A DNA stretch of 5,730 bases, taken from the NCBI GenBank assembly GCA_014378125.1, contig JACMOG010000257.1:1-5730 (forward strand), in the 5' to 3' direction. Of the stretch, positions 1 to 5,730 are shown one piece after another. Every line of letters begins with the position of its first letter. Within the stretch, counting starts at the first letter, position 1. A program made the translations under genes and the position numbers. Source of the stretch: Vitreoscilla sp. (lineage in GTDB: Bacteria; Pseudomonadota; Gammaproteobacteria; Burkholderiales; Burkholderiaceae). Below the pieces are notes generated by a model, which did no database searches, was not told the DNA's origin, and saw only the letters and a program-made list of their open reading frames with translations.

Positions 1-227
1 CCACGCCACCGGTGCGGCGCGAGAACACCGCGTTCAAGCTCAGCTTCGCCGTGGCGAGCCTGGCCGATGCCCGCGCCGCGGCGAAGGCCGCCGGCGGCGA
101 GCTGGACCCGCCCGAGAAGGAATGGGACTTCCAGGGCCTGCGCGTGTGCGACGGCTGCGATCCCGAGGGCAACATGATCCAGGTGCGCGAGGTGGCGGTG
201 GAGACGGACTTGCCCACGGAGGCTTGA
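1..227 (+). CDS. Glyoxalase/bleomycin-resistance (VOC fold) protein, C-terminal part only
   Basis: This is the 3' end of a gene that begins left of the window; the first whole codon is at base 3 and the TGA stop is at 225-227, leaving 74 residues. The segment KLSFAVASLADARAAAKAAG, then a KEWDFQG stretch and a closing DPEGNMIQVRE, is the typical last beta-alpha-beta-beta unit of vicinal-oxygen-chelate proteins. In many members of this family the final glutamate of such an NxIQxxE strand is a metal ligand; here it is the E of QVRE. The segment is too short to tell glyoxalase I, a dioxygenase or a resistance protein apart, so no substrate is proposed. A GTG at 12 could be mistaken for a start, but in-frame coding continues upstream of it to the window edge. 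The gene converges on the SUI1 gene, with a hairpin between the two. Confidence 0.8.
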   Translation, partial: TPPVRRENTAFKLSFAVASLADARAAAKAAGGELDPPEKEWDFQGLRVCDGCDPEGNMIQVREVAVETDLPTEA

Positions 228-247
228 GCGACCCTTCGCCAATGTGG

Positions 248-269
248 ATCCTGCGACTCCGCGCAGGAT
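248..269. terminator. Hairpin between convergent genes, probable bidirectional terminator
   Basis: A perfect 8-bp stem, ATCCTGCG (248-255) and CGCAGGAT (262-269), closes a 6-base loop. It sits in the 57-base gap between the VOC stop at 227 and the SUI1 stop at 285. No clear T-run follows on either strand, so it is not a textbook intrinsic terminator. Position and perfect pairing still favour a 3'-end role for one or both genes. Confidence 0.5.
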
Positions 270-284
270 GGCGTCCTGGACTGA

Positions 285-647
285 CTAGCCGCCCGCCTTC
301 TTCACGTTCTTGAAACCCTGCGCCTGCAGCAGCGCCATCACGCGGTCGCGGTGGTCGCCCTGCAGCTCCACCACGCCGTCCTTGGCGGTGCCACCCACCC
401 CGCAGGCGGACTTGAGCTTCTTGCCCAGCGCCGCCAGCTCGGGCTCGGCCAGGCCCAGGCCGCGCACCACGGTGACGCCCTTGCCGCCGCGGCCCTTGGT
501 CTCGAAGAACAGGCGCACCACGCCGTCGGTAGGCGGCGCCACCGCCTTCTTGCAGGCGCATTGCGCCATCGGCTGGCGGCACACGGGACACATGCGGCCC
601 GCCTCGGTCGAGTAGACCAGGCCGCCATTCGGGTTCACGGGTTTCAT
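285..647 (-). CDS. yciH: SUI1/eIF1-family translation factor (YciH-like)
   Basis: This 120-residue protein belongs to the SUI1 family, the bacterial relatives of eukaryotic initiation factor eIF1. Family knowledge suggests cytoplasmic action on the small ribosomal subunit and start-site selection, but the bacterial role is poorly settled. The core runs from about residue 42 to 117 and includes the basic loop GRGGKGVTVVRGL (residues 52-64) and the ending VMALLQAQGFKNVKKAGG. The N-terminus carries CPVC (20-23) followed by CAC (30-32), a zinc-ribbon-like cysteine cluster I associate with the proteobacterial form. The ATG at 647 gives the usual length. No Shine-Dalgarno precedes it; instead CCAAT ends six bases before the ATG, an arrangement shared with two neighbours (see findings). 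It is convergent with the VOC gene and divergent from the gene at 709, with only 61 bases between the two starts. Confidence 0.92.
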   Translation of the reverse strand: MKPVNPNGGLVYSTEAGRMCPVCRQPMAQCACKKAVAPPTDGVVRLFFETKGRGGKGVTVVRGLGLAEPELAALGKKLKSACGVGGTAKDGVVELQGDHRDRVMALLQAQGFKNVKKAGG

Positions 648-708
648 GCCGCCATTGGAACCGATCCACGCCGCCGGCTCGACCGCGAGGGGATGTGAGA
701 ATCCGCGC

Positions 709-1245
709 ATGACGACGCCACGCCACGCCTTCACGACCGCCACCCGCCTTCTCGCCGCCGCCCTCGCGCTCGCCTTCTCGCAGGCCGCCCTGGCGGTGCC
801 GCCCCTGGTGCAGCACGACGTGGTGCTGCTGCAGAAGGGCGACATCATCGAGCAGCGCGTGGACGGCGGCGCCGACGCGATGTCGGCCTACCTGAAGACG
901 CTGGGCGCGGCGCTCACCGAGACGATGCGCGCCAACCCCCAGCAGCTTCCGACGGCGGGCTTCATCGCGGTGGCGATCCGACCCGGCAACCAGGTGCGCA
1001 GCTGGTTCGACTTCAAGCCCGCCCTGGCCGACAGGACGATGGCCGCGCTGGCGCATGCCGTCGAGACCACGCCCACCCTGCCCGTGAAGAGCGGCGAGAT
1101 CGTGTTCGCGCTGCGGGTGAGCGTGTGGAGCGACAAGCCGCCCAAGTCGTACGCGCCGGCGCCGCCGGAGTGGAAGGACGCGACGAAGGACATGCATCCG
1201 AAGCCCGACATCGACACGCTGGTGGACCTGGTGGGGCCGCCGTGA
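709..1245 (+). CDS. Predicted secreted/periplasmic protein of unknown function
   Basis: This is a 178-residue protein that I do not recognise. The N-terminus is a classical Sec signal: a short basic start (R5, R13), a hydrophobic core LLAAALALAFSQAALA, and a probable signal peptidase I site after AALA at about residue 29, leaving a mature protein that begins VPPLVQHDVV. The mature part has no cysteine and no further membrane segment, so a soluble periplasmic protein is likely. Visible features are a GFIAVAIRPGNQVRSWFDF strand-rich segment, a second strand-like segment EIVFALRVSVW, and a proline-rich C-terminus with YAPAPPEW. An in-frame ATG at 646 would add 21 residues ahead of the signal and overlap the SUI1 start, so I chose 709. 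GAGGGGA lies 15 bases upstream, rather far for ribosome binding, while GAGAAT ends six bases before the ATG. The existence of the gene is supported by signal structure and GC-rich third positions; its function is open. Confidence 0.75.
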   Translation: MTTPRHAFTTATRLLAAALALAFSQAALAVPPLVQHDVVLLQKGDIIEQRVDGGADAMSAYLKTLGAALTETMRANPQQLPTAGFIAVAIRPGNQVRSWFDFKPALADRTMAALAHAVETTPTLPVKSGEIVFALRVSVWSDKPPKSYAPAPPEWKDATKDMHPKPDIDTLVDLVGPP

Positions 1246-2574
1246 GGCGCCGGACGCCCGCCGTCCGGCCCAGCGTCGCGACGACCCCCCCGACGTGGCC
1301 GCCGGCCATCCCGCCGCCGCCGGCCATCCGCGGAATTCTTCCAGCGCCGGCGCGTCGTTCTTGTCGACCCTCTCGACGCGCGTCCGCCGCTGCCCGAACC
1401 TGCCGGCGCGCGCCAGCACGCACACGGGACACTCGATGATGCCGCTCTTTTCTTCGTGGGCCAGGTGCACCACGCCGCACTTGGCGCAGTGGCCGAGGTG
1501 GGTATCCGCGCCCTCGCGCAGGGGCGTGAACACGTCGCGCAGCATGCGGCTGAGCGACACGCCGCAGTCGGCGTCGTAGGTGCAGGCGTAGTAGTCGTAG
1601 GCCCACACCATCGCCTCGAAGGCCTCGACGCCGGCGTCCACCAGGCGGCGCTGCAGGCAGAAGATGGCGGTGGCGCTGAGGCGGCGATGGGCGCTGCCCC
1701 ACAGGTCGCGGTGGTCGCGCGTGCGGTCGCGCGGCGTGCCCTTGTCGCGCTTGGGCTTGGGGTTGAGGGCCTCGGCGATGACGCGCAGTTGCGCCGCGCG
1801 CACGTCGCTGGTTGCCAGCATGCGGTCTTCGACCTCGGTGGGGCGCATCTGGTGACGCAGCATGCCCAGGATCAGGCTGCTGGTGCCGGGCATCAGGAAG
1901 TTGGACGGCGGCCGCCCGGATCGCTTGCTGACCGGCACGCGCTCGGCCACGCGGTAGGCGGCGCTTTCCTCCTGCACGGCGTGGCGGATGAGCACGTACT
2001 CCTGCTCGCAGCACTGCGTGAGCGCGAGCAGCCCGCGCAGGGCGGGCTCGACGCCGTCGTCGTCGTCGGGGCGCAGCAGGCGGTCGATGACGGGATCGCT
2101 CAGGCGCGGCACCGCCAGCAGCGTGCCGGGGTTGCCGCCCCATTCGAGGAACGCGAACGCGGGCAGCTCCTGCAGCGCGGCGATGACGCCGCGGTCGGTG
2201 ATGTCGCACACCAGCGCGGCGCTGGCCGGATCGTCGGCGTAGCGCACGAAGGTGGCCAAGGCCAGGCGGTTGATGCGCTTGACCAGGGGGCGATACACCT
2301 CGTGGTCGGGGGTGAGCATGGGGCGATGCTCGGCCAGGCGCTGCACCAACCGCTCGGTGAGGGCCGGCCGCCAGAGCGCCACCGGCGTGGTGGCCAGGTC
2401 GTCGAGCTGCGCGTCGGGCATGGCCGCCAGCCGCATCGCCACGCCCAGCGGCACGCCGAACAACTCCACGGCGTGCTGGGGGTTGCGGCGCGCCACCTCC
2501 ACCAGGCCCTCGATCAATTCCTCGTTGAGCGTCTTCTGGTCGCTCGGCCCCTTGGTCGCTCCGGTTGGTGTCAT
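1246..2574 (-). CDS. FlhD-FlhD-FlhC-like single-chain transcriptional regulator (3' end uncertain)
   Basis: The start is ATG at 2574, preceded by GGAGGG six bases upstream. Residues 16-73 align without gaps to E. coli FlhD: NPQHAVELFGVPLGVAMRLA and LAAMPDAQLDDLATT match FlhD DKASAMFRLGINEEMATTLA and LAALTLPQMVKLAETN. Residues 101-160 look like a second, diverged FlhD copy (DPASAALVCDI, ALQELPAF). Residues about 232-395 match FlhC: the W292 region, FCLQRRLVDAG, AMVWAYDYY, then a zinc site C363-x2-C366-x15-C382-x2-C385, close to the FlhC Cys pattern. A basic linker (271-290) and an SGRPP stretch (219-223) may touch DNA. FlhD4FlhC2 activates flagellar class II promoters; what this protein controls is unknown. 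Homology is clear to about residue 415 (base 1328). No stop codon exists in any minus frame between 1246 and 1440, and this frame stays open to base 40 across two other genes, so I end it at the convergent gene. Domain calls are from memory of the E. coli sequences. Confidence 0.72.
1249..1269. terminator. GC-rich hairpin just after the secreted-protein stop
   Basis: GCCGGACG (1249-1256) pairs perfectly with CGTCCGGC (1262-1269) around a 5-base loop, starting four bases after the TGA at 1243-1245. There is no T-run. It most likely ends transcription of the secreted-protein gene. It also marks where the convergent FlhD/FlhC-like gene should already have stopped, although that frame stays open across it. 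Confidence 0.5.
1298..1333. repeat. 18-bp tandem duplication near the end of the FlhC-like domain
   Basis: A 14-base identity, GCCGCCGGCCATCC, occurs at 1298-1311 and again at 1316-1329, an 18-base period that keeps the reading frame. On the minus strand it encodes GWPAAA followed by GWPAAT. A run of seven C (1285-1291) lies just beyond it. Both sit exactly where the FlhC-like homology fades and a stop codon would be expected. Confidence 0.7.
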
Positions 2575-2580
2575 CTCATT

Positions 2581-2586
2581 CCCTCC
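2581..2586 (-). promoter_or_regulatory. Shine-Dalgarno deciding the FlhD/FlhC-like start
   Basis: On the minus strand GGAGGG stands six bases before the ATG at 2574. It is the strongest ribosome-binding site tied to a start codon in the window. It fixes the start here rather than at the in-frame GTG 40 codons upstream (2694), and leaves 15 residues ahead of the FlhD-like domain. Confidence 0.8.
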
Positions 2587-2589
2587 GTG

Positions 2590-2606
2590 CCTTGCTTGGT
2601 GCAAGG
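2590..2606 (-). promoter_or_regulatory. Leader hairpin abutting the Shine-Dalgarno
   Basis: In the minus-strand transcript CCTTGC (2606-2601) pairs with GCAAGG (2595-2590) around a 5-base loop, ending three bases before GGAGGG. A second 6-bp inverted repeat lies just upstream at 2610-2627. A hairpin this close could modulate ribosome access, although the pairing does not itself cover the Shine-Dalgarno. Confidence 0.4.
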
Positions 2607-2609
2607 ACT

Positions 2610-2627
2610 GATGGCCAGCGAGCCATC
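2610..2627. repeat. Inverted repeat GATGGC-N6-GCCATC
   Basis: Perfect 6-bp arms at 2610-2615 and 2622-2627 are separated by six bases, close to two helical turns of dyad symmetry over 18 bp. The GATGGC half-site recurs at 2658-2663. It could be a dimer operator in the control region or a leader hairpin of the FlhD/FlhC-like mRNA. Confidence 0.4.
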
Positions 2628-2684
2628 TGTTGTGGGCCTTCGCCACACTTTTTGATCGATGGCCATTTTTGTTGGCGTGATGAA

Positions 2685-2713
2685 AATGTGACACACCTTT
2701 TTTGCCTCATCAA
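2685..2713 (-). promoter_or_regulatory. Weak sigma-70-type promoter candidate for the FlhD/FlhC-like gene
   Basis: On the minus strand TTGATG (2713-2708) and CACATT (2690-2685) are 17 bases apart. The -35 matches consensus in four positions, the -10 only in three. Transcription from it would give a leader of about 100 bases containing both inverted repeats. Best seen as a candidate only. Confidence 0.25.
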
Positions 2714-2784
2714 GGGCCTTTTTGTGGGCATTTTGATGCGAATCGGACTAGACTGGCCGCTCCCCCTAGCTTGGCAAGCCGTCC

Positions 2785-3660
2785 ATGACCGACACCGCGC
2801 CGACCCCCGCCTCGCCAGAAATCGATCTCCCGTCCGAGCCCGCGCTGAGCTTGGGCGTGCGCCGGCTGCTGATCTCCTTCGGCGTCAAGGAGCACAACCA
2901 CGCCTCCGAGATCGCCCGCATCATCGACGTCGATCGCTCGCAGTCGTACCGCCGGTTGAAGGGCGACGTGGCATGGAGCCACACCGACCTGCGGGCGATC
3001 GCCCATCATTTCGGTGCGCCCACCGACTGCCTGCTGCCGCACGACGACCTCGCGCGCCTCGCCCATCACGGCCCCGAGGCGGTACCGGCCGTCATTCGCG
3101 TGGCGCACCTGCCGCCCACCGGCCTGCTGGTGCCCGGCCCCGAGCTCGCGCCCGGTGACAGCAGCGACCTGGTGGCCGTCCGCGTGGGCGCGGCCTGGGA
3201 GATCCACGTGAACGGCGACGAGCCCTTCGGCGCCCGCCGCCATGCCATCGAGGCGCTCACGGTGCGCAGCCACCCGCATTTGCAGGTGGCGCTGCTGGAA
3301 GACGACACACGCGCCGCCGACGCCCTGGTGGAGGCCTTCCGCCCGCTGGGCATCGTGGCCACGCCCTTCGTCGACAGCGCCTCGCTGCGCGCGGCCATCG
3401 CGCACCGCCGCTTCGACGCCTACGTGCTCGACTGGCTGCTCGGCGAAGGCACGGCGGCTTCCGTCGTGGAACAGATCCGGCAACACCGGCCGCACGTTCC
3501 CGTGGTGGTGGTCACGGGCGCGCTGATGGCCGATTCCGAGATGGAGCAGAGCCTGCTGGCGCTGTCGGCGCAGTGGAACTTCTCCACGCTCGACAAGCCC
3601 GTGCGGCCGATGAACCTGGCCAACGCGATCAAGCAGCTGGTGGCGGCCGCGCGGGCCTGA
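2785..3660 (+). CDS. Response regulator with N-terminal helix-turn-helix and C-terminal receiver
   Basis: This 291-residue protein has an unusual order, DNA-binding first and receiver last. Residues about 23-85 form a helix-turn-helix (ASEIARIIDVDRSQSYRRLK, then LRAIAHHFG) resembling the BetR-type domain. A middle segment (about 95-160) has no domain I can name. The receiver starts at about 165: E172-D173-D174 supply the acidic pocket, D216 in YVLDWLLGEG is the expected phosphorylation site, T244 in VVTGA and K271 in LDKPVRP complete the conserved set. A phosphorylatable, DNA-binding cytoplasmic regulator is therefore well supported. No histidine kinase is in the window, so it may be an orphan or be served from elsewhere. 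ATG 2785 is the first start after an in-frame TAG at 2767; no good Shine-Dalgarno is visible. It is divergent from the FlhD/FlhC-like gene across 210 bases, which suggests auto- or cross-regulation, an inference only. Confidence 0.88.
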   Translation: MTDTAPTPASPEIDLPSEPALSLGVRRLLISFGVKEHNHASEIARIIDVDRSQSYRRLKGDVAWSHTDLRAIAHHFGAPTDCLLPHDDLARLAHHGPEAVPAVIRVAHLPPTGLLVPGPELAPGDSSDLVAVRVGAAWEIHVNGDEPFGARRHAIEALTVRSHPHLQVALLEDDTRAADALVEAFRPLGIVATPFVDSASLRAAIAHRRFDAYVLDWLLGEGTAASVVEQIRQHRPHVPVVVVTGALMADSEMEQSLLALSAQWNFSTLDKPVRPMNLANAIKQLVAAARA

Positions 3661-3667
3661 GGCCCGC
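3651..3667. terminator. Hairpin with the response-regulator stop codon in its loop
   Basis: GCGGGCC (3651-3657) pairs with GGCCCGC (3661-3667), and the three-base loop is the TGA stop itself (3658-3660). It lies in the short gap between convergent genes (stops at 3660 and 3688), so it may terminate both. There is no T-run and the loop is tight. Confidence 0.4.
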
Positions 3668-3687
3668 CCGCCCTCCGCCTCAGGTGC

Positions 3688-4620
3688 TCACAGCAGCCAG
3701 GAGAAGAAGATCAGGTACAGCCCGCCCAGGATCGCCACCCACTTCGACACGTAGTACACGCGCCGATGGCTGGCCTTGAGCTTCTTGGCCTGCAGGCGCA
3801 GCTTGTAGGCGTTCTGGAAGAATCGATTGATGCCGCCCACGCGCTCGCCCGCCTCGTTGGGCGATGCCGACGCGGACATGATGTGGTCGGCGAACCAGCG
3901 GTTGAGGGCGGCCAGCGGGCGGCCGTGCAGCGGACGCTCGATGTCGCAGAACAGGATCACGCGCTGCTGGTCGGTGGTGTTGGCGGCGTGGTGGATGAAG
4001 GTCTCGTCGAACACCACCGCCTCGCCGTCCTTCCAGAAGTAGCGCTGGCCATCGACCTCGATGTAGCAGTCCGGCGAGTTGGGCGTGGCCAGGCCCAGGT
4101 GGTAGCGCAGCGAGCCGGCGTACGGGTCGCGGTGGCGCACCAGCTTGCCCTCGGGCGGCAGCGACGCGAACATCGCGCCCTTGATGGACGGGATCTGGTT
4201 GAGCAGCTCCACCGTGCGCGGGCACGAGGTGCGCGCCGAGGCCAGCTCCTCGCCGTACCATTTCAGGTAGAAGCGCTTCCAGCCCGACCGGAAGAACGAG
4301 TTGAAGCCCATGTCGTTGTAGCCGGTGGCCACGCCGATGCGGCCCGCGTCGTTCAGGCTGAGGGCCTCGGCGCGGATCTCTTCCCAGTGGGCCTGCAGGG
4401 GCGCCAGGTCGGGAAACGCGCTCACGGGCGCGTACGGGCGAGCCTTCACGCGCGAGAACAGCACCATCAGCATGTTGTACGGCGCCAGCAGCACCGTGTA
4501 GTCGGTGAACGCCTTCATCAGGCCGAAGCGGGCGCGTCCGCGCAGGTGCACGAAGGCCGCCGATCCCATGAGGAGCACGAAGAGGCCGACGCGGATCGCG
4601 ATGGAATACGGATGAGTCAT
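3688..4620 (-). CDS. lpxO: LpxO-like Fe(II)/2-oxoglutarate lipid A hydroxylase (AspH family)
   Basis: This 310-residue protein carries the aspartyl/asparaginyl beta-hydroxylase fold with hydrophobic segments at both ends (about 6-25 and 291-310), the layout of LpxO. LpxO adds a 2-hydroxyl to a secondary acyl chain of lipid A at the inner membrane using Fe(II), O2 and 2-oxoglutarate. The catalytic pattern is visible: H163 in HRDPYAGSLRYHLGL, H210 in FDETFIHHAANT, and R220 in QQRVILFCDIERP. The spacing H163-H210 (47) and H210-R220 (10) closely parallels the two histidines and the 2-oxoglutarate arginine of mammalian AspH. The region LLAPYNMLMVLFSRVKA followed by FPDL and HWEEIRAEA also recalls Salmonella LpxO. 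The ATG at 4620 is the only start after an in-frame stop at 4653-4651; no Shine-Dalgarno is clear. A peptide or other small-molecule hydroxylase of the same family cannot be excluded. It is divergent from dapC and has no obvious functional link to it. Confidence 0.82.
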   Translation of the reverse strand: MTHPYSIAIRVGLFVLLMGSAAFVHLRGRARFGLMKAFTDYTVLLAPYNMLMVLFSRVKARPYAPVSAFPDLAPLQAHWEEIRAEALSLNDAGRIGVATGYNDMGFNSFFRSGWKRFYLKWYGEELASARTSCPRTVELLNQIPSIKGAMFASLPPEGKLVRHRDPYAGSLRYHLGLATPNSPDCYIEVDGQRYFWKDGEAVVFDETFIHHAANTTDQQRVILFCDIERPLHGRPLAALNRWFADHIMSASASPNEAGERVGGINRFFQNAYKLRLQAKKLKASHRRVYYVSKWVAILGGLYLIFFSWLL

Positions 4621-4734
4621 GGGGTGCGCAACGCCGGCGGCGCCGCAGCATCAGGAGGAAACCCGTATTTTGCCCGAAGCCTCGCCTGCCGAGTTCGAAA
4701 CCCGCAAGCGGCGCCCAGCCTCGATAATCGGGGC
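4621..4734. promoter_or_regulatory. Divergent lpxO/dapC intergenic region
   Basis: These 114 bases must carry both promoters. On the plus strand there is a perfect AGGAGG (4653-4658) not placed before any ATG or GTG start, and GATAAT (4723-4728), five of six matches to a -10 box, six bases before the dapC ATG. No convincing -35 is found at 16-18 bases from it. Nothing decisive is seen for lpxO. Confidence 0.45.
4723..4728 (+). promoter_or_regulatory. -10 box abutting the dapC start (possible leaderless mRNA)
   Basis: GATAAT matches TATAAT in five of six positions. The ATG begins seven bases after its last T, the normal distance to a transcription start, so the mRNA could begin at the A of ATG. 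There is no Shine-Dalgarno directly before the ATG, in agreement with this. The lack of a good -35 keeps the call modest. Confidence 0.35.
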
Positions 4735-5730
4735 ATGAACCCGCTGCTCGGCACGCTGCACCCCTACCCGTTCGAACGTTGGCGCCTGCTCGCCAGGGAT
4801 GTCGTCCCCTCGCCGGCCCACCGCCCCATCAGCCTGGGCCTGGGCGAGCCGCGGCACGCCACGCCGCAGCTCATCAAGGACGCCATCACCGGCCACCTGG
4901 CCGGCCTGGCGGTGTGGCGGCCCACCCTGGGAGAAGCCGGGCTGGGCGGGGCGAACGCCGACTGGGCGCGGCGGCGCTACGGGGTAGCGCTCGATCCTGC
5001 CACGCAGCTGCTGCCTGTGAACGGCTCGCGCGAGGCGCTGTTCTCGTTCGCCCAGGTGGCGGTCGATCCGACGTGGCGCGGACGACCGGGCACCCAGCCT
5101 CCCATCGTGCTGTGCCCCAACCCGTTCTACCAGATCTACGAGGGCGCGGCCCTGCTGGCGGGCGCCGGGACGGCCTTCGCCAACAGCGACCCCGCGCGCA
5201 ACTTCGCGGCCGACTGGGGCGCCATCGACGCCGCCACCTGGGCCCGCACCCAGCTGATGTTCGTGTGCTCGCCGGGCAATCCCACCGGTGCGGTGATGCC
5301 GCTGGACGAATGGCGCACGCTGTTCGCGCTGAGCGACCGCCACGGCTTCGTCATCGCCAGCGACGAGTGCTACTCCGAGATCTTCTTCGGGCCCGAAGAC
5401 GCGCCGCCGCTGGGCGCGCTGGACGCCGCCCGCCAGCTGGGACGCACCGACTTCCGCAACCTGCTGGTGTTCACCTCGCTGTCCAAGCGCTCCAACGTGC
5501 CCGGCCTGCGCTCGGGCTTCGTGGCCGGCGACGCGGCGCTCGTCAAGGCATTCCTGCTGTATCGCACCTACCACGGCAGCGCCATGAGCCCGGTGGTGCA
5601 GGCGGCCAGCGAGGCGGCCTGGCGCGACGAGGCCCACGTGCGCGACAACCGCGAGATCTACCGCCGCAAGTTCGCCCAGGTCACGCCGATGCTGTCCGGG
5701 CCGCTCGACGTGCGCCTGCCCGACGCCGGC
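4735..5730 (+). CDS. dapC: N-succinyldiaminopimelate aminotransferase DapC, 5' part
   Basis: The first 332 codons of a PLP-dependent aminotransferase are present, with no stop before the window edge. DapC converts N-succinyl-2-amino-6-ketopimelate to N-succinyl-LL-2,6-diaminopimelate with glutamate as donor, in the cytosolic route to meso-DAP and lysine. The fold-type I landmarks are in order: PVNGSREALFSFAQ (94-107), CPNPFYQIYEGAA (127-139), SPGNPTG (179-185) with N182, SDECYSE (209-215) with D210 and Y213, and SLSKRSNVPGLRSGF (248-262) with the Schiff-base lysine K251 and phosphate-binding R259. The family usually has about 400 residues, so the missing part is the small-domain end with the substrate-carboxylate arginine. 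The start at MNPLLGTLHPYPFERWR matches the usual N-terminus. Residues 60-76 differ markedly from the family: the normal YPxTxGxxxLRxAIA motif reads VWRPTLGEAGLGGANA. This leaves identity secure but activity open to doubt. Confidence 0.95.
   Translation, partial: MNPLLGTLHPYPFERWRLLARDVVPSPAHRPISLGLGEPRHATPQLIKDAITGHLAGLAVWRPTLGEAGLGGANADWARRRYGVALDPATQLLPVNGSREALFSFAQVAVDPTWRGRPGTQPPIVLCPNPFYQIYEGAALLAGAGTAFANSDPARNFAADWGAIDAATWARTQLMFVCSPGNPTGAVMPLDEWRTLFALSDRHGFVIASDECYSEIFFGPEDAPPLGALDAARQLGRTDFRNLLVFTSLSKRSNVPGLRSGFVAGDAALVKAFLLYRTYHGSAMSPVVQAASEAAWRDEAHVRDNREIYRRKFAQVTPMLSGPLDVRLPDAG

Follow-up and report, generated by a model that had tools for sequence, protein, structure and literature searches.

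The ddc locus and its neighbours

The window, meaning the whole 5,730-nucleotide stretch of DNA that was analyzed, holds a minus-strand gene, here called ddc, which encodes a single-chain FlhD-FlhD-FlhC-like protein, and a divergent gene, betR-rec, with which it shares an intergenic region. The features are as follows:

288-659, minus strand, SUI1/YciH-family protein
709-1245, plus strand, protein with no assigned family
1273-2574, minus strand, ddc; start ATG 2574, conserved part ending probably at about 1273, frame open to 40
1384-1911, minus strand, C, the FlhC-like domain of ddc (residues 222-397)
1420-1488, minus strand, putative zinc-site cysteines C363, C366, C382 and C385 (CxxC-x15-CxxC)
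1939-2310, minus strand, D2, probable FlhD-like unit 2 (residues 89-212); internal repeat, direct FlhD match at shuffle level
2323-2553, minus strand, D1, FlhD-like unit 1 (residues 8-84)
2575-2784, no strand, intergenic region common to ddc and betR-rec
2581-2586, minus strand, Shine-Dalgarno-like GGAGGG 5' of ATG 2574, read directly in the sequence
2785-3660, plus strand, betR-rec; BetR residues 25-88 N-terminal, receiver 168-282 C-terminal
3691-4620, minus strand, LpxO-like hydroxylase
from 4735, plus strand, DapC-like aminotransferase, cut by the window end

The residues that were quoted in the earlier note are encoded by the minus-strand frame from ATG 2574. The gene end that it placed at 1328 had to be given up, as no stop lies there and the frame continues for 844 codons without a stop, from ATG 2574 to window position 40. 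P0002, a protein 99% identical to the window protein, has 434 residues and the full-length homologues mostly have 424-447, so the conserved ddc protein probably ends near 1273. Over 40-1272 (minus strand) the ddc frame extends past the end point of P0002, antisense to other genes, and this stretch is either a sequencing error or a real extension. All three parts of the protein lie in one stop-free frame in the window, in genomes G001-G004 and in the divergent host G498. The neighbours of ddc in the window look chromosomal and, as had been observed before, none of them is a flagellar gene.

The first FlhD-like unit and the FlhC-like domain

The D-D-C architecture that was proposed in the earlier note has strong support for D1 and C and moderate support for D2, though none where D2 is compared with FlhD directly. 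In the model, D1 consists of helices 11-30, 32-39, 43-51 and 54-61, a strand at 68-70 and a helix at 74-78. It had been described as a gap-free match to FlhD. For the single sequence this is not clearly above chance (best ungapped score 44, against a mean of 32.3 and a maximum of 47 in 40 shuffles), whereas by profile the match stands above all shuffles (0 of 60 reach its score). Since some sequences of our FlhD/FlhC comparison set had been fetched through matches to the ddc profile, a clean set was defined that omits L020-L027, L063 and L070; D1 reached 83 with the clean set versus 91-92 with the set partly chosen through ddc. Both the FlhD fold and the profile relation were found for D1.

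The resemblance of the C-terminal part to FlhC, also suggested before, is borne out by a profile score above every shuffle (0 of 60) and by the FlhC fold, and the score hardly depends on the comparison set (95.8 with the clean set versus 96.5 with the set partly chosen through ddc). The one-gap scan with FlhC profiles was less clear (3/200 and 7/200 shuffles), and residues 222-289 compared with FlhC by themselves were not above shuffles. The domain has two CxxC pairs, a feature of FlhC, and W292 and the four cysteines that the earlier note pointed out are invariant in 32/32 aligned homologues. By analogy with FlhC, these cysteines may bind zinc. The identity of D1 and C to our FlhD and FlhC sets is low, at about 13-26%, and chance resemblance was considered for both and rejected, as profiles and fold agree.

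The full-length monomer model has a pTM of 0.84. A Foldseek comparison, which the earlier note had proposed as a check, returned E-values of 0.14 and above.

A probable second FlhD-like unit

The earlier note also read a second FlhD repeat in the residues that follow D1. This reading holds when D2 is taken as a repeat of D1, or is compared with FlhD and D1 together, and fails when it is compared with FlhD alone. The ungapped single-sequence score of D2 against FlhD is 29, under the shuffle mean of 32.7, and canonical FlhD profiles by themselves give a score at shuffle level. A direct scan with FlhD ranks the place of D2 19th of 370 or 18th of 359, and against the FlhD-like set the top alignment falls in the wrong register. 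In a scan of the D1 profile over the full protein that permits one gap, the best other place is residue 98, with a score of 16.9 against 7.8 for the next. A score of 16.9 was matched by 3 of 500 shuffles, and its register is that of the predicted helices. Alignment of D1 with D2 by hhalign covers 65 columns in the same register, a result that 9 of 150 shuffles equal. A joint FlhD and D1 profile finds D2 in that register too, with 3/100 and 3/100 shuffles doing as well for the clean set (hhalign probability only 2-3) and 0/60 and 2/60 for the set partly chosen through ddc (probability 5.1 and 3.3).

In the full model, D2 comprises helices 89-112, 116-123, 128-135 and 141-144, a strand at 154-156 and a helix at 160-166, so that the order helix-helix-helix-helix-strand-helix is common to D1 and D2; two further helices (177-186 and 190-211) follow. 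D2 folded alone gave a poor model (pLDDT 72.5, pTM 0.37), and a structure search with it returned no FlhD row, which says little given the quality of that model. Such a poor fold would be expected if D2 needs D1, and a wrong hypothesis would look alike. Taken together, the repeat and the model indicate that D2 is probably FlhD-like.

The strands 68-70 of D1 and 154-156 of D2 both lie, by the model and the alignment registers, at the position of FlhD Cys65, a residue which one study describes as disulfide-bonded across FlhD dimers (PMC3510510). Apart from these, the model contains just two strands, both near the zinc site, and thus the D1 and D2 strands most likely pair with each other. Such a pairing suggests that D1 and D2 may form an FlhD2 pseudo-dimer within one chain.

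The divergent BetR-receiver gene and the shared control region

The BetR-receiver protein has E172, D173, D174, D216, T244 and K271, which we take to be residues with receiver-domain roles. Related loci were compared for the window's genes only, and in these flanks betR-rec is adjacent to ddc and divergent from it, with 78-84% identity in L001-L004 and 38% in the distant L019. Relatives of the BetR-receiver protein at E <= 1e-12 occur in 22 of 299 sampled family genomes, of which the five closest are those in the five ddc genomes. The other 17 of the 299 have no ddc, their best identities are 24-36%, and at seven such loci of about 3.8 kb each ddc was found beside none.

The intergenic region is conserved in 5/5 loci (window, L001-L004), and three blocks are kept in all five: TTTGTGGGC at 2721-2729, TGTGACACAC at 2687-2696 and TGTTGGC at 2670-2676. 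In the window, TTTGTGGGC and TGTTGGC belong to a direct repeat whose copies start 53 bases apart. The repeats, each of 23 bases and 74% alike, span 2661-2736 with TGTGACACAC between them, and this part of the shared control region is a candidate operator. The exact paired repeat pattern was found in two of five genomes, in each only in the ddc/betR-rec control region, so no regulon was found by it. A promoter scan of 2400-2900 found none.

Distribution of the ddc family

Among 5.8 billion proteins searched, with the 7,998 best candidates scored, at least 89 homologous protein clusters were found. A second, alignment-based search gave 99 homologues, of which 10 are new (P0100-P0109, 35-38% identical); these form, with P0094 from L019, a second subfamily, in which all three parts recur. 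Judged by the 89 homologous clusters and the 10 divergent ones, ddc can be regarded as a real gene. No FlhD or FlhC domain is listed for any of the 89 homologues, and PF01855 is listed for one, P0089. At E <= 0.1 Pfam lists neither PF05247 nor PF05280 for any of 32 members tested, and PF05247 is unlisted for the window protein even at E <= 10. Pfam's curated score is reached for neither FlhD (PF05247) nor FlhC (PF05280) and, by Pfam's own standard, the protein should not be filed as either. The weak Pfam and NCBIfam lines to Auto_anti-p27 and PRK00420 were set aside, being far under the cut-offs and covering the cysteine region. A PDB sequence search with the single ddc sequence gave one unrelated row (E 0.53), and one with a 41-row ddc profile gave no match.

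The family is narrow among the genomes sampled. It was found in 1 of 399 genomes from the order. Of 399 from the bacterial family, 13 gave matches at E <= 0.01; five of these cover the full length, and the other 8 are weak and cover only part. All four examined genomes of G003's genus carry ddc, among them the genome of L004, and so does the one examined genome of G498's genus. The L004 host is Scleromatobacter humisilvae (Sphaerotilaceae, Burkholderiales), and a D-D-C gene beside a divergent signal-receiving regulator appears in some Scleromatobacter-related bacteria. In S. humisilvae two extra frames (L004:7357-9259), one of up to 489 residues and the other of 275, separate ddc from its conserved neighbour; a CEHGCVYC stretch in the longer one recalls radical-SAM proteins.

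The ordinary genes are also present in the hosts. Among the genomes of L001-L004, flhD was found in 4/4 and flhC in 3/4; in G003, the host without a detected flhC, the contig stops 25 bases after the end of flhD. In the divergent host G498, a 1.7 Mb assembly that is perhaps incomplete, flhC was not detected. The retained flhD and flhC fit the earlier suggestion that ddc may have a regulatory role outside flagella and, as the ordinary genes are kept where visible, the targets of ddc are probably other than flagellar class 2 genes.

Relation to known FlhDC systems

FlhD and FlhC are separate partners that form the flagellar master activator FlhD4C2 (PDB 2avu, 8j56; FlhD 1g8e). With these ddc shares the fold of D1 and C, the helix order, the CxxC...CxxC motif and a 2:1 ratio of D to C, which here is built in. 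Yet ddc is one gene and one chain where FlhDC is two, its two D units are non-identical, it is unrecognised by PF05247 and PF05280, its window neighbours are non-flagellar and its hosts have ordinary flhD and flhC besides. What is new is the fusion, the subunits being already known. Non-flagellar functions are controlled by other complexes of the FlhDC family, namely AcaCD of IncA/C plasmids and SetCD of SXT/R391 elements, described as FlhDC-like activators of conjugation (PMC4207636, PMC4605294). A non-flagellar role for ddc would be a likeness to them, whereas they differ from it in being two separate proteins on mobile elements. A plasmid- or phage-borne regulator of the AcaCD kind appears unlikely for ddc, since tblastn matched nothing in collections of 72,556 plasmid and 50,697 phage sequences.

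The ddc profile weakly matches the FlhC-like member of unfused pairs in the same bacterial family (L020-L026, L063 and L070), in which an FlhD-like gene lies upstream. Unlike ddc these are two genes with short proteins, and P0096, from L070, has no FlhC match in Pfam. By sequence they form the nearest bridge from ddc to FlhDC. Tandem FlhC-FlhC proteins were seen in three other Burkholderiales genomes (L057:466-1719, minus strand; L058:953-2548, minus strand; L059:1580-3058, plus strand), with two FlhC stretches each by Pfam and NCBIfam and, immediately upstream in the same orientation, an FlhD-like frame. They resemble ddc in that subunits of the same complex are fused, in the same bacterial order, but they are C-C with a separate D rather than D-D-C. 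No paper on a fused FlhD-FlhC architecture was found in the literature searched, which covered few subscription papers, and neither 'FlhC family transcriptional regulator' nor 'BetR domain' occurred in it as a phrase.

Discussion

The reading that we favour, and consider rather probable, is that ddc is a self-contained transcription regulator of the FlhDC family whose chains pair to D4C2. D1 and D2 would pack within the chain like the two protomers of an FlhD dimer, as the model and the strand positions suggest, less firmly for D2. The zinc site would lie in the FlhC-like domain, which by analogy would also make most of the contacts with DNA; a study of FlhDC reports that the DNA wraps around FlhC and also mentions an earlier, opposite view (PMC3510510). 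Two chains would then pair to D4C2, which, like FlhDC, AcaCD and SetCD, may recognise a DNA box of two parts and switch on promoters. In a single chain the ratio of D to C would be locked at 2:1, and mixing with ordinary FlhD and FlhC should be restricted. The BetR-receiver protein, encoded divergently across the shared control region, probably sets the timing of ddc expression on phosphorylation, and the targets would probably lie outside flagellar class 2.

One alternative is that only D1 and C are related to FlhD and FlhC and that residues 89-212 are an unrelated helical spacer. The direct profile tests at shuffle level, the poor fold of D2 alone and the modest indirect tests (3/100) are what it predicts, but a spacer would not account for an internal repeat that stands so far above the next place (matched by 3 of 500 shuffles) and keeps register with the predicted helices, for the joint FlhD and D1 profile finding D2 in that register, or for the element order shared by D1 and D2 in the full model. 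We regard it as unlikely, although it is the most credible of the alternatives. Another question is that of the oligomer. The monomer model is confident by itself, and ddc may occupy one half-site as a monomeric D2C half-complex, or form some oligomer other than D4C2; for FlhDC itself, however, the box is described as two inverted repeats and the FlhD4C2 complex as a ring (PMC3510510), and this option ranks next, as improbable.

The least probable option is that the chain acts together with ordinary FlhD, FlhC or both, either in a hybrid complex or antagonistically, to tune the flagellar switch. The partners are at hand in the hosts (flhD in 4/4, flhC in 3/4), but a D2C unit is already present within the ddc chain, and the low identity of D1 and C to FlhD and FlhC makes shared interfaces doubtful. 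AcaCD and SetCD, moreover, are reported not to be exchangeable (PMC4207636).

If the favoured D4C2 reading is carried to its full extent, ddc would be a natural single-gene FlhD4C2, homodimerising, insulated from the resident FlhD and FlhC, run by the BetR-receiver protein and with a non-flagellar regulon, and together with the C-C tandems it would mean that FlhDC was covalently rewired more than once in Burkholderiales. This wider proposal we put forward tentatively, as one that may well fail in some part.

A family so far seen only as 'hypothetical protein' is hereby placed in the FlhDC superfamily. A chain with a built-in 2:1 ratio would offer a simple handle on FlhDC, with one gene, a fixed stoichiometry and two D positions open to separate study, and it raises the question of how two switches of the FlhDC type stay apart in one cell.
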